64,000 nt of DNA from Parvibaculum indicum (GTDB lineage Bacteria; Pseudomonadota; Alphaproteobacteria; Parvibaculales; Parvibaculaceae): NCBI RefSeq assembly GCF_011762095.1, contig NZ_JAASQO010000007.1, forward strand, positions 62,001 through 126,000, read 5' to 3'. Position numbers and translations under genes: made by a program. The notes beneath the pieces are model-generated. The model made no database searches, was not told the DNA's origin, and was given only the letters and a program-made list of their open reading frames with translations. Below are positions 1 through 64,000 of this stretch, piece after piece. Position 1 is the first letter of the stretch. Every line of letters starts with the position of its first letter.

Positions 1-1220
1 CGTATCTTCGCCGCCATCGCCTCGAACAGCGCGATGGTTTCGTCCTCGCGGAAACTCGTCTCCTCATTGGTCCGGCCGTAATCGCTGTTGGCCGATGTCT
101 TGACGATGACGAGATCCTGCGCCGGATCGACATAGATGAACTGGTTGTAGATGCCGACCGCCGCGAAAGGACCGTCCGCCGCGCGCGGCAGCCACCACAG
201 ATAGCCATAGCCCCATACCGTGTCGGACAGCTCCTGCTTGCCGGGCATGAGCCGCGGCGCGTCCGGCGTATGCGACGCCTTCACCCAGTCCGCGGGCACG
301 ATCCGTTCGCCGTTCCATTTACCGCCGTTCAGATAGAGAAGACCGAACCGCGCATAGTCGCGCAGCGTGACGTTCACCCCGCCCGCGGCAAGCTCCATGC
401 CGGTATCGTCCAGCACCCAGTAGCCGTCATGCTCGGCGCCGATCTTCGACCAGATCCGGTCTTCCAGATATTCGCTCGGGCTCTCGCCCGTCGCGCGCAG
501 CAGCACCAGGCCCAGCATCTGCGCATCGAGACTGTTATAGAGGTTCACCGTGCCGGGTTCGTTCGCGCGGCCCAGCGTCTTGGCGAATTCCACCATGGAG
601 CTGCCGAAGGCCAGCGCCCGACCAAAACGCGAAATGTCGGAGTCCGGATCGCTGTAATCCTCGTTCCAGGCGACGCCCGACGACATTTCCAACGCATTGC
701 GGATCGTCACGCCGTCATAGCTCGTGCCTTTCAGTTCCGGCGCATAGTCGACGAGCTTATCGTCGATGCTGGCGATATGGCCTTCCTCGACGGCAATGCC
801 GATCAGCGCGGAGATGAAGGATTTGCCGACGGACCATGAAATCCAGCGCGTGTCCCTGTCATTGCCGCGCCGGTAATTCTCATAGACCACGCGGCCCTGG
901 CTCACCGCCATGAGGCCGGTCGTGTCGGTGTCGGCGAGAAATGCCTGCGTATCGCGGGTTTCGCCGCCATAGGCATAGGTCGCAGGCAGATCGATGGTCT
1001 CGCCCTGCGGCAGGTCGGAAACGGGTCCCCCGCGGCGGAACGCCCTGACCGGGAAATAGGCATCCATGTTCCGGAAACGCTCGACCTGCTCCTGACCGGA
1101 AAACATGCTGGCGACGAAACGCGCCCGCTGGATTTCCGGCCATTTCCACACGCCGACCGCCGCGATTGCCGCCACCGCCGCCACGCCGGCCCCGATGGCG
1201 ATTTTCCATCCCGTCTTCAT
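1..1220 (-). CDS. Beta-lactamase-family serine hydrolase (C-terminus cut by window edge)
   Basis: Penicillin-binding-protein-like serine hydrolase of the class C beta-lactamase/esterase family, about 406 residues visible with the stop beyond position 1. It has an N-terminal hydrophobic segment (residues about 5-20), so it is probably exported or anchored. The catalytic S-x-x-K motif is S130-V-G-K133 in the context WSVGKSF, and the Y-x-N motif is Y228-N-S. The C-terminal part (VDPAQDLVIVKTS, then SFREDETIALFEAM) is typical of the 6-aminohexanoate-hydrolase-like branch. Substrate cannot be predicted. It is read away from the gcv operon, separated from it by a terminator. The start codon at 1218-1220 precedes the hydrophobic segment. 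Confidence 0.88.
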   Translation of the reverse strand, partial: MKTGWKIAIGAGVAAVAAIAAVGVWKWPEIQRARFVASMFSGQEQVERFRNMDAYFPVRAFRRGGPVSDLPQGETIDLPATYAYGGETRDTQAFLADTDTTGLMAVSQGRVVYENYRRGNDRDTRWISWSVGKSFISALIGIAVEEGHIASIDDKLVDYAPELKGTSYDGVTIRNALEMSSGVAWNEDYSDPDSDISRFGRALAFGSSMVEFAKTLGRANEPGTVNLYNSLDAQMLGLVLLRATGESPSEYLEDRIWSKIGAEHDGYWVLDDTGMELAAGGVNVTLRDYARFGLLYLNGGKWNGERIVPADWVKASHTPDAPRLMPGKQELSDTVWGYGYLWWLPRAADGPFAAVGIYNQFIYVDPAQDLVIVKTSANSDYGRTNEETSFREDETIALFEAMAAKI

Positions 1221-1265
1221 TCCGCTCTCCCCCGTTCCCTCTTTTTCTCGTTCGCTCCAGTCTAA

Positions 1266-1298
1266 ACAAAAACCGCCGGCGAGCGGCCGGCGGTTTTC
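1266..1298 (-). terminator. Rho-independent terminator of the gcv operon
   Basis: A near-perfect hairpin with arms AAAACCGCCGGC and GCCGGCGGTTTT lies 44 bases after the gcvPB stop. Read on the minus strand it is followed by a T-rich run (TTTTTGTTT). Because the arms carry A and T runs on both sides it could also stop plus-strand transcription. Confidence 0.85.
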
Positions 1299-1341
1299 AG
1301 ATCGCGCAGGGTCGGTCCGACGGCCATGGCCGCCGGCACCG

Positions 1342-2922
1342 TCAATCCGCGGCCTGGGCCGGCATTTCCGGCTGCCAGCGCAGGATCGGCTTGCGGGCCG
1401 CCGCCGTCTCGTCGAGGCGGCCGCGCGGCGCGAAATGCGGTGCGCCGGAAAAGCGTTCCTTGTCGTTCGACTTGGTCGCCGCCACGAGGTCGCGCAGCGT
1501 GGCGATAAAGAGGTCGATGCCCTGCTTCGATTCCGTTTCCGTCGGCTCGATCAACAGCGCCCCATGCACGACCAGCGGGAAATACATGGTCATGGGATGG
1601 TAGCCCTCGTCGATCATCGCCTTGGCGAAGTCGAGCGTCTCGACGCCCGTGCCCTTCAGGAAGCGGTCGTCGAAAAGTGCCTCATGCATGCAGGGGCCTT
1701 CATAGGATGCGCTCATCACATCCTTGAGCGAGGCCAGCACGTAATTGGCGTTGAGTACGGAATCTTCCGCCACCTGACGAAGCCCGTCCGAGCCATGGCT
1801 CATCATATAGGCGAGCGCGCGGACGAACATGCCCATCTGGCCGTGGAAGGCCGTCATGCGGCCGAAAGGCGAGGTGCCGTCGGCTTCCGCCTCGTCTTCC
1901 GTTTCGATGAGGTCGTAAACGCCGTCCTTCTGCACCACGTAAGGCAGCGGCACGAAGGGCGCGAGCGCTTCGGAGAAAACCACCGGACCGGCACCCGGCC
2001 CGCCGCCGCCATGCGGCGTCGAAAAGGTCTTGTGCAGGTTGATATGCATCGCGTCGACGCCGAGATCGCCGGGCCGCACGCGGCCCACGATGGCGTTGAA
2101 GTTCGCGCCGTCGCAATAGAAGTATGCGCCCGCTTCATGCACGGCCTTGGCGATATCGATGATGTCGCGCTCGAAAAGGCCGCATGTGTTCGGGTTGGTG
2201 AGCATGATCGCGGCGACATCGGGGCCGAGCTTTTCGCGCAGCGCCTCGAGGTCCACCCGGCCATTGCCGTCGCCCTTGATCGTATCGACCTTGTAGCCCA
2301 GCAGCGCGGCGGTCGCCGGGTTGGTGCCATGCGCCGATTCCGGCACCAGCACGCGGCGGCGCTGTTCGCCCTCGCCCTTCGCTTCGATCGCGGCACGAAT
2401 GGCCATCATGCCGCACAGCTCGCCATGCGCGCCCGCCTTGGGCGACATGGCGACGGCGGGAAGACCCGTCAGCGTCTTCAGCCAGTGGGCCAGCGTGTCG
2501 ATCAGTTCCATCGCGCCCTGCACCGTCTGTTCCGGCTGCAGCGGATGCACGTCGCCGAAGCCCGGCAGCCGCGCCATCTTTTCGTTGAGGCGCGGATTGT
2601 GCTTCATCGTGCAGGAGCCCAGCGGATAGAGCCCGGCATCGATGGAATAGTTCTTCGAGGACAGCCGCACGAAGTGGCGCACCACTTCCGGCTCGGAAAG
2701 GCCCGGCAGGCCGATGCGGTTCTTGCGCTCGAACTTGCCGATCTTCGGCTGGTAGCCCTCCGGCTCGTCGAGATCGACGCCACAGGCGCCTTTCGTGTCG
2801 CGCTCAAAAATCAGCGGCTCTTCGAGTTCGAGCCCCTTATTGCCGGTGAAGGTCGTGCGTTCGGCACCGCCTCCGCTTTCCGCGAAACTTGTCGGGCGGC
2901 CCTGCTTGTTCATTCCGGACAT
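1342..2922 (-). CDS. gcvPB: Glycine dehydrogenase (decarboxylating) subunit 2
   Basis: PLP-bearing subunit of the split P-protein of the glycine cleavage system, 526 residues. With gcvPA it decarboxylates glycine and transfers the aminomethyl group to lipoyl-GcvH. The PLP lysine sits in the motif NLHKTFSTPHGGGGPG, and the family motif YPLGSCTMKHNP is near residue 100. It is the last gene of gcvT-gcvH-gcvPA-gcvPB. Its start overlaps the gcvPA stop as TAATG, implying translational coupling that keeps the two P subunits stoichiometric. An in-frame ATG three codons later is an alternative start. Confidence 0.97.
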   Translation of the reverse strand: MSGMNKQGRPTSFAESGGGAERTTFTGNKGLELEEPLIFERDTKGACGVDLDEPEGYQPKIGKFERKNRIGLPGLSEPEVVRHFVRLSSKNYSIDAGLYPLGSCTMKHNPRLNEKMARLPGFGDVHPLQPEQTVQGAMELIDTLAHWLKTLTGLPAVAMSPKAGAHGELCGMMAIRAAIEAKGEGEQRRRVLVPESAHGTNPATAALLGYKVDTIKGDGNGRVDLEALREKLGPDVAAIMLTNPNTCGLFERDIIDIAKAVHEAGAYFYCDGANFNAIVGRVRPGDLGVDAMHINLHKTFSTPHGGGGPGAGPVVFSEALAPFVPLPYVVQKDGVYDLIETEDEAEADGTSPFGRMTAFHGQMGMFVRALAYMMSHGSDGLRQVAEDSVLNANYVLASLKDVMSASYEGPCMHEALFDDRFLKGTGVETLDFAKAMIDEGYHPMTMYFPLVVHGALLIEPTETESKQGIDLFIATLRDLVAATKSNDKERFSGAPHFAPRGRLDETAAARKPILRWQPEMPAQAAD

Positions 2923-4280
2923 TAGAGCACCTCCTTCATCGTCTCTGCGAGCGCCTGTGCATAGGCGTCGCGATCCGCATCGGTGTTGATCTCGGTCGAG
3001 GCGACGATCAGCAGGTTTTCAACCGACGGATCGCCATGGATAAGGCGCGAGGCGGGTACGCCGCCCAGCACGCCCTTTTCGGCCAGCGCGTCCACCACCT
3101 TCTTGGCGGGGGCCTGCAGGCGCAGCGTGAACTCGTTGAAGAAAGCGTCGTTCAGCACGTCCACGCCCTCGATGGCGTCGAGCTTCTCGGCCAGCTTCGC
3201 CGCGTTGGCATGGTTGATGCGCGCCAGCCGCGTATAGCCTTCCTCGCCCAAGAGCGAGAGATGGATGGTGAAGGCCAGGCAGCACAGGCCCGAATTCGTG
3301 CAGATGTTCGAGGTCGCCTTTTCGCGGCGGATATGCTGTTCGCGCGTCGACAGCGTCAGCACGAAGCCGCGCTTGCCGTCGCTGTCCAGCGTCTCGCCGC
3401 AGAGCCGGCCCGGCATCTGGCGCAGATATTTCTGGCGCGTCGCAAAGAGGCCGACATAGGGCCCGCCGAAATTCAGCCCGTTACCGATGGACTGTCCCTC
3501 GCCCACCACGATGTCGGCGCCCATATCGCCGGGCGGGGTGACGAGACCCAGCGAAACGATTTCCGGCACCACCGCGACGAGCAGCGCGCCCTTGGCGTGG
3601 GCGGCCTCGGCAATCGGCGTCAGATCCGCCAGCTCGCCGAAGAAGCCCGGCGTCTGCACGACGACGCAGCTCGTCTCGTCCGTGATGCGCGAGACGATGT
3701 CTTCCGCCGCACCGGGCAGCACGGGCGGCATGGTTTCCAGCGCGAAGTCGGCGAACTCGGCCAGATTGTGCACCACGCCCGCATATTGCGGATGCAGCGT
3801 GCCCGACAGCACGGCCTTTTTGCGCTTGGTCACGCGATTGGCCATCAACACCGCTTCGCCGCAGGCCGTGGAGCCGTCATACATGGAGGCGTTGGCCACT
3901 TCCATGCCGGTCAGCATCGCCACCTGGGTCTGGAATTCGAAGAGATATTGCAGCGTGCCTTGCGTCACTTCCGGCTGGTAAGGCGTGTAGGACGTAAGGA
4001 ACTCGGAACGCTGGATCAGATGATCCACCGAGGCCGGCACATGATGGCGATAGGCGCCCGCGCCCACGAAGAAGGGCACGTCGCCCGCCGCCACATTCTT
4101 AGCCGCCATCCTGGAAAGGGCGCGCTCGACTTCCAGTTCGCCCTGCCGTTTCGGCAGGTCCACCAGCCCGTCGCGGCGCGCCGCTTCCGGCACGTCGCGG
4201 AACAGCTCATCGACGCTTTTCGCGCCGATGACGCCCAGCATCTCCTGTCGGTCGGTATCTGTCAGCGGAAGGTAACGCAT
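2922..4280 (-). CDS. gcvPA: Glycine dehydrogenase (decarboxylating) subunit 1
   Basis: Non-PLP subunit of the two-subunit P-protein, 452 residues, normal for the family. It begins [15 protein letters not shown] and contains the conserved region [19 protein letters not shown] followed by [14 protein letters not shown]. It pairs with gcvPB, whose start overlaps this stop codon. It is separated from gcvH by 227 bases that hold a family A repeat pair, so transcripts crossing from gcvH to gcvPA would carry those hairpins. Confidence 0.97.
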
Positions 4281-4363
4281 AACTTGATGCCCTTTAATGT
4301 TTGGTGCCCGTGTACCGGATTGCCATATGCCCGTTTGGACCGCCTGATCTGTCGACTTTCATT

Positions 4364-4466
4364 CCTCACCCTGAGGAGCGGACGGCAAGTCCGCGTCTCG
4401 AAGGGCGAGGCCCGTGCTTATCGCCATCCTTCGAGGCGGGCCTTTCGGCCCTCCTCAGGATGAGGA
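4364..4466. repeat. Family A dispersed repeat, inverted pair (copy A1)
   Basis: Two head-to-head palindromic units inside the gcv operon, between gcvH and gcvPA. The first reads CCTCACCCTGAGGAGCGG..., the second CATCCTTCGAGG...CCTCAGGATGAGG, with a short spacer. The inner stem GCGGAC/GTCCGC differs from other copies but still pairs. Confidence 0.85.
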
Positions 4467-4507
4467 CTATTTTTCAACAGGCCATCCCGGCGCATCCGGA
4501 AAACGCC

Positions 4508-4885
4508 TCAGTCAAGCCCGTCGCAGAATTCCTTGTAGGCGGCTTCGTCCATCAGCTTGTCGAGTTCCGAGGCGTCGGAAAGTTTCAGCTTCACGAACCA
4601 GCCATTGCCCATCGCGTCCTCGTTGACGCCGGCGGGCTCGTCTTCCAGCGCGCCGTTCACTTCCACGACTTCGCCGGAGACGGGCGCATAGACCTCGCTC
4701 GCGGCCTTCACCGATTCCACGACCGCGGCTTCGTCGCCCGCGGAAAGCGTCTTGCCGGTTTCCGGCAATTCGACGAACACCACGTCGCCGAGCTGTTCCT
4801 GCGCATAGTCGGAAATGCCGATTGTGGCCACGTCGTCGTCGACGCGAACCCATTCATGCTGATCGGTGAAACGAATATCGCTCAT
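4508..4885 (-). CDS. gcvH: Glycine cleavage system H protein
   Basis: Lipoyl-carrier protein of the glycine cleavage system, 125 residues, the normal length. It carries the aminomethyl intermediate between P protein, GcvT and lipoamide dehydrogenase. The lipoylated lysine is K60 in [16 protein letters not shown]. The start is placed at the ATG beginning [12 protein letters not shown], the usual GcvH N-terminus; the reading frame stays open 18 codons upstream, but that extension has no family match. It lies 69 bases downstream of gcvT. Confidence 0.97.
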
Positions 4886-4954
4886 GGGGATCCCCTGATT
4901 ATCCTCTGTTTGACGAAACCGGCCCTGCAGTGCCGGCAATCGTCCGTGAACTTG

Positions 4955-6109
4955 CTATCCGCGGTAGAACCGCTTTTCGACGAACGGCATCTTCGTCACG
5001 CGGGCAGGCCGCGCCTTGCCGCGCACCACGAGCTGCAACGGCGTGCCGTCTTTCGCAAAGGCGGTTTCCACATAGCCCATCGCAATGGGACCGCCGACGC
5101 TGGGGCCGTAGCCGCCGCTGGTGATGACGCCGATCTTGTTGCCGTCCGCATCGGTGATGTCGGTGCCTTCGCGCGCGGGCGCCTTGCCTTCGGGCAGGAT
5201 GCCGACGCGCTTGCGCGCAACGCCGTTCGCGATCTGGCCGAGCACCACATCGGCACCGGGAAATTCGTCTTCGGCGCGGCGGCGCCTGGAAATCGTCCAG
5301 GTCAGCGCGCCTTCGATGGGCGTCGTCTCTTCGTCGAGATCGTGGCCGTAAAGGCAGAGCCCGGCTTCCAGGCGCAGCGAGTCGCGCGCGCCAAGGCCGA
5401 TGGGCTTCACCCGCTCGTCCGACAGGAGCTTGCGCGTCAGCGCTTCCGCCCTGTCGGCGGGCACGGAAATTTCAAAGCCGTCCTCGCCCGTATAGCCCGA
5501 CCGGCTGACGAGGCAGGCCGCGCCGTCCACATTCGTTTCGCGCACCGTCATGAAAGACTGTGTGGCCGTTTCCGGCGCGATCGTCGCGAAAGCCTCGGCG
5601 GCCTTCGGCCCCTGAAGGGCGATGAGCGCGCGGTCGGCCAGCACGCTCAGCGTCACGCCGGCGGGCATGTTCGCCGCGATATGTGCGAAATCGGCGTCCT
5701 TGCAGGCGGCGTTGACGACGAGGAAGAGCTTGCCGTCATTCTCCGCGCCTTCCATGCGCGTAATCATCAGGTCGTCGCGAATGCCGCCCTTCGCGTTCAG
5801 CAGCAGCGTGTAGCGCGTCGCGCCGGGGTCCAGCTCCAGCACGTCGCCCGGCACCAGCTTCTCGATGGCGCGCGACACCGTCTCGTGATCGGGGCCGGTG
5901 AGAAAGGCCTGGCCCATATGCGACACGTCGAAGAGCCCCGCGGCCTGGCGCGTATGCAGATGCTCGTTCAGCACGCCGTCCTTGTACTGGACGGGCATGT
6001 CATAGCCGGCAAAGGGCACCATCTTGGCGCCCAGTTCCACATGGAGCTCATGGAGCGGGGTTTTCTTGAGGGGCGCCTCAGCGCCGGTATCGGCAATCGC
6101 TTCCGACAT
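4955..6109 (-). CDS. gcvT: Aminomethyltransferase (glycine cleavage T protein)
   Basis: Folate-dependent T protein, 384 residues. It releases ammonia from aminomethyl-GcvH and passes the methylene group to tetrahydrofolate. Family signatures are PFAGYDMPVQY near residue 40, FDVSHMGQ, and the C-terminal region with GLGARDSLRLEAGLCLYGHDLDE-type sequence. It is the first gene of the operon and starts about 100 bases downstream of a tandem glycine riboswitch, so its expression should rise with glycine. Confidence 0.97.
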   Translation of the reverse strand: MSEAIADTGAEAPLKKTPLHELHVELGAKMVPFAGYDMPVQYKDGVLNEHLHTRQAAGLFDVSHMGQAFLTGPDHETVSRAIEKLVPGDVLELDPGATRYTLLLNAKGGIRDDLMITRMEGAENDGKLFLVVNAACKDADFAHIAANMPAGVTLSVLADRALIALQGPKAAEAFATIAPETATQSFMTVRETNVDGAACLVSRSGYTGEDGFEISVPADRAEALTRKLLSDERVKPIGLGARDSLRLEAGLCLYGHDLDEETTPIEGALTWTISRRRRAEDEFPGADVVLGQIANGVARKRVGILPEGKAPAREGTDITDADGNKIGVITSGGYGPSVGGPIAMGYVETAFAKDGTPLQLVVRGKARPARVTKMPFVEKRFYRG

Positions 6110-6210
6110 ATTCAGGGCTCCGTCTCTCCAGTTTCGCGTCCACCACCCTTACGGGCGCTCGTGGAATCGGGGTGGCAGCACGCCTGCACTTGCGTGCCCG
6201 GCAGCGCCCC

Positions 6211-6418
6211 ACTCTGTCGCGGAACCTGAGAGATTTCGCGGGAAGCCCCCAGGAGGTGGCCGCCGCTTACGCCCTTCGGTGAGACAGGCTTTTTACGGCC
6301 GGTCTGCTTTCCAGAGTTTCATCCTTCTGCGGTCCTCGTTGCCTGAGAGTTTCCGGGGCGGTTGCTCCTTCGGCGTCGAGGGTAATGCGCACCCTCGAAC
6401 TCTCCCGCAGAGATCATC
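6211..6418 (-). promoter_or_regulatory. Tandem glycine riboswitch (two aptamers) controlling gcvT
   Basis: Minus-strand leader of gcvT. Aptamer 1 (about 6418-6325) contains GGGAGAG, then GCCGAAGGAGCAA, then CTCTCAGGCAA. Aptamer 2 (about 6315-6211) contains the equivalent CTCTGGAAAG, CACCGAAGGGCGTAAGC and ATCTCTCAGG, closing with GACAGAG. These are the conserved glycine-aptamer elements in their normal order, with the usual short linker. Known tandem glycine riboswitches in front of gcv operons switch expression on when glycine binds. Confidence 0.93.
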
Positions 6419-6431
6419 TGTATATGACGCG

Positions 6432-6460
6432 ATATTTGTCCGAAATCGGCCGAGAGTCAA
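6432..6460 (-). promoter_or_regulatory. Probable sigma-70 promoter of the gcv operon
   Basis: On the minus strand TTGACT is followed after 17 bases by AAATAT, placing the transcription start just before the first riboswitch aptamer. The -10 match is imperfect, so the call rests mainly on the exact -35 core, the spacing and the position. Confidence 0.55.
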
Positions 6461-6519
6461 TCTCCCCGATTGGAAAAACGCATATCTTTCAGGGGGTTAG
6501 AACGGAAATAACGATATAA

Positions 6520-6552
6520 AAATACCTTTATTTCAATGACTTAGCGGTATTT
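6520..6552. other. AT-rich inverted repeat at the edge of the accessory unit
   Basis: AAATACC and GGTATTT, 7-base arms about 19 bases apart, sit in an unusually AT-rich patch. The 6461-6716 stretch has no recognisable gene; reading frames through it look non-coding. This could be an operator or a scar of insertion. Confidence 0.35.
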
Positions 6553-6716
6553 CCAAGGCGCCGTGAAAAATTCCGCCGCTCCCGCCCGACGACATACCTT
6601 TCCTGCCCCGACTCGCCTAGCGGATTCGGCATCGGGCGACGATAAAGAACGCAGGCGTTATGTTAACGATACACCAGCCATAGTGGGCGGGCGTGTCCGC
6701 CTTGCCCTTACCCGAC

Positions 6717-6745
6717 TTGAGACAAGGGTTATTTGCGACTATATC
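6717..6745 (+). promoter_or_regulatory. Probable promoter of the AbiEii-type two-gene unit
   Basis: TTGAGA, a 17-base spacer and TATATC. The expected transcription start is near 6752, about 30 bases before the first gene, leaving a short leader. Only sequence match and position support it. Confidence 0.5.
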
Positions 6746-6781
6746 TCTGATGTTCCTGAGGTTTTTTGGAAAGCCAGTTCG

Positions 6782-7045
6782 ATGTCACAGACGGCAGCCA
6801 TAGTGCTCTCGACAGTCAACGCTCCCTATGGGGCGAAGCTGTCGGCGCAGGAGCTTGCCCAGTGCATTACGGATGTCGGGCAGGCACAGAAAGCGATGGG
6901 GCAGACATTTTCCTTTTTTTCGGAAATCAGCCTCCCGCTTCAGAAGGAATTTGCCGGCGAGATGGGCCTCGATCTCGAGGATCTGATCCCGGTCGCGAAT
7001 TTCTTTTCCAGCAAGGCCGGATACAAGCTGCCTCTGGCGGCCTGA
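6782..7045 (+). CDS. Unrecognised 87-residue partner of the AbiEii-type protein
   Basis: Small, mostly helical, soluble-looking protein beginning MSQTAAIVLSTVNAPYG and ending KAGYKLPLAA. I do not recognise the family, and it lacks the winged-helix layout of the classical AbiEi antitoxin, which is over twice as long. The ATG at 6782 follows a probable promoter; the frame is open further upstream, but that part overlaps the promoter and looks non-coding. It ends 6 bases before the nucleotidyltransferase gene, so the two are very likely co-transcribed. The position suggests an antitoxin or accessory role, which is inference only. Confidence 0.65.
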   Translation: MSQTAAIVLSTVNAPYGAKLSAQELAQCITDVGQAQKAMGQTFSFFSEISLPLQKEFAGEMGLDLEDLIPVANFFSSKAGYKLPLAA

Positions 7046-7051
7046 CCTCGC

Positions 7052-7726
7052 ATGATCGGGAGTGCCGCGGCCAGCCGGTGGGACGAACTCTTCCGAATTG
7101 CCGTATCGATTATCGACCAGGCGGGCGCCCGGGCGTTTGCCCTGGAAGGCTGGTCCTTCGGAGGCGGCACGGCGCTTATGCTTCATCTCTCCCATCGGGA
7201 GAGCCATGACGTCGATATTTTCCTGCCCGACCGTCAATTTCTGCCGCTGCTGAACCCCGTGACGCAGGAATACGACGTCGCGATTGCCCCCAGCGGCTAC
7301 CAAACGGATGGCAGCGGGTCTCTCAAGATTGTCTTCGGAGATATCGGCGAGATCGACTTCATATGCTCGCCCTCCCTCACACCCGATCCCGTCGAATGGC
7401 GGGATATCGAAGGCCGCCGCGTCGCACTCGAACGGCCGGCGGAAATCATCGCCAAGAAACTGGTCTATCGCGGTACGCGCATGCAACCGCGCGACATGTT
7501 CGATATAGCGGCCATCTCTCAGGCCATGGGAGAAAGTCATCTGATCGATCGGCTAAAGCCGTTCCGCCCCGCCTGCGAAGCTGCGTTGGAGACGGCCCGC
7601 CGCGTCGACCCCGATTTTGCGCGGTCGCTGATGTCCGATCTCATGATCCGGGACGGGTTTTCGGATCTTCCTCAACACGCCCGGGCCATGACGATCGATC
7701 TTCTGGAAAAAGTCTCCGCCAGCTAG
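7052..7726 (+). CDS. AbiEii/AbiGii-type nucleotidyltransferase (putative toxin)
   Basis: 224-residue protein of the AbiEii family in the DNA polymerase beta-like nucleotidyltransferase superfamily. The glycine-rich motif GGGTALML (37-44) is followed by HRESHDVDIFL with the metal-binding D53-x-D55. A later EIDFI could supply the third acidic residue. The family C-terminal signature KKLVYRGTRMQPRDMFDI is present. AbiEii proteins act as toxins in type IV toxin-antitoxin and phage-defence systems, though some relatives have other roles. The partner gene is 6 bases upstream. The stop overlaps the stop of the convergent lipoprotein gene (shared CTAG). Confidence 0.85.
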   Translation: MIGSAAASRWDELFRIAVSIIDQAGARAFALEGWSFGGGTALMLHLSHRESHDVDIFLPDRQFLPLLNPVTQEYDVAIAPSGYQTDGSGSLKIVFGDIGEIDFICSPSLTPDPVEWRDIEGRRVALERPAEIIAKKLVYRGTRMQPRDMFDIAAISQAMGESHLIDRLKPFRPACEAALETARRVDPDFARSLMSDLMIRDGFSDLPQHARAMTIDLLEKVSAS

Positions 7727-8346
7727 CGGATCGGCACCGGCGCGACCCGACGATTATATGCCAGTTGCTCCTTGGAAAGCTGGAAACCGACAAGGATGTG
7801 ATAGATTCGTCCATCGGCGCCCTTGCCATAGGGCACCACATTGCCCTCCAGCATCTTGGTGAAGCGCACCTTGGTCTCGCCGGGGGCGAAGGTGACGGGC
7901 AGCGTCATCGTCTGCTTCTTCACCAGCTTGCCGAAACGGCGCGTCACCGCCATGAAGACCGGCAGGGTCTGCGCGCGCGAGGCCGCGCCCGGGCCGAGTT
8001 CGGCCACGCCGTCAAAGGCGATGTCGAAGGTGATGGTGGAATTGTCGAGATTGTATTCGCACTGGGTCACCACCTTGTTGAGTTCGGCCCGCATTGCCAC
8101 GTCGGTAATGTCCTGGCCGTTGCCGTTGAAGGCGGTGAGGCGGTCGGCCTGCTCCAGCACGCCGACATTCGGGCAGGGATAGGCGGCCGAGCCGCCCTCT
8201 TCCGTGCTGCCGCCGAAGCCCAGCATGCTGCCGATACCGGAGGTCGCATAGCCCTCATCGTCTGTGCCGCACCCGGCAACGAGAAGCGTGACGGACAGGG
8301 CCGCGGCAAGTGCGGCCGTGCGGCGCAAGGCGTTGGAAAACGGCAT
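7723..8346 (-). CDS. Uncharacterised outer-envelope lipoprotein
   Basis: 207-residue protein with a signal peptide and the lipobox LLVAGC (acylated cysteine near residue 26), so it is predicted to be lipid-anchored. A Gly/Ser-rich linker follows, then a mostly beta domain with two further cysteines (YPCPNVG, VTQCEYN) that could form a disulfide. A conserved-looking stretch reads MTLPVTFAPGETKVRFTKML. I do not recognise a functional domain. The ribosome site TAAGGA precedes the ATG at 8346. Monocistronic as far as can be seen. Confidence 0.85.
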   Translation of the reverse strand: MPFSNALRRTAALAAALSVTLLVAGCGTDDEGYATSGIGSMLGFGGSTEEGGSAAYPCPNVGVLEQADRLTAFNGNGQDITDVAMRAELNKVVTQCEYNLDNSTITFDIAFDGVAELGPGAASRAQTLPVFMAVTRRFGKLVKKQTMTLPVTFAPGETKVRFTKMLEGNVVPYGKGADGRIYHILVGFQLSKEQLAYNRRVAPVPIR

Positions 8347-8700
8347 GAGGTCCTTACCCGAGTTGGTCTTGAGTGAAATCCCGATTGAGCGACGGCCTTG
8401 TTCCGGTGCGGAACCAAGGCCATATCCCTGACGATGCAGGCTCGAGCGGCAAGGCGGAAGCCCCGGGCGCGGCCTTTCTTGACTTTGGCTGCCTGCCCCC
8501 CTCTATTACCGCGAACAGGGGCCTTCGTCCTTGCTTTTCAGCGGCTTGGGCGAGGCTGGCGAGGTGCTTGAACAGCGCCGAAACTCTATCGGGTTGCATG
8601 CGCCATCACAAGCTGTTGAGCCCATCGAAAGCGCCCCTTACAGCGCATGGCACAGCGCATACGGAGCAAGGCCCTCTTGAAGGCCGATCGGACGGACGAG
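8347..8700. other. Divergent intergenic region between lipoprotein and ispH
   Basis: No convincing gene. A minus-strand frame at 8354-8599 is open but uses codons rare in the neighbours (AGA, ATA, GGA, CGA), so it is not called. The region should contain the promoters for both flanking genes; I could not assign one with confidence. Confidence 0.5.
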
Positions 8701-9660
8701 ATGAACGCCAAACCCGAGCTTACGCTGCTTCTGGCAAGCCCGCGCGGCTTCTGCGCCGGGGTGGATCGCGCCATCCAGATCGTCGAGCTGGCGCTGACGA
8801 AATTCGGCCCGCCCGTCTATGTCCGTCACGAGATCGTGCATAACCGCTATGTGGTGGAATCGCTCGAGGCCAAGGGCGCCGTCTTCGTGGAAGAGCTGAG
8901 CGAGGTGCCGGAAGGCGCGAAGGTCATCTTCTCCGCGCATGGCGTACCGAAATCGGTGCCGGCGGAAGCGCAGTCGCGCGAACTCTTCTATCTGGACGCC
9001 ACCTGCCCGCTCGTCTCCAAGGTGCATGTGGAGGCGGAGCGCCATCACAATGCCGGCTTGCAGGTGCTGCTGATCGGCCATGCCGGCCATCCGGAGGTGA
9101 TCGGCACGATGGGCCAGTTGCCGGAGGGCGCCGTCACGCTTATCGAGACGGTGGCGGATGCCGAGGCCATTGCCCCCGCCGATCCCTCGAAACTCGCCTA
9201 TATCACCCAGACCACGCTGTCGGTGGACGACACCTCCGCCATCGTCGCCACGCTGCGCCGCCGCTTCCCCGACATCCGGGGGCCGCACAAGGAAGACATC
9301 TGCTACGCGACGACCAACCGGCAGGACGCGGTGAAGGAGATCGCGCCGCAATCGGATGCGCTGCTCGTCATCGGCGCGCCCAATTCGTCGAACTCCATGC
9401 GCCTGGTGGAAGTCGCCGAGCGCGTCGGCTGTCCCTATGCGGCGCTGGTGCAGCGCGCGGAAGACATCGACTGGGATGCGCTGCGGCCGGTCCTCAAGGA
9501 TGGCGGCACGATCGGCCTGACGGCGGGCGCCAGCGCGCCGGAAGTGCTGGTGGAGGAAGTGATCGAGGCCTTTCGCACGCATTACGACGTCAAGGTCGAG
9601 ACGGCGCTCATCCGCGACGAGGCGGTGCAGTTCAAGCTGCCGCGCGTCCTGGCGGAATAG
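8701..9660 (+). CDS. ispH: 4-hydroxy-3-methylbut-2-enyl diphosphate reductase
   Basis: IspH (LytB), the last step of the MEP isoprenoid pathway, reducing HMBPP to IPP and DMAPP with a [4Fe-4S] cluster. The three cluster cysteines are C18 ([13 protein letters not shown]), C102 ([12 protein letters not shown]) and C201 ([13 protein letters not shown]). E-x-N-S-type substrate residues are seen in [12 protein letters not shown]. The start is set at the ATG giving [12 protein letters not shown], 319 residues; an in-frame ATG 18 codons upstream lacks a ribosome site. It heads an ispH-thrB-rnhA run with gaps of 14 and 7 bases. Confidence 0.97.
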
Positions 9661-9674
9661 GCGGGGCAACGCGG

Positions 9675-10640
9675 ATGGCGGTTTACACGGAAGTCGGCGA
9701 CGAAGAGCTGCGCGCCTTTCTGAAGGATTACGACATCGGCGACGTGCTCTCGCTCAAGGGCATCGCCGAAGGCGTGGAGAATTCCAACTTCCAGCTCCAC
9801 ACCGACAAGGGCAGCTACATCCTGACGCTGTATGAAAAGCGCGTGGCGGAAGAAGACCTCCCCTTCTTTCTCGGCCTGATGAACCATCTTTCATCGAACG
9901 GGCTGCGCTGCCCCACGCCCATCGCCAACCGCCGGGGTCTCATGCAGGGCGAGCTGGCCGGGCGGCCTGCCGCCATCATCAGCTTTCTGGAAGGCATCTC
10001 GGTCAACCGGCCGCAGCCCCGCCATTGCATGGAAGTGGGCGCGGCGCTGGCGCGGCTGCATCTGGCCGGTGCCGATTTCGAGATCGCCCGCCCCAATGCG
10101 TTGAGCGTAACCGCGTGGCGGCCCCTGTTCGAATCCTGCCGCGAGGGCATCGCGGCCTTCTCGCGCGGTCTCGATACCGAAATCGAGGCGGAACTCGATG
10201 CGCTGGAAAAGGGCTGGCCGACGGCGCTGCCGCATGGCGTCATCCATGCCGATCTCTTTCCCGACAATGTCTTCTTCATCGGCGACAAGCTGTCGGGCCT
10301 CATCGACTTCTATTTCGCCTGCAACGACAGCTTCGCCTACGACCTCGCCATCTGCCTCAATGCCTGGTGCTTCGAGCATGACGGGTCGTTCAACGTCACC
10401 AAGGCGCGCGCCCTGTTGCAGGCCTATCGCCAGACGCGCCCGATGGAGACCGAAGAAATCGAGGCCCTGCCGCTTCTCGCACAGGGCAGCGCCATGCGCT
10501 TCCTGCTGACGCGGCTTTACGACTGGATCAATCACCCCCCCGGCGCTTTCGTGCAGCCCAAGAACCCGACCGAATATCTGCGCCGCCTGCGCTTCCATCG
10601 CGATATCGGCTCGCCCGCGGCTTACGGAATCGACGTATAA
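9675..10640 (+). CDS. thrB: Homoserine kinase (type II, phosphotransferase fold)
   Basis: 321 residues of the alphaproteobacterial ThrB type II family, which has the aminoglycoside-phosphotransferase fold rather than the GHMP fold. It phosphorylates homoserine for threonine synthesis and so feeds threonine synthase, encoded at 19.0-20.4 kb. Signatures are GVENSNFQL near the N-terminus, the catalytic [11 protein letters not shown] and the metal-binding [10 protein letters not shown]. It starts 14 bases after ispH and ends 7 bases before rnhA. Confidence 0.95.
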
Positions 10641-10647
10641 GAGCGGC

Positions 10648-11088
10648 ATGAAAGACCATATCGACATCTATACGGATGGCGCCTGCTCGGGAAATCCGGG
10701 ACCGGGCGGCTGGGGCGCGCTGATGATCTGGCGCGACGAGGAAAAAGAGTTGTGCGGCGGCGAGACCGCGACCACCAATAACCGCATGGAACTGATGGGC
10801 GCCATTCAGGCGCTGGAAGCGCTGAAGCGCCCGTCCAGGGTCGCGCTCCATACCGACAGCACCTATGTGCGCGACGGCATTACCAAATGGATCCACAACT
10901 GGAAGCGCAATGGCTGGAAGACCGCCGCCAAGAAGCCGGTAAAGAATGCCGAGCTCTGGCAGCGCCTCGAAGCGGCGCTCGAACGCCATGAGGTGGAGTT
11001 CCACTGGGTGAAGGGCCATTCCGGCCACCCGGAAAACGAACGCGCCGACGAACTCGCCCGCCAGGGCATGGCGCCCTATCAGGGGTAA
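10648..11088 (+). CDS. rnhA: Ribonuclease HI
   Basis: 146 residues, full-length RNase HI, which cuts RNA in RNA-DNA hybrids. Catalytic acidic residues are D10 ([15 protein letters not shown]), E48 (NRMELMGA) and D70 ([11 protein letters not shown]), with the final acidic residue in ENERADELA. The histidine loop [11 protein letters not shown] is present. Last gene of the ispH-thrB-rnhA run; the downstream gap holds family A and B repeats. Confidence 0.97.
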
Positions 11089-11132
11089 TCGTTCATCGTC
11101 ATGGCGGCTTGTCCGCCGTGACAAACCTCTTC

Positions 11133-11243
11133 GGCCACATCCTTCGAGACGGCGCTGGCGCGCCTCCTCAGGATGAGGGTTTATTTCCGAATTCGTTCCT
11201 CATCCTGAGGAGCGGCAACGCCGCGTCTCGAAGGATGTGGCCC
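11133..11243. repeat. Family A dispersed repeat, inverted pair (copy A2)
   Basis: Unit one CATCCTTCGAGACGGCGC...CCTCAGGATGAGG, unit two the opposite orientation CCTCATCCTGAGGAGCGGC...CTCGAAGGATG, about 25 bases apart. Lies downstream of rnhA. Confidence 0.88.
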
Positions 11244-11261
11244 CTCTTTCCAGCCAAATCT

Positions 11262-11396
11262 TCACCTCCCCCCTTGCGGGGGAGGTCGGAATGCGGAACG
11301 CATTCCGGGCGGGGGGATGCAGCCTTCCGACAATTCTCAAATCATGCGGTTGTCGCCCCACCCCCACCCAGCCCTCCCCCGTCAGGGGAGAGGGCT
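11262..11396. repeat. Family B dispersed repeat (copy B1)
   Basis: About 135 bases: CACCTCCCCC and GGGGGAGGT form the first stem, GGAATGCGGAACGCATTCC the second, then a variable middle and a final stem CCCTCCCCCGTC/AGGGGAGAGGG. Copies B2 and B3 share the same order of parts. Confidence 0.85.
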
Positions 11397-11429
11397 TGAT
11401 AAGGGCCGGGGTAACAGCAACATGTTCGT

Positions 11430-11915
11430 TCAAATCTCCGCGAGCAGATGCTCCGCGCCGGAAACCTTCGCCTCGCCGGGGTTCGGCTCCTGGTTCAGGG
11501 ACTTCACCACGCCGTCTTCCACCAGCATGGAATAGCGCAGGCTCCGCGTGCCCATGCCGAAGCCGGAACCGTCGAAGTCGAGGCCCATCGCTTTCGTCAG
11601 ATCGCCATTGCCGTCGCCCAGCATGGTCACCTTGCCGTCCGCGCCCTGCTGCTGGCCCCAGGCGCCCATCACGAAGGCGTCGTTCACCGACAGGCAGGCG
11701 ATCTCGTCCACGCCCTTCGCCTTGAACTCATCCGCCTTCTGAATAAACCCCGGCAAATGCTGATTGGAGCAGGTCGGCGTGAAGGCGCCGGGCAGCGCGA
11801 AAAGCGCGACCTTGCGGCCCTTGAAAAATTCGCTCGTCTTCACCGGGGCCGGGCCCTTCTCCGTGAGCTTCATCAGCGTTGCGTCGGGGATCTTGTCGCC
11901 AACCTTGATCGTCAT
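11430..11915 (-). CDS. Peroxiredoxin (Prx5/AHPC-type)
   Basis: 161-residue thiol peroxidase of the Prx5 group that reduces hydrogen and alkyl peroxides. The peroxidatic cysteine is C49 in the motif PGAFTPTCS. It also shows the family segment VDEIACLSVNDAFVMGAWG and the C-terminal GEAKVSGAEHLLAEI. It lies 10 bases downstream of the DsbD-like exported protein gene, so the two are likely co-transcribed, although this enzyme should be cytoplasmic. Confidence 0.94.
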   Translation of the reverse strand: MTIKVGDKIPDATLMKLTEKGPAPVKTSEFFKGRKVALFALPGAFTPTCSNQHLPGFIQKADEFKAKGVDEIACLSVNDAFVMGAWGQQQGADGKVTMLGDGNGDLTKAMGLDFDGSGFGMGTRSLRYSMLVEDGVVKSLNQEPNPGEAKVSGAEHLLAEI

Positions 11916-11925
11916 GGTCGTCTCC

Positions 11926-12885
11926 TCATTGTCCGGCTTCGGCGCCGGGTTTCGGTTTCATGGCGGCTTTGCCGCCGGGTAGCGTGTAATCGGTTTCGTA
12001 TCCGCCTCTTCCATCCGCGCGCGCCAGGGTGAGCGTCAATGTCTCGCCGTCGAGCGACTTGCCCTCATCGATCCGCACCGGGACCGCATAGCGGGTCGCC
12101 TTCGCATCGCGCGTCACCTCCGGCACACCGAACCATGCATAATATGGCCCCTCCACCGCAAGCATGGGCGGGGTCTCGGGCGTTTCCTTCAGCGTCACCT
12201 CCAGCGTGCCCTTGCCCTTGTCGGTTGTCAGCGCGGCGCCGACCAGACCGGGAATCTTGGGCGCGAGCGGCACGCGGGCAAGCGCGGCGCGAATGTCCTG
12301 CGCATAATCCGTATCGGACCCGGCGTTTGGCGCGGCGGGCAGCGTCAGCTCCAGCGTCACGTCATGCGGCACGCATATCTGCGAACAGACGGCGTAGAAC
12401 AATTCGAGATGCAGCGTCACCGGCCTTTCCGCCTCGCGCGGCATCACCAGCACCGGCCAGATGACGGATGTCTCGTAGCCGTAAGTCACGTCGCCAGGAT
12501 TGTCGAAACGCCGCGGCGCGGGCCAGCGGACATGCGCATAATCGATATTGTCCGATTTGGACCAGCCGAAAACCGGCGCGGAGCCGCTGTCGCCGGGTTT
12601 GCGCCAATAGGTATGCCAGCCGGGATCGATTTCCATTTCCACCCCGGCAAGGAAAGGCCGGTCGTCATGCGCGGTTTCGGCGAGGACGAGACGCACCCTT
12701 GCGCCAAGTTCCTCCGCCCAGGGCGTCACGGGCCGAAATGGGACAGCCTCGGCATTCGCCGCCTTTTCCGCCGCGCCGGACGCGATGGCCGGCCCCGTAC
12801 AGGCCGCGAGCAGCGCACCGGCGCAGAGCGTGGCGCGAAACAGGCTTTTCGGTTTGCTGGCGGGTTTGCCCGTGCTCGACAACAT
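11926..12885 (-). CDS. Exported DsbD N-terminal-domain-like protein
   Basis: 319-residue protein with a signal peptide (hydrophobic run ending CTGPAIASGA) and a domain like the periplasmic N-terminal domain of the thiol-disulfide reductase DsbD/ScsB. Motifs include DPGWHTYWRKPGDSG, ending in the redox-type pair in FYAVCSQICVPHDV (C-x3-C). No transmembrane reductase or thioredoxin domain follows, so it is a stand-alone domain. The start is placed at MLSSTGKP because GGAGGAAAGGG lies just upstream; an earlier ATG (12924) lacks one. The peroxiredoxin gene follows after 10 bases, suggesting a redox-defence pair. Confidence 0.85.
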   Translation of the reverse strand: MLSSTGKPASKPKSLFRATLCAGALLAACTGPAIASGAAEKAANAEAVPFRPVTPWAEELGARVRLVLAETAHDDRPFLAGVEMEIDPGWHTYWRKPGDSGSAPVFGWSKSDNIDYAHVRWPAPRRFDNPGDVTYGYETSVIWPVLVMPREAERPVTLHLELFYAVCSQICVPHDVTLELTLPAAPNAGSDTDYAQDIRAALARVPLAPKIPGLVGAALTTDKGKGTLEVTLKETPETPPMLAVEGPYYAWFGVPEVTRDAKATRYAVPVRIDEGKSLDGETLTLTLARADGRGGYETDYTLPGGKAAMKPKPGAEAGQ

Positions 12886-13122
12886 ATCGCGGCCCTTTCC
12901 TCCGTCCGGCGAAGTGTCGCCCATAATCGGGCGGGTTTTCCAGCCGAGTGTTTCCTCCCGCCCGGAAAACGGTTTAGGCTTATCCCATTCGGCGCGCCGG
13001 GCCTATACACATCTATGTGACGGATGTGACAGGAAAGAGGAGACAGCCGGTCGGCAGGCGCGAAATTGTGCTGCAGGCGCATGGGCGTTACCGCGTCATG
13101 CGTTAGCCGGAAAGGGATCGCC

Positions 13123-13734
13123 ATGAACCCGACTTTGCACGGATTGAGCTACCAGCCGGACGAAGACGGCTATATGGAAGGCAAGATGCTGATTGCCATG
13201 CCCTCCATGGAAGACGAGCGCTTCGAGCGGACGCTGATCTATATGTGCGTACACAATCCGGAAGGCGCGATGGGCATTGTCGTCAACAAGCCTTCGCCCG
13301 ACGTCACCTTCCCCGAACTCCTCACACAGCTTTCGATCGACGTGCCGCCGCGCAGTATGACGCAGCCCATCACCTGCCCCGTTCTCGTCGGCGGGCCGGT
13401 GGAGGTGGGGCGCGGTTTCGTTCTGCATACGCAGGATTATTTTTCCGACGAATCGACGCTGCCCGTCGATGCCGATGTCGGCCTCACCGCGAGCGTGGAC
13501 ATTCTGCGCGCCATGGCGGCGGGCGGCGGTCCGTCGCGCGCGCTGCTCGCGCTCGGCTATGCGGGCTGGGCGCCCGGCCAGCTCGATCAGGAAATCCAGG
13601 CTAATGGCTGGCTTCACTGCGAGGCGGACCCGGACCTCATTTTCGGACTCGATCTCGACGCGAAATACACCAGCGCGCTCGGCAAGCTCGGCGTCGACAT
13701 CTCGCTCCTCTCCGGCGCCGCCGGACATGCCTGA
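13123..13734 (+). CDS. YqgE/AlgH family protein
   Basis: 203-residue UPF0301 protein. The start is at MNPTLHGLSYQPDEDGYMEG, preceded by AAAGGGA. Family signatures are GKMLIAMPSMEDERFERT, the segment GAMGIVVNKPS and the C-terminal ALGYAGWAPGQLDQE. Members have been linked to transcriptional regulation (AlgH), but the molecular function is not settled. Transcribed divergently from the DsbD-like gene. Confidence 0.93.
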   Translation: MNPTLHGLSYQPDEDGYMEGKMLIAMPSMEDERFERTLIYMCVHNPEGAMGIVVNKPSPDVTFPELLTQLSIDVPPRSMTQPITCPVLVGGPVEVGRGFVLHTQDYFSDESTLPVDADVGLTASVDILRAMAAGGGPSRALLALGYAGWAPGQLDQEIQANGWLHCEADPDLIFGLDLDAKYTSALGKLGVDISLLSGAAGHA

Positions 13735-13837
13735 GCGATAGAAAATCTTTCCGGCTTTTTCTTCGCCGGGGTGACACGGCGGGGTTGTTCCGCATGACGC
13801 TGAAAAAACCCATCAGAAAGCGGCCGGCAGAGACCGG

Positions 13838-13871
13838 ATCGCTTCGTCGCTCCGCTCCTCGCGAATGACGA
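13838..13871. repeat. Family D repeat fragment (copy D2)
   Basis: GGATCGCTTCGTCGCTCCG followed by CTCCTCGCGAATGAC matches one arm of copy D1 read in reverse. Only half of the palindrome is present. Confidence 0.55.
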
Positions 13872-13883
13872 ACCCAGACCTAA

Positions 13884-13933
13884 GCCCTCATCCTGAGGAG
13901 GCGCGATAGCGCCGTCTCGAAGGACGAGGCCCG
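13884..13933. repeat. Family A dispersed repeat, single unit (copy A3)
   Basis: CCTCATCCTGAGGAGGCGCG...CTCGAAGGACGAGG. Unlike most copies it is a single unit. The inner stem here is GGCGC/GCGCC, replacing GCGGC/GCCGC of other copies while keeping pairing. Confidence 0.8.
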
Positions 13934-13936
13934 TGA

Positions 13937-16900
13937 CTACCCCCGGTTCCAGTCATGCGCGATGAAGTCCAGCGCTTCGGAGGCGCGCATGGGCTGGCCG
14001 AAATAGAAGCCCTGCCCGTAATCGCAGCCCATCGCCGCGAGGTCGGCGGCCTGATCCTCGCTTTCGGCGCCTTCCGCCACCACTTCCATGCCCAGATCGT
14101 GCGCCAGCGTCACCATGGAACGGATGATGAGCGGCGTGTCGCGGTCGGCGGACATCTGCGCCACGAAAGAGCGGTCGACCTTCAGCGTGTCGAAGGGGAA
14201 GCGTTGCAGATATGACAGGCTCGAATAGCCGGTGCCGAAATCGTCCATCGACAGCCCTGCGCCCAGCGCCTTGATGCGCGACAGCACGTTGGAGGCGTAT
14301 TCGGGGTTTTCCATCACCAGCGATTCGGTCACTTCCAGCTTCAGCGTGCCCGGCGCAATATCGATCCGGTGCAGCACGCGCTTCACATCGTCGATGAGGT
14401 CGTGACGCAGAAGCTGGCGGCTCGACACGTTGACGCTCGCAAAGAGCGGCCGTTCCATCGGGAAGAGCTTCTGCCAGGTCGCAAGTTCCTCCGACGCCGC
14501 GCGCAGCGCGAAGCGGCCGATCTCGTTGATGACGCCGATCTCCTCGGCCAGCGGCACGAATTCCGCCGGGTTCATCAGCCCGTCCCTGGGGTGGTTCCAG
14601 CGGATCAGCGCCTCGAAGCCCGCCACCCGTCCGTCGGCGAGCGACATGATGGGCTGGTAATAGATTTCGAGTTCCTTGCGCTCCACCGCGCGGCGCAGAT
14701 CCGCTTCGAGTTTCAGATGCGTGTCGGCTTCCGCGCGCATGCCGGGCTCGAAGAGTTCCACCTTGCCCTTGCCGCCGCGCTTGGCGCGATACATGGCGAT
14801 CTCGGCTTCGTTCAACAGTTCTTCCGGATTCTCATGCGCGTCCTCGCAGATCGCGATGCCGACGGAGCAACTCGGGAAGATTTCGTGCCCCGCCACATTG
14901 ATCGGCTGGCCGAGGAATTCCGAAAGCTGTTCGGCAAAGGTCTGCGCGTCCTCGCGCTCGGTGCGCGTGGTCAGCAGCACGGCATATTCGTCGCCACCCA
15001 TGCGCGCCACCGTGTCCTCATGCGTGACGAGCGATTCGAGGCGGCGGGCCAGCGCCACCAGCAGCGCATCGCCGCCCGAGGGGCCGATGGAATCGTTCAC
15101 CGTCTTGAAACGGTCGAGGTCGATCACCAGAAGCGCCGCGCGCGGACGATCGATGAGGCCGGTGCGCCGGATCGCGCGTTCCATGCGGTCCATGAAGAGC
15201 GCCCGGTTGGGCAGCCCCGTCAGCCCGTCATGCACGCTGTCATGCAGCATGCGGGCCTGCGCATGCCGCGTCGCCGTCACGTCGCGCACCGTGCCGATGC
15301 AGCGCGTCGCATAGCCCTCCGTGCCCGCCACGCAGCTTGCCTGCAAGGCCAGCCAGCGGAACGACCCGTCGGAATGGCGCATCCGGAATTCGAGCGTGAA
15401 ATGCACATTGCCGCGCCCGATATAGGCGTTGAGCGCATTGCGATAGGTTTCGCGGTCGTTCGGGTGCATATGCGCGCGCCAGTCGAGTTCGTGGCCCGAC
15501 AGCGCGCCGGCCTCCAGCCCCAGCATGGTTTCGATGGCGGGCGAGACATAAAGCTGGTCGGCCATGATGTCCCAGTCCCACACGCCCATGCGCGCGCCGG
15601 TCAGCGCGAAAGCGTGGCGCTGCTCGCTGCGCAGCGAGCCGATATCGGCGCGGCGGCGTCCGCCTTGCGCGTGATAGGCGGCGGCAAACGCAAACAGCGC
15701 CAGCGCGGAGGTGAAGATGCCGCCGCTCAGCGTCGTGCCGGTAAAGACGCCCGGCATCCAGCCCAGCGCATGAAACACGGCGACCAGCGCGGCAAGGCCG
15801 AACAGCGCCGTGCCCGGCACCAGAAGCTGCGCGGGCCGCACGCCGCGCAAAGCGGCCAGCACGATGAGCGGCGCACCGCCGAACAGCGCCAGCGCCAGCA
15901 TGAGCCGCACGTAAAGCGCGCCCAGCGCGGGCTCGAACAGCGCCAGCGGGATCGCCGCGAGCACGGCAAAGGTCGCTATCCGCGCCACCTGCGCCGCCCT
16001 GTCGAAATGCCGCCCGAGATCGAGGAAAAAGCGTTCCAGCGCAAAAAGCGTGGAAGCAAAGAGCGCATAGGCCGTCACGCTCGCCACCCCCGCCCAATAG
16101 GCGGAGAGCCCGAGGCCGGCTTCCATGAAGCCGAATTCGGTAAAGAGCAGCAGGAAGCCCGTCGCCAGCACCGCCGCCGTCGCCTGCGCGGCGGGCACGC
16201 GGGTCAGCACGGCGAGCGCGGAAAGATAGATGCCCAGCGCCGCCACCACGCCCAGCAGCACGCCTTCCACCAGCGCCAGCGAGCGCTTGAAGCTCTGCCA
16301 GGCCTGCTCGTTCCACAGATAGACGCCCGAGGGCGACGGCGTCTCGGCATGCAGGGCCAGCGTCACGCTGGTGATGGGATCGACGGCAATGCGGAACACG
16401 CTGAAGCCCGGCTGGTCCAGCGCCTCGTCCTCTTCCGGCATCTGGCCGCCCGCCACCTGCGCCTCGTCCACGCCCGCGGCAATGCGCGGCCAGAACAGCC
16501 CGGCAAACCCCGTCGGCCGGTCGTCGGCCACGACGAGCCGCGACACGACGTCCTCACTGCGGTTTCTGAGCGCAATGGCGATCCATTCGCCCGTCGCATC
16601 GTCGCCGCCGTCGGAAAGCAGGATCGACCCGTCCCCGGCATCGGTGTCGGTGTCGGCATCCGCGTCGGCCCCGCCCTCTTCATCGGCGGCGGCGGTTGCC
16701 TCCTCGCCCGTGGTCACGATATCGCCGGGGGCGGAGGGTTCTTCCAGCATCAGCCTGTTGCCAGCGGCCGGATAGCGTTCCAGATAGGGGGTGATGTCGA
16801 GCACGGGCCGCATATCGTCGACGGCCACGGCGTCGAGCGCATGGGCCTCCGGCGCCATCAGCGCGAGCGGCGCCAGCAACATGGCCAGCGCGCCCGCCGC

Positions 16901-16939
16901 GCGCCGCGCGCCTCGGCACATGCCCCATCCCTGCCGCAT
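13937..16939 (-). CDS. Membrane PAS-GGDEF-EAL cyclic-di-GMP enzyme
   Basis: About 1000 residues. A signal-like hydrophobic N-terminus is followed by an acidic periplasmic region with a long D/A-rich run, then about seven transmembrane segments (residues about 225-420, 7TM-DISM-like). Next come a PAS domain (about 445-560), a GGDEF domain whose active-site motif reads [10 protein letters not shown] (about 645), and an EAL domain with [11 protein letters not shown] (about 773), [12 protein letters not shown] and [13 protein letters not shown]. The last two retain the EAL metal-site residues. The GGDEF motif has Tyr for Phe at the final position. Both synthesis and hydrolysis of c-di-GMP are possible. 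Start chosen at 16939 because AGGGGAC lies upstream. Confidence 0.9.
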
Positions 16940-17035
16940 CGGCTTCACCGTCCCCTCTGAATTACGACTCACGCGCACCCGCCCGACACATAACACTATT
17001 TCACGCTTCTCGTTTCTCGTTGCAGATGTCGCGGG

Positions 17036-17623
17036 TCACGGGCGCGGGTCGTCGCGCAGCAGCGCGAAGACGACATGGTCGCGCCAGGCTCCGTCGATCC
17101 TGAGATAGCCCCGCGCAAACCCCTCTTCCCGGAAACCGCATTTGCGCAACACCGCCTTGGAGGGTTCGTTTTCCGGCAGGCAGGCCGCCTGCAGCCTGTG
17201 GAGTTTCAGTTCCTCGAACACGTAAGGGATGAGCGCGCGCACCGCCGCGGTCGTATATCCCTTGCCCGCATGGGGTTCGCCCGCCCAGTAGCCCAGCGAG
17301 CAATATTGCTGCACGCCGCGATGGACGCCGGAAATCGTCGCCCCGCCGATCAGCTCGCCGGTCTGCTCGCGAAAGATGAAAAAGGGATAGGCCCGGTCTT
17401 CGCGCACATCCTGCGCATAGCGGCGCAGGCGGCGGCGATAGGCGTTCCGCGTCAGGTCGTCATGCGGCCAGGTCGGCTCCCAGGGTTTCAGGAAGTCCCG
17501 GCTGCGCTCGCGCAGGGTCGACCATTGCGGATAGTCGTCGATATCCGGCCCGCGCAGATAGACCCCCTCGCCCGTAATCATCGGCGCGCTGTCCGGCCGG
17601 GAAATGGATTTCAGAAAAGCCAT
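17036..17623 (-). CDS. RimJ/RimL-type GNAT acetyltransferase
   Basis: 195 residues with the GNAT fold. The acetyl-CoA loop region is SLGYWAGEPHAGKGYTTAA and the C-terminal segment is NEPSKAVLRKCGFREEGF, typical of the RimJ branch that acetylates protein N-termini. Real substrate unknown. It follows the M16 peptidase gene in the same direction after about 100 bases, a neighbourhood common in Alphaproteobacteria. Confidence 0.92.
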   Translation of the reverse strand: MAFLKSISRPDSAPMITGEGVYLRGPDIDDYPQWSTLRERSRDFLKPWEPTWPHDDLTRNAYRRRLRRYAQDVREDRAYPFFIFREQTGELIGGATISGVHRGVQQYCSLGYWAGEPHAGKGYTTAAVRALIPYVFEELKLHRLQAACLPENEPSKAVLRKCGFREEGFARGYLRIDGAWRDHVVFALLRDDPRP

Positions 17624-17729
17624 GATGCGACGATCCCCCGCTACAACCCCTCTCGGCGCCTGCCCCGCTCGATCCGAACGGAGCCGCCAATTTCTTATAG
17701 CCCGGACCGGTTTCGGAAGGAAAAACGGC

Positions 17730-19004
17730 CTAGGGGGTGAATCTTGCCGCTATATGGTCCCTGCTTTCAAGGCCGCCGCCTTTTCCGCCCAGCGGCCCCA
17801 CCGCCGCCAGGGCGGGCGCGCTGCGCCGCAGCAGGCGTTCGGCAAAGCGCCTCAGCGCCGCCGCGTCCACCGCCTCGACCTCGTCGATCAGCTCTTCCAC
17901 GCCCGGCACGCGGCCATGGATCATGTATTGCCGCGCAATCTGCTCGGCGCGGGAGGAGGAGGATTCGAGGTTCATCAGGAGCCCGGCCTTGATCTGGGCC
18001 CGGGCGCGGGCAACCTCTTCCTCGGTGATATCGGCCATGGCGCGCGTCGTCTCGCCTGCCAGCACCGGCACGAGTTCGGCCACGTCGTCGGGCGAGGCGC
18101 CGGCGTAAAAGCCCAGAAGCCCCGTCTCCGCGAAGGACCAGGCGAAGGAGAAGACGGAGTAGCACAGGCCCCGTTTCTCGCGGATTTCCTGAAAGAGGCG
18201 GGACGACATGCCGCCGCCCATCACGCCCGCGAAGACCTGGGACACGTAAAAATCCGGATCGCCATAGGGCACGCCCTCGAAGGCGATGGCGAGATGGGTC
18301 TGTTCCAGGTCGCGCGCCGTGCGCCGGTCCCCCGGCTCGAAATGCGCGGGCTCCATGCCGCCCGCCGTCTCGCGCGATAGCGCGTTGAAGCGGTCCTCGG
18401 CCAGCGCCACCAGCTCGGCATGGGCCACGCCGCCCGCGCCCGCCAGCACCATGCCCGGCGCGTGATAGCGCTCGGCGAGATAGGTCCGGAGCGCCGCGCC
18501 GTCGAAGCGCGTCACGCTTTCTTCCGTGCCGAGAATGGGCCGTCCCAGCGCCTGCCCGGGAAAGGCGGCTTCCAGCAGATGGTCGAAGACGAGATCGTCC
18601 GGCGTGTCGAGCGCCTGTCCGATTTCCGACAGGATCACGCCGCGCTCGCGCTCGATTTCCTGCGGATCGAAGGTCGAGTTCTGCAATATGTCGGCGAGAA
18701 GATCGACGGCGAGCGGCGTATCTTCCGACATGATGCGCGCATGATAGGCCGTCGCCTCATGCGTGGTATGCGCGTTCAGATGGCCGCCCACCGTCTCGAT
18801 TTCCTCGGCGATGTCGAGGGCGGAGCGGCGCTGCGTACCCTTGAAGGCCATATGTTCCAGCATGTGCGAGATGCCGTTTTGCGGCAGGCTTTCATGCCGC
18901 GCGCCCGCATCCACCCAGATACCGGCGGTCGCGGTCTTCAGATGCGGCATCGCATCGGTCAGCACCGTCATGCCGTTGTCGAGTGTGGTGATCTCCACCG
19001 CCAT
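17730..19004 (-). CDS. M16 family zinc metallopeptidase (pitrilysin/MPP-like)
   Basis: 424 residues, the size of mitochondrial processing peptidase beta. The inverted zinc motif is H47-M-L-E50-H51 (GISHMLEHMAFKGT), with the downstream acidic helix in ETVGGHLNAHTTHEATAY. The C-terminal domain contains GGGMSSRLFQEIREKRGLCY. Probably a processing or degradative peptidase; substrate unknown. Its start overlaps the thrC stop as TGATG, so it is translationally coupled to thrC. Confidence 0.95.
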   Translation of the reverse strand: MAVEITTLDNGMTVLTDAMPHLKTATAGIWVDAGARHESLPQNGISHMLEHMAFKGTQRRSALDIAEEIETVGGHLNAHTTHEATAYHARIMSEDTPLAVDLLADILQNSTFDPQEIERERGVILSEIGQALDTPDDLVFDHLLEAAFPGQALGRPILGTEESVTRFDGAALRTYLAERYHAPGMVLAGAGGVAHAELVALAEDRFNALSRETAGGMEPAHFEPGDRRTARDLEQTHLAIAFEGVPYGDPDFYVSQVFAGVMGGGMSSRLFQEIREKRGLCYSVFSFAWSFAETGLLGFYAGASPDDVAELVPVLAGETTRAMADITEEEVARARAQIKAGLLMNLESSSSRAEQIARQYMIHGRVPGVEELIDEVEAVDAAALRRFAERLLRRSAPALAAVGPLGGKGGGLESRDHIAARFTP

Positions 19005-20404
19005 CAGGCAGACACCGCCCTTGCCCGTTCGCGAATGAAGGCCTGCACCGCGCCAAGATCATTCGGCAGCGCGTCGAGGCGTTCCTCGCGCTCGAAAAGA
19101 TCGGCCATGCTTTCGGGCAGCGCGGGGCGAATGCCCGTCGCCTTTTCCACTGCGTCGGGGAATTTCGCCGGATGCGCCGTCGCCAGCGTCACCATGGGCG
19201 TGGAAAGCTGTCCCCGCTCGCGCGCCGCCGCGCCGAGGCCGACCGCGCTGTGCGGGTCCACCAATTCGCCGGTTTCCTGCCACATCCCGCGCATGATGCG
19301 CGCGGTCTCGTCCTCGTCCACCCGGGCCGCGCCGAAATTTGCGCGCATGGTTTCGAGCTGCGCCTTGTCCACGGTGAAAGCGCCCGATTGCGCAAGGCTC
19401 TGCATCAGGCGGCTCACATCCTCCGCCTTGCGGTCATAGGCGTCGAAAAGCAGCCGCTCGAAATTGGACGAGACCTGAATGTCCATGCTGGGCGACATGG
19501 TGGGCACGACCTTTTCGACCTCATAGCGGCCGCTCGCCAGCGTGCGCGCCAGAATGTCGTTCACATTGGTCGCCACGATGAGACGCTCCACCGGCAGGCC
19601 CATGCGCTTCGCCGCATAGCCTGCGAAGACGTCGCCGAAATTGCCCGTGGGCACGGAAAAGGCGACGGATCGCGTCGGCGCGCCCAGCGACACGGCGGCG
19701 GTGAAGTAATAGACGATCTGCGCCAGCACGCGGCCCCAGTTGATGGAGTTCACGCCCGCGAGCGCCACCTCGTCGCGGAAGGCATGGTCGTTGAACAGCG
19801 CCTTCACCAGCGCCTGGCAATCGTCGAACGAGCCTTCGACGGCGATGTTGTGGACATTGGCGTCGAGCACCGTCGTCATCTGGCGGCGCTGCACCTCCGA
19901 CACGCGGCCCTTGGGGTGCATGATGAAGATGTCGCTCGTCTCGCGGCCCCGGAAGGCCTCGATCGCCGCCGAGCCCGTATCGCCCGAGGTCGCGCCGACA
20001 ATGGTGATCTTCGACCCGCGCTTTTTCAGCACATGGTCGAACATGCGCGACAGGATCTGCATCGCCACATCCTTGAAGGCGAGCGTCGGCCCGTGGAACA
20101 GCTCCAGCAGCCAGTCGTTCGCGCCGGTCTGGACGAGCGGCGTCACCGCGCGGTGGCGGAAGGTCGCGTAAGCCTCGCGCACCATTTCCGCCAGTTCGTC
20201 CTCGGGGATCGCGCCGTCGACATAGGGCGCCATGATGCGGACCGCGGTCTCCTCGTAAGTGAGACCGGCCAGCGCCTCGATCTCGCCGGCGGTCATGCGC
20301 GGCCATTCGGCAGGCACGTAAAGCCCGCCATCGCGCGCAAGGCCCGTCAGCAGCGCATCGTCGAATTCAAGCTCCGGGGCCGCGCCCCGCGTGCTCACAT
20401 ATTT
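19004..20404 (-). CDS. thrC: Threonine synthase
   Basis: 466 residues from a GTG start giving MKYVSTRGAAPELEF, the usual N-terminus; GGAG lies a few bases upstream of the GTG. The frame stays open 30 codons further, but those residues do not resemble the family. PLP-dependent conversion of O-phosphohomoserine to threonine; the PLP lysine is K112 in GPTLAFKDVAMQ, with the phosphate-binding loop GATSGDTGSAA. It partners thrB, 9 kb away. Coupled by TGATG overlap to the M16 peptidase gene. Confidence 0.96.
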   Translation of the reverse strand, partial: KYVSTRGAAPELEFDDALLTGLARDGGLYVPAEWPRMTAGEIEALAGLTYEETAVRIMAPYVDGAIPEDELAEMVREAYATFRHRAVTPLVQTGANDWLLELFHGPTLAFKDVAMQILSRMFDHVLKKRGSKITIVGATSGDTGSAAIEAFRGRETSDIFIMHPKGRVSEVQRRQMTTVLDANVHNIAVEGSFDDCQALVKALFNDHAFRDEVALAGVNSINWGRVLAQIVYYFTAAVSLGAPTRSVAFSVPTGNFGDVFAGYAAKRMGLPVERLIVATNVNDILARTLASGRYEVEKVVPTMSPSMDIQVSSNFERLLFDAYDRKAEDVSRLMQSLAQSGAFTVDKAQLETMRANFGAARVDEDETARIMRGMWQETGELVDPHSAVGLGAAARERGQLSTPMVTLATAHPAKFPDAVEKATGIRPALPESMADLFEREERLDALPNDLGAVQAFIRERARAVSA

Positions 20405-20550
20405 CACCAGCGTCTCCAGGGAGTTGTGCCGGAAGCCGTTACCGTCCCCCCGCCAATCGCGGCGTAACCTATCGCCGCGCGGGCGGGAAGGCAATCGGGG
20501 GCCATGAGCAGATTTCCTGATGATGTGAATCTGTTTTCACTTCATCCATT

Positions 20551-20583
20551 TCCGTCATGGCCCGGCTCGTCCGGGCCATCCAC
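20551..20583. repeat. Family E palindromic repeat
   Basis: CATGGCCCGG and CCGGGCCAT arms around a short loop, in the gap upstream of thrC. Resembles a palindromic repeat common in alphaproteobacterial genomes; seen once in this window. The rest of 20405-20640 shows no gene. Confidence 0.55.
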
Positions 20584-20640
20584 GTCTTTCTTCCCGCCCC
20601 GCGAGGAGAAGGCGAAGGAAGCGAGAGACAGGTGCGGGCC

Positions 20641-20750
20641 TTGCATCCTTCGAGACGGCGCGAAGCGCCTCCTCAGGATGAGGATCGAATTCGGAATAAG
20701 CCCCTCATCCTGAGGAGCGGCGAAGCCGCGTCTCGAAGGGCGAGGCCCCG
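20641..20750. repeat. Family A dispersed repeat, inverted pair (copy A4)
   Basis: CATCCTTCGAGACGGCGCG...CCTCAGGATGAGG followed by CCTCATCCTGAGGAGCGGCG...CTCGAAGGGCGAGG. Lies between thrC and surf1, so it interrupts the otherwise continuous minus-strand gene run. Confidence 0.88.
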
Positions 20751-20764
20751 CCCCCTGCGCAGGC

Positions 20765-21520
20765 TCAGCCCTTCGGCCGCCCGACCCGCCCCCGCGCGAT
20801 GTGGAAGGCGATATAGATGCCCAGCAGCACGACCGCGAGGCCGTACCAGGTCAGCGCATAGTCGAGATGGTTGTTGGGCAGGTCGATCCGGGTCCGGCCG
20901 GGTTTGGGCCATGTGCCCTCGGGCACCTTGCCGTCCGCCTCGATCAGGAAGGGCGCGACGGGGCTCACCTGCGCGGCCTCGGCCATTCTGGCGACGTCGC
21001 GCACCATCCAGATATTTCTCTCCGGGTCGTCGGCGGCCGAAAAGGCCCCGCGCCTCTCGCTCCGGCGCAGATAGCCCGTCAGCGTGACCTCGCCCTCGGG
21101 CTCGCTGCCGGGACGTGTTGCCGGGTCGGCCAGCGCCTGCGGCACGAAGCCCCGGTCCACCAGCACATAGGCCCCTGCGCTCTCGCCCGGCCCGTCCAGC
21201 CTCAGCGGCGTGATGAGCGCGAAGCCGGGCTGGCTCGTGTCGCGATCCTGCGTGAAATAGCGCATCTCGCGCTCGTTGAGGAAATGCCCGGTGACGGTGA
21301 AGGGACGGTATTCGAGCCGGTCGAGATCGAGCGAGGCCCAGTCCGCGCGCGGCGGCAGGGGCCGCGGCGTTTCCGCCATGCGGGCTTCCATCCGCGCGAT
21401 CAGATCGGTCTTCCAGTGCAGCCGCTGTACCTGCCAGGTGCCGAGCCCGAGCAGGATGGGCAGCATGACGAGGGTCAGGATCGTCGGCGTCGGAAGCGGC
21501 CTGAAGACGGCGTTCTTCAC
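20765..21520 (-). CDS. SURF1 family cytochrome oxidase assembly protein
   Basis: 251 residues with the two-helix SURF1 layout: an N-terminal membrane segment (LTLVMLPILLGLGTWQVQRLHWK) and a C-terminal one (LTWYGLAVVLLGIYIAFH) around an extracytoplasmic domain. Signatures are GLGTWQ and DNNHLxYALTW-like DLPNNHLDYALTWY. SURF1 helps heme a insertion in aa3 oxidase. It starts with GTG, overlapping the DUF983 stop (GTGA). End of the cox cluster. Confidence 0.95.
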   Translation of the reverse strand: MKNAVFRPLPTPTILTLVMLPILLGLGTWQVQRLHWKTDLIARMEARMAETPRPLPPRADWASLDLDRLEYRPFTVTGHFLNEREMRYFTQDRDTSQPGFALITPLRLDGPGESAGAYVLVDRGFVPQALADPATRPGSEPEGEVTLTGYLRRSERRGAFSAADDPERNIWMVRDVARMAEAAQVSPVAPFLIEADGKVPEGTWPKPGRTRIDLPNNHLDYALTWYGLAVVLLGIYIAFHIARGRVGRPKG

Positions 21521-21930
21521 TTTGCGTCCTCGTCGCGCCCGGCGTTATCGGCCGTCTCCACCACATCGTGCAGCCGGCCTTCCCGGGCGGAATGGCGGTA
21601 TTGCTGCGCCACCAGCCAGCCCTTCAGCGGGCGCAGCAATCCCAGCGGCAGGATCAGGATGAGCGGAACCCACAGCACGGCATGGACCCAGTAGGGCGGC
21701 TGCCAGGTGAATTCCACCCAGAGCGCGAGGCCGACGATGATGAAGCCCGCGATCATCATGATGAAGACGGCGGGGCCGTCGCCCGCATCGGCAAAGTCAT
21801 AGTCGAGGCCGCAGGCCTCGCATCGCGGCTTGAGGTCGAGAAAGCCCTTGAAGAGCCGCCCTTCCCCGCAGCGCGGACAGCGGGCGCGCAGCCCGGCGCT
21901 CACCGGCGAAACCTGTTGTTTCTCTTCCAT
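21517..21930 (-). CDS. DUF983 small zinc-ribbon membrane protein
   Basis: 137 residues. Two C-x2-C pairs (RCPRCGEG and CEACGLDY) suggest a zinc ribbon, followed by two transmembrane helices (about 55-105). DUF983 proteins sit between coxC and surf1 in many Alphaproteobacteria, implying a role in oxidase assembly, but the function is unproven. Start chosen at the ATG with GAAGGG upstream. The stop overlaps the GTG start of surf1. Confidence 0.93.
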   Translation of the reverse strand: MEEKQQVSPVSAGLRARCPRCGEGRLFKGFLDLKPRCEACGLDYDFADAGDGPAVFIMMIAGFIIVGLALWVEFTWQPPYWVHAVLWVPLILILPLGLLRPLKGWLVAQQYRHSAREGRLHDVVETADNAGRDEDAK

Positions 21931-22041
21931 GTCGATGCCCTTCAAGCATGTGCGTGCGAAACGATAAGGGGCGGGCCCGCACGATCGCGGCCCGCCCCCT
22001 CTTGTTCTTGGCCCGGGTGCCCGAGAGCGCCCGGCGCGAAA

Positions 22042-22881
22042 TCAGTGCCCGCCGGCCACGGCGCCCGCGGAGCCCCAGATATAGATGCTCGCGAACAGGA
22101 ACAGCCAGACCACGTCCACGAAGTGCCAGTACCAAGCCGCCGCCTCGAAGCCGAAATGGGCTTTCGGCGTGAAGGCGCCGCCCGCGGCGCGGATCAGGCA
22201 GACGATCAGGAAGATCGTGCCGACGATCACATGGAAGCCGTGGAATCCGGTCGCCATGAAGAAGGTCGCGCCATAGATGTTGCCGCCGAAGGAGAAGGCG
22301 GCGTGCTGATATTCATAGGCCTGCACGGCGGTGAAGATCAGGCCCAGAACGACGGTCGCCAGGAGGCCCTGCACCAGGCCCTTGCGGTCGTCATGCAGCA
22401 GCGCGTGATGCGCCCAGGTCACCGTGGTGCCCGAGGTCAGCAGGATCAGCGTGTTGATCAGCGGCAGATGCCAGGGGTCGAAAACCTCGATGCCCTCCGG
22501 CGGCCAGTGACCGCCGGTAAAGGCAAGGCGCGAGGCCTGAATATGTTCGCCGGTGAAAAGGCTCGCATCGAAGAAGGCCCAGAACCAGGCCACGAAGAAC
22601 ATCACTTCGGAGGCGATGAACAGGATCATGCCGTAGCGCAGGTGAAGCTGCACCACCGGCGTATGGTCGCCCTGATTGCCTTCGCGGATCACATCGCGCC
22701 ACCAGCCGAACATGGTGTAGAGCACGATGGCCAGACCGATAAGGGCGATCCAGGGCTGCGCGCCGCGGAACCACTCGATCGCGCCGACCGCCATCACGAA
22801 GGCGCCGACCGAACCGACGAACGGCCAGGGGCTCGGATTGACCAGGTGATAGTCGTGATGTTTGCTGTGGGCGTCAGCCAT
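22042..22881 (-). CDS. coxC: Cytochrome c oxidase subunit III
   Basis: 279 residues with seven predicted helices, the full-length form. Family segments include [30 protein letters not shown] and the C-terminal [18 protein letters not shown]. Structural subunit of aa3 oxidase. It lies 101 bases downstream of the small single-helix protein gene; ctaG, usually located there, is absent. Confidence 0.97.
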
Positions 22882-22908
22882 GTCCCCTCATCTCCACTTC
22901 ACGTTTCC

Positions 22909-22924
22909 GGGCGCCCGGGCGCCC
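22909..22924. other. Perfect 16-bp GC palindrome upstream of coxC
   Basis: GGGCGCCCGGGCGCCC, self-complementary, within the 101-base gap (22882-22982) where ctaG would be expected. Could be a regulatory site, an RNA hairpin or a deletion scar. Confidence 0.5.
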
Positions 22925-22982
22925 CAAGAAACCGGCATGTACCAGTCCGATTATATCCCGCTTCGCAGGCAACGCATCCCCG

Positions 22983-23183
22983 TCACAACGGACGGCTTGC
23001 GATATTGCCTCCGAGCTTGGCGATGGTGACGACGAAAAACAGCACCACCAAAGCCACCAGCACCCAGGCGATCGCGACATTGCGCTGCCTGCGGCGCTTC
23101 ACCATTGCCTCGTCCCAGTGCGGCGCCTCGATCTTGTGGCGATCCCGCTCCCGGGCGTCTTCTTTCTCTTCTTCGCCGCTCAT
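22983..23183 (-). CDS. Small single-helix protein of the cox cluster (CoxF-like)
   Basis: 66 residues: a charged N-terminus rich in E, K, R and D ([17 protein letters not shown]), then a basic patch and one transmembrane helix ([23 protein letters not shown]), leaving a short outer tail. Overlaps the ctaB stop by four bases (ATGA). Position and layout match the small CoxF-like proteins encoded after ctaB in many Alphaproteobacteria; function is not established. Confidence 0.82.
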
Positions 23184-24133
23184 GGGAAGACCGGCGCAAT
23201 CCCCGCCATCTTCTCGACCAGCAGGAGCGAGAAGATGAGGAAGAGATAAAGGATCGAAAATCCGAACAGCCGCATCGCGGCCCTGTGCTGCGCCGTCTTG
23301 TCGCCGTCGGGCGCCGGCGCGCAGCGCGCCAGGCGCGCGGCAAGCGCCAGGAAGACGACGCCGAGGCCGGCCGTCGCACCCGCATAGAGCCACCCGGCAA
23401 AGCCGAGCGCCACGGGCGAGAGGGTGACGGGCACCAGCAGCAGCGAATAGAGCATGATCTGGCGGCGCGTCTCGCGCTCGCCCGCCACGACGGGGAGCAT
23501 CGGCACGCCGACTTCTTCATAGTCGCCGGACTTGCACAGCGCGAGCGCCCAGAAATGCGGCGGCGTCCACATGAAGATGATGAGAAAGAGCGAGATCGAC
23601 TGGAGCGACACGTCGCCCGTCACCGCCGCCCAGGCGATCATGGGCGGGAAGGCGCCCGCCGCGCCGCCGATCACGATGTTCTGCGGCGTGGAGCGCTTCA
23701 GCCACATCGTATAGATGACGGCGTAAAAGAAGATGGTGAAGGCGAGCAGCGCGGCCGCCGTCCAGTTGACGAGCGCGCCCATGACGAAGACGGAGCCCGC
23801 CGCCATCACCGTGCCGAAGACGGCCGCTTCCTGCGGCGTCACGCGGCCGGAGGGCACGGGGCGCGTTCTGGTGCGCGTCATGCGCGCGTCGATATCGGCG
23901 TCGTACCACATGTTCAGCGCGCCGGAGGCCCCTGCCCCCACCGCGATGCACAAAAGCGCGGTGAAGCCGATCACCGGGTTGATGCCGCCCGGCGCCACCA
24001 CAAGACCGACAAGCGCGGTGAAGACGACCAGCGACATGACGCGCGGCTTCAGCAGCTCGAAGAAATCGCCGGCCGTGCCCATGCCGCCATCGGCATAGGA
24101 GGAAGCGTTTTCTGTGAAGGCCGTGTCGGACAT
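23180..24133 (-). CDS. ctaB: Protoheme IX farnesyltransferase (heme O synthase)
   Basis: UbiA-superfamily membrane prenyltransferase making heme O from heme B, about 317 residues with nine helices. Motifs are [17 protein letters not shown], the metal-binding [15 protein letters not shown] and the second loop [11 protein letters not shown]. Start chosen at the ATG giving [11 protein letters not shown]; an upstream GTG extension is possible. A strong hairpin separates it from coxA. Product feeds heme A synthesis for CoxA. Confidence 0.95.
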
Positions 24134-24211
24134 CTGGATGCCGGTTCCCGAAACTTGTCTCTGGTCTGAAATCGTTTCGCCCGGCCGCGACACGCGGAAG
24201 AGCGAGAATGC

Positions 24212-24235
24212 TCCGGCCGGGTTGCCCCGGCCGGA
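24212..24235 (-). other. Intercistronic GNRA-tetraloop hairpin between coxA and ctaB
   Basis: Arms TCCGGCCGGG and CCCGGCCGGA, a perfect 10-base-pair stem with a GCAA loop on the minus-strand RNA, 12 bases after the coxA stop. No U run follows, so it is more likely an RNA-stabilising or attenuating element than a simple terminator. Confidence 0.7.
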
Positions 24236-24247
24236 AAGCGTTTCGTC

Positions 24248-25870
<1,623 letters not shown>

Positions 25871-25912
25871 TCAACACTTGTTCGCGAACTAGCCTAAAAG
25901 CGGTTTCCGGCC

Positions 25913-26773
25913 TTAACGGACGGCGGTCGCCGCGCCTGCGTCGGCCAGCTTCACCTTGTCGTCGGTGTCGGCGGAAGCCGTCTGCTGTGCCACCCAGGCC
26001 TTGTAGTCGTCCTGGGAGACGACCTTGATATTGATCGGCATGAAAGCGTGATTGGTGCCGCAAAGCTCCGAGCACTGGCCGTAATACATGCCGGTCTTCT
26101 CCACCCGGAACCAGGTCTCGTTGAGACGGCCGGGAATGGCATCCACTTTCACGCCGAAGGCGGGCACCGCGAAGGAATGGATCACGTCGGAAGACGTCAC
26201 GATCACGCGCACCGTGGTGTTCACCGGAACGACCATCGGCTCGTCGGCGGCGAAGAGGCGCGGCTCGCCCGGCTTCAGATCCGCATCGTCCTTCATGATG
26301 CTCAGGATATCGATGCCCTCGTCGGGATATTCGTAGGACCAGTTCCACTGATGCCCGATCGCCTTCACCGTGAGGTCCGACGGCGGGATGACCACTTCCT
26401 TGTAGAGGAGACGGAAGGAGGGAATGGCGATCACCACCAGGATCAGCACCGGGATCACCGTCCAGGCGACCTCGAGCAGCGTGTTGTGCGAGGTCTTGGA
26501 CGGCGTCGGATTGGAGCGGCGATTGAAGCGCACCGCCACGATCGCCATCAGGACCGCCACGAAGACGACGATCAGGGTGATGATGGGAAGAAGAATATCG
26601 TTGTGAAAGATGTGGATGTCGTCCGCGACCGTCGTCACGGAGGGCTGCAGGGCGATACCGCCATCCACCGGGTTGGCCATGGCCGCCCCGATAAAGCCGT
26701 CGAAGTGCCCGGTGGCCAAAAACAGTGCCACGAGCGCGAAACCGATCAGAAACCGCATGCTTTTCCCCAGCAT
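25913..26773 (-). CDS. coxB: Cytochrome c oxidase subunit II
   Basis: About 286 residues: signal or first helix (MRFLIGFALVALFLATG), two further transmembrane helices and a periplasmic cupredoxin domain. The CuA ligands are in YGQCSELCGTNHAFMPI, plus an upstream His in SSDVIHSFAVPAFG. The aromatic electron-entry patch is GHQWNWSYEYPD. Start chosen at an ATG with GGAG upstream; an open extension of 25 codons upstream has no family match. First gene of coxB-coxA-ctaB-coxC. Confidence 0.96.
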   Translation of the reverse strand: MLGKSMRFLIGFALVALFLATGHFDGFIGAAMANPVDGGIALQPSVTTVADDIHIFHNDILLPIITLIVVFVAVLMAIVAVRFNRRSNPTPSKTSHNTLLEVAWTVIPVLILVVIAIPSFRLLYKEVVIPPSDLTVKAIGHQWNWSYEYPDEGIDILSIMKDDADLKPGEPRLFAADEPMVVPVNTTVRVIVTSSDVIHSFAVPAFGVKVDAIPGRLNETWFRVEKTGMYYGQCSELCGTNHAFMPINIKVVSQDDYKAWVAQQTASADTDDKVKLADAGAATAVR

Positions 26774-26908
26774 TTCCACTCCAGTCCAGCGACTTGCCTC
26801 GGGGGCGCCGCGATGGGGCGGCCTCAGGCCCGCCTCGTACCGCTTCAATGTCGCTTACCCCCGTCGCCCGGTATTCCAGGCGCATCTTGGGCGTCAGAAA
26901 CCATAAAC

Positions 26909-26924
26909 CTTGCGCCATCGCAAG
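26909..26924. promoter_or_regulatory. Inverted repeat upstream of the cox cluster
   Basis: CTTGCG-CCAT-CGCAAG, perfect 6-base arms, about 135 bases before coxB. Candidate operator. The remainder of 26774-27273 holds no convincing gene; it should contain the divergent promoters. Confidence 0.4.
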
Positions 26925-27150
26925 CGCCCAGAGCGATCTTCCGGCGATTGAAACGGCCCGAGAGCGGCGATTGCCCCTCATTCGCGGAGGGCAGCGGGCG
27001 CGATCCCTTCGGACGAAACGCGACCGGCGCTGCCGTAACCTCCCTTGGCGCAGGAGTATAGTCCCGCGCGCGCAGGCCGCCAGATGCCCGGCAAGCCTTT
27101 GCGACGTTTTGCCACAAGCTCCATGTTAATTCGCCGCATTGCCAAACCGG

Positions 27151-27174
27151 AAACCCCTAATAATTAAAGGGTTT
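27151..27174. promoter_or_regulatory. AT-rich inverted repeat in the coxB divergent region
   Basis: AAACCC and GGGTTT arms flank CTAATAATTAAA. It lies about 100 bases before the hypothetical gene at 27274 and between two divergently read genes, where a terminator is not expected, so an operator or promoter element is more likely. Confidence 0.35.
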
Positions 27175-27273
27175 TGCCGCGCGCGCCTGCGTTGCGCACT
27201 GGCCGCGGGCGCCGTCAGGCATTACATTCAATCCGTTGAAAACCGGATGCATTCGCAGCCCGAAAGGCCAGTC

Positions 27274-27681
27274 ATGCGCGACGAATCCCTGATTCATTTC
27301 CACCACGGACGGCGGATTTCCGCGGGCCTCCACCTGCCCCGCAACGGCGCCGCCGCGCCCGAGCTCATCGCGGAGGCCGCGCCCTGGCTCGACCCGCGCG
27401 ATCCGGGCCGCTGCGTCGTGGGGTTCTGCGCCGCCCATCCCGATATGGTCGGCGACGTGACCGACGCCCCGCCCCGGGGCTGGGAAAACTGGGGGTTCAA
27501 CGAGTGGGACCAGTGGTTCGGGCGAATCAACGGCGTCTTTCTCGTCGATCTGGAGAAGCTGCGCGTCGTGCAGTATCCGCTCTATTCCTGCGGCGGCCAG
27601 ACGGTCCCTTGCGACCTCTCCGCCCTGCCCCGCCGGCTGGTGCCGGTGGAAGACTGGCTGGAAGGCCAGAAAACGCCGTAA
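27274..27681 (+). CDS. Hypothetical protein (135 residues)
   Basis: Begins MRDESLIHFHHGRRISAG and ends EDWLEGQKTP. No signal peptide or membrane segment. Aromatic-rich middle (ENWGFNEWDQWFGRING) and two cysteines in PLYSCGGQTVPCDL that could pair or bind metal. I do not recognise the family. AAAGG precedes this ATG; an earlier in-frame ATG lies at 27247. Codon usage matches neighbours. Stands alone between coxB and tldD. Confidence 0.75.
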   Translation: MRDESLIHFHHGRRISAGLHLPRNGAAAPELIAEAAPWLDPRDPGRCVVGFCAAHPDMVGDVTDAPPRGWENWGFNEWDQWFGRINGVFLVDLEKLRVVQYPLYSCGGQTVPCDLSALPRRLVPVEDWLEGQKTP

Positions 27682-27696
27682 TGTCGTTGTTGCGGA

Positions 27697-27798
27697 GCAT
27701 CCTTCGAGACGGGCCTTACGGCCCTCCTCAGGATGAGGCCGATCTAAACCCGAACCCTCATGCTGAGGAGCGGCAAAGCCGCGTCTCGAAGCATGCTG
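27697..27798. repeat. Family A dispersed repeat, inverted pair (copy A5)
   Basis: CATCCTTCGAGACGGGCC...CCTCAGGATGAGG, then CCTCATGCTGAGGAGCGGC...CTCGAAGCATG. The second unit has CATGCT paired with AGCATG instead of CATCCT with AGGATG, a compensatory change. Confidence 0.88.
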
Positions 27799-27841
27799 GC
27801 TCACACGCACACCATCAATCCGCCCCCGAAAGCAGAGCATC

Positions 27842-29275
27842 ATGACCACCGAACCCGACGACCTCTTTTTCAGCCAGACCGGCCTCGACCGTTCCCGCGT
27901 CGAAGCGCAGGTCGGCGAGGCGCTGCATAATTCGGACGATGGCGAGCTTTATCTCGAATTCCGCCAGTCGGAGGCGCTCGGCTTCGACGACGGCCGCCTC
28001 AAGACGGCGAATTTCGACACGCAGCAGGGCTTCGGCCTGCGCTGCGTGGCGGGCGAATCGACCGGCTATGCCCATGCCTCCGAACTCTCCGAAGACGCGC
28101 TGAAGCGCGCAAGCGATGCCGTGCAGGCGGTGAAGCAGGGCGGCAGCTTCACGCTCGCCGAGGGCCCGGCGCGCACCAACACGCATCTCTATTCCGACGA
28201 CAACCCGCTCGGCGCGCAGAGCTTCGAGGAGAAGGTGAAACTCCTTTCCGAAATCGATTCCTATGCCCGCGGCAAGGACCCGCGCGTGCAGCAGGTCTCC
28301 GCTTCGCTTGCCGGCGAGTGGCAGGCGGTGGAGATCATCCGCGCGGACGGCGCCGTGGTGCGCGACATCCGTCCCCTCGTCCGCCTCAATGTTTCGGTCA
28401 CGGTCGGCGAAGGCGAGCGGCAGGAGACGGGCTCCTATGGCGTCGGCGGCCGCATGGGCTACGACATCTTCATCGCGCCCGACCAGTGGCAGTCGCAGGT
28501 GGACGAGGCGCTGCGTCAGGCGCTCGTCAATCTGGACAGCGTCGCCGCGCCCGCGGGCGAGATGGATGTGGTGCTCGGCCCGGGCTGGCCCGGCATCCTG
28601 CTGCATGAAGCGATCGGCCACGGGCTCGAGGGCGATTTCAACCGCAAGAAGACCTCCGCCTTTGCAGGGCTCTTGGGTGAGCGCGTCGCCGCGCCCGGCA
28701 TCACCGTCGTCGATGACGGCACGCTGGCCGACCGGCGCGGCTCGCTGACCGTGGACGATGAAGGCACGCCCACCTCGCGCACGGTCCTCATCGAGGACGG
28801 CATTCTGAAAGGTTATATGCAGGACCGTCTGAACGCCCGCCTGATGGGCATGGCGGCTACCGGCAACGGACGGCGCGAGTCTTACGCGCATCAGCCCATG
28901 CCGCGCATGACCAACACCTACATGCTCTCGGGCGACAAGGACCCGGGCGAAATCCTCGCTTCGGTGAAGAAGGGCCTTTACGCCGTCTCCTTCGGCGGCG
29001 GCCAGGTGGACATCACCTCCGGCAAATTCGTTTTCACCTGCACCGAAGCCTACATGATCGAGAACGGCAGGATCGGCGCGCCGGTGAAGGGCGCGACCCT
29101 CATCGGCAACGGCCCGGACGTGCTGACCCGCGTCTCCATGATCGGCAACGACATGAAACTCGACCCCGGCATCGGCACTTGCGGCAAGGGCGGCCAGGGC
29201 GTCCCCGTCGGCGTCGGCCAGCCGACGCTGCTGGTGAACGGCCTCACCGTCGGCGGCACGGCGCAGGCGGCGTAA
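27842..29275 (+). CDS. tldD: Metalloprotease TldD
   Basis: 477 residues, full-length TldD. The zinc motif is H255-E-A-I-G-H260 and the C-terminal metal-site cysteine is in GTCGKGGQGVPVGVGQP. With PmbA (TldE, encoded at 62.3 kb) it forms a heterodimeric protease that degrades unfolded or modified peptides, as in microcin B17 maturation and CcdA turnover. It is divergent from the cox cluster, a common alphaproteobacterial arrangement. Confidence 0.97.
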   Translation: MTTEPDDLFFSQTGLDRSRVEAQVGEALHNSDDGELYLEFRQSEALGFDDGRLKTANFDTQQGFGLRCVAGESTGYAHASELSEDALKRASDAVQAVKQGGSFTLAEGPARTNTHLYSDDNPLGAQSFEEKVKLLSEIDSYARGKDPRVQQVSASLAGEWQAVEIIRADGAVVRDIRPLVRLNVSVTVGEGERQETGSYGVGGRMGYDIFIAPDQWQSQVDEALRQALVNLDSVAAPAGEMDVVLGPGWPGILLHEAIGHGLEGDFNRKKTSAFAGLLGERVAAPGITVVDDGTLADRRGSLTVDDEGTPTSRTVLIEDGILKGYMQDRLNARLMGMAATGNGRRESYAHQPMPRMTNTYMLSGDKDPGEILASVKKGLYAVSFGGGQVDITSGKFVFTCTEAYMIENGRIGAPVKGATLIGNGPDVLTRVSMIGNDMKLDPGIGTCGKGGQGVPVGVGQPTLLVNGLTVGGTAQAA

Positions 29276-29300
29276 GGTTCAAGACGGCCGATGCCACCTT

Positions 29301-29438
29301 CTTCACCTCCCCCCTTGAGGGGGAGGTCGGAATGCGGAACGCATTCCGGGTGGGGGGATGCAGCCTTGCCATGCATCGCAACGCCTATATCCGGCGCGCC
29401 ACCCCCTCCCAGCCCTCCCCCGTCAAGGGGGAGGGTTT
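29301..29438. repeat. Family B dispersed repeat (copy B2)
   Basis: CACCTCCCCC...GGGGGAGGTCGG, ATGCGGAACGCATTCC, a variable centre, then CCCTCCCCCGTCAAGGGG. Just downstream of tldD. Confidence 0.85.
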
Positions 29439-29506
29439 TGACACCGATGCCCTGCTTCCGCCGGGATGACGGCCTTTGTTGTGTTTTTAGAAACCAAAGA
29501 ACTCAG

Positions 29507-29540
29507 TGTCGTCCCGGCACTCGTTGCCGGGACCCATTGG
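29507..29540. repeat. Family C repeat, short copy (C1)
   Basis: GTGTCGTCCCGGCACTCG then TTGCCGGGACCCATTGG. It is the reverse of the second half of copies C3 and C4; the upstream GGGATGACGG and GTGTTTTTAGAAACC also match that module. Confidence 0.75.
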
Positions 29541-29563
29541 CCTTCCCCGCAATCCTGCAATTG

Positions 29564-29664
29564 CTCCTCACCCTGAGGAGCGGCAACGCCGCGTCTCGAA
29601 GGGCGAGGCCCGGCCCCATCGCCATCCTTCGAGACGGGCCTTACACCCCTCCTCAGGATGAGGT
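29564..29664. repeat. Family A dispersed repeat, inverted pair (copy A6)
   Basis: CCTCACCCTGAGGAGCGGC...CTCGAAGGGCGAGG, then CATCCTTCGAGACGGGCC...CCTCAGGATGAGG. Three repeat families occupy 29301-29664 with no gene between tldD and the VOC gene. Confidence 0.88.
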
Positions 29665-29714
29665 TTTGCCAGAGGCGATGCAAGCACCCCATCCGTAGAC
29701 GGAATACCTCCCCC

Positions 29715-30098
29715 TCACCCTTTCGAGCTGTGGCAGACCGCCTGGATTTTGTTGCCGACGGGATCGCGCACATAAGCGCCGTAATAGTTCGGGTGGCAAT
29801 AGGCCCGGAGCCCCGGCGCGCCCTCGTCGCTGCCGCCATTCGCCAGCGCCGCCGCGTGGAACGCATCCACCGCCGCGCGGTCCGGCGCCAGAAAGGCGAC
29901 ATGCCCGCCATTGCCCGGCACATGGGCCTCGCCGTTGAACGGTTTCAGGATAAAGACCTTCGGCCCCGTCGCCGTGCCATAGCTCAGCGTGCCGTCCATC
30001 TTGAAGAAGGGCTCGATGCCAAGCGTTGCCAGCACCGCGTCGTAGAAAGCTTCGAGCGCTTGCGGCTCATCCGCCCCGATGGTGACGTGACTGAACAT
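29715..30098 (-). CDS. VOC (glyoxalase/dioxygenase fold) family protein
   Basis: 127 residues with the vicinal-oxygen-chelate fold: MFSHVTIGADEPQALEAFYDAVL at the N-terminus and YYGAYVRDPVGNKIQAVCH at the C-terminus. Ligand positions H4 and the C-terminal region suggest a metal site, but substrate is unknown. Start set at the ATG preceded by GGAAGGGGAG; the open frame further upstream is translated repeat C2 and is not part of the gene. Confidence 0.9.
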   Translation of the reverse strand: MFSHVTIGADEPQALEAFYDAVLATLGIEPFFKMDGTLSYGTATGPKVFILKPFNGEAHVPGNGGHVAFLAPDRAAVDAFHAAALANGGSDEGAPGLRAYCHPNYYGAYVRDPVGNKIQAVCHSSKG

Positions 30099-30130
30099 GG
30101 GCTCCCCTTCCCTGTTGCGCCAACCCATAC

Positions 30131-30219
30131 TTGTCATCCCGGCCTTGTGCCGGGATCCAGGGGCAACAGACTCAGTGCTTGCGGCCCCTGGACCCCGGGA
30201 CGAAGCCCGGGGTGACAGC
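30131..30219. repeat. Family C repeat (copy C2)
   Basis: TTGTCATCCCGGCCTTGTGC...CGGGATCCAGGGGC, spacer, then GCCCCTGGACCCCGGG...CGGGGTGACAG. Palindromic overall; between the VOC and gshA genes. Confidence 0.8.
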
Positions 30220-30231
30220 ATTCTCTAAATC

Positions 30232-31596
30232 CTAAAACGCGAACTCGTCGAAAACCGGCTCCACCGAGCCGTTCCAGCGCCCGTTATAAAGCGCGAGCAG
30301 TTCTTCCGCGGGCGTGCGGTTCATGTGCACGATGTCTTCCAGCGTCGAAAGGAAGATCGTCTCGTCCGCGCCCGCGCCGTCGCCCTGCGCCCGCGCGGTC
30401 AGCCCGGCGCGGGAAATGTTCAGCACCTGCTTGGCCACATCGCCCAGCGTCCCGCCCCGGAAGGGCGTGTTGAGGCCGGTGCGTGGCACCTCGTTGCGCA
30501 GCGTCTGGCGTTCCTCGTCCGTCCAGTCCTTCACCAGGTCCCAGGCCGCGTCGAGCGAGTTCTGATCGTAGAGAAGCCCGACCCAGAGCGCGGGCAGCGC
30601 GCAGATACGGCTCCAGGGTCCGCCATCCGCGCCGCGCATCTCCATATAGTTCTTGATGCGCGCCTCGGGGAAGATCGTCGTCAGGTGGTTGTTCCAGTCG
30701 CCCCGCGTCGGCAATTCGCCCTTGAGGCCCGGCAGCTCGCCTTTCAGGAAGTCGCGGAAGGATTGCCCCGTCACGTCGATATATTTCCCGTCGCGGAAGA
30801 CGAAATACATCGGCACATCAAGCGCATAATCGACCCAGCGCTCGAAGCCGAACCCCTCCTCGAAGATGAAGGGCACCATGCCGGCGCGCTCATTATCCGT
30901 ATCGGTCCAGACATGGGAGCGATAGGAGAGATAGCCGTTGGGCTTTCCTTCCGTGAACGGAGAATTTGCGAATAGCGCCGTCGCCAACGGCTGCAGCGCC
31001 ACGCCCACGCGCAGCTTCTGCGCCATGTCGGCCTCGGACGAGAAGTCCAGGTTCACCTGCACCGTGCAGGACCGGTACATCATGTCGAGGCCCATGGTCC
31101 CGACCTTCTTCATGTACTCGGTCATGATCTTGTAGCGGCCCTTGGGCATGACGGGGATCTCGTCGCGCCGCCAGTTGGGCGTGAAGCCGAGGCCGAGAAA
31201 GCCGATATCGTGTTCGGCGGCGACTTCCTTCACCTGCGCCAGATGGTCATGCACTTCCGAACAGGTCTGGTGCAGGTTTTCCAGCGGCGCGCCGGACAGC
31301 TCGAACTGGCCGCCGGGCTCCAGCGAGATATTGCCCATCCCCTCGCCTTCCAGCCCGATCAGATAGCCGTCTTCCTCGATGGGCTTCCAGCCGAAACGCC
31401 GCATGCCTTCGAGAATCGCGCGGATGCCGTGTTCGCCGTCATAGGCGACGGGCGAATGGTCTTTCAGGCGGAAGGGAAATTTCTCGTGCTCGGTGCCGAT
31501 GCGCCAGTCCGCTTTCGGCTTGTTGCCGCGCTCCAGCGCCCAGATCAGGTCGTCGCGGCTGGAAATGGGCTCAGGCCCTGCAACCAGGATACTCAT
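30232..31596 (-). CDS. gshA: Glutamate-cysteine ligase (plant/alphaproteobacterial type)
   Basis: 454 residues. First step of glutathione synthesis, joining glutamate and cysteine. Family segments are [11 protein letters not shown] near the N-terminus, [21 protein letters not shown] and [13 protein letters not shown]-like [16 protein letters not shown], all diagnostic of the plant-type group. Start set at [12 protein letters not shown]. Downstream of rsmE in the same direction after about 140 bases. Confidence 0.96.
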
Positions 31597-31739
31597 GGAT
31601 AGGCCCCTTCCCGGACTTTCAGCCATACTCGGCTTTAGCGGCCGGCGCTTCCCGAGTCAGAGGCCCCAGAAGTGATCCGGTCTTTCAATTCGCCAAGATG
31701 TAGGAGCGGATGGGCGTTGAGGCAAGCCCCTGATGCTCC

Positions 31740-32537
31740 TCACCAATCGCCCAGAATGAGCCCCGTCACGGCAAGCGCCGCGATGGCCGCGGTATCGGCC
31801 CGCATGATGCGGGGGCCGAGCGAGAGCGCGGTCGTGTCTTTTCGCGCATGCAGCATCTCGCGCTCTTCCGGCGCGAAGCCGCCTTCCGGGCCGATCACCA
31901 CCGCCAGCGGCCTGCCCCTGAGCCCTTCTTTTTCGAGCCGTTCCAGCACGCCCCGCGCGCCGCCCGGTTCCTCGCTCTCGTCGCAGAAAAGGATATGCCG
32001 TCCCGGCGCGATCTCGTCCCAACGCTGGATAAGCGAATCGAGTTTTTCCATTTCGCGCGCTTCCGGCACCGCCACGAGGCCGCATTGCTCCGCCGCCTCC
32101 ACCACATTGGCCTGCAACCGCTCGTCCTTCACGCGGGAGACGATGGTGCGCCGCGTCTGCACGGGCTGGATGACGCTCGCGCCCATTTCCGTCGCCTTTT
32201 GCGCGATGAAGTCGAGCCGCGCCTTTTTCACCGGCGCGAAAAGGAGCCAGATATCGGGCAGCGGCTCATGCGGCCTTGTCTGCGTCTCCACCGCCAGCGT
32301 CACCGCCTTCTTCGATGCCGTTTCGATTACCGCCGACCATTCGCCGTCGCGCCCGTTGAAGAGAGCCACACGCGCGCCCTCGCCCATGCGCATCACATTC
32401 ACGAGATAGTGAGACTGGTCCTTGCCGAGCGTCAGCGACGCGCCCCCGGCCAACGCCTCGTCGACATAAAGGCGCGTCTTTCCGGTGGCACAATGCGCCG
32501 GGGCATGTTGCGGGGGGCTGTCTTTATCGTCCTGCAT
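31740..32537 (-). CDS. rsmE: 16S rRNA (uracil-1498-N3)-methyltransferase
   Basis: 265 residues, SPOUT methyltransferase with a trefoil knot. Motifs are the N-terminal SHYLVNVMRMGEGARV, the middle QKATEMGASVIQPVQTRRTI and the C-terminal knot VVIGPEGGFAPEE with LSLGPRIMRADTAA. Start set at MQDDKDSPPQ; the frame is open well upstream but overlaps the divergent NUDIX gene. Divergent from NUDIX-ubiA. Confidence 0.95.
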   Translation of the reverse strand: MQDDKDSPPQHAPAHCATGKTRLYVDEALAGGASLTLGKDQSHYLVNVMRMGEGARVALFNGRDGEWSAVIETASKKAVTLAVETQTRPHEPLPDIWLLFAPVKKARLDFIAQKATEMGASVIQPVQTRRTIVSRVKDERLQANVVEAAEQCGLVAVPEAREMEKLDSLIQRWDEIAPGRHILFCDESEEPGGARGVLERLEKEGLRGRPLAVVIGPEGGFAPEEREMLHARKDTTALSLGPRIMRADTAAIAALAVTGLILGDW

Positions 32538-32606
32538 GAAGGCTTGCCTGATGAATCGTAAGCGGCGAGTGTCGCACGGACGAAAGATCAGGATAAGAGG
32601 GAGGTC

Positions 32607-33116
32607 ATGAGCGAAATCCGGAAAAGGCCCACCGCCCGCCTCCTGCCCTTCTCGCCGGACGGCCGCCTCCTTCTCGTGCGCATGCATGACCCGAATGTCG
32701 GCGGGGCGGAGGGCCATGTCCTCCGCGAGCCTTACTGGGTCACGGTGGGCGGCGCGGTCGATGAGGGCGAGACACTGGAAGAGGCCGCCCGGCGCGAGCT
32801 CCGCGAGGAAACCGGCCTCGACGGGACCACGGCAAGGCTCGGTCCGCCCGTCTGGTATACGGAGCATGTGCTGACCGTGCATGGCGAGAAGCGGTTGTTG
32901 CAGGAAACCTTCTTCATGGCGCAAGCCTTCACCACCGAGCTTTCCCATCACGGATTCGAGGACAGCGAGCGCGAGGCGATCCTGACCATGAAATGGTGGG
33001 CGCCCGCCGCGCTTCTGGAAAGTCCGGAAACGGTTTTCCCCACCTCGCTCCGCACGCATCTGCCTGCGCTTCTCAATGGCGAAATGCCCGCCGCTGTATT
33101 ACACATCGACCCATGA
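32607..33116 (+). CDS. NUDIX hydrolase
   Basis: 169 residues. A complete Nudix box spans residues 48-71, with GGAVDEGETLEEAA followed by RRELREETGL; all catalytic glutamates are present. The rest resembles bacterial nucleoside-diphosphate-linked hydrolases without a clear substrate. The stop overlaps the ubiA start as ATGA, so it is translationally coupled to ubiA. Confidence 0.92.
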   Translation: MSEIRKRPTARLLPFSPDGRLLLVRMHDPNVGGAEGHVLREPYWVTVGGAVDEGETLEEAARRELREETGLDGTTARLGPPVWYTEHVLTVHGEKRLLQETFFMAQAFTTELSHHGFEDSEREAILTMKWWAPAALLESPETVFPTSLRTHLPALLNGEMPAAVLHIDP

Positions 33117-34039
33117 CCAATGAGCACATGACGCCAGATCGAGTCGCCGACGCCGCGCCGGAAAACTGGGTGGACGCCTATGCGCCCGCCTTCACGCGGC
33201 CCTATCTCAGGCTTGCCCGCGCAGACCGGCCCATCGGCACATGGCTGCTGCTCATTCCCTGCTGGTGGTCCATCGCGCTGGCCGCCGGCACCTTTCCCAA
33301 TCTCTGGCTGATGTTCCTCTTCGCTATCGGCGCGCTCGTCATGCGCGGCGCGGGCTGCACCTATAACGACATCGTCGACCGCGATTTCGATGCGCAGGTC
33401 GCGCGCACGCGCTCGCGGCCCATCCCATCCGGCGCGGTGAGCCTCAAAATGGCCTGGGCCTTTCTCGCGCTTCAATGCCTCATCGGGCTCGGCATATTGC
33501 TGCTGCTCACGCCCTTTGCCATCGGGCTCGGTATCGCCTCGCTCGCGCTCATCGCCGCCTATCCCTTCATGAAGCGCATCACCTACTGGCCGCAGGCCTG
33601 GCTCGGCCTCACCTTCAACTGGGGCGCGCTGATGGGCTGGGCCGCGGTGACGGACAGTCTCGCGCGCGCGCCGGTCATCCTCTATGCGGCGGGCATCGCC
33701 TGGACCATCGGCTACGACACCATCTATGCGCATCAGGACAAGGAGGACGATGCGCTGATCGGCGTGAAGTCCACCGCGCTGCGCTTCGGCCGCGAGACGG
33801 CGCTCTGGATGTGGCTCTTCTACGCGCTCGCCGCTCTTGGCATCCTCATCGCCGGTCTCGCCGCCGGGCTCGGCTGGGGCTTCTACCTCCTCTGGCCGCT
33901 CGGCGTTCTCCACCTCGTGCAGCAGATCCTCCGCCTCGACACCGAAGACCCCCAGCTCTGCCTCTCGCTCTTCCACTCCAACCGCGATTTCGGGTTGATC
34001 GTGCTGGCCGCGATTATCGCGGGCACGCTGACGGGCTGA
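33113..34039 (+). CDS. ubiA: 4-hydroxybenzoate polyprenyltransferase
   Basis: 308 residues with eight or nine helices. Prenylates 4-hydroxybenzoate in ubiquinone synthesis at the inner membrane. The two Asp-rich motifs are YNDIVDRDFD (around residue 85) and GYDTIYAHQDKEDD, with RPIPSGAVS after the first. Overlaps the NUDIX stop; two bases before the GNAT start, making a three-gene operon. UbiD, the next pathway step, is at 57.7 kb. Confidence 0.96.
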   Translation: MTNEHMTPDRVADAAPENWVDAYAPAFTRPYLRLARADRPIGTWLLLIPCWWSIALAAGTFPNLWLMFLFAIGALVMRGAGCTYNDIVDRDFDAQVARTRSRPIPSGAVSLKMAWAFLALQCLIGLGILLLLTPFAIGLGIASLALIAAYPFMKRITYWPQAWLGLTFNWGALMGWAAVTDSLARAPVILYAAGIAWTIGYDTIYAHQDKEDDALIGVKSTALRFGRETALWMWLFYALAALGILIAGLAAGLGWGFYLLWPLGVLHLVQQILRLDTEDPQLCLSLFHSNRDFGLIVLAAIIAGTLTG

Positions 34040-34041
34040 CG

Positions 34042-34488
34042 ATGGAAGAGTTGCGGCAGGGCACGTCGGACGATGTGCCTGCAATCAAAGTGCTCACACG
34101 CGCGGCCTATGCCAAATGGGTGCCTGTCACGGGCCGCGAGCCCCTGCCCATGACCGCCGATTATGACGACGCGATCCAACATCATCGTTTCGACCTTCTT
34201 CATATGGATGGCGAACTGGCGGCGCTCATCGAGACGGTCGCGAAGCCCGATCATCTGCTGATCGAGAACGTCGCCGTCGCCCCCCATTTTCAGGGCCGCG
34301 GTCTGGGCCGCCGGATGATGGCGCATGCCGAGACGCTCGCGGCCGGCGCCGGCCTTGCCGAAATCCGGCTCTACACCAACAAGCTCTTTGCCGAGAACAT
34401 CCGGCTCTATTCATCGCTCGGTTACGTCGTCACCCGCGAAGAAGCCCTGAATGGCGGCACAGCGGCGCATATGAGCAAGCACCTCTGA
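34042..34488 (+). CDS. GNAT family N-acetyltransferase
   Basis: 148 residues. Acetyl-CoA binding motif in ENVAVAPHFQGRGLGRRMMAHAE and C-terminal LYSSLGYVVTREEA. Begins two bases after the ubiA stop, so it is co-transcribed with NUDIX-ubiA. Substrate unknown. Confidence 0.92.
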   Translation: MEELRQGTSDDVPAIKVLTRAAYAKWVPVTGREPLPMTADYDDAIQHHRFDLLHMDGELAALIETVAKPDHLLIENVAVAPHFQGRGLGRRMMAHAETLAAGAGLAEIRLYTNKLFAENIRLYSSLGYVVTREEALNGGTAAHMSKHL

Positions 34489-34500
34489 TTTTTCTCAGCT

Positions 34501-34710
34501 GTCATCCCGGCGAAAGCCGGGACCCACTCGCATTAGCCGCTTGCCGCAGCCGCCAATGGGTCCCGGCAACGAGTGCCGGGACGACACCTGTGCCTTTCGG
34601 TTTCTCCCGAAAACACAAAGAAGGCTGTCATCCCGGGACTTGTTCCCGGGATCCACTCACGTTGCAATTCGGGGAAACGTGGATTGGATCCCGGCTTTCG
34701 CCGGTATGAC
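34501..34710. repeat. Family C composite repeat (copy C3)
   Basis: Parts in order: GTCATCCCGGCGAAAGCCGG, a spacer ending GCCGCCAATGGGTCCCGG, GTGCCGGGACGACACCTG, then a TTTCGG...CCGAAAACACAAAG segment, a second GTCATCCCGGG palindrome and a third CCCGGCTTTCGCCGG unit. No gene in 34489-34821. Confidence 0.85.
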
Positions 34711-34821
34711 ACTGCTGGTTGGGGGTCGGCGCCTGCTCCCCCCTTCCCTCTTGCCAAAACCGCCCTTTGCCCCCCATATCGGAAGCCTTGGCGGCAGGGG
34801 CCGCCTTTGGATGTCACGCCC

Positions 34822-35427
34822 ATGCGTCCCGATCTCCTTCCCGGCCATTTGCAGGCCGGTTACGGCAACCGTCTCGCGCCCAATTACGTCACGCTGCCCG
34901 GCATTCTCTCGGCGGAGGAATGCGAACGGCTCATCGCGCGCTTCGAGACGCGCGGGCTGGAAGACGGCGGGCTCGTCGGCGAGGTCTCCGCGCCCGACAT
35001 CCGCCGCGCCGATCTCGTCTGGCTCGATGCCGACCGCGCCGACCTATGGGTGCTCGACCGGATGATGAAACTCGTCGCCGACGCCAATCGCGACATTTTC
35101 GATTTCGCACTGGGCGGCTTCGACGAGGCCTTGCAGCTCACCCGCTACCGGGCGGATGCGCTCGGTCATTACGACTGGCATTCGGACCGCGGCGGCAACG
35201 GCTTTTCCCGCTTCCGCAAGCTCTCCGTCGTGGTGCAGCTTTCGCAGCCGGAAACTTACGAAGGCGGCGATCTGGAAATCAATGCGACCGGCCGGATCGA
35301 GGCGATGCCCCGCACGCGCGGCATGGCGATCCTCTTCCCCTCCTACGCGCTCCACCGCGTGACGCCGGTGACGACCGGCACGCGCCATTCGCTGGTGACA
35401 TGGGTCCACGGGCCGAATTTCCGTTGA
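34822..35427 (+). CDS. 2-oxoglutarate/Fe(II) oxygenase (prolyl-hydroxylase-like)
   Basis: 201 residues. Double-stranded beta-helix oxygenase: iron ligands H120-S-D122 (HYDWHSDRGG) and H179 (ALHRVTPV), with R188 (TGTRHSLVTW) in the position that binds 2-oxoglutarate. Resembles prolyl-4-hydroxylase-like and PKHD-type hydroxylases; substrate unknown. Start set at MRPDLLPGHL; the open frame upstream is translated repeat C3. It stands alone between repeats C3 and D1. Confidence 0.88.
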   Translation: MRPDLLPGHLQAGYGNRLAPNYVTLPGILSAEECERLIARFETRGLEDGGLVGEVSAPDIRRADLVWLDADRADLWVLDRMMKLVADANRDIFDFALGGFDEALQLTRYRADALGHYDWHSDRGGNGFSRFRKLSVVVQLSQPETYEGGDLEINATGRIEAMPRTRGMAILFPSYALHRVTPVTTGTRHSLVTWVHGPNFR

Positions 35428-35439
35428 TTTGAATTTCAG

Positions 35440-35522
35440 CGTCATTGCGAGGAACGAAGCGACGACGCAATCCATGCTTTGCCGTATCGCGCTGGATTGC
35501 TTCGCTGACGCTCGCAATGACG
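35440..35522. repeat. Family D dispersed repeat (copy D1)
   Basis: CGTCATTGCGAGGAACGAAG and CTTCGCTGACGCTCGCAATG arms, with inner GCAATCCA/TGGATTGC pairs. Complete palindrome; copy D2 (13838) is a fragment. Type widely seen in proteobacterial genomes. Confidence 0.8.
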
Positions 35523-35598
35523 GCTTTCTTTGTGTTTTCTGCGGAAACCGAAAGAAAGTCGTTGCCCCGGGATGACACCTGAGCTTTTGGTGACGTTT

Positions 35599-36864
35599 CT
35601 ACTTCTCCGGCGGCTTCACATCTTCCAGCCGGTCCACCTTGCGCAGCTCCGGGAAGAGCCACATCCACAGGCCCACCACGCCCAGCGTGCCGAGCCCGCC
35701 GATGATGACGGCGGGCACGGTGCCGAACCAGGCCGCCGTCACGCCGCTTTCGAATTCGCCCAGCTCGTTCGAGCCGCCGATGAAGAGCATTTCCACCGCG
35801 CTCACCCGGCCCAGCATCACGCGCGGGGTGGCCAGCGGAATGATGGTGGAGCGCACATAGACGCTCACCATGTCCGCCCCGCCCATCGCCACCAGCGCGC
35901 CCAGCGACAGCAGGAAGTTCGTGGAGAGGCCGAAGACGATGGTCGCCACGCCGAAAAGCGCGATGCAGCCGAACATCCAGAGCCCGGTATGGCGCGAAGG
36001 CGGTTTCCAGATGATGAGGAAATTCACCAGAAGCGCGCCGATGGCCGGGCCCGAGCGCATAAGCCCCAGCCCTTCCGGCCCGACATGCAGAATGTCTTTC
36101 GCAAAGACCGGCAGGAGCGCCACCGCGCCGCCCAGCAGCACGGCGAAAAGATCGAGCGAGATCGCGCCCAGCACGATGGGCGTCCGTCGCATGAAGGCGA
36201 TCCCCGCCATGACGCGCTCGACCCCGCTGATGGCCGGGCCTTGCGGCTCCTCCGCCGCCTGCGGTTTGCGGATCAGCGAGAAGGTGAGGCAGGACAGCCC
36301 GAAAAGCGCCGCGCAGCTTCCATAGGCCGCTTCCGGCCCGAAAATATAGATCGCGCCGCCCAGCGCCGGACCGGCGATCACCGCCACCTGAAAGGTCGAC
36401 GAGCTGATGGCGATGGCGCGGGGCAGTTGCCGCGCGCTCACCAGCATCGGCACGAAAGACCGCGCGGCGGGCGCCATGACGGCGCGCGCGCAGCCGAAGA
36501 CGACGAGCACGGCATAGAAATAGCCGGGCGTCGTCGCATCCGCGACCGTGAGCCAGATCAGCGCGCCCGCGCTTGCCGCTTCGGTCAGCGTCGCCGCGCC
36601 GATGATGAGGCGGCGGTCCACCCGGTCGGCAATGTCGCCCGCGGGCAGCGTCAGCGCCACCATGGGCAGGAACTGCGCCAGCCCCACGAACCCCAGCGCC
36701 AGCGCGCTGCCCGTCAGGTCGTAAATATGCCAGCCCACCGCCACCGACTGGATCAGCATGGCCAGCGTCGAGGCGAAACGGCCGGACAGATAGAAGACGA
36801 GGTCGCGATTGCGCGCGAGTTCGCCGAGCGTGGGTTGGGCCGTTTCGTCGGGTGAAGAAGTCAT
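35599..36864 (-). CDS. MFS transporter (EntS/MFS_3-like)
   Basis: 421 residues, twelve predicted helices. Conserved MFS loop motif between helices 2 and 3 reads PAGDIADRVDRRLI. Closest in look to the EntS/DHA3 branch of exporters. Substrate not predictable. Start set at MTSSPDETAQ; the reading frame is open 14 codons more, less likely. Divergent from the small gene at 37085. Confidence 0.9.
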   Translation of the reverse strand: MTSSPDETAQPTLGELARNRDLVFYLSGRFASTLAMLIQSVAVGWHIYDLTGSALALGFVGLAQFLPMVALTLPAGDIADRVDRRLIIGAATLTEAASAGALIWLTVADATTPGYFYAVLVVFGCARAVMAPAARSFVPMLVSARQLPRAIAISSSTFQVAVIAGPALGGAIYIFGPEAAYGSCAALFGLSCLTFSLIRKPQAAEEPQGPAISGVERVMAGIAFMRRTPIVLGAISLDLFAVLLGGAVALLPVFAKDILHVGPEGLGLMRSGPAIGALLVNFLIIWKPPSRHTGLWMFGCIALFGVATIVFGLSTNFLLSLGALVAMGGADMVSVYVRSTIIPLATPRVMLGRVSAVEMLFIGGSNELGEFESGVTAAWFGTVPAVIIGGLGTLGVVGLWMWLFPELRKVDRLEDVKPPEK

Positions 36865-37084
36865 GATGGCGCGATTTTTTTCGCGTACCGCTTCACGCAG
36901 CGGCACGGCACGGGACCGAATTTCCTGCCGCAGCGGAACGCTCTCGCCCGGGCGGCGCGGACAAGTGGTTTACAGCCCGCGCCGCCCGCCGACAAACCCA
37001 ATATGAATCGACGCGGCGCCTTTTTCGCTTCTAGACTGTCCTGCACGGACGACGCGACATCCATCGGGAGGAGGACGAGTCGCC

Positions 37085-37498
37085 ATGCCCTGCTGCGCTT
37101 TCGCCGTCTTTCTTGTCAGCCAGATCGTCTGGCCGGTCCGGAAACTGCTGTCCTTCATGCCGTTCGGCGGCCGCCTCGCCATGGCCGGCGCGCCCGATGC
37201 GGGGTCGGCATGGCGTCCGGGTGAGACCGCCTCCGTTTCCAAAACGACGCCTACGTCATTTTTCTCGCGCCGTGGGCTCGTTCTCGCCCTGGCGCTCGAA
37301 CTGACGCTGGCGGGCGGCGCGGCGGCCACCGCCTCCGCGTTTTCAGGCATCCCCTTTTCCCCCGCTTCGTCTTCGCAGGCTTCGTCATCGTCGGCCCCCT
37401 CATCGACCGCCGCCGAGCTTTTCGCGCGCTTCGATGCGCTTCATGCCCCGCTCTGCCGCAGCCTCGGCCTGCGGCCGGCGGAGGCCTCCTCAAAATAA
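37085..37498 (+). CDS. Hypothetical protein upstream of the Ldi-family gene
   Basis: 137 residues, strong ribosome site GGGAGGAGG upstream of the ATG. Two hydrophobic stretches (FAVFLVSQIVWPV and LVLALALELTLAGGAAATASAF), then a Ser/Ala-rich linker and a short C-terminal segment FARFDALHAPLCRSLGL. Probably membrane-associated or exported. High-GC codon usage matches the genome. Ends 37 bases before the Ldi-family gene and is likely its operon partner. Family not recognised. Confidence 0.65.
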   Translation: MPCCAFAVFLVSQIVWPVRKLLSFMPFGGRLAMAGAPDAGSAWRPGETASVSKTTPTSFFSRRGLVLALALELTLAGGAAATASAFSGIPFSPASSSQASSSSAPSSTAAELFARFDALHAPLCRSLGLRPAEASSK

Positions 37499-37535
37499 GT
37501 CCCGTATTCAAGCGGGCCCGACAGGGAGATTTTTC

Positions 37536-39464
37536 ATGAGCCTTCTCGACAACGATATTCTGACCATGCCGCGCGCCCGCACGGGCGAGCCGCGCGGCCC
37601 CGTCACCAATCGCCGCCTCATGCGCACGCTCCTCATTTATGGCGCGATGTGGGTCGCGGGCCTTATGCCCTTCCTGCTCGGTTTCTCGCCCTTCTGGCAG
37701 GGGGCGGGGCTCGGCCTCTGGGCGCCGGGCGCGGGCTTCATCGCCGTGGGCGGCTGGGCCATGCTGCTTTTCCCGCTCACCCTGGCGCTTTTCGCCCTGT
37801 CCGTCGTCGCCTGGTTCTGGGCCGGCATGGTCGTCGCGCCGGTCACGGTCTGGCTCGGCGCCGCGCTTGTCGCGGGCGGCATGATGGCGGGGCCCGCCTC
37901 GATCGCCGCGCCCGCCTTCGTGGCCGCGCTGCTGGTCGCGGGCGCCGTCTTCGTCGACCGCCGCGCGAAGACCCGCCGCGTCGCGCAGGAGGAAACGCGC
38001 AAAAGCCGCGACGCCTTCCTCCCCGCCTCGCTGGCGGAAGTGGAAGAGATGGTCGCCAGCACGCAGCCCGATCCGCGCACGCGCGAACTCAGCGGCGAGC
38101 AGCTCCAGTCCGTGCGCTATCTCCTCGACCGCGCGCTGCAACCGCTCGATGCGTGGAACGGCTTCAACATCATCGACCAGTTCCAGCCCGCCGCGCTGCG
38201 CTACCAGATCAATCATATGGGCTTCGCGCTCGGCATCGTGCAGGGCGCCTATACGCCCAACTTCACCGGCTATCTCGGCACCGCCCAGCGCAATCTCATC
38301 GAGAAATATCTGAAGCGGAAGGTCTGGGGCTACTGGGTTTACGAATCCTGCTGGGGCCATCTCAACTTCACGAATTTCGACCCGGCCGCGAAGGACAACA
38401 TCATGCTCACCGGCTGGTTCGGCATGCATGTCGGCCAGTACATGCTGAACAGCGGCGACCGCCGCTATGAAGAGCCCGGCAGCCTCACCTTCCGGCTGAA
38501 CGAGAAGACGGCCTACCCTCACGACTTCAACACCATCGTGGGCTCCGTCACCTCCAATTACGACCGCTACGCGAAGAGCTTCGGCCTCTTCCCCTGCGAG
38601 CCGAACTGGATCTATCCGATCTGCAATCATTACGGCATGAGCGCGCTCGCCGTGCACGACAATGTCACGCAGTCGGACTACCAGCAGCGCTATCTGCCCA
38701 TGTGGCTCGAAAAGCTCGACACGGAATTCACCGATCCCTCGGGCTCCATCATCGGGCTGCGCTCCAAGCATACGGGGATCGAGTTTCCCTTCCCCGTGGG
38801 CGAGGCGGGCTATTCGCATTTCGCCGACATCTTCGCGCCCGCCCGCGCGCGACGCCTCTGGGCCATTGCGCGCAAGGAGATCGAACCGGCCATCGTGACG
38901 AATGCGGATGGCAGCGAGGAGATCCACCTGCCGGGCAAGGGGCTCGATCCGGGCAATTACCGCCCCGGTTTCGTGGCGGCCTTTGGCGGGCTTCTCGTGG
39001 CGGCGCGCGAATTCGGCGACGAGCGTATCGCGCAGGCCGCGCAGAACAGCCTCGACCGGCAATGCGGCCTCACCATGGAAGGCGGCGTGCGCAGCTATGC
39101 CACCGGCTCCAACATCGCCAACGCCAATGTCGCCATGGGCCGCATCATGAAGACGGGCGATTTCCGCCGTTCCTTCGTCGACGGCCCGATGGCCGAAACG
39201 AAGACCGGCCCGCTCCTGTCGGAGGCCGCCTATCCGGCGGTGCTGGTCGCCCGCGCCTACAGCCATGGCGAGGATCTGGAACTGGTGCTCCATCCCGGCA
39301 ACGGGCCGGTGGAAGCCGACCTCGGCTTCAGCCGCCTCAAGCCCGGCGGCAGCTACCGCGTCACCGGCGCAAGCACCGAGACGCTTCAGGCGGACGAGAA
39401 AGGCGAAGCGAAACTCACCCTCAGCCTCTCCGGCCGCACCGAGGTCACCCTCACCCCGGCCTGA
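37536..39464 (+). CDS. Membrane-anchored linalool dehydratase/isomerase-family protein
   Basis: 642 residues. An N-terminal region with four or five transmembrane helices (about 28-145) precedes a large domain resembling linalool dehydratase/isomerase (Ldi) of Castellaniella defragrans. Family-like segments are YTPNFTGYLGTAQRNLIEKY, KVWGYWVYESCWGH and DNIMLTGWFGMHVGQY. Two cysteines nine residues apart, C354 and C363 in FPCEPNWIYPICN, have the same spacing as the Ldi active-site pair (C171/C180, from memory), and H275 is near ESCWGH. The C-terminal 100 residues look like a beta domain. Real substrate is unknown: a terpene alcohol is only one option. AGGGAG precedes the ATG. Confidence 0.75.
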   Translation: MSLLDNDILTMPRARTGEPRGPVTNRRLMRTLLIYGAMWVAGLMPFLLGFSPFWQGAGLGLWAPGAGFIAVGGWAMLLFPLTLALFALSVVAWFWAGMVVAPVTVWLGAALVAGGMMAGPASIAAPAFVAALLVAGAVFVDRRAKTRRVAQEETRKSRDAFLPASLAEVEEMVASTQPDPRTRELSGEQLQSVRYLLDRALQPLDAWNGFNIIDQFQPAALRYQINHMGFALGIVQGAYTPNFTGYLGTAQRNLIEKYLKRKVWGYWVYESCWGHLNFTNFDPAAKDNIMLTGWFGMHVGQYMLNSGDRRYEEPGSLTFRLNEKTAYPHDFNTIVGSVTSNYDRYAKSFGLFPCEPNWIYPICNHYGMSALAVHDNVTQSDYQQRYLPMWLEKLDTEFTDPSGSIIGLRSKHTGIEFPFPVGEAGYSHFADIFAPARARRLWAIARKEIEPAIVTNADGSEEIHLPGKGLDPGNYRPGFVAAFGGLLVAAREFGDERIAQAAQNSLDRQCGLTMEGGVRSYATGSNIANANVAMGRIMKTGDFRRSFVDGPMAETKTGPLLSEAAYPAVLVARAYSHGEDLELVLHPGNGPVEADLGFSRLKPGGSYRVTGASTETLQADEKGEAKLTLSLSGRTEVTLTPA

Positions 39465-39484
39465 GCGTCATCGGCCCTATGAAC

Positions 39485-39519
39485 CCCGCAGGACAGGCAC
39501 CCCCCGCCTGCCCTGCGGG
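39485..39519 (+). terminator. Possible terminator hairpin after the Ldi-family gene
   Basis: CCCGCAGGACAGGC and GCCTGCCCTGCGGG arms pair with one mismatch, 20 bases after the stop. No T run follows, so termination would need Rho or another factor. Confidence 0.4.
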
Positions 39520-39548
39520 TGCCACCGCCATTGATCCCCCACCCAAGG

Positions 39549-39773
39549 TGTCATCCCGGCGAAAGCCGGGATCCATTCGCCTGACCCACCTGCCGCGGCC
39601 GCCAATGGGTCCCGGCAACAAGTGCCGGGACGACACCTGCGTTTTTGGCCTCATCGGAAAACAAAAAAAGGCTGCCATCCCGGGATCCACCCGCCCCGGC
39701 GGAGGCCGGGCTGTCGTTTTGGCCGCCGGCACATCTCTATTTGTCATTGCCGGGCGGAGACCCGGCAATCCAG
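39549..39773. repeat. Family C composite repeat (copy C4)
   Basis: GTCATCCCGGCGAAAGCCGG, spacer CTGACCCACCTGCCG, CCAATGGGTCCCGGCAACAA, CGGAAAACAAAAAAAGGCTG, a GGGATCC segment and a final GTCATTGCCGGG/CCCGGCAA unit. The final unit supplies the last residues of the gene at 39737-40444. Confidence 0.85.
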
Positions 39774-40444
39774 CGCCCCATGCGAAGGAGGCGCCGCCAG
39801 CCGCGAAAATGTCCCCGCCGCGCCATTGATGTTCTGTCGTAATTTCGGAGAGTGTTCCGGCCCGGATCCGCTCCGCCATATGCCGCCACCAACGCGGATC
39901 GAAACTCGGGAAGCATATCCTCGAAGTCGAAATACGGCTCGCGACGATCGCCCGGCGCACAACCGATCGGAATCGCTTTCAACACTTCCTTGAGCCGCTT
40001 CCTCGTATCGGTGGAAACGGCTTCCCCAAGCGCAAGCACGGCAATATCGGTGTCCTGCTCGCAATAGAACGCCCAGTTCCCCTTGTCGGAGGCGGCGACA
40101 TAGCGAGCCAGGACAAACATCATTTCGTCCGAAGACCCGATTTCCTCCAATGCGGCAAAGAAGTCGGACCGCTGCGTTCCTTCTTCAAGGAAGGTGCTCT
40201 CAACGCTTCGGCCGCGCACGACAGGCGTGCATCCGAGATTGATCACCGCAATCGCGCTTGCATCCTCGTCTCTCAGAAGGAGATTTTTTGCGTCGATGAA
40301 CTCGGATCCGAACAATGCAAGCGATTCAAAGAAGAGATAATCGTCCCAATCCCCGGCAAATACCTTGTCGGGAAAGAGGGTATCCTCCTTGATCGACGCG
40401 ATAGCGTTCGCGAACGCTCTCTCGGCAGGCGTTTCAGTCGCCAT
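39737..40444 (-). CDS. Unrecognised protein, possible immunity-type partner
   Basis: 235 residues from the ATG giving MATETPAERAFANA, preceded by AGGACA. Acidic, soluble-looking protein with FAGDWDDYLFFESLALFGSEF and later YFDFEDMLPEFRSALVAAYGG, a style seen in small immunity or regulatory proteins. The final 12 or so residues (WIAGSPPGNDK) are encoded by repeat C4, so the original C-terminus is probably lost. Base composition is lower in GC than the neighbours. It overlaps the end of an upstream truncated reading frame by about 11 bases. Family not recognised; the immunity idea is inference from layout. Confidence 0.6.
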   Translation of the reverse strand: MATETPAERAFANAIASIKEDTLFPDKVFAGDWDDYLFFESLALFGSEFIDAKNLLLRDEDASAIAVINLGCTPVVRGRSVESTFLEEGTQRSDFFAALEEIGSSDEMMFVLARYVAASDKGNWAFYCEQDTDIAVLALGEAVSTDTRKRLKEVLKAIPIGCAPGDRREPYFDFEDMLPEFRSALVAAYGGADPGRNTLRNYDRTSMARRGHFRGWRRLLRMGRWIAGSPPGNDK

Positions 40445-40590
40445 TTTGTGTCCTGTCATCCGGATCGTCGCCTACTGCTTCTTCCTGCGGACTGTTCCGG
40501 AACCAGTCGCCGATTTCCTTCGCCTTGCCGTGCAGCACTTTCACGCTCTCGGTGTTGCGCACCCGGTCATCACATGATGCTCGATCTGAA
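40434..40590 (-). pseudogene. Truncated reading-frame tail upstream of the 39737 gene
   Basis: About 50 codons on the minus strand containing RVRNTESVKVLHGKAKEIG then DWFRNSPQEEAVGDD and ending RTQNGD. It has no start within homologous sequence: going upstream it runs directly into the Ldi-like remnant at about 40593. It looks like the C-terminus of a larger protein cut by a rearrangement, and its stop overlaps the next gene. A toxin tail followed by an immunity gene is one possible reading. Confidence 0.45.
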
Positions 40591-40592
40591 AG

Positions 40593-40704
40593 GAACCGCG
40601 TTATCGGCGCAAGCATCGATACCCTCCGGGCCGACGACAGGGGCGAGGCAAAACTCACCGTCAGCCTCTCCAACCGCACCGAGGTGACCCTCACCCCGGC
40701 CTGA
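40593..40704 (+). pseudogene. Remnant of a second Ldi-family gene (3-prime end)
   Basis: Encodes RVIGASIDTLRADDRGEAKL followed by TVSLSNRTEVTLTPA and a stop, against RVTGASTETLQADEKGEAKL and TLSLSGRTEVTLTPA at the end of the intact gene. I count 15 differences in about 104 bases, mostly synonymous or conservative. No upstream part of the gene is present: similarity ends near 40593. The downstream flank (CCAAGG, repeat C5) also parallels the flank of the intact gene. Confidence 0.85.
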
Positions 40705-40740
40705 GCGTCCTCACCCACGGCGGCGCCCCCTCCCCAAGGC

Positions 40741-40823
40741 GTCATCCCGGCGAAAGCCGGGACCCACTCGTCTGACCCACCTGCCGTAGCCGCCAATGGG
40801 TCCCGGCTTTCGCCGGGATGACA
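40741..40823. repeat. Family C repeat (copy C5)
   Basis: GTCATCCCGGCGAAAGCCGG, spacer CTGACCCACCTGCCG and CGCCAATGGGTCCCGG, then CTTTCGCCGGGATGACACC. Its spacer is nearly identical to that of C4, in keeping with a duplicated flank. Confidence 0.85.
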
Positions 40824-40875
40824 CCGGGATTGGACGAATGCCCACCTGCGGCCAATATGCCGCAGTGTTTTCCGC

Positions 40876-40905
40876 TTGCATCACTACCGGCAATTCCCAT
40901 ATATG
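40876..40905 (+). promoter_or_regulatory. Probable promoter of the 60-residue gene
   Basis: TTGCAT, an 18-base spacer and TATATG, with the expected start near 40912 and the gene start at 40968. Confidence 0.5.
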
Positions 40906-40967
40906 TTGCGTCGCAGCATGAATGGCGGTTCCGCTTTTGGGGCCGCTGCTATCGAATGGAGATCAAC

Positions 40968-41150
40968 ATGTTCAGGGAATGGCTTGATGCCGCCGCTTCG
41001 GTGGCCGGACTTTTCGCCGGCGTTCCCTTCTGGATCGAGCCCGTCGAGGCCGCATCCGGGCCCGTAGCCGCCGAAATGGCCGCGCGGGAGGCAGAGCGCG
41101 AGGCGTTCGACCAGGGCACCTTCGCCCTCTTCAGGCACGCCGCCGACTGA
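40968..41150 (+). CDS. Small protein, 60 residues, unknown function
   Basis: MFREWLDAAASVAGLFAGVP opens with a short amphipathic or hydrophobic helix; the rest is an Ala/Glu/Arg-rich helix (EMAAREAEREAFDQG) ending FALFRHAAD. TGGAG lies at ribosome-site distance. Codon usage is typical of the genome. It has its own promoter-like sequence and a strong terminator, so it seems to be an independent small transcription unit. An ATG four codons upstream (40956) is an alternative start. Family not recognised. Confidence 0.7.
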   Translation: MFREWLDAAASVAGLFAGVPFWIEPVEAASGPVAAEMAAREAEREAFDQGTFALFRHAAD

Positions 41151-41190
41151 CGTGCCGCGCCTTGCCGACGCTGCCGAAGCAGCTTTCATG

Positions 41191-41237
41191 AACCCCGGTT
41201 CCTTCTTTTGCATGTGCGAAGGAAGGCCGGGGTTTTT
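41191..41237 (+). terminator. Strong Rho-independent terminator
   Basis: AACCCCGG plus TTCCTTC pair with GAAGGAA plus CCGGGGTT around a 12-base loop, followed by TTTTT. About 40 bases after the 60-residue gene. Confidence 0.9.
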
Positions 41238-41270
41238 GTTCTGGGGCTGTCGCCCGGGACGGATGTCGTC

Positions 41271-41403
41271 CTCACCTCCCCCCTTGCGGGGGAGGTCGGA
41301 ATGCAACGCATTCCGGGTGGGGGGCCCGCGGCGGCGCAGACCATCGCAGCGCTATCGTCTGTCGCCCCCCCTCCCAACCCTCCCCCGTCAAGGGAGAGGG
41401 CTT
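41271..41403. repeat. Family B dispersed repeat (copy B3)
   Basis: CTCACCTCCCCC/GGGGGAGGTCGG, GGAATGCAACGCATTCC, variable centre, CCTCCCCCGTCAAGGGAGAG. Between the terminator and the TetR operator. Confidence 0.85.
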
Positions 41404-41436
41404 CCCGGAACGGCTCATCGTCATTGACCCCGAACC

Positions 41437-41450
41437 TGAACCATGGTTCA
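41437..41450. promoter_or_regulatory. Palindromic operator for the TetR-desaturase operon
   Basis: TGAACCATGGTTCA, a perfect 14-base palindrome (TGAAC/GTTCA half-sites typical of TetR operators), 46 bases before the regulator start. Supports negative autoregulation. Confidence 0.75.
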
Positions 41451-41495
41451 TTCCCTCCTGAACGGCAATTCACTTAACGCTTGCAGAGGTTCGCA

Positions 41496-42164
41496 TTGGC
41501 CTATCGCCGGACAGGGAAAGTCTCCGCCCGCCTCGCCGACAATCGGCGGCGCATTCTCAACTCCGCCCGCGAGATCGTGGCTGAAGGCGGATTCAGCGCC
41601 GCCCAGATGAGCGAGGTCGCGCGCCGCGCGGGCGTCGCCACGGGCACGCTTTACCGCTATTTCCCCTCCAAGGAGGATCTCTGCCGGCAGGTGTTCCGTG
41701 AGGTCTCGACCCGCGAAATGAACATCCTTGCGAATATCGCTTCAGAGGATGCGCCTGCCATGGAGCGGCTCGAATCCGTGCTGCGCACCTTCGCGGGCCG
41801 CGCCATTCAGGGCCGGCGTCTCGCCTATGCGCTGCTGGCCGAGCCGGTCGATGTAGGCCTGTCGGAAGACCGCACAAGGTTCCGCCGGACCCATGCGCAG
41901 GTTTTCGCGGGCATTCTCGACGACGCCATCGAGGCGGGCGACATCCCGCCGATCAATACGCAGATCGCGGCGGCCTGCATCGCGGGCGCCATCCCGACGG
42001 CGCTGATCGGCCCGCTCGCCCCTGAATCGCATGAAATCGAAGACCAGTCCGGCGCGCGCGTGCTGGACGATATCGTCGCCTTCTGCATGGCCGCGGTTCA
42101 CGCCGCGCCCGGGACGGCAGCGCAAAAGAACGAGAAAACCGAAGAGCGGAGGATCGCATCATGA
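41496..42164 (+). CDS. TetR family regulator of fatty-acid desaturation
   Basis: 222 residues from a TTG start (GAGG upstream); a second TTG five codons earlier is possible. The N-terminal helix-turn-helix reads EVARRAGVATGTLYRYFPSK, typical TetR. The C-terminal ligand domain is not distinctive. The stop overlaps the desaturase start as ATGA, and a TGAAC-type palindrome sits just upstream, so it probably represses its own operon until an acyl-CoA or related ligand binds. The ligand is inferred from the neighbour. Confidence 0.9.
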   Translation: MAYRRTGKVSARLADNRRRILNSAREIVAEGGFSAAQMSEVARRAGVATGTLYRYFPSKEDLCRQVFREVSTREMNILANIASEDAPAMERLESVLRTFAGRAIQGRRLAYALLAEPVDVGLSEDRTRFRRTHAQVFAGILDDAIEAGDIPPINTQIAAACIAGAIPTALIGPLAPESHEIEDQSGARVLDDIVAFCMAAVHAAPGTAAQKNEKTEERRIAS

Positions 42165-43189
42165 GTGCCCGTATGGTCAGCGCCGGCGAACTTTTGTCCC
42201 CCCAGCAACTGGCCGTGGTGCGCGAGCGCTCCGACCTGCGCGGCACATGGCTCGTCGTCCATGCCTGGGGCGTCATCTTCCTGTCCATGGCGTTGTTCGC
42301 CTGGTTTCCGAACCCGCTCACCTTCATCGCCGCGGTGGTGCTGATCGGCGGCCGCCAGCTCGGCCTCGCCATCCTCATGCATGACGGCGCGCATGGCATT
42401 CTGACCAAGAACCAGACGCTCAACATGTTCCTGAGCCAGTGGTTCTGCGCCTATCCGATGCTGGCCGAAACGGGCGCCTATCGCCGCTACCATCTGAAGC
42501 ATCACGCCAATACGCAGCAGAAGGAAGACCCCGACCTCATCCTGTCGGCGCCCTTCCCCATCACGAAGAAGAGCTTCCGCCGCAAGGTCGTTCGCGACCT
42601 CACCGGCCAGACCGGCTATCAGCAGCGCAAGGCGCAATTCCTGAACGCCATCGGCCCGTCGGACTGGCCGCTGTCGCAGCGCCTCGCGAACTTCAACGAG
42701 AAGCTGGGCAAATCCGCGCTCACCAATGCCGTGCTTTTCGCCATTCTCTGGGCGGCCGGGCATCCCTGGTATTTCGTCACGCTCTGGGTCTTGCCGCTGC
42801 TCACCTGGCACCAGCTCATCACGCGCATCCGCAATATCGCGGAACACGCCATGGTGGACGATAACGACCCGTTCCGTTACGCCCGCACGACGCGCGCCAA
42901 TCTCTTCATGCGCGCCGTCCTCGCCCCCTATTGGGTGAACTATCACGTCGAGCATCACCTGATGATGTGGGTGCCCTGCTACAACCTGCCCAAGGCGCAG
43001 GCCTATCTCTTCGCCAACGGGTTCGGCGAGCGCATGGAGATCAAGGACAGCTATTTCGACGTCATCCGCATGGCGACCTCGCGCCCCGACAGCGACGACA
43101 AGCCGGGCGAGCTCAAGCACAATGCCCGCCGCCGCCGTGTCGACGGCTCCATCGGCGAAGGCTTCGAGCCCAGCAAGGACGCAGCGTAA
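42161..43189 (+). CDS. Membrane fatty acid desaturase family protein
   Basis: 342 residues with the three histidine boxes of the di-iron membrane desaturase/hydroxylase family: H74-D-G-A-H78, H111-L-K-H114-H115 and H262-V-E-H265-H266. Four or more transmembrane helices. Acts on a fatty acyl chain or related lipid, with O2 and an electron donor not encoded nearby. Second gene of the TetR operon (ATGA overlap), which implies regulation by lipid state. Confidence 0.92.
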   Translation: MSARMVSAGELLSPQQLAVVRERSDLRGTWLVVHAWGVIFLSMALFAWFPNPLTFIAAVVLIGGRQLGLAILMHDGAHGILTKNQTLNMFLSQWFCAYPMLAETGAYRRYHLKHHANTQQKEDPDLILSAPFPITKKSFRRKVVRDLTGQTGYQQRKAQFLNAIGPSDWPLSQRLANFNEKLGKSALTNAVLFAILWAAGHPWYFVTLWVLPLLTWHQLITRIRNIAEHAMVDDNDPFRYARTTRANLFMRAVLAPYWVNYHVEHHLMMWVPCYNLPKAQAYLFANGFGERMEIKDSYFDVIRMATSRPDSDDKPGELKHNARRRRVDGSIGEGFEPSKDAA

Positions 43190-43206
43190 GCCCTCGAAAT
43201 GACGCC

Positions 43207-43299
43207 GTCCTTCGAGACGGCCTTTCAGGCCTCCTCAGGATGAGGCCCGTATAGCGATACCCTCATGCTGAGGAGCGGCGACGCCGCGTCTCGAAGCAG
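43207..43299. repeat. Family A dispersed repeat, inverted pair (copy A7)
   Basis: GTCCTTCGAGACGGCC...CCTCAGGATGAGG, then CCTCATGCTGAGGAGCGGCG...CTCGAAGCAGC. The last arm is degraded. Downstream of the desaturase. Confidence 0.85.
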
Positions 43300-43432
43300 C
43301 CGCGCATTCCCCCGAGGCATTTCGGGGCGCTCGCCATGACGATCGCAACCAAAGTTCAAGGCCCGCCTTTCCGGAGGTGGGCCTTTCCGTGTTAAACCTC
43401 TCCCAACAAGAAATTCAAGGGAGAGAGCGTCC

Positions 43433-44494
43433 ATGAGCGCCGCAGAACAGGGCCAGGCCCAGCCTGAAATCACCGAGGTGCGCGAGGCGCATCGTTTCGA
43501 CGTCAAGCGCCTCGAAGACTGGTGCCGCGAACATGTCGAGGGCTTTTCCGGCACGCTCGAAGTCCGCCAGTTCGAGGGCGGCCAGTCCAACCCCACCTTC
43601 CTGCTGACGAGTGGCGGCAAGCGCTATGTGATGCGCAAGAAGCCGCCCGGAAAGCTGCTCGCCTCCGCGCATCAGGTAGACCGCGAATACCGCGTCATGA
43701 AGGCGCTCGAAGATACCGACGTGCCGGTGCCGCATATGTATGCGCTGTGCGAGGACGACGAGGTCATCGGCACCGCCTTCTATGTGATGGAGTATCTGGA
43801 AGGCCGCGTCTTCGCCGACCAGACCATGCCCGGCTCCACCGAAGAAGAGCGCCGCGCGGTCTATGCCAATCTCGCCGAGAACCTCGCGAAACTTCATGCG
43901 GTGGATTACGAGGCGGTGGGTCTTTCCGATTTCGGCAAGCCCGGCAATTATTTCGAGCGGCAGATCGGGCGCTGGATCAAGCAGTATCGCGGCGCGCAGA
44001 CCGACGACATTCCCTCCATGGAAAAGCTCATCGACTGGCTGCCGGCGCATATTCCCGACGAGCCCTCCGTCACCATCGCGCATGGCGACTATCGTCTCGG
44101 CAATGTCATGTTCCATCCGACCGAGCCGCGCATGATCGCCATTCTGGACTGGGAGCTTTGCACCATCGGGCATCCGCTGGCCGATGTGGCCTATACCTGC
44201 ATGTTCGATCTGATGGCCGTCTCCGCGACCGCCGCGCCCATCGACCGGGGCGCCACGCCGGGCATTCCGACGGTGGAAGAATATGTCGCCGATTACTGCC
44301 GCCAGGCGGGCCGCGACGGCATCGAGGATCTGAATTTCTACCTCGCCTTTTCCATGTTCCGCCTCGCCTCGATCAGCCAGGGCGTCTACAAGCGCGGGCT
44401 GGACGGCAATGCGAGTTCGGAGCGCGCCCGCACCATGGGCGATGCCTGCCGCCATCTGGCCGACAGGGCATGGGAGATCGCGCAGTCGGACTGA
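43433..44494 (+). CDS. Phosphotransferase of the ACAD10/11-associated APH family
   Basis: 353 residues with the aminoglycoside-phosphotransferase/choline-kinase fold. Motifs are GGQSNPTFLL (phosphate loop), the catalytic HGDYRLGNVMFHP and the metal-binding LDWELCTIGHPLADV. Bacterial members of this subfamily are found beside acyl-CoA dehydrogenases and resemble the kinase domain of human ACAD10/11, which phosphorylates 4-hydroxyacyl-CoAs. An acyl-CoA dehydrogenase is encoded 3 kb away on the other strand. A GC-rich hairpin (44526-44547) follows the stop. Confidence 0.9.
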   Translation: MSAAEQGQAQPEITEVREAHRFDVKRLEDWCREHVEGFSGTLEVRQFEGGQSNPTFLLTSGGKRYVMRKKPPGKLLASAHQVDREYRVMKALEDTDVPVPHMYALCEDDEVIGTAFYVMEYLEGRVFADQTMPGSTEEERRAVYANLAENLAKLHAVDYEAVGLSDFGKPGNYFERQIGRWIKQYRGAQTDDIPSMEKLIDWLPAHIPDEPSVTIAHGDYRLGNVMFHPTEPRMIAILDWELCTIGHPLADVAYTCMFDLMAVSATAAPIDRGATPGIPTVEEYVADYCRQAGRDGIEDLNFYLAFSMFRLASISQGVYKRGLDGNASSERARTMGDACRHLADRAWEIAQSD

Positions 44495-44644
44495 CGCTCC
44501 CAATCATGCTTAAGACAGGCTTAACGGCGCGGGCTTTTTGCCCCGCCAACAAGATGTTCTTAAAGAATCGCGCCTAATCTCTCCGGAATGAACGAAACGC
44601 CGTCCGCCCGGGCGGCGTGGACCAGTCCATTTCGGAGGTCGCGT

Positions 44645-46669
44645 ATGCACCCCTCGAAGGCGCCGGAAACAGGCGCCCTCACCGAGGAAACGGAGCGCCC
44701 GGCGGCAGTGGCGGCAGATGCCGCCGCGCCCACGCCTGCGCCCCTGCGCGCGGCCGTGCGGCCTTCCGCGCCGCTTTTCCGCGCCCTGATCGAAAACGCC
44801 TCCGACATCTTCTCCATCATCCTGCCCGACGGGACCATCCGCTATCTGAGCCCGGCCGCGTCCGGCGCGTTCGGCTTCCCGGCGGAAGGGGCGGTCGGGC
44901 GGAGCATCTTCAACATGGTCCATCGCGAAGATCGCGGCCAGATGTTCGACGACCTGCAAAGCTGCGTGCGCTGTCCGGGCGAAACGGTCCGCACGCGCGC
45001 GCGCCTGCGCTCGGCGGACGGGTCGTGGCGCGTCATGGAAACGCGGGCGCAGAACCATATCGACGATCCGGAGATCGGCGGCATCCTGTGCATCTCGCGC
45101 GACGTCACCGAATCGGAGGAAATGGCCTCCCTGCTGCGCGAGGCCGAGGAGCTGGCGCGCTTCGGCCATTGGCGCTGGGTGAAGGGCAATCCCTCGCCGA
45201 GCTGGTCGCCGGGCGTGGCCCGCATTCTGGGGCGGTCCGTTTCCGGCATGCCGAAAAACGGCGACTGGTACGAGCAGCTCGTCCATCCCCATGACCGCGA
45301 CGAATTGCTGTCGAAATTCATCGACGCCTTCGAAACCCATACGCCGATCCATTGCGTCACCCGCTTCCGCGTCTCCGACGGCACATGGCGCCACATCAAG
45401 ATCCACGCCTATTCCGAGGTGGACGCGCATGACGAAATCGGCGCGCTTGTGGGCCTTGCGGAAGATGTGACGGAAGAGGTCCAGGCCGACGAGGCGCTGC
45501 GCGCGTCCGAGGCGCGGTATCGTCTGTTGACGGAGGAAGCCTCCGACGTCGTCGCGCAATATGCGCTGGACGGCACCGTGCTATACATCTCGCCCTCGGT
45601 GCAGTCGCTTTTCGGCTACCCCGCGGAAAATTATATCGGCTCGCCCTTCGCCATGCAGCAGGTCCATCCCGACGACATGCAGTGGATGCGGCCGGTCTTT
45701 CTGGAACTCGAGCATAATCGCGACATGGTTCGCTTCGAGTACCGCGCCAAACATGCCAATGGCGAATATATCTGGGTCGAGACCACCATGCGCGCCACGC
45801 GCAATCTCGACGAGGACGGCAAGCGGGTGGAGATCATTGGCGTCACGCGCGACATCAATGCGCGCAAGGCTTATGAGGCGGAACTCAAGGAGGCGCGCGA
45901 GCGCGCGGAAACCGCCAGCCGCACCAAATCGCGTTTCCTCGCCAATATGAGCCACGAGCTCCGCACGCCGCTCAACGCCATTATCGGCTTTTCCGAGATC
46001 CTCAACCTTCAGATGTTCGGCGAGCTCGGTCACGAGCGCTACAAGGAATACGCCCAGCTCATCAACGAGAGCGGCCAGCTCCTGCTCGATCTCATCAGCG
46101 ACATTCTCGACATGTCGAAAATCGAGGCGGGCAAATACGAGCTGCACCCGGAAGAAGGCGACATGCGCCAGATCGCCGAGGCGACCTTGCGTCTGGTACG
46201 CGCCCGGGCAGATGAAAACCGTCAGAAGCTCGACCTCGTCGTGCCGGGACCGCGGCCCCTGCCCATCGTCGCGGATATCCGCGCAGTGAAGCAGATCCTC
46301 CTCAACCTTCTTTCCAATGCCGTGAAATTCACCCCGCCCGGCGGCGTCATTTCGGTCGGCATCGCGGAGAAGGACGAAGGCTACATATTGACGGTGAGCG
46401 ATACCGGCCCGGGCATTCCCGAAAGCCAGATCGCCCGGCTGGGCCGGCCCTTCGAGCAGATTTCGGGCAATGCCTCCATCGCCCAGCAGGGCACCGGGCT
46501 CGGCCTTGCGCTGGTGCGCTCGCTCGCGACCATGCATGGCGGCAGTTTCGGAATCGAAAGCGAACTCGGCCGCGGCACCTGCGTCACGGTCGCTTTGCCC
46601 GCCGTGCCCTATTGCGCGCTCGACCGCGAGACGGAGGCGGACGCGGCGCTTCAGGCGCAGGCAGGCTGA
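44645..46669 (+). CDS. PAS-rich histidine kinase with PdhS-like HisKA domain
   Basis: 674 residues, no transmembrane segment. Three PAS domains (about 45-160, 160-285, 290-410) precede HisKA with H437 in NMSHELRTPLNAIIGFSEIL and a HATPase domain with NLLSNAVKFT, DTGPGIP and GTGLGLALV. The HisKA sequence, including MFGELG...YKEYAQLI and DILDMSKIEAGKYEL, is of the PleC/DivJ/PdhS type that acts on DivK in Alphaproteobacteria. No receiver domain or response regulator is nearby. Start set at the ATG with GGAGG six bases upstream rather than an in-frame ATG at 44588. Confidence 0.92.
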   Translation: MHPSKAPETGALTEETERPAAVAADAAAPTPAPLRAAVRPSAPLFRALIENASDIFSIILPDGTIRYLSPAASGAFGFPAEGAVGRSIFNMVHREDRGQMFDDLQSCVRCPGETVRTRARLRSADGSWRVMETRAQNHIDDPEIGGILCISRDVTESEEMASLLREAEELARFGHWRWVKGNPSPSWSPGVARILGRSVSGMPKNGDWYEQLVHPHDRDELLSKFIDAFETHTPIHCVTRFRVSDGTWRHIKIHAYSEVDAHDEIGALVGLAEDVTEEVQADEALRASEARYRLLTEEASDVVAQYALDGTVLYISPSVQSLFGYPAENYIGSPFAMQQVHPDDMQWMRPVFLELEHNRDMVRFEYRAKHANGEYIWVETTMRATRNLDEDGKRVEIIGVTRDINARKAYEAELKEARERAETASRTKSRFLANMSHELRTPLNAIIGFSEILNLQMFGELGHERYKEYAQLINESGQLLLDLISDILDMSKIEAGKYELHPEEGDMRQIAEATLRLVRARADENRQKLDLVVPGPRPLPIVADIRAVKQILLNLLSNAVKFTPPGGVISVGIAEKDEGYILTVSDTGPGIPESQIARLGRPFEQISGNASIAQQGTGLGLALVRSLATMHGGSFGIESELGRGTCVTVALPAVPYCALDRETEADAALQAQAG

Positions 46670-46679
46670 GCCCTCCCCC

Positions 46680-47321
46680 TCAGATCCCCATGAACTGCTT
46701 CAGCGCGACGTCCATTTCGGCGAGCACATGGCCGCAATGCGGGTCGTCATGCATCGCCTTGTAATAGCTCGCCACGCGGGGGTAAGCCTGAAGCGGCTTT
46801 TCCTCGCCGAACATCGGCCCCAGACGCTCGAAGAAGAAGAGGATCGGCACCAGCGCGCAATCGGCAAAGCTCAGCGCCGCGCCGACCGCATAGGCCGAGC
46901 CGTCCAGATAGCTGTCGAGCCAGCCCATGCCTTCCACGACCTCGCCCATGGCGCGCGCCACCAGGTTCTTGTCGCGGGTGCGCGGGTCGATCTGGTCGAA
47001 GAGATCGCCCATCGGCTCCATCACATAGATTTCGCCGATGCGCGCCAACAGGCGGACCTGCGCCCGCGCGGCGGGATCGGCGGGCAGAAGCGCCGGCCCC
47101 TCGCCCTTCTCCTCGAAATATTCGCAGATCACGTCGGATTCGGGGATCACATGATCGCCGTCGATCAGCGTCGGCACCTTGTGCATCGGCGTCAGCGCGG
47201 CGAGCCTGGCCTTCACCGCATCGTCGGAAATCGGCAGCAGTTCCACATCCAGCCCCTTGGCCTGAATGGCGATACGGCAGCGGGCCGAATAGGGCGACAA
47301 TTGCGCGTTGTACATCTGCAT
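46680..47321 (-). CDS. Glutathione S-transferase family protein
   Basis: 213 residues. N-terminal thioredoxin-like domain (MYNAQLSPYSARCRIAIQAKG) with the cis-Pro segment HKVPTLIDGDHVIPESDVICEY, then an all-helical C-terminal domain. Serine or cysteine in the SPYSARC loop may activate glutathione. Glutathione would come from gshA at 30 kb. Substrate unknown. Follows the acyl-CoA dehydrogenase in the same direction. Confidence 0.92.
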   Translation of the reverse strand: MQMYNAQLSPYSARCRIAIQAKGLDVELLPISDDAVKARLAALTPMHKVPTLIDGDHVIPESDVICEYFEEKGEGPALLPADPAARAQVRLLARIGEIYVMEPMGDLFDQIDPRTRDKNLVARAMGEVVEGMGWLDSYLDGSAYAVGAALSFADCALVPILFFFERLGPMFGEEKPLQAYPRVASYYKAMHDDPHCGHVLAEMDVALKQFMGI

Positions 47322-47445
47322 ATGAAGGCGCCTTCTCAGATATTTCGTCCGGACAAGCAAATGGCCGGCCCCGGTTCCCCGGCACCGGCCATTCGGTTCG
47401 TATCAGCGTGCTCCGCTCATACCGTTTTCACCACGTATCCGCGGA

Positions 47446-48684
47446 TCACTCGGCGGCGGCGCGCAGCTTGTCCTTGTGCTTCTTGAATTCCAGCCGCGCG
47501 ATGGTGCGGTTATGCACCTCGTCCGGGCCGTCCGCCAGACGCAGCGTGCGAATGCCGGAATACATCTTGGCGAGACCGAAATCGGTCGTCACGCCGCCGC
47601 CGCCATGGGCCTGGATGGCGTCGTCGATCACCTGAAGCGCGATGCGCGGCGCGGCGACCTTGATCATGGCGATCTCGGTCCGGGCGACCTTGTTGCCCAC
47701 CGTGTCCATCATATAGGCGGCCTTCAGCGTCAGAAGGCGCGCCATCTCGATGTTGGTGCGGGCTTCGGCCACGCGCTGTTCCCACACGGAATGATCCGCG
47801 ATGGTCTTGCCGAAGGCTTCGCGCGACAGCAGGCGCTCGCACATCTTTTCGAGCGCGCGCTCGGCCACGCCGATGGTGCGCATGCAGTGATGGATGCGCC
47901 CCGGGCCAAGGCGCCCCTGGCTGATCTCGAAGCCGCGCCCTTCGCCGAGCAGCAGGTTCTCCGCCGGCACGCGCACATTTTCGAGGAGCACTTCCGCATG
48001 GCCATGCGGCGCGTCGTCATAGCCGAAGACCGGCAGCATACGGACGACCTTGATGCCCGGCGCGTCGAGCGGCACGAGAATCTGAGACTGCTGACGATAG
48101 GTGTCGGCTTCCGGGTCGGTCTTGCCCATCAGAATGGCGATCTTGCAGCGCGGGTCGCCCACCCCCGACGACCACCATTTGCGGCCGTTGATGACATATT
48201 CGTCGCCGTCGCGCTCGATGCGGGTGGAGATGTTGGTCGCATCGGAGGACGCCACCGCCGGCTCCGTCATCAGGAAGGCGGAGCGCATCTCGCCCTTCAG
48301 CAGCGGCTCCAGATATTCCTTCTTCTGGCGTTCGTTGCCGTAACGCTCGATCACTTCCATATTGCCGGTGTCGGGCGCGGAGCAGTTGAAGACTTCCGAC
48401 GACCAGCCGACGCGGCCCATGATCTCGCACAGCGTCGCATATTCCAGATTGGTCAGCCCGCCGCCGCGTTCGGAATCCGGCAGGAACAGGTTCCACAGGC
48501 CGGCTTCGCGCGCCTTCGGCTTCAGGTCTTCGAGAATCTGCGGCACCTGCCAGGGATTGCCCTGCGCGCGGAACTCGTCCATCTGCTGCTGATAGGTGGC
48601 TTCGTTGGGATAGATGTACTCATCCATGAATTTGTTCAGGCGGGCCTGAAGCTCTTTCACTTTATCGGAATAAGCAAAATCCAT
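47446..48684 (-). CDS. Acyl-CoA dehydrogenase family protein
   Basis: 412 residues, FAD-dependent. Signature segments are [20 protein letters not shown] and [20 protein letters not shown] in the middle domain, and [19 protein letters not shown] near the C-terminus. It resembles the ACAD10/11-like and FadE-type dehydrogenases for long-chain or branched acyl-CoA. Start set at [10 protein letters not shown], preceded by AAAGGGGAG. A short palindrome (ACTCC-GT-GGAGT, 48718-48729) lies 34 bases upstream. Confidence 0.94.
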
Positions 48685-48848
48685 ATCGCTCCCCTTTCTT
48701 TTTTGTGTGTTGGAGGAACTCCGTGGAGTGCGGAGCCCCGATTGCAATGCGAATGGGCCGGACTCTAACGGAGGTCCCGGCGTAAATCACGCATAAAGCC
48801 GTATCGGGGGTGAGGTATTCCGCCGCTGCCGGCGAACGCGCCCGGCGC

Positions 48849-49322
48849 TCAGGCGCGGCGCGCGGCGAAGAAGGCGCGCAACATGGCGGCGGCGTCACTT
48901 TCGCCGATCCCGCCATAAACCTCCGGCCGGTGATGACAGGTCGGATGGGAAAAGATGCGCGGCCCGTGATCGACGCCGCCGCCCTTCTCGTCCGCCGCGC
49001 CGTAATAGAGGCGGCGAATGCGCGCGAAGGAAATTGCTGCGGCGCACATAGGACAGGGCTCCAGCGTCACATAGAGATCGCAGCCGGTCAGCCGTTCGGA
49101 GCCGAGCCGTTCGCAGGCCGCGCGAATGGCCAGCAGTTCCGCATGCGCCGTCGGGTCCTTCAGCTCCAGCGTCCGGTTCCCGGCCCTGGCGATCGGCTCG
49201 CCCGCGGGCGACAGGATCACCGCCCCGATCGGCACCTCGCCACGCCCCTCCGCCGCCCGCGCTTCGGCAAGCGCGAGATCCATCGGCGTGGGTTTTTGCT
49301 GTCTATCGGCGGCGTCGCTCAT
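48849..49322 (-). CDS. tadA: tRNA-specific adenosine deaminase
   Basis: 157 residues. Zinc deaminase converting A34 to inosine in tRNA-Arg(ACG). Zinc and proton-shuttle residues are H60-A-E62 (DPTAHAELLAI) and C90-P-M-C93 (TLEPCPMCAAA). The segment RIRRLYYGAADEKGG is typical. Divergent repeat C6 lies upstream. Confidence 0.95.
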   Translation of the reverse strand: MSDAADRQQKPTPMDLALAEARAAEGRGEVPIGAVILSPAGEPIARAGNRTLELKDPTAHAELLAIRAACERLGSERLTGCDLYVTLEPCPMCAAAISFARIRRLYYGAADEKGGGVDHGPRIFSHPTCHHRPEVYGGIGESDAAAMLRAFFAARRA

Positions 49323-49348
49323 GGGCGGAACCTATCACACCTCAACGG

Positions 49349-49508
49349 TGTCATCCCGGCCCTCCTTGCATGCGAAGGTGGCCGGGACCCATTGGCGGTG
49401 CGCCTAATAGGAGTGGCGAGTGGGCCCCGGCAACAAGTGCCGGGACGACATCGATGTTTGGGTTTTCCGCATACGCCAAAAGCACGCTGTCATACCGGGC
49501 TTGTCCCC
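49349..49508. repeat. Family C repeat, rearranged copy (C6)
   Basis: GTGTCATCCCGGCCC...GGCCGGGACCCATTGGCG, then GTGGGCCCCGGCAACAAGTG, CCGGGACGACA, a GTTTGGGTTTTCC segment and a final GTCATACCGGGC. The order is partly changed relative to C3 and C4. Confidence 0.7.
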
Positions 49509-50048
49509 TCAGGTCACCGCAATGGGCTCGGCGGGAACGCCGGCGCCTATGTCGATCCATCCGGCGGACCGGATTTCCTTGATCCGGAATTCGCCCGCCG
49601 GAACCATCCGCCCCACGCGCACCTGGGCGAGATGCGCGACGATGATGGTCGACTGCGCCGCGCGATTGGTCATCGGCAGGTCCAGCACGTCGAAATCGAC
49701 GATATATCCTTTCGCCGACTGCGCGGTAATCACGAAATAGCCGCCGCAGGGCGTGGTGAGAATGGCGTCGCTCGCGCTCTCGAAGGCGCCGAAGGCGGAA
49801 TCCTCCAACCGGTCCAGATAGCTCTGTTTGGTGGGGTCGAAGCCGATATCCTCGGTAATGCCGGTCCCGACCATGCGGAACTCGACCCTGTCGGCGGAGA
49901 AATATTCGACCATGAGGATGCGCGGCATGATCTTGTGGATCGCCAGCGGATCGAAGTCGGCGCGGTCGGGCATGAAGCCGGATTTGGGCAGGCTGTCCCA
50001 GTACTGAAAGAACCGCTTCGTCTCCGGATGAGCAAATCTGTCGGGCAT
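49509..50048 (-). CDS. PAS_5-domain protein
   Basis: 179 residues from MPDRFAHPETKRFFQYW. Reads as the alphaproteobacterial PAS_5 family: KSGFMPDRADFDPLAIHKIMPRI, EFRMVGTGITEDIG and a C-terminal beta stretch. No output domain; role unknown. Open frame upstream of this ATG is repeat-derived. The last residues overlap the edge of repeat C6. Confidence 0.85.
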   Translation of the reverse strand: MPDRFAHPETKRFFQYWDSLPKSGFMPDRADFDPLAIHKIMPRILMVEYFSADRVEFRMVGTGITEDIGFDPTKQSYLDRLEDSAFGAFESASDAILTTPCGGYFVITAQSAKGYIVDFDVLDLPMTNRAAQSTIIVAHLAQVRVGRMVPAGEFRIKEIRSAGWIDIGAGVPAEPIAVT

Positions 50049-50052
50049 GGCC

Positions 50053-50115
50053 TCCCCCTGTCGTCGCCCCCTATTCTCGCCCCCTGTCGTCGCTCTGTCG
50101 TCGCCCCTGTTGCCG
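50053..50115. repeat. Short tandem repeat before the PAS_5 gene
   Basis: Three to four imperfect copies of CCCCTGTCGTCGC-like units directly upstream of the gene start. Could change in number by slippage. The rest of 50116-50243 shows no gene. Confidence 0.7.
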
Positions 50116-50243
50116 CGCGCCCTCCTTGTCGCGCTCCCACGGGGCCCCTCGGCTCCAACCATCAAACCGCGCAAAGGTTAAATGTTTGGCAGCGACGATC
50201 CTTCGATCGCCGCGCGGGTCCGGAACGCCGACGGGAGAGCCCC

Positions 50244-50735
50244 TCACAGATATTTCCGCAGCTCCGCCGTATAGGGCCGGTAGCCAGCGCGCCCGTAAAT
50301 ATCCATGGCGCGGGCGTTCGCGTTCAGCGCGCCGATCATGATCTGCGTCAGCCCCAGCCGCCGCGCTTCCGCCTCGCAGGCCGCGATCAGCGCCTGCCCG
50401 ACGCCCAACCCCCGCGCCGCCTCGCTCACGAAAAGCTCGGTGATATAGCCATAGCGCCGCTCTTCTTCCCTGACGAAGAGAGGCCCTTCCTCGACCACCA
50501 GCACGCCCCAGCCGATGACGTGACCGCCCTCTTGGCCCTCCCGCTCCGCGACGAAGGCCCGGCCCTGCTTGCGCGCCAGCTCCTCCGACAGCTCGGCGAA
50601 ATATTCCTCCGCCACGGCCGGATCGAGCCGGCGATTGGGCTCGAATTCATGCTCGTAACGCTGCGAGCCCATGATGAAGGAAAGCGCGGCTTGCCTGTCG
50701 GCGGTGAGGTCGATGTCGCGGAGATGGAAGGTCAT
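50244..50735 (-). CDS. GNAT family N-acetyltransferase
   Basis: 163 residues. Acetyl-CoA motif in ITELFVSEAARGLGVGQALI and C-terminal MDIYGRAGYRPYTAELRKYL. Substrate unknown. Begins 31 bases after the EVE/GIY-YIG gene and could be read from its promoter, but codon usage is that of the host while the upstream gene is AT-rich. Confidence 0.9.
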   Translation of the reverse strand: MTFHLRDIDLTADRQAALSFIMGSQRYEHEFEPNRRLDPAVAEEYFAELSEELARKQGRAFVAEREGQEGGHVIGWGVLVVEEGPLFVREEERRYGYITELFVSEAARGLGVGQALIAACEAEARRLGLTQIMIGALNANARAMDIYGRAGYRPYTAELRKYL

Positions 50736-50766
50736 GAGGCAGAGGGTACGCTAACAAAAATGATAG

Positions 50767-51744
50767 TCATGACTTAGATTTGTTAATTCCACCCACGATG
50801 AAGAAATTTGCCGCGCCTGGAACACCAGAGAACTCCGCTTTAAGAGCGTCGCTCTCACCTAGAAAAAACTCCTTACCTAAGGGCTCGAAGCGCCGAGCAA
50901 ATTTTTCTTTCAGTATATCTTCTGCGTCTTTGGCCGCTTGGCCGCTCGCATATGCAGCCGAATTGAGCGATATCTTCCATTCATACTTTGATGCGGGCGG
51001 AAAGCCTGCGTTCATCTCAGCGCACCGTCGCATTGGGTCATTTGAGAAGCCAACTTTCACAATCACCCCTTTGCCTACTTCATATGAAGGGCGCCCGAGG
51101 AAAGTCGAGACGTCTCCCTTTAGCTCCATCATATAAAGCCAGTGTTGTCCGTCCTCGTATTCGCTATTTCTGCTACCGAATGAGGGCTCAACCCCTCTAG
51201 AGGGAAAGAAAACTTCCTTGAGAGGGACTTCTTCCTCATCAGTGATTGCAACCTCTGGTTCGCCGTATACGTTCACTGCCTTCACAGGCAAGCGAAGAAC
51301 CCTCTGCACCTCTTCTTCTGTCAGTTTCGCGCCTTGGCTCGCAATCACTCTTGCCCGATTGGTGGTATAGGTAGTTGACGCTAGATTCTGAATTTCGATT
51401 TGTCGCGTGACCCGCCATGCACGGCGTACCGGAAGGCCATAGGTCCACCTATGCCCCCAGCCACTCTCTCTTTTTCTACGCATTCCCTCGGTCGATGACT
51501 TTTCATGGTCCATAATTGGAATGGGGTCGATCTCCAGTACACCTAAAACCTGTCCTTGCTGGGAAATCTCGGTCTCTGCGGATGTCGCACCATAGATCAA
51601 GACAAGATCCCCAGATTGTGCTTCATCGAGCACACGCTTCCGGTCTCCCTCTCGGGTCCACCCAACATAACCGTCTTCCCAAGGTCCAAACCCCCAGAAA
51701 GCTCGTATCCATACTTTGGGTACTTCTTCGATAATTTTCTTCAT
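50767..51744 (-). CDS. EVE/PUA-like plus GIY-YIG-like protein, putative defence nuclease
   Basis: 325 residues. The N-terminal half (about 8-165) resembles EVE/PUA-like domains that read modified bases: WIRAFWGFGPWEDGYVGW, then SGDLVLIYGATSAETE and GQVLGVLEIDPIP. The C-terminal half (about 200-305) resembles GIY-YIG proteins of the T5orf172/MUG113 kind: HWLYMMELKG, VIVKVGFSNDPMRRCAEMN and GKEFFLG with E292. R240 and E292 are candidate catalytic residues. Base composition is clearly lower in GC than all neighbours, a sign of recent transfer. Likely a modification-dependent nuclease, by inference from domains. Confidence 0.7.
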   Translation of the reverse strand: MKKIIEEVPKVWIRAFWGFGPWEDGYVGWTREGDRKRVLDEAQSGDLVLIYGATSAETEISQQGQVLGVLEIDPIPIMDHEKSSTEGMRRKRESGWGHRWTYGLPVRRAWRVTRQIEIQNLASTTYTTNRARVIASQGAKLTEEEVQRVLRLPVKAVNVYGEPEVAITDEEEVPLKEVFFPSRGVEPSFGSRNSEYEDGQHWLYMMELKGDVSTFLGRPSYEVGKGVIVKVGFSNDPMRRCAEMNAGFPPASKYEWKISLNSAAYASGQAAKDAEDILKEKFARRFEPLGKEFFLGESDALKAEFSGVPGAANFFIVGGINKSKS

Positions 51745-51881
51745 TTCAGGCTCGCAAATGACGCATTAAAATTATTTTCCATATAAGCGCATTTTCCTCA
51801 GTATAGAAGGGTAGTAGATATCCGATCGCCTATAACTCCTCCCCACTTCCAGCCTCCCCCGCGCCCTGATAAAGAGAGCGC

Positions 51882-52856
51882 ATGACGACACCCCCGGCGG
51901 ACACGCCCCCGAAACCGCAAGCCCCCCCGACCGACGACGCGCAAGCGGCGCCTGAGGGCGAGCGCATTGCCAAGGTGATTGCGCGCGCGGGCGTCTGTTC
52001 GCGGCGCGAGGCGGAAAAGCTCATCGCCGAGGGCCGCGTTACCGTGGACGGGCGCGTGCTGGAAAGCCCCGCCCTCAACGTCACCGGGCGCGAGACCATC
52101 GTGGTGGACGGCCATCCGCTGCCCGCGCAGGAGCCCACCCGGCTCTGGCGCTACTACAAGGAGGCGGGGCTCGTCACCACGGCGCGCGATCCGGAAGGCC
52201 GGCCCACCGTCTTTTCCCGCCTGCCCAAGGACATGCCCCGCGTGGTCTCGGTCGGGCGGCTCGACGTGAACACGGAAGGCCTGCTGCTCCTCACCAATGA
52301 CGGCGAGCTGGCCCGCCTGCTGGAACTGCCCTCCACCGGCTGGACGCGCCGCTATCGCGCCCGCGCCCATGGCCGCGTGACCCAGGCCGATCTCGACAAG
52401 CTCAAAAACGGCGTCACCGTCGAGGGCGTCCGCTACGGCCCCGTTGAGGCGGTGCTCGACAAGGCTCAAGGGTCCAATGTCTGGATCACGCTGTCGCTCA
52501 AGGAGGGGAAAAACCGCGAGGTCAAAAAGGTGCTGGGCTCGCTCGGCCTGGCGGTGAACCGGCTCATCCGGCTGTCCTACGGCCCCTTCCAGTGCGGCGA
52601 CCTGCAACCCGGCGAGGTGCGCGTGGTGCCCAACCGCGTGCTGATGGACCAGCTCGGCAATAATGCGGCGAAATTCGGCGGAAAACTGCCCTCCGGCGGC
52701 GCGGCAAAAGAAACGAATACAAATTCACGACAAGGAAAGCCCGCCGGAAACGGCCGGAAACCGTCGCAAAAGGGCGGCGGCAAGCCCGGTGGCAAAACCG
52801 GTGGGGCTCGCAAGACAAAGGGTGGCGCCCATGCGCATCGTCGGCGGCGCGTTTAG
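51882..52856 (+). CDS. rluB: RluB-type 23S rRNA pseudouridine synthase
   Basis: 324 residues. S4 domain (ERIAKVIARAGVCSRREAEK) then the RsuA/RluB catalytic domain with D128-region motif VGRLDVNTEGLLLLTNDG and KEGKNREVKKVLGSLGL. Makes pseudouridine in 23S rRNA (2605 region in E. coli) by homology. The tail is a low-complexity Gly/Lys/Arg-rich extension (KKGGGKPGGKTGGARKTKG-like) typical of alphaproteobacterial members. Its 3-prime end overlaps rsmD by 26 bases. Confidence 0.93.
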   Translation: MTTPPADTPPKPQAPPTDDAQAAPEGERIAKVIARAGVCSRREAEKLIAEGRVTVDGRVLESPALNVTGRETIVVDGHPLPAQEPTRLWRYYKEAGLVTTARDPEGRPTVFSRLPKDMPRVVSVGRLDVNTEGLLLLTNDGELARLLELPSTGWTRRYRARAHGRVTQADLDKLKNGVTVEGVRYGPVEAVLDKAQGSNVWITLSLKEGKNREVKKVLGSLGLAVNRLIRLSYGPFQCGDLQPGEVRVVPNRVLMDQLGNNAAKFGGKLPSGGAAKETNTNSRQGKPAGNGRKPSQKGGGKPGGKTGGARKTKGGAHAHRRRRV

Positions 52857-53412
52857 GGGCCGCGCTCTTCATGCGCCGGAGGGGCAGCGTCTGCGCCCGA
52901 CCAGCGACCGAACTCGCGAATCTCTGTTCAATATTTTGGAACATGCGAATTTCGGCGAAAATCTGCCGGATTTCACGCTGCGGGGCGCGCGCGTGCTGGA
53001 CCTTTTCGCGGGCACCGGCGCGCTCGGCATCGAGGCGCTGTCGCGCGGCGCGGGCTTCGCGCTTTTCGTGGACGACAGCGCGGAGAGCCGTGGCGTCATT
53101 CGCGAGAACCTGGATTCACTCGGGATCATGGGCCGCGCCAAGATCTATCGCCGCGACGCCTCGCGCCTCGGCCCGCGCGAGGGAAGCGCCGGACCGGAAT
53201 TCACTTTATTGTTCGCCGATCCGCCCTATGGCAAAAATCTCGCCGGCCCGGCGCTGACGACGGCGCTTGCCGGCGGCTGGATCGGCCCCGGCGCGCTCTG
53301 CGTCGTGGAGGAGAACGCCAAATCCGATTTCGAGGCGCCGGAGGGGTTCGTCGAGCTCGACCGGCGGCGTTATCGCGACACCGAAATCGTGTTCCTGACC
53401 CCTGCCGTTTGA
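52831..53412 (+). CDS. rsmD: 16S rRNA (guanine-966-N2)-methyltransferase
   Basis: 193 residues. Begins MRIVGGAFRGRALHAPEGQ, with PTSDRTRESLFNIL, the SAM loop VLDLFAGTGALGIEALSRGA and the catalytic DPPYGKNL motif (FADPPYG). The start lies inside the end of rluB, so translation is probably coupled. Methylates G966 in 16S rRNA by homology. Confidence 0.95.
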   Translation: MRIVGGAFRGRALHAPEGQRLRPTSDRTRESLFNILEHANFGENLPDFTLRGARVLDLFAGTGALGIEALSRGAGFALFVDDSAESRGVIRENLDSLGIMGRAKIYRRDASRLGPREGSAGPEFTLLFADPPYGKNLAGPALTTALAGGWIGPGALCVVEENAKSDFEAPEGFVELDRRRYRDTEIVFLTPAV

Positions 53413-53421
53413 CCTCGGGCG

Positions 53422-53503
53422 CTATCTCGCCCGAACCTCATCTCTATCTTGCCCGAACCTCACTTCTATCTCGCCCGAACCATCGCTCAATCTTGCCCCG
53501 ACA
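53422..53503. repeat. Tandem repeat between rsmD and the HAD gene
   Basis: Four imperfect copies of a 20-22 base unit: CTATCTCGCCCGAACCTCA, CTATCTTGCCCGAACCTCA, CTATCTCGCCCGAACCATC, CAATCTTGCCCCGAC. It occupies nearly the whole gap and reaches to within 20 bases of the next start codon. Confidence 0.85.
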
Positions 53504-53518
53504 GAAGGATCCGCGCCC

Positions 53519-54379
53519 GTGCCCCTGATCTCCGGCCTTGCCGCCATTGCCGACAATTACGATGCGCTGCTCTGCGATGTCTGGGGCGTCCTGCACAATG
53601 GCAAGCGGGCCTATCCCGGCGTGCCGGAGGCGCTCGCCAATTTCCGGAAAAAGGGCGGAACCGTGCTGCTTTTGTCCAATGCGCCGCGCCCCTCCGCCGC
53701 GCTCCCGGCCATGTTCGAGCAGCTCGGCATCCCGCAGGACGGCTATGACGGCATTCTGACCTCGGGCGACGCGACGAAGGCCTGCCTCGCCTCGCACGAA
53801 TTCGGCACCGCCTGCTACCATATCGGGCCGGAGCGCGACCTGCCGCTGTTCGAGGGGACGGGCGTTTCCCGCGTCGGCGAGGCGGAGGGCGCGTTCATTC
53901 TCGTCACCGGCCCCTTCGACGACGAGACCGAAGGGCCGGACGATTATACCGAACAATTTCAACGGCTTGCGGCGCGCGGCCTGCCGATGATCTGCGCCAA
54001 TCCGGACATTCTGGTGGAGCGCGGCGAGCGGCTCATCTACTGCGCGGGCTCGCTCGCAAGGGCCTATGAGGAGGCCGGCGGGAAGACCGTCTATTTCGGC
54101 AAACCGCACGGCCCCATCTACGATATCGCGCGGGAAAAGCTCGCGGGCTTCCGGGGCGCGCCCGTCGCCGATACCCGCATTCTGGCCGTGGGCGACGGGC
54201 TGGCGACCGATATCAGGGGCGCGAACGGCGCCGGGATCGATGCGCTTTTCATCACCGGCGGTGTATTCGCGGGCGAGTGCGGCGACGATCCTGAACAGCC
54301 CGACCCCGATAAGGTACGGATTGTGCTGGCAAAACACGACGTCACCGCGGTCGGCGCCATGGCGCGGCTCGCCTGGTAG
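53519..54379 (+). CDS. HAD superfamily class IIA phosphatase
   Basis: 286 residues from a GTG start with AGAAGGA upstream. HAD motif I is LLCDVWGVLHNGKRAYPG, motif II LLLSNAPRP, lysine in FGKPHGPIYD and motif IV VGDGLATDIRGANGAG. The CDVWGVLHNG form and length match the TIGR01459 family found next to ribF in Alphaproteobacteria. The nucleophile D in CDVWG is present. Natural substrate unknown; a link to riboflavin metabolites is suggested by neighbours. Confidence 0.92.
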   Translation: MPLISGLAAIADNYDALLCDVWGVLHNGKRAYPGVPEALANFRKKGGTVLLLSNAPRPSAALPAMFEQLGIPQDGYDGILTSGDATKACLASHEFGTACYHIGPERDLPLFEGTGVSRVGEAEGAFILVTGPFDDETEGPDDYTEQFQRLAARGLPMICANPDILVERGERLIYCAGSLARAYEEAGGKTVYFGKPHGPIYDIAREKLAGFRGAPVADTRILAVGDGLATDIRGANGAGIDALFITGGVFAGECGDDPEQPDPDKVRIVLAKHDVTAVGAMARLAW

Positions 54380-54478
54380 CGGCGACGGGACACTTGACGC
54401 TCGCGGAACGATCCGCCATCCCTTTGCCCGGTTCATATTCCGGCCAGCCAGTCTTTCAGCGGTTCCAGACCCCGTTAC

Positions 54479-55429
54479 ATGCACATCATCCGTCACTACG
54501 AACATGTCGCGCCCGGCCTTCAGGGTGCCGTTTTCGCGCTCGGCAATTTCGACGGCGTGCATCTCGGCCATCAGCAGGTGATCGCCGGGGCGCGCGCGCT
54601 GGCGGCGGAAATGGGCGCGCCGCTGGGCGTTCTGGTCTTCGAGCCGCATCCGCAGCAATATTTCTTTCCCGACAAGCCCTTCTTCCGCCTGACGCCTTTT
54701 CGTGCCAAGGCACACAAGCTGGAGCGGCTCGGGGTCGATATACTGGCCGCCCTGCCCTTCGACGCGACGCTCGCCACCAAACAGGCGCCGGAATTCGTAC
54801 TGGACGTTCTGGTCGACGGTCTCCATGTCTGTCATGTCGTGGCGGGGTATGATTTCCGCTTCGGCAAGGGCCGCGGGGGCGATGCCGCGGCGCTCGGCTA
54901 TATGGGCATGATGGAAGGCTTCGGGGTTACGATCGTGGATGAAGTGAAAAACGGCAGCGAAACCTATTCCTCCACGCGCATTCGCGAATTGCTGCATGAA
55001 GGCAATGTGCGCGAGGCGGGGCGGATGCTGGGCGACTGGTGGAAGGTCGAAACCCAGGTGCAGAAGGGCGATCAGCGCGGCCGGACCATCGGTTTCCCGA
55101 CCGCGAACCTGCCGCTGGACGATCATGTGGAGCCTGCGCTGGGCGTTTATGCCGTCCGGATCGAGATTCAGGACGGGCCGGAAAAAGGCGTTTATGACGG
55201 CGTCGCCAATATCGGCCGCCGTCCGACCTTCGACAAATCCGACGTGCTGCTGGAGGTGCATATCTTCGATTTCGACGCCGACATCTATGGCTGCCACGCC
55301 GGCGTTTCGCTGATCGGCTATATCCGCGAGGAACGGAAATTCGACGGTCTCGAAGCACTGAAGGCCCAGATCGCGAAAGACAGCGAAACCGCAAGGCACA
55401 TCCTGAAGGATGCGCCCGAAAAGCCCTGA
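54479..55429 (+). CDS. ribF: Bifunctional riboflavin kinase/FAD synthetase
   Basis: 316 residues. The N-terminal adenylyltransferase carries GNFDGVHLGHQQVI and the segment STRIRELLHEGNVREA; the C-terminal kinase has TIGFPTANLPLDDHVEPALGVYAV, GVANIGRRPTF and LEVHIFDFDADIYG. Converts riboflavin to FMN and FAD. Upstream of a lysine methyltransferase and an enoyl-CoA hydratase gene, and 99 bases after the HAD gene. Confidence 0.97.
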   Translation: MHIIRHYEHVAPGLQGAVFALGNFDGVHLGHQQVIAGARALAAEMGAPLGVLVFEPHPQQYFFPDKPFFRLTPFRAKAHKLERLGVDILAALPFDATLATKQAPEFVLDVLVDGLHVCHVVAGYDFRFGKGRGGDAAALGYMGMMEGFGVTIVDEVKNGSETYSSTRIRELLHEGNVREAGRMLGDWWKVETQVQKGDQRGRTIGFPTANLPLDDHVEPALGVYAVRIEIQDGPEKGVYDGVANIGRRPTFDKSDVLLEVHIFDFDADIYGCHAGVSLIGYIREERKFDGLEALKAQIAKDSETARHILKDAPEKP

Positions 55430-55461
55430 GCGGACTTCACCCTTCCTCTGGCGAGGCGACC

Positions 55462-56121
55462 ATGGTTCGCATTGGCGATCCGTCCCTTTTCATCCGCAAA
55501 AATACCGAGCTCCTGCCCTCTCCCCTGGTGCCGGAAATCCGTCTCCATGTCGCCAGCGACGCCCTGCCCCTCTGGGAAATGACGGAGGAGGAACTGGAAC
55601 AGGCCGGCCTCCCCCCGCCCTTCTGGGCCTTCGCCTGGGCGGGCGGTCAGGCGCTGGCGCGCTACATTCTCGACCATCCGAACGTCGTGCGCGGCAAACG
55701 GGTTCTCGATTTCGGCGCCGGGTCAGGGCTTGACGGCATCGCCGCGGCCATGTCGGGCGCCGCATTCGTTCTCAGCGCGGATATCGATCATTTCTCCGGC
55801 GAGGCCATCCGGCTGAATGCTGAAGTGAACTATGTTTCACTTCTTGTTTCGACGGACGATCTTGTCGGCCAGCCCAATCGGGGCTGGGACGTCGTGCTGG
55901 TCGGCGACATGTGCTATGAGCAGCCGCTGGCCGGAAGAATCGAAAGCTGGCTTCGCGGTTTCGCCGGCGCCGGGGTCACCGTGCTGATCGGCGATCCGGG
56001 CCGCACCTATCTGCCGAAATCCGGCATGGAGCTGCTGGCGACCTACAATGTTGAAACCACCAGGGCACTGGAAGACAATGATGTCCGGCGGACCAATGTC
56101 TGGCGGCTTCTGAAAGAGTGA
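55462..56121 (+). CDS. ETF-beta-type protein lysine methyltransferase
   Basis: 219 residues, seven-beta-strand methyltransferase. N-terminal part DALPLWEMTEEELEQAGLPPPFWAFAWAGGQALARYI, SAM loop RVLDFGAGSGLDGIAAAMSG and LVGDMCYEQPLAGRIE with the D-x-x-Y motif of METTL20/ETFBKMT-like enzymes. Mitochondrial and some alphaproteobacterial relatives methylate the electron-transfer flavoprotein beta subunit. Starts 32 bases after ribF. The stop codon lies within a palindrome that precedes enoyl-CoA hydratase. Confidence 0.88.
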   Translation: MVRIGDPSLFIRKNTELLPSPLVPEIRLHVASDALPLWEMTEEELEQAGLPPPFWAFAWAGGQALARYILDHPNVVRGKRVLDFGAGSGLDGIAAAMSGAAFVLSADIDHFSGEAIRLNAEVNYVSLLVSTDDLVGQPNRGWDVVLVGDMCYEQPLAGRIESWLRGFAGAGVTVLIGDPGRTYLPKSGMELLATYNVETTRALEDNDVRRTNVWRLLKE

Positions 56122-56133
56122 ACATAAGTTCAC
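56118..56133. promoter_or_regulatory. Palindrome between methyltransferase and enoyl-CoA hydratase genes
   Basis: GTGAAC-ATAA-GTTCAC, perfect 6-base arms, 21 bases before the hydratase start and overlapping the methyltransferase stop codon. The half-site resembles the TGAAC of the TetR operator at 41437, so a TetR-family regulator is a candidate. Confidence 0.5.
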
Positions 56134-56154
56134 ACCCCGAAAGGATAAGCGGAT

Positions 56155-56940
56155 ATGAGTGATCACATACTGGTCGAGCGCGCCGACGGCGTGATGAAGG
56201 TCGTGATGAACCGGCCCGACAAGAAGAATGCGCTGACCGAGGCCATGTATGCGGCCATGGGCGACGCCATCGAGGCCGCTCACGCCGAGCGGGATATCCG
56301 CGTGATCTATTTTACCGGTGCCGACGGCGCTTTCACGGCGGGCAACGATCTCGGCGATTTCGCCAGGCAAGGGGCCGAACCCGCCGGCGCCTCGCAGGAA
56401 GAGCGCCCTGTCAGCCGCTTCCTCCGCCTCATCAGCACCGCCGAAAAGCCAATTGTCGCCGGGGTGAACGGTCTCGCCGTCGGCGTGGGCGTGACCATGC
56501 TGCTCCATTGCGATCTCGCCTATGCCGGCAGCACAGCCAGTTTCCAGATGCCTTTCGTGAATCTCGGCCTCGTGCCCGAAGCGGCCTCGACCTATCTCCT
56601 GCCCAAGGTCGCCGGATTGCAGAAAGCCTCCGATCTGTTCCTGACCGGCCGCAAGGTGGGTGCGGAAGAAGCGGAGTCCATGGGGCTCGTCGCGCAGGTC
56701 TTCCCGGGCGACACACTGCAGGAGGAGGCATATGGCCGCGCCCGCATACTGGCGTCCAAGGCACCGACGGCCGTCAAGCTGACCAAGTCGCTGTTGCGGG
56801 GCGGCGAAGCCGCAAACGTCGCCTCGCAAATGGCGAAGGAAGCCGGGCATTTCGCCGCCCAGCTCCGCTCGGACGAGGTGAAAGAAGCCATCAGCGCGTT
56901 CTTCGACAAGCGCCCGGCGGATTTCTCGAAATTCGGCTGA
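56155..56940 (+). CDS. Enoyl-CoA hydratase/isomerase family protein
   Basis: 261 residues of the crotonase fold. The oxyanion-hole region reads AGNDLGDFA, and the second is VAGVNGLAVGVGVTMLLHCD. The usual catalytic Glu positions near LGLVPEAASTYLLP include one glutamate, so hydratase or isomerase activity on acyl-CoA is likely, the exact reaction not clear. Located after ribF and the ETF methyltransferase, which suggests beta-oxidation context. Confidence 0.92.
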   Translation: MSDHILVERADGVMKVVMNRPDKKNALTEAMYAAMGDAIEAAHAERDIRVIYFTGADGAFTAGNDLGDFARQGAEPAGASQEERPVSRFLRLISTAEKPIVAGVNGLAVGVGVTMLLHCDLAYAGSTASFQMPFVNLGLVPEAASTYLLPKVAGLQKASDLFLTGRKVGAEEAESMGLVAQVFPGDTLQEEAYGRARILASKAPTAVKLTKSLLRGGEAANVASQMAKEAGHFAAQLRSDEVKEAISAFFDKRPADFSKFG

Positions 56941-56959
56941 CAGTCGGACCTGACGGAGG

Positions 56960-57580
56960 TCAGTAGGCGGTGGGCCTGGTGCCGGTCATCAGGCGTTGCG
57001 TCCAGAAGCGGGGCTGACCGGTCTGACCGAAGGTAACCGGCCGGCGGGTCGACAGCGGATTGGCGCCCGAATGCGGCTGGGGTGCCTGCACCTTGAGGGC
57101 GCCGAGCCGCGTTTCGGCTTCCTCGAGTTCGCCCTCGCCGTTTTCCGTCAGCAGAGGCAGGCCCAGCGCCCGGCTCCAGCCACGCCAGCGGGCGGCCACA
57201 TCCGCTCCCTCGAAGCAGGCATGCAATGTCACGTCCCGCTCCGGATCGTGCTTGTGGACGAGATCCACAAGCACGACCGGACGCGGGCGCGCAATCGTTG
57301 TGGCGGTGCGCATTGCGACGCCACGATAGGCCGTTACCGGTTCTTCCCAGCAGAAATGACCGAAAATGGGGGATGAATCCGTCGCCTTCACGGCGTCGGC
57401 ATAGATGGTGGCAAAGCGGATAATGCCGATCGCCCGGTAGTGCCATTTCACCGCCGGGATCGATACACGTTGTGGCAGGGACAAAGGATCGGCATCCAGA
57501 GGACCGCCATTCCACTTCCTTGCCTGGTTCGCTTTCGTATTTTTCGGTTTTTGGTGGGCCGAAGCCGCCATCTGCCCCAT
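56960..57580 (-). CDS. Conserved hypothetical protein (DUF6101-like)
   Basis: 206 residues from [19 protein letters not shown]. Reads as a conserved alphaproteobacterial protein, similar in pattern (from memory) to DUF6101: [16 protein letters not shown], then [32 protein letters not shown] and the C-terminal low-complexity [15 protein letters not shown]. No membrane segment, metal motif or known catalytic motif. Function unknown. Start could also be three codons later (MAASAH). Confidence 0.75.
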
Positions 57581-57743
57581 ATCGATCTTTCCATCCGTCG
57601 CAATCGGGACAAGGCTAGGGCAACGTGGTTGGCATCCTGTTAATGCCACGACCGAATATCGGACATATTTGGCAGGCCCCGCGGTTTGCGGCATTCTCCG
57701 GCCCCGCGCCCCTCCGGCACGACGCCTTCAAGAAGAGACACGC

Positions 57744-59273
57744 ATGTCCTATTCCTCGCTGCGCGAATTCCTCGAGAAACTCGAACATACGGGCGATCTC
57801 GCCCGGGTGAGAGAGCCGGTTTCGACCGTTCTGGAGATGACGGAAATCCAGACCCGGCTTCTGGCGGAAGAAGGACCGGCGGTGATGTTCGAAAATCCGC
57901 TCATGGGCGACGGCACGGCCTCCCCCATGCCGGTGCTGGTCAATCTCTTCGGGACGGTGGAGCGCGTGGCGCGCGCGGTCACCATGGGCGGGCTCGAACG
58001 CACCAAGGGCAGCGAACTGCGGACCGTGGGCGAGGCGCTGGCCTTTCTGCGCCAACCGGAACCGCCGGGCGGCTTCCGCGAAGCCTTCGAAATGTTCCCG
58101 CTTCTGAAAACCGTCATGGCGATGAAGCCGAAGACTCTCTCCTCCGCGCCATGTCAGGAGGTGGTGCTTCAGGGCAAGGACATCGATCTCACCGGCCTGC
58201 CCGTTCAGTCCTGCTGGCCGGGCGAGCCCGCGCCGCTCATCACCTGGCCGCTGGTCGTCACCAAGGGGCCCGGCAAGCGCAAGGAAGACGATTTCAATCT
58301 CGGTATCTACCGGATGCAGGTGCTGGGGCGCGACAAGACCATCATGCGGTGGCTCGCCCATCGAGGCGGCGCGCAGCATCATGCGCGGTGGAAAAACGAA
58401 AAGACCGAGCCCCTGCCCGCCGCCGTCGTGATCGGCGCGGATCCCGGCACCATTCTCGCCGCGGTCACGCCCGTACCGGACACGCTCAGCGAATATCAGT
58501 TCGCCGGGCTTCTGCGAGGCCAGAAGGTGGAACTCGTCGATTGCAAGACCGTGCCGCTCAAGGTGCCGGCGGAAGCCGAGATCGTCATCGAAGGGCATGT
58601 CTCGCTCGACGAGTATGCCGATGAAGGCCCTTATGGCGACCACACGGGCTATTACAATTCGGTCGAGAAATTCCCGGTCTTCACGGTGAGCGCCATCACC
58701 ATGCGGAAAGCCCCGATCTATCTCTCGACCTTCACCGGACGCCCGCCGGACGAGCCCTCCGTGCTGGGCGAAGCGCTCAACGAGGTCTTCATTCCGCTGT
58801 TGCAGCAGCAATTCCCGGAAATCACGGATTTCTGGCTGCCGCCGGAAGGTTGCTCCTACCGCATCGCCGTCATTTCTATGAAGAAGGCCTATCCGGGCCA
58901 CGCCAAGCGCGTGATGATGGGGGCATGGTCCTTCCTGCGCCAGTTCATGTACACGAAATGGGTCATCGTGGTGGACGACGATATCGACGCGCGGGACTGG
59001 AAGGATGTGATGTGGGCGATCTCCACCCGCATGGACCCAGTGCGCGACGTGACGCTGATCGAGAACACACCCATCGACTATCTCGACTTCGCCTCGCCGG
59101 AATCTGGCCTCGGCGGCAAGATCGGTCTCGACGCCACCAATAAATGGCCGCCCGAGACCAAACGCGAATGGGGCCAGCAGATCCGCATGTCCGACGAGGT
59201 GATCGACGAGGTCACGAAGAAGTGGACGAAGATGGGCCTGCCGGGGACGGGTAAGCCGATCTGGAAAAAATAG
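57744..59273 (+). CDS. ubiD: UbiD family 4-hydroxy-3-polyprenylbenzoate decarboxylase
   Basis: 509 residues, full length. prFMN-dependent decarboxylase of ubiquinone synthesis; acts after UbiA (33.1 kb). Segments include [26 protein letters not shown] (which carries the catalytic-region glutamate upstream in SLDEYADEG) and [17 protein letters not shown]. Start at MSYSSLREF. UbiX, which supplies prenylated FMN, is not in this window. Other UbiD-family decarboxylases exist, so the exact substrate is inferred. Confidence 0.93.
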
Positions 59274-59347
59274 GCGCGCCTGTCACAATCCGCCGCGCCG
59301 CCCCGTCTTTCATGCAGGACCACCCTCGTGAAAGATGGAGCAATCCC

Positions 59348-59806
59348 ATGAAAGAACGTCTCGACGGCTACAAGGCCTCGCCCGACGCCTATCACGCCAT
59401 TCTCGGCCTGCAGACCTATGTGAATGAGTGCGGGCTGGAACACTCGTTGCTGGAACTTGTCAAGATCCGCACCTCGCAGATCAATGGCTGCGCCTATTGC
59501 CTGCATATGCATACGCGGGACGCACGCAAGGCGGGCGAGAGCGACGAGCGGATGCATCTTCTGGCCGCCTGGCGCGAAAGCCCGCTCTTCACCGAACGCG
59601 AGCGCGCGGCGCTTGCGTGGACGGAGGCGCTGACCCTCGTGTCGGAAACGGAAGCCCCGGACGACATCTATGAAGGTCTGCGCCCGCATTTCAGCGAGAA
59701 GGAAATCGTCGATCTGAGCACCGCGATCGGCACCATCAATGTCTGGAACCGGATCGCCATCGGCCTGCGCACGATCCATCCGGTTTTGGCGAAGGACGCC
59801 GCCTAG
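59348..59806 (+). CDS. AhpD/carboxymuconolactone-decarboxylase-like protein
   Basis: 152 residues. The redox motif reads C48-A-Y-C51-L-H-M-H55 with Glu in LLELVKIRTSQINGC, the pattern of the AhpD-like peroxidase group. Could be an alkylhydroperoxidase. Start at MKERLDGYKA. The stop shares CTAG with the stop of the convergent YceI gene. Downstream of ubiD after 74 bases. Confidence 0.9.
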   Translation: MKERLDGYKASPDAYHAILGLQTYVNECGLEHSLLELVKIRTSQINGCAYCLHMHTRDARKAGESDERMHLLAAWRESPLFTERERAALAWTEALTLVSETEAPDDIYEGLRPHFSEKEIVDLSTAIGTINVWNRIAIGLRTIHPVLAKDAA

Positions 59807-60441
59807 GAGGTTTCCTTCGGCTTCTTGAATTCCGCCTGAATGCGGACACGCACTTCATCGCCGACGGCGGGCCGCCAGTCGCTCAAGCCCCACAGGGAAC
59901 GGCGGAAGCTGCCCGTCGCCGAAAAGCCCATCGTGTCGTCCCCGGTGAGCGGATTGGGCGAAGCGCCATTGAATGCGACGTCGAGCGTGACGGGATGCGT
60001 CTCCCCCGCAATGGTGAGAGCGCCCGTCACCGTTCCCGTTGCCTCGCCCGTGCGCGTCATTCTTGTCGATACAAAGCGGATATCCGGATAGCGGTCTGCC
60101 TTCAGCAGCTCCTTCACCATCGCGTCGAGTTCGGAAACATTGGTATCGACACTCGCCGCCTCGACGGTCGCTTCCAGCCTTGTCTTTGCAAGGTCATTCG
60201 GGCGCAGGTCGAGCGTCGCTGTCGCCTTGTCGAAACGCATCACAAAGCGCGAATAGCCGAAATGGCCGACATCGAAGAGCAGGCTCCAATGGTCGGCATC
60301 CATGGAATAAGTCCCCGCCGGCACATCGACCGGATCGAGGCTCACATCATGCGTTGCGACCCTTGCCGCCGCGCAGGAAGAGAGCAGGAGCGCCAGTCCC
60401 AGAGAAATCGCAAGCCTGACACCGCCGGGAAAACGGCTCAT
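59803..60441 (-). CDS. YceI-family lipoprotein
   Basis: 212 residues with a signal peptide and lipobox LLSSC (residue about 23), so predicted lipid-anchored. The YceI domain binds polyisoprenoids in a lipocalin-like barrel: SMDADHWSLLFDVGHFGYSR, RYPDIRFVSTRMTR and GFSATGSFRRSLWGL. Its start overlaps the stop of the second YceI gene (ATGA). Last gene of the b561-YceI-YceI operon. Confidence 0.92.
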   Translation of the reverse strand: MSRFPGGVRLAISLGLALLLSSCAAARVATHDVSLDPVDVPAGTYSMDADHWSLLFDVGHFGYSRFVMRFDKATATLDLRPNDLAKTRLEATVEAASVDTNVSELDAMVKELLKADRYPDIRFVSTRMTRTGEATGTVTGALTIAGETHPVTLDVAFNGASPNPLTGDDTMGFSATGSFRRSLWGLSDWRPAVGDEVRVRIQAEFKKPKETS

Positions 60442-61028
60442 TGCGAGGCCTCCCCGCCCTTCGCTCGCGTTGCGTGGAGATCGATCATGACCGTCACATT
60501 CGGTCCCGCAACCTGGCTCGTTGCCATCTGACCGCTGCCGATACCGAAGTTCAGCCGATTGATGACCGTCTTTCCCGTGACATGGGCCGCGTCGCCCTTC
60601 AGTTCCAGCGTGAAAGGAAGCGTCACGGGTAGGCTTACCCCTTTCAGAGTGAGGGTGCCGTTTGCGACATAGTCGTTCCCGCTTTCGTGGCTGAATTTCG
60701 TCGCGCTGAAAACGGCCACGGGATAGCCGGCAACATCGAACCAGGTCTCTTGCGGCAGATAGGTGTCTTTCTCCTCCTCCCCTGTTTTGCAGGAGGCGGT
60801 ATCGATTTCGACATTCACGCCGGCATTTGCGAGATCGTCCGGATCGAATGCGATATCGGATGTGAAGTCGGCGCAGGCCCCCGTGACGGCCGCCCCGCTG
60901 CCGTCGGTCGCGATCCATGAAATCGTTTGCGGATCGGCAACCGGGTCCCACTTGGTTGCCGCGGCCGCGGGCGACAGTCCGCTTCCTGCAAGCAGCAACG
61001 CAATGACTGCGATTTTCATTCTTTCCAT
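60438..61028 (-). CDS. YceI-family exported protein
   Basis: 196 residues with a cleavable signal peptide (MKIAVIALLLAGSGLSPAAA) and a YceI domain: DIAFDPDDLANAGVNVEI, FDVAGYPVAVFSATKF and RLNFGIGSGQ. Two cysteines (GACADF, TASCKTG) may form a disulfide. Its start lies inside the b561 stop region (13-base overlap). YceI proteins are often encoded with b561; they may carry quinone-like or isoprenoid ligands. Confidence 0.93.
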   Translation of the reverse strand: MERMKIAVIALLLAGSGLSPAAAATKWDPVADPQTISWIATDGSGAAVTGACADFTSDIAFDPDDLANAGVNVEIDTASCKTGEEEKDTYLPQETWFDVAGYPVAVFSATKFSHESGNDYVANGTLTLKGVSLPVTLPFTLELKGDAAHVTGKTVINRLNFGIGSGQMATSQVAGPNVTVMIDLHATRAKGGEASQ

Positions 61029-61633
61029 GAGTGCATTTCCCGATCGGTTTCCGGCGAATGTATCCGGCCGCGGCCGAGCATACGCATCAGCACGTCGTCC
61101 CGACGAATGAAATGATGCCAGAGCGCGGCGGCGACATGTAGCGAGAGGAGGGCTGCGCCCAGCGCGGCCAGAACGGTGTGCACCCAACTCGCCGCGGTTT
61201 CGATGGTCGCCTTGTCCGGGCTGGTCTCGACAAAGCCGATATGAGGCAATGGGACTACGCCGTAAAGCAGGGTCGGTATGCCGAAGGGCGATGCCGATAC
61301 GACGACCCAGCCCGTCAGCGGCATGACCAGAAGGATGGCATAGAGCCCGGCATGAGTTGTTCGGGCCGCGAAGCTCTCCAACGGTGCCAGCCCGGCGGGA
61401 AGGTCCGGCACTCCGCCCGCCAGACGCCACACGAGGCGGACCGCCATCAGGAAAAACAGGGTCGCACCGATCGATTTGTGTATCTGATAAAGGGGAAATG
61501 TGAGGGGATCGGTGAGCGGAAGGCGGGTCATCACAACGCCGATCGCCAACATCGCCAGAAACAGGGCCGCGACCAGCCAATGCAGGGCGATAGACAAAAT
61601 ACCGTAGCGGTCTTGTGAGTTACTCAGCTGCAT
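61016..61633 (-). CDS. Cytochrome b561 family protein
   Basis: 205 residues, four transmembrane helices with heme-ligand histidines in SIALHWLVAALFL, YQIHKSIGAT and the C-terminal SLHVAAALWHHF. Bacterial b561 (CybB-like) moves electrons between quinol and a periplasmic or membrane acceptor. Start at MQLSNSQDRYG; upstream codons are open but unsupported. First gene of the operon with two YceI genes. Confidence 0.93.
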   Translation of the reverse strand: MQLSNSQDRYGILSIALHWLVAALFLAMLAIGVVMTRLPLTDPLTFPLYQIHKSIGATLFFLMAVRLVWRLAGGVPDLPAGLAPLESFAARTTHAGLYAILLVMPLTGWVVVSASPFGIPTLLYGVVPLPHIGFVETSPDKATIETAASWVHTVLAALGAALLSLHVAAALWHHFIRRDDVLMRMLGRGRIHSPETDREMHSWKE

Positions 61634-61822
61634 TGCATGTCCCTGCGTTAATCGACCATGCAGCGCATCCCGCGGCACTGCGCCGCCGCCCCCTTCCGCC
61701 GCTATCATATGAGCGTGACCGGCAGCCATGTCAGAGGGTGGGCCGCCATGCTAGCGTGATCCGCGCAAATTTCGAATCGACGCGAACCGGCCCATGGGAG
61801 GCCGGAAAAAGGGGTAACGCTC

Positions 61823-62218
61823 ATGCAATATTCGCTGGAAATCATCGGGGTCTATGTCGGGCTCAACCTGCTCATCAACCTGCTTCTCGCCTATCGGGTC
61901 TCATCGGGCCGCGTGCGCACCAAAGTGATGACCGGCACAGGCGAGGATCAGGGCCTCTACAATGCGAGCCGCGCTCATATTACCAATGTCGAGTACACGC
62001 CGATCGGCCTTGTCGGCCTCGTCGTGCTCCATTTGCTCGGCGCATCGATCTATGTCCTTCATGTCGTAGGCGTGTTGCTGACGGTCGGGCGTATCCTTCA
62101 TGCCATCGGCGTGTCGCGCACCAGCGAAAGCTCGCCGCCCCGCCTGTTCGGCACGCTGTTCACCTGGATTTCGCAGCTCGTCGCCGCGGCGGCGTGTCTC
62201 TACTACGCATTTCTCTGA
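61823..62218 (+). CDS. MAPEG-family membrane protein
   Basis: 131 residues, four helices, resembling MAPEG (microsomal GST-like) proteins: N-terminal YSLEIIGVYVGLNLLINLLLAYRVS, the loop NASRAHITNVEYTPIGLVGL and the C-terminal FTWISQLVAAAACLYYAFL. Members act on glutathione conjugates or hydroperoxides, activity here unproven. Divergent from b561. Confidence 0.9.
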   Translation: MQYSLEIIGVYVGLNLLINLLLAYRVSSGRVRTKVMTGTGEDQGLYNASRAHITNVEYTPIGLVGLVVLHLLGASIYVLHVVGVLLTVGRILHAIGVSRTSESSPPRLFGTLFTWISQLVAAAACLYYAFL

Positions 62219-62306
62219 ACGGTCTGTCATGTTGGACGGCAAGGAAGGACCTCTATAGAAAGAGGGACGTTCCTTGCCTCCTTTCGTTCAACGACAGTGT
62301 TCATCC

Positions 62307-63662
62307 ATGGCCGATCAGACGACCCAGCAGACCACACTCGACATAGCCGATACTCTTGTCGAACGGGCCCTGAAAGCCGGGGCCGATGCCGCCGAAGCGA
62401 TTGTCGTGGAAGGCACTTCCCTTGGCGTTTCCTGGCGGCTCGGCAATCTGGAAGATGTCGAACGCTCGGAAGGCAAGGATATCGGGCTCCGCGTTTTTTG
62501 CGGCAAGCGGCAGGCTGTGGTTTCGTCCACCGATCTTTCCGATCAAGTCATTGCCCCTCTCGTCGAGCGCGCCGTGGCGATGGCGAAGGTCGCGCCGGAA
62601 GATCCCTGGTGCGGGCTGGCCGATCCCGCTCGCATGGCGCATGACTGGCCGTCGCTCGACATTTCCGACGACGTCTCCCACCCCAGCGCCGAGGAACTGG
62701 GCGAACGGGCCGCCGCGGCCGAAGAAGCGGCGCTCGCCATCGAAGGAGTCACCAATTCCGGCGGCGCGGGCGCAAGCTGGGGCAAGAGCGGGATCGCCCT
62801 CGTCACCAGCGGCGGCTTTCGCGGCGGCTATTCCGGCACGTCGCATTCCGTGTCCGTTTCCGTTCTCGCGGGCGAAGGCACGGCGATGGAACGGGATTAC
62901 GAATTTTCATCCGCCCGCCATCTCTCCGACCTCGACGCCCCGGCGCAGGTCGGCACGGAAGCCGGTCGCCGCGCCGTGCGCCGGCTGAACCCGCGCAAGG
63001 TAAAATCGCAATCCGTGCCGGTGGTCTATGCGCCGCGCGTTTCAAACAGCCTGCTCGGACATTTCGCGGGCGCCATCAACGGGGCCGCCATTGCGCGCGG
63101 TACGAGCTTTCTCAAATCCCGCATGGGAGAGGCAGTGTTCGCGCCGGGTATTGCCGTTCACGACGACCCGCATCGTCCGCGCGGCCTCAGATCCAAGCCT
63201 TTCGACGGCGAGGGCGTCGCCAATCGCGCGATGGCGCTGATAGAGGACGGCGTCCTGCAAAGCTGGCTGCTCGACAGTTCGACAGCGCGGCAGCTGGGTC
63301 TTGAAAACACCGGTCATGCGGCGCGCGGCACCAGCGGCCCACCCTCTCCTTCCGCGAGCAATCTTTATATGGCGCCGGGGACACTGCCGCCCGAGGAGCT
63401 GATCGCGGATATCAAGCAGGGTCTCTACCTCACCGAACTTATCGGCATGGGTGTCAATGGCGTTACCGGCGACTACAGCCGCGGTGCCTCGGGGTTCTGG
63501 ATCGAGAATGGCGAGATCGCCTATGCGGTCAGCGAAATCACCGTCGCCGGCAACCTCAAGGACATGTTCCGACGGATCACGCCCGCCAACGATCTGGAGT
63601 TCCGCTATGGCAGCAACGCGCCGACGCTTCGCGTGGAAGGCATGACCATTGCCGGCAGCTGA
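62307..63662 (+). CDS. pmbA: PmbA (TldE) protease-associated protein
   Basis: 451 residues, partner of TldD without the zinc motif. Segments include GVSWRLGNLEDVERSEGKDIGLRVF, AGAINGAAIARGTSFLKSRMGEAVF and GVNGVTGDYSRGASGFWIENG. Start at MADQTTQQTT. It acts with TldD (27.8 kb) as a heterodimer in peptide proteolysis. Immediately followed by, and overlapping, the phosphatase gene. Confidence 0.95.
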   Translation: MADQTTQQTTLDIADTLVERALKAGADAAEAIVVEGTSLGVSWRLGNLEDVERSEGKDIGLRVFCGKRQAVVSSTDLSDQVIAPLVERAVAMAKVAPEDPWCGLADPARMAHDWPSLDISDDVSHPSAEELGERAAAAEEAALAIEGVTNSGGAGASWGKSGIALVTSGGFRGGYSGTSHSVSVSVLAGEGTAMERDYEFSSARHLSDLDAPAQVGTEAGRRAVRRLNPRKVKSQSVPVVYAPRVSNSLLGHFAGAINGAAIARGTSFLKSRMGEAVFAPGIAVHDDPHRPRGLRSKPFDGEGVANRAMALIEDGVLQSWLLDSSTARQLGLENTGHAARGTSGPPSPSASNLYMAPGTLPPEELIADIKQGLYLTELIGMGVNGVTGDYSRGASGFWIENGEIAYAVSEITVAGNLKDMFRRITPANDLEFRYGSNAPTLRVEGMTIAGS

Positions 63663-64000
63663 TGGCGATGCGATTGCCGACGACCTTGCCCTGCTCAGGC
63701 AGGCCGTCCGAGAGGGCGGTGCGCTTGCGCTGAGCTTTTACAAGGGCGAATTCCGGAGCTGGACGAAAGGCGCCAACGACCCTGTCACGGAAGCCGATCT
63801 TGAAGTGAACGACCTTCTGCGCGACCGGCTGCGGGGCGCGCGGCCTGACTATGGCTGGCTGTCGGAAGAGACGGAAGACGACAAATCCCGTCTGAGCGCG
63901 CCGAAATTCTGGATCGTCGACCCCATCGACGGGACGCGGGCCTTCGCCAAAGGCAAACCGCATTTCGCCATTTCGGTGGCGCTCGTTTCCGGCGGAATGC
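63649..64000 (+). CDS. Inositol-monophosphatase-family phosphatase (cut by window end)
   Basis: About 117 residues visible. Metal motifs: GANDPVTEADLEVNDLLRD, YGWLSEETEDD and WIVDPIDGTRAFAKG (DP-x-DGT). Resembles the 3-prime(2-prime),5-prime-bisphosphate nucleotidase (CysQ)/inositol monophosphatase group. A TTG start at 63649, preceded by GGAAGG, is the only suitable start after the in-frame stop at 63643, so translation overlaps the pmbA end by 14 bases. Confidence 0.88.
   Translation, partial: MPAADGDAIADDLALLRQAVREGGALALSFYKGEFRSWTKGANDPVTEADLEVNDLLRDRLRGARPDYGWLSEETEDDKSRLSAPKFWIVDPIDGTRAFAKGKPHFAISVALVSGGM

Follow-up and report, generated by a model that had tools for sequence, protein, structure and literature searches.

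In their census of EVE domains, Bell, Wolf and Koonin (2020) listed fusions of this domain to a GIY-YIG nuclease domain, predicted a type IV role for them and recorded that PIN-GNAT-EVE proteins and standalone EVE proteins occur with type I restriction-modification (R-M) systems; the part of the census available to us gives no sequences for comparison and states no R-M operon linkage for the EVE-GIY-YIG fusion (PMC7641849). Partial texts of several further papers describe enzymes that resemble such a fusion in one respect or another. VcaM4I has an N-terminal EVE reader and a C-terminal nuclease, which is of the HNH type, and has been shown to target 5mC/5hmC (PMC7897488). CMoRE (PD-T4-3) is a type IV enzyme, encoded by a single gene, that pairs a GIY-YIG nuclease with a separate domain for sensing modification; the nuclease is N-terminal with the motif GIYxY-YIG and the sensor has another fold (PMC12923530). 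In Ahi29725I and Apa233I, which are m6A-dependent, a winged-helix reader of methylated adenine is fused to a GIY-YIG nuclease (PMC11037411). Odn (ICP1 Gp88) cuts DNA with a C-terminal T5orf172 domain that requires the glutamate E180, its RepA-like DNA-binding half is aimed at satellite replication origins, and the same source notes that alternative core residues occur, Odn itself departing from the usual motif at a place other than that described below (PMC8263062). Phage T5orf172 proteins usually have a zinc-finger partner domain (PMC10448857), and further precedents are given in reviews and related papers (PMC12707154, PMC11347163, PMC8281217). The available portions of two more papers, one naming GIY-YIG in its methods only (PMC8432527) and one treating EVE domains of other systems (PMC12839542), contain nothing on an EVE-GIY-YIG family. 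Across the open-licence literature available in this partial form, a scope that lies mostly outside subscription journals, we found no characterised EVE-GIY-YIG enzyme.

The DNA analysed here (the window) is a stretch of 64,000 nucleotides from Parvibaculum indicum. It contains, at positions 50767..51744 on the minus strand, a frame with an ATG start that encodes 325 amino acids and most likely belongs to the class already predicted, that of EVE-GIY-YIG modification-dependent endonucleases. To that class we add the linkage of the family to R-M genes, the solitary inserted form found at this locus, and a result that speaks against plain 5mC as the target. That the frame is a real gene, beyond a chance open frame, is confirmed by its homologues and by purifying selection among its relatives, where dN/dS is 0.084-0.185 in seven of ten pairs, the remaining three being saturated at synonymous sites.

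The N-terminal half of the protein had been proposed to be EVE/PUA-like, and the structure prediction suggested as a check points the same way. Residues 9-166 (51247..51720, minus strand) are predicted to form an EVE-like reader domain with the PUA/YTH fold, as judged by Foldseek, Pfam, profile comparison and residue invariance. An AlphaFold2 model built from 32 sequences has a mean pLDDT of 87.1 and a pTM of 0.60, a low value, so that the model does not fix the arrangement of the two halves. The top match of the model in the PDB (Foldseek) is 2p5d (E 4.3e-4, probability 1.00, TM 0.59 on the target); one of the 108 structure matches has E <= 0.001, and EVE-, THYN1- and YTH-type matches lead, the best 13 of the 108 being small proteins of these types and the N-terminal domain of McrB. 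Several of the top matches carry hypothetical-protein titles, and we take these to be EVE proteins. From its length, and from Pfam and the profiles, we place the matched region in the N-terminal half. Against Pfam EVE the window protein itself scores under the curated cut-off (E 0.022), while 10 of 32 family members scanned singly match at E <= 0.001, as do 20 of 32 N-terminal halves at E <= 0.01. A profile of the reader half compared with 18 host-type EVE proteins gave 65.7% (E 5.8e-5, 42 columns), and six of its residues are invariant in 32/32 aligned homologues (G28, Y51, G68, W100, R108 and A109; W100 is encoded at 51445-51447, minus strand). The modification-reading domain expected of a type IV enzyme would thus be supplied by the predicted EVE/YTH-type fold.

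The C-terminal half had been likened to T5orf172/MUG113 GIY-YIG proteins, and sequence profiles bear this out. A predicted nuclease domain of the T5orf172 type spans residues 196-309 (50818..51159, minus strand), as indicated by Pfam over the family, PDB entry 1ywl and profile comparison. The window protein lies under the curated cut-offs of Pfam T5orf172 (E 0.0024, 18.8 of 20 bits) and MUG113 (E 0.0065), so that its membership of the T5orf172 branch holds at the level of the family, in which 10 of 32 members match T5orf172 (E <= 0.001; best 1.5e-6) and 8 of 32 match MUG113 (E <= 0.001). A PHROGs endonuclease family matches the window protein (E 0.0015). A sequence search with the nuclease half found 1ywl, a UPF0213 protein (E 4.3e-4) that is, we presume, a GIY-YIG protein. 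Profile comparison of the nuclease half with 29 GIY-YIG domains from relatives gave 95.3% (E 2.1e-8), against 0.1% and 1.7% for the crossed comparisons of the halves, and the E-values of all these profile comparisons hold for a single comparison each. The window protein had no match in NCBIfam, in PADLOC or in a single-sequence search of the PDB, and no GIY-YIG chain is found among the best 50 of the 108 structure matches of the model.

Nine residues of the C-terminal half are invariant in 32/32 homologues (Y204, K230, G232, R240, P249, W256, E275, K279 and E292), and the roles that we give them are assigned by analogy. Y204 (51133..51135, minus strand, as for the residues that follow) is the predicted GIY tyrosine; R240 (51025..51027) aligns with the GIY-YIG arginine and is the predicted catalytic arginine; and E275 (50920..50922), which aligns with the glutamate of the GIY-YIG REK helix, is the predicted metal-binding residue. 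The DPMRR motif, which ends in R240, and the GKEFF motif, which contains E292 (50869..50871), lie where the original prediction had placed them, and R240 and E292, on whose conservation it had staked its case, are both kept in all 32 homologues. In the sequence alignment it is E275, more than E292, that corresponds to the glutamate usual in GIY-YIG proteins. The place of the YIG tyrosine, as aligned by profile, is taken by K230 (51055..51057) in 32/32 homologues. Profiles and the invariant Y204, R240 and E275 thus point to a nuclease domain with catalytic residues of the kind expected of a type IV enzyme, with K230 at the YIG tyrosine.

Taken together, the structure model of one half and the profiles of the other suggest that the window protein unites EVE and GIY-YIG domains, as do the fusions listed by Bell et al. 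It differs from CMoRE in that the reader is N-terminal and EVE-like, the nuclease is C-terminal and K230 replaces the YIG tyrosine; an N-terminal GIY-YIG domain with the GIYxY-YIG motif is absent. It differs from VcaM4I in that its C-terminal half appears GIY-YIG-like by sequence, not HNH.

The family is sparsely distributed. Homologues were found in 3/98 near-relative genomes, 2/40 genomes of the order, 8/385 genomes of the class (two with the N-terminal half only) and 6/398 genomes of the phylum (three partial), all counts including the window's own genome; plasmid records gave three matches, one covering the N-terminal half only. A single scan of a species-level genome collection, which used two patterns and whose reach is therefore limited to close relatives, returned 31 family loci, which look alphaproteobacterial. 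Identity is ~37-49% for close homologues and falls to ~25% for distant ones. Searches of phage records and viral contigs found no relative, on which ground a phage origin of the gene was rejected. Copies are broken at 3/31 loci (L040, L049 and L050), that at L049 by transposase-like frames. A related N-terminal half (25-26% identity) is joined to what by eye is an HNH-like half in two genomes (L056 6009-10772 and L009 1474-2412), the one at L056 lying divergently oriented beside hsdM and hsdS; a Pfam scan found no match in these HNH-like halves. Swapped nucleases and frequent breakage would fit restriction genes.

A survey of gene neighbourhoods, which had been proposed as a check on a role in defence, gave that role strong support. 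R-M genes or their remnants lie <=10 kb from the family gene at 23 of the 31 collection loci. Complete hsdR, hsdM and hsdS are found at 14 loci (L021, L023, L024, L025, L026, L028, L029, L035, L038, L039, L040, L041, L042 and L050), incomplete type I genes at three (L022, L027 and L049), an MmeI-like enzyme at three (L030, L032 and L037), an Eco57I-like methylase with a ResIII helicase at two (L031 and L046), and a ResIII helicase with no other R-M gene at one (L048). At the other eight loci (L020, L033, L034, L036, L043, L044, L045 and L047) the re-scan described below found no R-M gene, two of these being on short or edge DNA (the contig of L033 measures 3.1 kb, and at L034 the gene is at a contig edge). 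The start codon of the family gene overlaps an upstream R-M gene by 4 bp at L021, L025 and L030, and mrr lies directly downstream at 6/31 loci (L028, L029, L030, L031, L032 and L046). Elsewhere, hsdM- and hsdS-like genes lie near the family gene at L010, and at L052 a methylase-like gene precedes it by 22 bp. At L053 there is a weak match to HsdR (25%), and an N6-methylase match lies ~12.5 kb from the gene. A DUF6998 gene is found just upstream of the family gene at 8/31 loci (L022, L024, L026, L027, L033, L036, L040 and L049). At five of the type I loci (L035, L038, L039, L041 and L042) an AAA-ATPase gene (AAA_15/AAA_21) and a partner gene lie directly downstream and may add another pair of defence genes to the operon.

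The re-scan compared 25 neighbour proteins with 38 stretches, the window included, by tblastn; its queries were taken from the same loci (19 Pfam-scanned, the rest named by clustering), so that R-M genes unlike them escape it, and L044 is read as L051, the same place, in all neighbourhood counts. With these queries no R-M gene was found at L011, L054 or L055, nor anywhere in the 64-kb window. The original description of a lone gene therefore stands for the window copy and fails for the family. As a yardstick, 96 genomes of the class hold, among the matches listed, 55 places with an N6-methylase match (E <= 1.6e-31), some of them pieces of one gene; at ~0.6 such places per genome a random 20-kb stretch would rarely contain one. 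Because the loci are related to one another, we attach no probability to the linkage.

The window copy lies, as first described, between a GNAT gene (50244-50735, minus strand; Pfam Acetyltransf_1) and a gene (51882-52856, plus strand) that we presume from its sequence to be rluB-like. The fusion gene is also lower in GC than all of its surroundings, as had been noticed: its GC content is 50.4% compared with 64.3% in the remainder of the window, tiles of 978 nt average 64.1% (sd 2.7), the gene is the lowest-GC stretch, and each of the seven tiles under 55% overlaps it. Low GC as a trait of the whole family was considered and rejected, since the GC content of the gene falls short of the locus mean in 18/30 loci. 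Strongly low-GC copies (>=8.6 points under the locus mean) are those of the window, L010, L011, L043, L045 and L047, and five of these six have no R-M gene in the re-scan. A consensus search found no sigma-70-like promoter at the fusion gene.

Pairwise alignment of both junctions with the corresponding stretch (L088) of the nearest relative, G015, shows that the two genomes align to about position 50748 and then anew from 51842. The intervening insert of ~1.1 kb (50749..51841) has no match in G015, and because the alignment resumes at 51842 the ~1.1 kb exchange carried the fusion gene and no other. Repeats around the insert are short or have their partners inside the gene, and none clearly marks the ends of an element. 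The interval between tadA and rluB is a variable spot in the genus (window 49323-51881; L088 2129-6428; L083 826-1495). Among 23 genus stretches, which are the 28 with an rluB match less the window, G015, two contig-edge cases and one weak paralogue, the tadA-like and rluB matches are 90-204 bp apart in 21 and more widely spaced in two (L063, 823 bp; L083, from genome G007, 669 bp). In the window and in G015 a PAS gene and a GNAT gene lie between tadA and rluB; past the GNAT gene the window has the fusion gene, and G015 has genes for a 2OG-Fe dioxygenase and a PLP-dependent enzyme (L088 2262-4905), possibly a small biosynthetic pair. In the family tree a branch with 100/100 support divides the window copy from that of G007, a genome of the same genus, so that the two look like separate arrivals; the precise branching point of the window copy has weak support (80/89).

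The best-known target of EVE domains is 5mC, and an enzyme that cut any 5mC would be expected in genomes that avoid cytosine-5 methyltransferases. Matches to such methyltransferases are present in 26/34 carrier genomes (one, G043, resting on a weak match, E 1.4e-4) compared with 79/192 in a class sample that itself holds a few carriers (G000, G043 and others). Genome size and R-M richness confound this comparison, which speaks against avoidance while showing no target. The 34 carriers exclude L049 and L050 (broken), the plasmid hosts and the two EVE-HNH genomes, and include L040 (broken). Since carriers are not short of these enzymes, indiscriminate cutting of 5mC is unlikely, and a plain 5mC reader was rejected. 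The window's own genome has cytosine-5 methyltransferase matches at three places, and many of the R-M-linked copies adjoin adenine methylases. With both kinds of methylase in the hosts, the likeliest target is a modification foreign to the host, or one recognised only within a narrow context. Rather than 5mC or m6A wherever they occur, the protein probably reads a rarer mark, such as one of the 5hmC type or one of the bulkier bases of phages, or a mark that is set in a narrow range of sequences.

On balance we think that the product of the fusion gene is probably a DNA endonuclease of the modification-dependent, type IV-like kind and serves as a backup to restriction systems, with both activity and target predicted. 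When phage or plasmid DNA enters the cell, the EVE-like half would flip out a modified base and read it, and the tethered GIY-YIG half would make a cut close by; a conserved glutamate (E275, perhaps E292) would hold the metal ion, and Y204 and R240 would share in catalysis. Copies linked to R-M genes would cover DNA made immune to the neighbouring system by modified bases, and the window copy would have moved alone into the variable spot beside rluB. We favour this reading because of the EVE-like fold, the GIY-YIG profile, the invariant residues and the R-M linkage, and the precedents of VcaM4I, CMoRE, the wH-GIY-YIG enzymes and Odn, together with the HNH-like swaps of a related reader half, point the same way. 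Against it are K230 in place of the YIG tyrosine, the lack of a GIY-YIG chain among the best 50 of the 108 structure matches, the low pTM of the model, the cytosine-5 methyltransferases of the carriers as regards the best-known EVE target, and the lack of a matching PADLOC model. A bolder version, which we offer only tentatively, is that type I and type IIG operons carry a second layer, an EVE-GIY-YIG effector (sometimes with Mrr) directed at hypermodified DNA that escapes restriction, reading a mark that is neither 5mC nor m6A and is perhaps new to EVE domains, with the gene moving between unrelated R-M systems and also alone.

The R-M linkage would also fit an auxiliary subunit of type I/IIG systems, whose EVE half reads the methylation of the system or docks onto it and whose nuclease depends on the partner; solitary copies would then be stranded or paired with an unlinked system. 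The R-M genes, often upstream and in the same orientation, lend this idea some weight, but the partners are unrelated (two kinds of type I system, MmeI-like enzymes, and an Eco57I-like enzyme accompanied by a ResIII helicase), some six changes on the tree are required to account for the type I label, eight of the 31 loci (two on short or truncated stretches) and the window have no R-M gene, and solitary copies retain the invariant residues, which together make a subunit role doubtful. The protein might instead be an RNA-targeting, abortive-infection nuclease whose EVE half reads modified RNA (tRNA, for example) and which cuts upon a breach of restriction. YTH readers of m6A in RNA are among the fold matches, and PIN-GNAT-EVE toxins were tied to type I R-M in the available part of the census of Bell et al. 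(PMC7641849); the GIY-YIG precedents as described in the texts available (CMoRE, wH-GIY-YIG and Odn) nevertheless cut DNA and no antitoxin-like partner is common to the loci, and we regard an RNA target as unlikely.

K230 in place of the YIG tyrosine would fit an inactive nuclease half, in a protein that does no more than bind modified nucleic acid. Since Y204, R240, E275 and E292 are all invariant, and since Odn is, in the text available, an active T5orf172 nuclease with a motif departure elsewhere (PMC8263062), loss of activity seems improbable. Spread as a selfish T5orf172-type homing endonuclease is suggested by the window copy being the only gene in its insert and by the many phage T5orf172 proteins taken, in the portion of that study available, to be homing endonucleases (PMC10448857). 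Such proteins are found in phages and have zinc-finger partners, whereas searches of phage records and viral contigs turned up no member of this family, its partner domain is EVE-like and it is linked with R-M genes, and homing is accordingly very improbable.

The modification-dependent endonuclease that we favour would, if active, add to the reader-nuclease pairs for detecting modified DNA and would be a case of modification-dependent restriction sharing its loci with classical R-M systems. The family offers compact, conserved candidates whose neighbourhood shows their companions, with the target now constrained to something other than plain 5mC in any context.

Other domain arrangements were seen at a few loci. 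Two distant members (L011 14632-15960 and L013 1456-2874) share a similar additional N-terminal domain of ~100 residues that had no match in a Pfam scan and that presumably resembles a winged helix of the alkylguanine-transferase type. On a Thioclava plasmid (L012 1969-3570) a gene for a stand-alone EVE-like protein precedes one that by eye is PLD-nuclease-like, and a helicase-like gene comes next. At L016 (163-1899) a C-terminal stretch of a DUF3427 protein matches the GIY-YIG half of the family, perhaps as another reader-nuclease pairing.
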